Below, in pieces: positions 1-5,970 of a DNA stretch of 5,970 nt. The position numbers were made by a program, and so were the translations under genes. The stretch is from Conexibacter sp. (GTDB lineage Bacteria; Actinomycetota; Thermoleophilia; Solirubrobacterales; Solirubrobacteraceae): the NCBI GenBank assembly GCA_025964295.1, contig JAOPZD010000053.1:1-5970 (forward strand). Direction: 5' to 3'. Positions within the stretch are counted from its first letter, which is position 1. Every line of letters starts with the position of its first letter. The notes beneath the pieces are model-generated. The model was not told the DNA's origin, made no database searches, and saw nothing but the letters and a program-made list of their open reading frames with translations.

Positions 1-579
1 CTCGGCGACGCCGTCCTCGCGCAGGCGATCGACCAATGAGTTGTGCAGGCCGATGAACGCCACCGCGAGCTGGCTGGTGAACAGGTGGACATCGTTGCGA
101 GGATCGCCGAGCAGGGCGATCCCCTCCGGGTTGCGCGGCACGTCGCGGCCGCTGGAGGCGAGCAGCAGCTTGGCGGGATCGTCCTTGTTGTACAGGTAGG
201 GCATGCCGATCGGGCCGGTGCCGTAGAGGCCCTCGAGGTTCGTTCTCGGCGCTCGGGCGTTGCGGAGCTGCGCGCGCTCGGCGCGGGGCACGAGCGGGGA
301 GCGATCGGCGGTGATGTCGTGGGCCACGTACTGCCCGAAGAACGGCCAGACCGCGGCGACGTGGGAGTCCGGCGTGTCGCGGCCGCCGCCCCGATCGTGG
401 TCGCCGCCGTCGAGGTCGCACGGTCCGCCGGGACGGCCGAGCCGGTGCAGCGCCTCCTCGTCGGCCGACAGCGCGGGCAGGTCGGCGAACAGAGAGCGGT
501 AGCGCCCGCCGAAGAGCGGCGCGTCGACGCGTTCAGGTGCCAGGCAGTGGTCTCGTGCGATGGGGACGCTGACGTTCAT
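1..579 (-). CDS. Animal-type haem peroxidase family protein, N-terminal part (runs off left edge)
   Basis: The visible 193 residues carry the hallmarks of the animal haem peroxidase superfamily (An_peroxidase; myeloperoxidase/peroxinectin/PGHS-like): WPFFGQYVAHDIT at residues 78-90, with Gln83 and the distal haem His87 followed by Asp88 (the calcium-site position), then NLEGLYGTGP and PYLY, then a helix with LFTSQLAVAFIGLHN. Such enzymes use H2O2 to oxidise organic or halide substrates at a haem. The position equivalent to the Asp that forms a haem ester in myeloperoxidase is Ala86, as expected for members without that bond. No signal peptide is visible, so a cytoplasmic location is likely. 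The ATG at 579 is chosen because AGAAGGA lies about 5 nt upstream and the preceding gene ends 34 nt away. The proximal His and remaining catalytic residues lie outside the window. The family call is firm; the substrate is unknown. Confidence 0.88.
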   Translation of the reverse strand, partial: MNVSVPIARDHCLAPERVDAPLFGGRYRSLFADLPALSADEEALHRLGRPGGPCDLDGGDHDRGGGRDTPDSHVAAVWPFFGQYVAHDITADRSPLVPRAERAQLRNARAPRTNLEGLYGTGPIGMPYLYNKDDPAKLLLASSGRDVPRNPEGIALLGDPRNDVHLFTSQLAVAFIGLHNSLVDRLREDGVAE

Positions 580-613
580 GATGTTCCTTCTGGGTTGGTG
601 AGATGCAAACGGG

Positions 614-979
614 CTAGGGCGACGCGTCGGCCAGCTGCGGTCCGAACCGCACGAGGTCGATCCGCCAGCGCAGCATGCGCTCGCCGGCCGCGCCGCTGTC
701 GGCGTCGCGGACGTCGAGGCGCACGCCGTCGCGGGTCGCGCGAGCGCGCGGCTCGGACCGGGCGAGCACGCGGGCCAGGTCCGCGGCGACGAAGACCGCC
801 AGCGCGCCTGTGGTGAGGTCGAGTCGAGCGATGCACGCGTCCCCTGCGCCGCTGTGGATCGTCGTGCACGCGCCCTGCGCCTCGACGCGCGCGAACGGCC
901 ACAGCCGCACGCGACTCACGAGCGCCAGCGCGTCGCCGACGACCCTCTGTTGCTGCGGGGATCTCAGGGCCGTGTTCAT
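614..979 (-). CDS. Small 121-aa protein, possibly luciferase-like (DUF5519-type) fold
   Basis: A 121-aa soluble protein with no membrane segment or signal peptide. I do not recognise it with certainty. Its order of elements is an N-terminal helix (about residues 11-23), a strand pair around CTTIHSGAGDACIARLDL (38-55), a short helix FVAADLARVLARSEP, a strand GVRLDVRDAD and a C-terminal helix ERMLRWRIDLVRFGPQL. This resembles the small alpha/beta 'luciferase-family' DUF5519 proteins of actinobacteria, but that is a shape match only. The start ATG overlaps the stop of the upstream membrane protein in an ATGA, which implies translational coupling. The haem peroxidase starts 34 nt after its TAG stop, so the two are probably co-transcribed. 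A role with the peroxidase is inferred from position alone. Confidence 0.72.
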   Translation of the reverse strand: MNTALRSPQQQRVVGDALALVSRVRLWPFARVEAQGACTTIHSGAGDACIARLDLTTGALAVFVAADLARVLARSEPRARATRDGVRLDVRDADSGAAGERMLRWRIDLVRFGPQLADASP

Positions 980-1413
980 GACGTCCGGGCTCGGGCGAGA
1001 CCGTGTCGCCGCCCGATGCCGGGGCTGGATCCGTCGTCCATCAGCAGGATGGCTCCGAGGGCCGCGACCGCGGCGACCTCCACGACGGCGGCCAGCGTGA
1101 CCGCCGGACGCAGCGTCGGCTCGGAGTAGTCGAACAACACGGTGACCCGGCTGATCGCCAGCGCGACGAGGTCGCCAAGCGTCATGGCGATGGCGCCCAG
1201 CGCGGCCAGCTTGGCGAGGTCCCCGCGCACGCCGGCCAGGAGGAGCGCGAGCACCGCGGCCCCGATCGCGTTGAGCACGAACAGCGGCCCGATCGTCGGG
1301 ACCGGACGCAGCGGCCCCTCGAACTGCTGCAGGTGGATCCCGCCCGTCACCAGCAGCAGCACGATCGCCAGGTAGCGCACGAGGTCGGCGCGGGTCAGCG
1401 AGGCGCGGGTCAT
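976..1413 (-). CDS. Four-helix integral membrane protein of unknown function
   Basis: A 145-aa protein with four predicted membrane helices at about residues 12-27, 41-61, 67-89 and 103-124, followed by a short basic, polar tail (GRRHGLARARTS). A GIHL motif sits at the end of helix 1 and PTIGPLFVLN opens helix 2. I have the impression of similar small actinobacterial membrane proteins with this GIHL...PTIGPLF pattern, but I cannot name a family. The ATG at 1413 overlaps the stop of the copper protein by 4 nt (ATGA), which fixes the start. A longer open frame continues upstream but only as a shadow of the cupredoxin gene. Its stop in turn overlaps the next start by 4 nt. Its tight link to the membrane-anchored cupredoxin suggests they act together at the membrane, but no redox-cofactor ligand pattern is evident. 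Confidence 0.83.
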   Translation of the reverse strand: MTRASLTRADLVRYLAIVLLLVTGGIHLQQFEGPLRPVPTIGPLFVLNAIGAAVLALLLAGVRGDLAKLAALGAIAMTLGDLVALAISRVTVLFDYSEPTLRPAVTLAAVVEVAAVAALGAILLMDDGSSPGIGRRHGLARARTS

Positions 1414-1814
1414 CGGACCACCACCGTGCCGTGCATGAACGGGTGGATCGAGCAGATGTAGTGGAACGTGCCCGCCCTCGCGAAGGTGATCGTCCGCGTT
1501 GCGCCCTTGGCGAACAGCCCCGTGTCGAACCCGCCTGCGACGGTGGCCGAGTGCGGCACGGCGTCCTCGTTGGTCCAGGCGACCTTGGCGCCGACGCGCA
1601 CTTTGAGCACCGGCGGAGCGTACTTGTAGTTCTTGATGTCGACGCGCGTGACGCCGGCCACGGCCGGCGACGGCATCGAGGGCGCGCCGGCGGATGACGT
1701 CGTGCTCGCGCTCGAGCTGAGCACGATGACGAGCAACGACCCCACCGCGATGGCCAGCGCGGTCACGGCGGTGGGGATCGTGCAACGGCGATCGCGGAGA
1801 TAGGACATGCCCAT
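1410..1814 (-). CDS. Membrane-anchored cupredoxin (plastocyanin/amicyanin-like type 1 copper protein)
   Basis: A 134-aa protein with a basic N-terminus (YLRDRR), one hydrophobic anchor or signal segment (about residues 14-33), a Ser/Ala/Pro/Thr-rich linker (33-52) and a cupredoxin domain (about 54-134). All four type 1 copper ligands are visible: His88 in VPHSAT, then Cys121, His124 and Met127 in HYICSIHPFMHG, the C-x2-H-x2-M loop of amicyanin and plastocyanin. It should carry electrons or copper on the outer face of the membrane. There is no lipobox cysteine after the hydrophobic segment; its only Cys near the N-terminus (RRC) precedes it. ATG 1814 is preferred because GAGG lies 7 nt upstream. 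GTG 1817 and ATG 1808 are alternatives. The start overlaps the stop of the LysR remnant (TGATG), and its stop overlaps the next start (ATGA). Electron exchange with other products of the operon is plausible but not shown. Confidence 0.92.
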   Translation of the reverse strand: MGMSYLRDRRCTIPTAVTALAIAVGSLLVIVLSSSASTTSSAGAPSMPSPAVAGVTRVDIKNYKYAPPVLKVRVGAKVAWTNEDAVPHSATVAGGFDTGLFAKGATRTITFARAGTFHYICSIHPFMHGTVVVR

Positions 1815-1942
1815 CACGCAGCCTCGAGCTTGCGGATCTGCTCGCTCACGGCGGGCTGCGCTGTGTGCAGCCGCGCGGCCGCCGTGCGGAAGTGCCGGTC
1901 GTCGGCGACCGCCACGAAGGAGCGTAGTTGTCGGATCTCCAT
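1814..1942 (-). pseudogene. LysR-family regulator remnant (N-terminal helix-turn-helix only)
   Basis: The 42-codon frame reads [18 protein letters not shown], then [21 protein letters not shown], and stops after two further Ala. This is the textbook start of a LysR-type transcriptional regulator: helix 1, helix 2 and the recognition helix with AQPAVSxQIxxLE. A complete LysR protein is about 300 aa; the wing, linker helix and effector-binding domain are missing. The sequence after the TGA belongs to the cupredoxin gene, so a deletion rather than a simple frameshift is likely. Canonical LysR proteins start at this ATG, but in-frame ATG/GTG codons at 1948, 1954 and 1957 lie in a GTGATG repeat, with GAGGTGAT resembling a strong ribosome binding site. 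Without a dimerisation helix it is unlikely to bind DNA as LysR does. Family identity is strong; whether the peptide is made is unknown. Confidence 0.8.
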
Positions 1943-1957
1943 CACCATCACCATCAC
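1940..1957. repeat. Triple tandem GTGATG hexamer at the LysR remnant start
   Basis: Three perfect copies of GTGATG on the minus strand. They provide up to six in-frame potential start codons (GTG/ATG) for the LysR remnant and overlap the stop of the hydrolase remnant. Hexamer slippage keeps the frame. On the plus strand the same bases would read as six His codons, which is coincidental. Confidence 0.85.
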
Positions 1958-2103
1958 CTCGTCTCGTCGATCAGGAACGTCTCGAGATCCGCGCCGACCT
2001 GCTCAGGCGCGTCCTCGACCAGGAAGTGGAAGTCGCCCTCCACGGCGCGCACCGGGCCGGCGACCTTGCGGGCCGGCCGCGGCGCGAGCGGTGGAGGCGG
2101 CAT
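1954..2103 (-). pseudogene. Alpha/beta-hydrolase remnant, haloalkane dehalogenase-like C-terminus
   Basis: A 49-codon open frame whose second half, VEGDFHFLVEDAP followed by [11 protein letters not shown], matches the C-terminal end of haloalkane dehalogenase/epoxide hydrolase-type alpha/beta hydrolases. In LinB-like enzymes this segment reads approximately HFIQEDSPDEIG...F, and its His is the catalytic base; here that is His26. Family members are about 290-300 aa, so the nucleophile Asp, the cap domain and the rest of the fold are absent. The same frame upstream hits the TGA of the 72-aa gene after only four codons, so no N-terminal part lies adjacent. The proline-rich start MPPPPLAPRP may be junk reading at a deletion junction. 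The stop overlaps the GTGATG starts of the LysR remnant. It cannot be an enzyme alone. Confidence 0.72.
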
Positions 2104-2115
2104 CGCGTCTCGTCC

Positions 2116-2334
2116 TCAGTAGGCCGCGAGCAGCGCCTCGGCCTCGGCCAGGGAGCGCGCCAGGCTCGTGGCGTCAGCCCGCCATGGCATGCCGTCGGCT
2201 CGCGGGTCGATGCGCAGATGCAGGCGACCGTCGTGCAGCACGGTCACCCCCATCAGCTCGTTCGCGCACCAGAACTCCGCCTCGTTGTCGTAGGCCTCTT
2301 CCGGCCCGGTGACGATGACCTTGACCTCGGTCAT
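2116..2334 (-). CDS. 72-aa hypothetical protein
   Basis: I do not recognise this acidic 72-aa protein. It has two beta-strand-like stretches, VKVIVTG (residues 4-10) and GRLHLRIDP (36-44), an EFWCANELMGVTVLHD segment containing its single Cys, and a C-terminal amphipathic helix rich in Ala, Leu and Glu (about 58-71). There is no signal peptide or membrane segment. Its ATG overlaps the stop of the SDR gene in an ATGA, so it is probably translated by coupling with it. A longer open frame upstream in the same phase is only a shadow of the SDR gene. Downstream, the hydrolase remnant begins 12 nt after its stop, in the same frame. The tight pairing suggests an accessory role to the SDR protein, but there is no direct evidence. 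Confidence 0.72.
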   Translation of the reverse strand: MTEVKVIVTGPEEAYDNEAEFWCANELMGVTVLHDGRLHLRIDPRADGMPWRADATSLARSLAEAEALLAAY

Positions 2335-3092
2335 CGCTGCAGGTCCATGTGCGCGGCCCACCAGGTCTCGAAGTCGACCGCGCCGATCCGCGCGCCGTCG
2401 CCCGGCGTCAGCTCGCCGCCGTGCAGCTCGGTGCCGAAGTAGCGGGCGTGGGGGTCGCTGACGACCGTGCGCTCGTCGCCGGTGGTCTGGAACAACCGCC
2501 GCGCCCAGGCGTCGATCCCCAGCTTCTCGGGCCCGCCCAGCTCGACGTGGCCGCCGAGCGGCGCGGCGGTCGCCAGCTCGGCAACGGTCGCGGCGACGTC
2601 GTCGGCCGCCACGAGCTGCATGAGCCCCGTCGACAGCCGGACGGTCTCGTCGCCGTCGGCGCCGGAGTCGACGATCTGGGCCAGGAACTCGAAGAACTGC
2701 GTCGCGCGCAGGATCGTGAACGGCACGCCGCCGCCCTCGACCGCGGCCTCCTGGGCGACCTTCGCGCGCAGGTAGCCGCTGTCGGGCAGCCGGTCGCAGC
2801 CGACGATCGACACGGCCACGTGATGTCCGACCCCGGCCGCCTTCTCGGCGGCCACCAGGTTGCGCGTCGAGGTGACGAAGAAGTCGCGTACGGCGTCGTC
2901 CTCCCAGACCGGCGCGTTGGAGACGTCGACGACCACGTCGGCGCCGGTCATCACCTCGGCCAGCCCCTCGCCGGTGATGGTGTCGACGCCCGTCGAGGGC
3001 GACGCCGGCACCGGGTCGTGCCCCTGCGCGACGAGTCGCCGCACGACGTTGCCGCCGACCCGTCCGCTGCCTCCGATGACCACGATCTTCAT
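2331..3092 (-). CDS. NmrA-like SDR family NAD(P)-binding protein
   Basis: A 253-aa Rossmann-fold protein of the atypical, NmrA/NAD(P)H-binding short-chain dehydrogenase group. The N-terminus MKIVVIGGSGRVGGNVVRRL holds the dinucleotide-binding GGxGxxG loop (residues 7-13). ADVVVDVSNAP (51-61) is the strand 4 region. SIVG (95-98) precedes Tyr107 and Lys111, which form a Y-x3-K pair. ILRATQFFEFL (127-137) is typical of actinobacterial members of this group. It may be an NAD(P)H-dependent reductase or a redox-sensing NAD(P)-binding protein; the substrate cannot be told. The ATG at 3092 is supported by AGGAAGGA about 8 nt upstream and by a 4-nt ATGA overlap with the LtrA stop. Its own stop overlaps the 72-aa gene in the same way. 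Confidence 0.92.
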   Translation of the reverse strand: MKIVVIGGSGRVGGNVVRRLVAQGHDPVPASPSTGVDTITGEGLAEVMTGADVVVDVSNAPVWEDDAVRDFFVTSTRNLVAAEKAAGVGHHVAVSIVGCDRLPDSGYLRAKVAQEAAVEGGGVPFTILRATQFFEFLAQIVDSGADGDETVRLSTGLMQLVAADDVAATVAELATAAPLGGHVELGGPEKLGIDAWARRLFQTTGDERTVVSDPHARYFGTELHGGELTPGDGARIGAVDFETWWAAHMDLQR

Positions 3093-4324
3093 GATGTCGT
3101 TCCTTCCTGTTGGTGTTGTTGAACTCCAAGATCGCCGACGAGCGTCACGCCCGCGTCCGTCGCGGGCCCCAGTCGGGTCCCTAGCGGCGCGCGCAGGTCC
3201 CACAGCGCGAGCGCGCCGAGCAGGGCCGTGGCCAAGGCGCTCAGCGCCAGGGCGCTCAGCCCCCCGCCGGCCGGGGTCAGCGCCACGAGCAGCGCCGCGA
3301 TCAGAAGCCGCTCGGGGCTCGCGGAGCCCGTCAGGCGCAAGCGGAACAGCGTCTCGCCGACGAGGTACAGCGCGGGCCCGCCGAGGACCATCGTCACCCC
3401 GACGCCGTGAAGCGGGCGGCCCGGGTCGGCGATCAGGAGGTCGTCGCCGACGGCCACGGCGATGACGCCGGCGATGATCGGGACGTGCAGATAGGTGTAG
3501 GCGTCGCGCGCCAGGCGCCCCGGATCCGCGCAAGTGCGCATGACCTCGCGCGAGCGCTCGGCGATCACGCCGAAGTACAGCCACCACAGCGCGGCCGTCT
3601 CCAGGAACGCGACGCCCAGGCAGAGCACGACGGTCGCGTCGAGCCCGGCGGCTGCCGCGGTCGCGCCGGTGACGACGATCGACTCGCCGAGCGCGATGAT
3701 GATGAAGCCCTGGCAGCGGTCGGTGAAGTGGACGCCCTCGATGTCCCAATCGGTGGTCGCGGCCCGCCCGCGACCCGGCAGCCAGTAGCCGACGACCGGC
3801 GCGCACAGGTCGAGCACCACCGCGGGGATCCACACCAGCAATCGCTGGTCGCCGTGAAGCGCGGCCCCCGCCAGCCACAGCGCGCCGGAGGCCGCGCTCC
3901 AGACGACCAGGCGCTCGAAGACGTCGCGCAGCGGCTGATCGCGCTCGAGCAGGCTCGCGGCTGCCACGTTGCGCCCGACCTGCAGTGCGACGTAGCTGAT
4001 CGCGAACAGCACCCCGTCGCCCCCGAACGCGCCCGGCAGCGCGGCGGCCATCAGCAGGCTGGCGAGCATCACGCCGGTGAGCACCGCCCGCACCGCGGAC
4101 GAGCCCGGGTCGAACCAGTTGACCATCCACGTCGTGTAGATCCACGCCCACCACACGATCAGCAGCAGGAACGCCGCGCGGGCGACGCCGGCCACCGACA
4201 GGTCCTCCAGGATCAAGTGCGACAACTGCGTGACCGCGAAGACGTAGACCAGGTCGAAGAACAGCTCGATCGTGGTCGTGGGCTGACGGACGTCGTCGCC
4301 CCGCGGGCGCAGGTGCCGGGTCAC
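3089..4324 (-). CDS. Low temperature requirement protein A (LtrA) family membrane protein
   Basis: A 411-aa polytopic membrane protein, close to the usual LtrA length of about 370-420 aa. Diagnostic segments are TIELFFDLVYVFAVTQLSHL (residues 18-37), HFTDRCQGFIIIALGESIVV (199-218) and AYTYLHVPIIAGVIAVAVG (275-293). About ten hydrophobic helices lie between residues 25 and 376, and the C-terminal tail is polar (GVQQHQQEGTTS). LtrA was named from a Listeria mutant defective in growth at low temperature; its biochemical function is unknown. I chose the GTG start at 4324 because it overlaps the stop of the preceding gene (GTGA) and puts the ELFFDLV motif about 20 residues in, as expected. The next in-frame Met (residue 67) would delete that motif. 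Its stop overlaps the SDR start by 4 nt, and its last codons contain the SDR ribosome binding site. Confidence 0.93.
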   Translation of the reverse strand: MTRHLRPRGDDVRQPTTTIELFFDLVYVFAVTQLSHLILEDLSVAGVARAAFLLLIVWWAWIYTTWMVNWFDPGSSAVRAVLTGVMLASLLMAAALPGAFGGDGVLFAISYVALQVGRNVAAASLLERDQPLRDVFERLVVWSAASGALWLAGAALHGDQRLLVWIPAVVLDLCAPVVGYWLPGRGRAATTDWDIEGVHFTDRCQGFIIIALGESIVVTGATAAAAGLDATVVLCLGVAFLETAALWWLYFGVIAERSREVMRTCADPGRLARDAYTYLHVPIIAGVIAVAVGDDLLIADPGRPLHGVGVTMVLGGPALYLVGETLFRLRLTGSASPERLLIAALLVALTPAGGGLSALALSALATALLGALALWDLRAPLGTRLGPATDAGVTLVGDLGVQQHQQEGTTS

Positions 4325-4620
4325 CGGCGAAGCAGGCGATGCAGGAACAGGGTCGTCCCGTGCTCGCGGTGGTGGGCGAGGACGCGGCGCACCAGCCACG
4401 TCGGCCCGGCGACCGCGGCGAAGGCCGCCGCGACCACCGCGCCGATCGCGATGGTCGGCACCGCGACGATGACCGCCAGGATCAGCAGCGGCGGGCAGAG
4501 CAGCAGCCCAAGCAGGGCCGCCGCCCCGATCTCGACGATGCGCAGGCCGCCGCCGGTGACCTCGATCACCTCCTCGGTGACCTCGACGCCGCTCGGATGG
4601 ATGTGGTTCGTCGTGCTCAT
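4321..4620 (-). CDS. Small membrane protein with two helices, first gene of the operon
   Basis: A 99-aa protein with a polar, acidic N-terminal region (about residues 1-29, with VEVTEEVIEVTGG), two closely spaced hydrophobic helices (about 30-51 and 54-75) joined at a Pro-containing turn, and a strongly basic C-terminus (RRVLAHHREH...LHRLLRR). By the positive-inside rule the C-terminus probably faces the cytoplasm, with both termini inside for a hairpin. I do not recognise the family. ATG 4620 follows GGGAGG with an 8-nt spacer, a good ribosome binding site. It is the first gene after the 231-bp gap and overlaps the LtrA start by GTGA, so it is the likely operon leader. A partner role for LtrA is inferred from this overlap only. 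Confidence 0.83.
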   Translation of the reverse strand: MSTTNHIHPSGVEVTEEVIEVTGGGLRIVEIGAAALLGLLLCPPLLILAVIVAVPTIAIGAVVAAAFAAVAGPTWLVRRVLAHHREHGTTLFLHRLLRR

Positions 4621-4642
4621 GAGGACAGCCTCCCGCCACGGC
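4613..4642 (-). promoter_or_regulatory. Ribosome binding site and start region of the operon
   Basis: On the minus strand GGGAGG sits 8 nt before the ATG at 4620. It supports that start and is the clearest Shine-Dalgarno sequence for the first gene of the block. Confidence 0.65.
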
Positions 4643-4672
4643 GCCGCCGTCTCGTCCGGGTGGGTGCCCAGT

Positions 4673-4691
4673 CCGGCCCCTAGTGGGCCGG
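4673..4691. repeat. 7-bp GC-rich inverted repeat in the operon leader
   Basis: CCGGCCC and GGGCCGG are perfect inverted arms around a 5-nt loop, about 50-70 bp upstream of the first operon gene. It could be a hairpin in the 5' leader, an operator, or chance in GC-rich DNA. No T-tract follows on either strand, so it does not look like a terminator. Confidence 0.4.
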
Positions 4692-4694
4692 CCA

Positions 4695-4704
4695 GAAACG
4701 TTTC
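4695..4704. promoter_or_regulatory. Perfect 10-bp palindrome GAAACGTTTC, possible operator
   Basis: A self-complementary decamer with an AT-rich core in otherwise very GC-rich DNA, 75-84 bp upstream of the first operon gene and just past the terminator hairpin of the LuxR-type gene. Position and symmetry suit a binding site for a dimeric regulator. No clear -35/-10 pair could be assigned around it, and there is no second copy that I noticed in the window. Confidence 0.3.
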
Positions 4705-4707
4705 ACC

Positions 4708-4740
4708 GGAAAAGCCGCCCGGCGATCACCGCCCGGCGGC
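4708..4740 (-). terminator. Likely intrinsic terminator of the LuxR-type regulator gene
   Basis: On the minus strand, GCCGCC/GGCGGC outer arms (6 bp) and a 4-bp inner stem, interrupted by one G-G mismatch, enclose a short loop at 4714-4740 and are followed directly by TTTT (4713-4710). The hairpin lies about 110 nt after the stop of the regulator gene and before the operon, in the right orientation. The T-tract is short, as is common in high-GC actinobacteria, so termination may be partial. Confidence 0.55.
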
Positions 4741-4756
4741 GTCCTCGGACACTCGA

Positions 4757-4771
4757 TGTGCCAGAGGCACA
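4757..4771. repeat. 6-bp inverted repeat TGTGCC-AGA-GGCACA
   Basis: Perfect 6-bp arms around a 3-nt centre, in the gap between the regulator stop and its terminator. It may be a small hairpin in the 3' untranslated region of the regulator mRNA or a protein-binding dyad. Nothing in the sequence decides between these. Confidence 0.4.
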
Positions 4772-4851
4772 CCTTCGGTCCTGCGTCCTAGCCGGATCGG
4801 CGCCGCCGAACGGCATTTCCTGGCGAACGTTCCTGGCCGACCCACTGGTCG

Positions 4852-5970
4852 TCAGTCCAGCTCGACCAGGGCGTTCTTCAGCTCCGACCGCGAGCTGATG
4901 CCGAGCTTCACGAACACCTTGCGCAGGTGGTACTCGGCGGTGCGTGAGCTGATGAACAGGCGGGCGCCGATGTCGCGGTTGGTGAGCCCTTCGCGCGCAA
5001 GGCGGGCGACGTTGAGCTCCTGATCGGTCATCTGGTCGATCGACTCGGGCGTGCGGGCGCGCAGCGTCTCGCCGGTCGCGGCCAGCTCGCGCGCGGCCCG
5101 CGCGGCGAAGCCCGGCAGCCCGCAGCGCGTCAGCACCTCGTGCGCCTCACGGAGCTGGGCGCGGGCGTCGACGCGCCGCTGCAGCCGTCTCAGCGTCTCG
5201 CCGTAGAGCAGCTGCGCGCGGCCCTTCAGCATCGGCACGCGCACGCGGTCGCTGCGCTCGATCGCCTCCTGGTAGAGCGCCTCGGCCTCGTCGCCGGCGC
5301 TCAGCTGCGCGCGCGCGAGGGCCAGCGTCCCGAGCGCCCAGTCGCCGCCCACCGGCAGCGTGACGCGCTCCAGGTGCGTGAGGGCCTGCTCAGCCAGCGC
5401 GGTCTCGCCGGTCCGGACCGCTGCCTCGACCAGCTCGGGCAGCGCGCGCGCCGCGAACGCCAGCTCGCGCGTGTAGGGCAGTTCGCGGCGGGCGACGGCG
5501 ACCGCGTCGGCGTAGCGCCCGGCGCCGTTGTAGGCGATCGCCTCGGCGTAGTTGGCGGCGCTCAGCGCGTGGCCCTCTCCGCGCGCCTGCGCGTCGGCCC
5601 GCAGCTGGGCGGCCCGGCGCTCGACCTCCTCCACTCGCCCGCGGTAGGCCGCGAGGTTCATGCGCCCGTATTGCGGCAGGGGATGGCCGGTGACGTTCTG
5701 GATGGCGTCGACCTCGTCGCAGGCCGCGGCGATCCGGTCCAGGCGTCCGTCGAGCACATCGGCGGTCATCTGGAAGGTCAGGGCGATCGGCAAGACCGTC
5801 AGCACGCCTCCGGCGCGTGCGAGCTCGACCTGCCGCGCGGCGAGCGCACGCAGGGCGTCCGCGTCCCACAGGTCCCGCGCGGCGTGGCAGCCGAACCACA
5901 TCCAGCGCAGCTCCAGCGTGTCCGGCGGCTGGTCGAGGAACGCGCGCAGCGCGCGGCGCAGCACGGGCTG
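4852..5970 (-). CDS. LuxR-family transcriptional regulator, C-terminal part (probably large ATP-binding LAL type)
   Basis: The visible 372 residues run open to the right edge, so the true start lies outside the window. The last 59 residues form a LuxR/FixJ-type helix-turn-helix: TDQELNVARLAREGLTNRDI, then GARLFISSRTAEYHLRKVF, then VKLGISSRSELKNAL, matching the usual L-T-x-x-E...G-x-x-N-x-x-I...T-x-x-x-H pattern, with Ala in the T-A-E-Y-H segment where Val is common. Everything before it is a long Ala/Leu/Arg-rich series of paired helices typical of the TPR-like region of actinobacterial LAL regulators (for example AEALYQEAIERSDRV and RVDARAQLREAHEVL). The family usually has an N-terminal AAA-type ATPase domain, which would lie beyond the edge. 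It sits directly upstream of the operon on the same strand and is the best candidate for its regulator, acting as a DNA-binding signal integrator; the signal is unknown. Confidence 0.9.
   Translation of the reverse strand, partial: QPVLRRALRAFLDQPPDTLELRWMWFGCHAARDLWDADALRALAARQVELARAGGVLTVLPIALTFQMTADVLDGRLDRIAAACDEVDAIQNVTGHPLPQYGRMNLAAYRGRVEEVERRAAQLRADAQARGEGHALSAANYAEAIAYNGAGRYADAVAVARRELPYTRELAFAARALPELVEAAVRTGETALAEQALTHLERVTLPVGGDWALGTLALARAQLSAGDEAEALYQEAIERSDRVRVPMLKGRAQLLYGETLRRLQRRVDARAQLREAHEVLTRCGLPGFAARAARELAATGETLRARTPESIDQMTDQELNVARLAREGLTNRDIGARLFISSRTAEYHLRKVFVKLGISSRSELKNALVELD

Follow-up and report, generated by a model that had tools for sequence, protein, structure and literature searches.

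Decaying hydrolase and LysR gene remnants in an operon of a Baekduia-like actinobacterium, a candidate chain for ribosome passage to a cupredoxin gene

The window analysed here, a stretch of 5970 nt which makes up one entire contig, raises the question of why two short reading frames, the tail of a hydrolase and the beginning of a LysR regulator, lie open in the middle of an operon. Its nearest named relatives, according to the names of protein-cluster matches, belong to Baekduia. The frames running from 4620 (start) to 614 (end) are all on the minus strand, and each adjoining pair either overlaps by 1-4 nt or is separated by a gap of 11-12 nt (Table 1). Analysis of the open reading frames bears out the 49-codon hydrolase C-terminus and the 42-codon LysR helix-turn-helix (HTH) described in an initial annotation of the locus, both on the minus strand. 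That the two frames are decaying gene remnants is well supported. They also keep a chain of short gaps and overlaps, along which ribosomes may move on from p72 towards the cupredoxin gene.

Table 1. Features of the 5970-nt window, in the order of the minus strand.
Feature	Coordinates	Strand	Remarks
luxR-type regulator	4852-5970	minus	cut off at contig end
small membrane protein	4321-4620	minus	
ltrA	3089-4324	minus	PF06772, 4e-98
sdr, NmrA-like NAD(P)-binding protein	2331-3092	minus	PF13460, 6e-10
p72, small gene of 72 aa, upstream neighbour of hyd49	2116-2334	minus	no Pfam or NCBIfam match
hyd49, 49-aa remnant (C-terminus) of an alpha/beta hydrolase of the fluoroacetate-dehalogenase type	1954-2103	minus	own ATG at 2103 behind GAGGA
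GAGGTGA ahead of lysR ATG	1954-1960, partly inside the hyd49 end	minus	common to G070
GTGATG repeats at hyd49 stop	1943-1957	minus	sequence feature
lysR remnant, HTH only	1814-1942	minus	42 codons from ATGGAG; 47 from GTG at 1957
lysR/cupredoxin junction	1812-1826	minus	GAGG within last lysR codons and TGATG stop/start overlap
cupredoxin, plastocyanin/amicyanin-like, downstream neighbour of lysR remnant	1410-1814	minus	PF00127, 1.8e-9; amicyanin model E 1.1e-16, under that model's cut-off
membrane protein after cupredoxin	976-1413	minus	same order in 5/20 cupredoxin loci of other genomes
121-aa frame	614-979	minus	
gene with weak haem-peroxidase match	1-579	minus	

The hydrolase piece, hyd49, has no Pfam match, and among NCBIfam models finds only a weak haloalkane dehalogenase match (E 0.049). 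Its relatives were recognized in a sample of 232 genomes of the order Solirubrobacterales, reached through L007, where hyd49 matches seven places in six genomes at E <= 0.01. The best of these lie inside full-length hydrolases, with 71% identity over 28 residues in G197 (E 6.7e-6) and 67% over 27 residues in G196 (E 2.3e-5). The best BLASTP score against a small set of such hydrolases was 40.0 bits; no more than 26.6 was reached in 2000 shuffles, a control that is lenient because part of the set had been found with hyd49 as the query. The full-length relatives measure about 290 aa and carry an Abhydrolase_1 domain, and the PDB entries nearest to the G196 hydrolase (L114) are fluoroacetate dehalogenases (2.2e-80). 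A LinB/DhaA-type origin, as initially proposed, was thus rejected, since haloalkane dehalogenases in PDB match hyd49 only at E values of at least 0.89. Roughly the last 30 residues of hyd49 resemble the C-terminus of full-length relatives in the fluoroacetate dehalogenase family (e.g. PDB 3r3u). In contrast, everything that precedes it there, including the alpha/beta-hydrolase core with the nucleophile and the cap domain, is missing. The motif HFLVEDAP is present in the window and aligns with the relatives; its His is the catalytic His in this family. The claim that this residue is kept holds for the window but not for P0001, the sole other copy of hyd49 found at E <= 10, a single cluster comprising 12 sequences and named in a Baekduia MAG. 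P0001 preserves the 49-aa frame with the same ends, and 5 of its 49 residues are changed; F25S and H26R fall in the motif (SRFL in place of HFL), and two further changes are P to L. Since the motif His has become Arg, even a longer P0001 would be unable to act as an enzyme.

The second piece is a LysR HTH: it matches PF00126 (HTH_1) at 5e-14 and 52.4 bits (cut-off 26.6), over profile positions 1-39 of 60. The remnant shares with LysR-type regulators (PF00126 and PF03466) this part of the HTH and the start MEIRQLR, but lacks the end of the HTH domain, the linker helix and the LysR_substrate domain, which Pfam did not detect even in the longer, 47-aa frame. Its start is likely the ATGGAG at 1942, homologous to other LysR starts. 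An intact counterpart occurs in the relative G070, where ltrA-sdr-p72 is followed, after 31 nt, by a 328-aa LysR carrying both HTH_1 and LysR_substrate. The remnant is 85% identical to it over 41 residues, and GAGGTGAT ahead of ATGGAG is identical in the two genomes. The presence of an intact lysR after ltrA-sdr-p72 in G070 indicates that lysR is truncated at its 3' end in the window; as expected of a pseudogene, the frame is far shorter than its homologues, and an intact homologue sits at the syntenic place. The last codons of the remnant, GAG GCT GCG TGA, hold a GAGG 7 nt ahead of the cupredoxin ATG, so that the junction of the two genes falls within the ribosome-binding region of the cupredoxin. 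Both pieces are thus the ends of longer genes, as initially suggested, and neither product is able to work as an enzyme or as a complete LysR regulator.

The two pieces had also been traced to an ancestral hydrolase-lysR pair, and this part of the proposal is not sustained by comparative analyses. Intact genes were expected at the syntenic locus; lysR is found there in G070, but the 31-nt gap between p72 and lysR holds no hydrolase. A hydrolase between p72 and lysR is seen in the window only, and an intact one at exactly the place of hyd49 in none of 250 loci. Most of these loci came with only about 1.5 kb of flank; matches to the hydrolase were present in 45, matches to LysR in 71 and both together in none, and the ancestral gene order is therefore not demonstrated. 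Nor does lysR generally follow p72: a LysR match is missing in the other 10 of the 11 p72 loci (3.2-kb stretches, about 1.5 kb of flank). Hydrolases of the hyd49 family do recur in this gene neighbourhood. As an example, luxR and ltrA lie on either side of a full copy in G195. In G197 the peroxidase match starts at the end of a second full copy, and luxR, sdr and p72 are found in the same 18 kb. Of the 232 genomes, 30 contain a match to the G197 protein, and luxR or ltrA is close to the hydrolase in 3 of these 30 loci. In G196 a copy (L109:1058-1617) resides immediately downstream of an sdr that has 78% identity to that of the window. It is independently broken, with a portion of its N-terminal half missing and the frame changed, and was discarded as an intact hydrolase at this place. 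In G065 (sdr 87%, p72 85%) no lysR or hydrolase match was found in 18 kb. Four further sdr orthologues, L001, L002, G081 and G062 (81% each), are accompanied by neither remnant in the stretches searched, of which L001 stops about 110 nt past sdr. L001 and L002 are short contigs from two MAGs labelled Acidimicrobiia, and may be mis-binned or carry a mobile gene. p72 belongs to an uncharacterised small gene family, with matches in 11 of the 232 genomes at E <= 0.001; sdr adjoins it in 6 of the 11 loci.

Downstream of the remnants lies the cupredoxin/membrane-protein pair, which recurs elsewhere. As a synteny marker the cupredoxin was of little use in the 232 genomes, its best three matches reaching 48-52% identity and none of 20 loci resembling the window; a viral collection contained no relative of it. 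Cupredoxin and membrane protein are adjacent in 5 of these 20 loci (L201, L202, L203, L215, L219), none of which has a LysR match. The pair thus occurs elsewhere apart from LysR, and two units have probably been joined in the lineage of the window. The immediate upstream neighbour of the cupredoxin in L215 is a distant alpha/beta hydrolase (26%).

All junctions from p72 to the cupredoxin are of the kind at which translation may be coupled, each being an overlap or a very short gap between stop and start. Twelve nt separate the p72 stop from the hyd49 ATG, and the hyd49 TGA overlaps a GTG (GTGA). Of the start/stop overlaps claimed for the remnants, the TGATG at the cupredoxin stands; at the other end the likely LysR start is not the overlapping GTG but the ATGGAG located 11 nt past the hyd49 stop. 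Reporter experiments in E. coli and Haloferax, as described in PMC10666635, showed coupling to require overlaps or very short gaps, and with 14-nt gaps gave values of 60% or below 20%, according to the gene pair. According to the same work, 15 nt of the upstream gene are enough for coupling in E. coli, hence remnants as short as these could serve. The window likewise has 1- or 4-nt overlaps and 11-12-nt gaps; in the systems there described, in contrast, the upstream frames are working genes and coupling was measured, whereas here the frames are remnants and the case is made from sequence. A literature search at the level of titles and abstract openings returned no work on remnants kept as translational bridges, and the term passages of PMC12548453 mention neither pseudogenes nor remnants.

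Opening energies were computed for the -15 to +5 region of the starts, and set against 150 control positions (median 14.6 kcal/mol, 10-90% range 8.7-20.3). The cupredoxin start, at 14.7 kcal/mol, is no more open than random positions. Only sdr (6.1) and peroxidase (4.5) are clearly more open; hyd49 and the lysR remnant have values of 10.0 and 11.5, and p72, the membrane protein and the 121-aa frame fall between 13.9 and 16.6. The computed values suggest that sdr and peroxidase start translation by themselves, and that the genes between them may lean on coupling. The leaders at the operon's two most open starts resemble each other, AGAAGGAACATCATGAA for peroxidase (577-600, minus) and GGAAGGAACGACATCATGAA for sdr (3090-3115, minus).

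Other eroded LysR genes offer a further term of comparison. A search for short LysR relatives (26-82 aa) yielded four proteins, one of which is that of the window. In the metagenomic P0003 (54 aa) and P0005 (57 aa) the LysR start is preserved, and both finish with GHAARRAEAA at a point where the G070 LysR runs on. Relative to the latter, P0003 lacks 37 and P0005 33 internal residues, which are different residues, removed in frame in either case. The recognition helix, kept in the window, is missing in P0005. None of 5000 shuffles equalled the match of the P0005 tail to G070, and 101 of 5000 did so for the shorter tail of P0003; of the latter match we are only moderately sure, but over ten residues the two tails do not differ. 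A one-gap fit of the window remnant to G070 places no gap. A direct join could have produced its ending KLEAA, or else a third deletion in frame, between two GAGGC sequences. P0004 (81 aa) has its end at another point, perhaps because its contig breaks off there. Erosion that spares both ends and the frame would fit a ribosome bridge to the cupredoxin, in a tiny sample of stubs known as proteins only. A hand-over of ribosomes from the remnants to the cupredoxin is possible, and consistent with the overlaps, the unremarkable openness of the cupredoxin start and the in-frame deletions of the stubs.

Signs of constraint on the remnants were compared with those on their neighbours. The cupredoxin P0006 differs from that of the window at 4 of 134 residues (97% identical), and comparing these changes with the 5 of 49 between hyd49 and P0001 gives a one-sided Fisher p = 0.059, which is not significant. 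The P0001 and P0006 clusters give one and the same length, 107905 nt, for their longest contig, hence the two proteins plausibly reside on one contig. Third-codon-position G+C is 0.90 in hyd49 and 0.86-0.88 in the lysR remnant, close to the 0.90-0.96 of the neighbours; either decay is recent, therefore, or constraint remains. Neither remnant has a frameshift or early stop in the window, nor does P0001 for hyd49. Neutral decay alone, with remnants not yet deleted, overlaps that descend from the intact genes and the cupredoxin ribosome-binding site, and no selection for open frames, has about an even chance of accounting for all this. The changes in P0001 are radical, the GAGG ahead of the cupredoxin ATG could permit independent initiation, and P0003 and P0005 come without a gene neighbourhood. 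Yet no frame is broken, and two different deletions, with the window perhaps three, are all in frame and converge on the same end, for which chance gives 1 in 9 (1 in 27), a weak argument.

The open hyd49 frame in a second strain cluster, which speaks against decay, may also be explained by a real small gene. Microproteins of 49 aa and 42-47 aa, the latter perhaps a mini-LysR binding DNA or dimerising with other regulators, would agree with the Shine-Dalgarno-like sequences and coding-like codon positions of both frames, with the 49-aa frame retained in P0001, and with the recognition helix retained in the window. They are an unlikely solution, given that hyd49 has a single homologue cluster at E <= 10, in which the motif is not conserved, and that the HTH of the window lacks the end of its domain; the loss of the recognition helix from P0005 lowers in particular the case for a mini-regulator. 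Since the window is itself a whole contig, a chimeric metagenome assembly fusing unrelated gene ends might be suspected. The occurrence of the same frame with the same ends in a Baekduia MAG, in a cluster whose longest contig has the same length as that of the 97%-identical cupredoxin cluster, and the recurrence of the ltrA-sdr-p72-lysR order in G070 make such an artefact highly improbable.

According to the reading we prefer, and hold to be probable overall, the two frames are decaying remnants within a long operon of co-directional genes, in a soil actinobacterium that is Baekduia-like. A hydrolase gene would have been reduced to its last 49 codons or so. lysR, once located after sdr-p72, would have lost all sequences past the HTH, and its rest would have been joined to the cupredoxin/membrane-protein unit right at the cupredoxin ribosome-binding site. 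Short gaps and stop/start overlaps being preserved, ribosomes could travel on from p72 as far as the cupredoxin gene. We infer the order of these events, the joining of the two units and a contribution of the hand-over to keeping the frames open. A bolder version has dead genes acting as ribosome bridges. The lysR interior would be lost in multiples of three, lineage by lineage, with the start and the EAA-stop end spared because cupredoxin translation requires an open frame, and the hydrolase tail would play the same part one step upstream; we regard this as doubtful.

It is common to dismiss gene remnants inside operons as noise. Those of the window are, like other operon pseudogenes, truncated copies of genes intact in relatives, but differ by their open frames, by start/stop contacts kept on both sides, and by the differently eroded LysR stubs found elsewhere. 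If bridging is untrue, the locus is a case of ordinary gene decay and operon joining. If a dead frame is indeed kept to pass ribosomes on, remnants would carry selectable information, and the locus, along with the differently eroded LysR stubs of related strains, would represent a natural deletion series.
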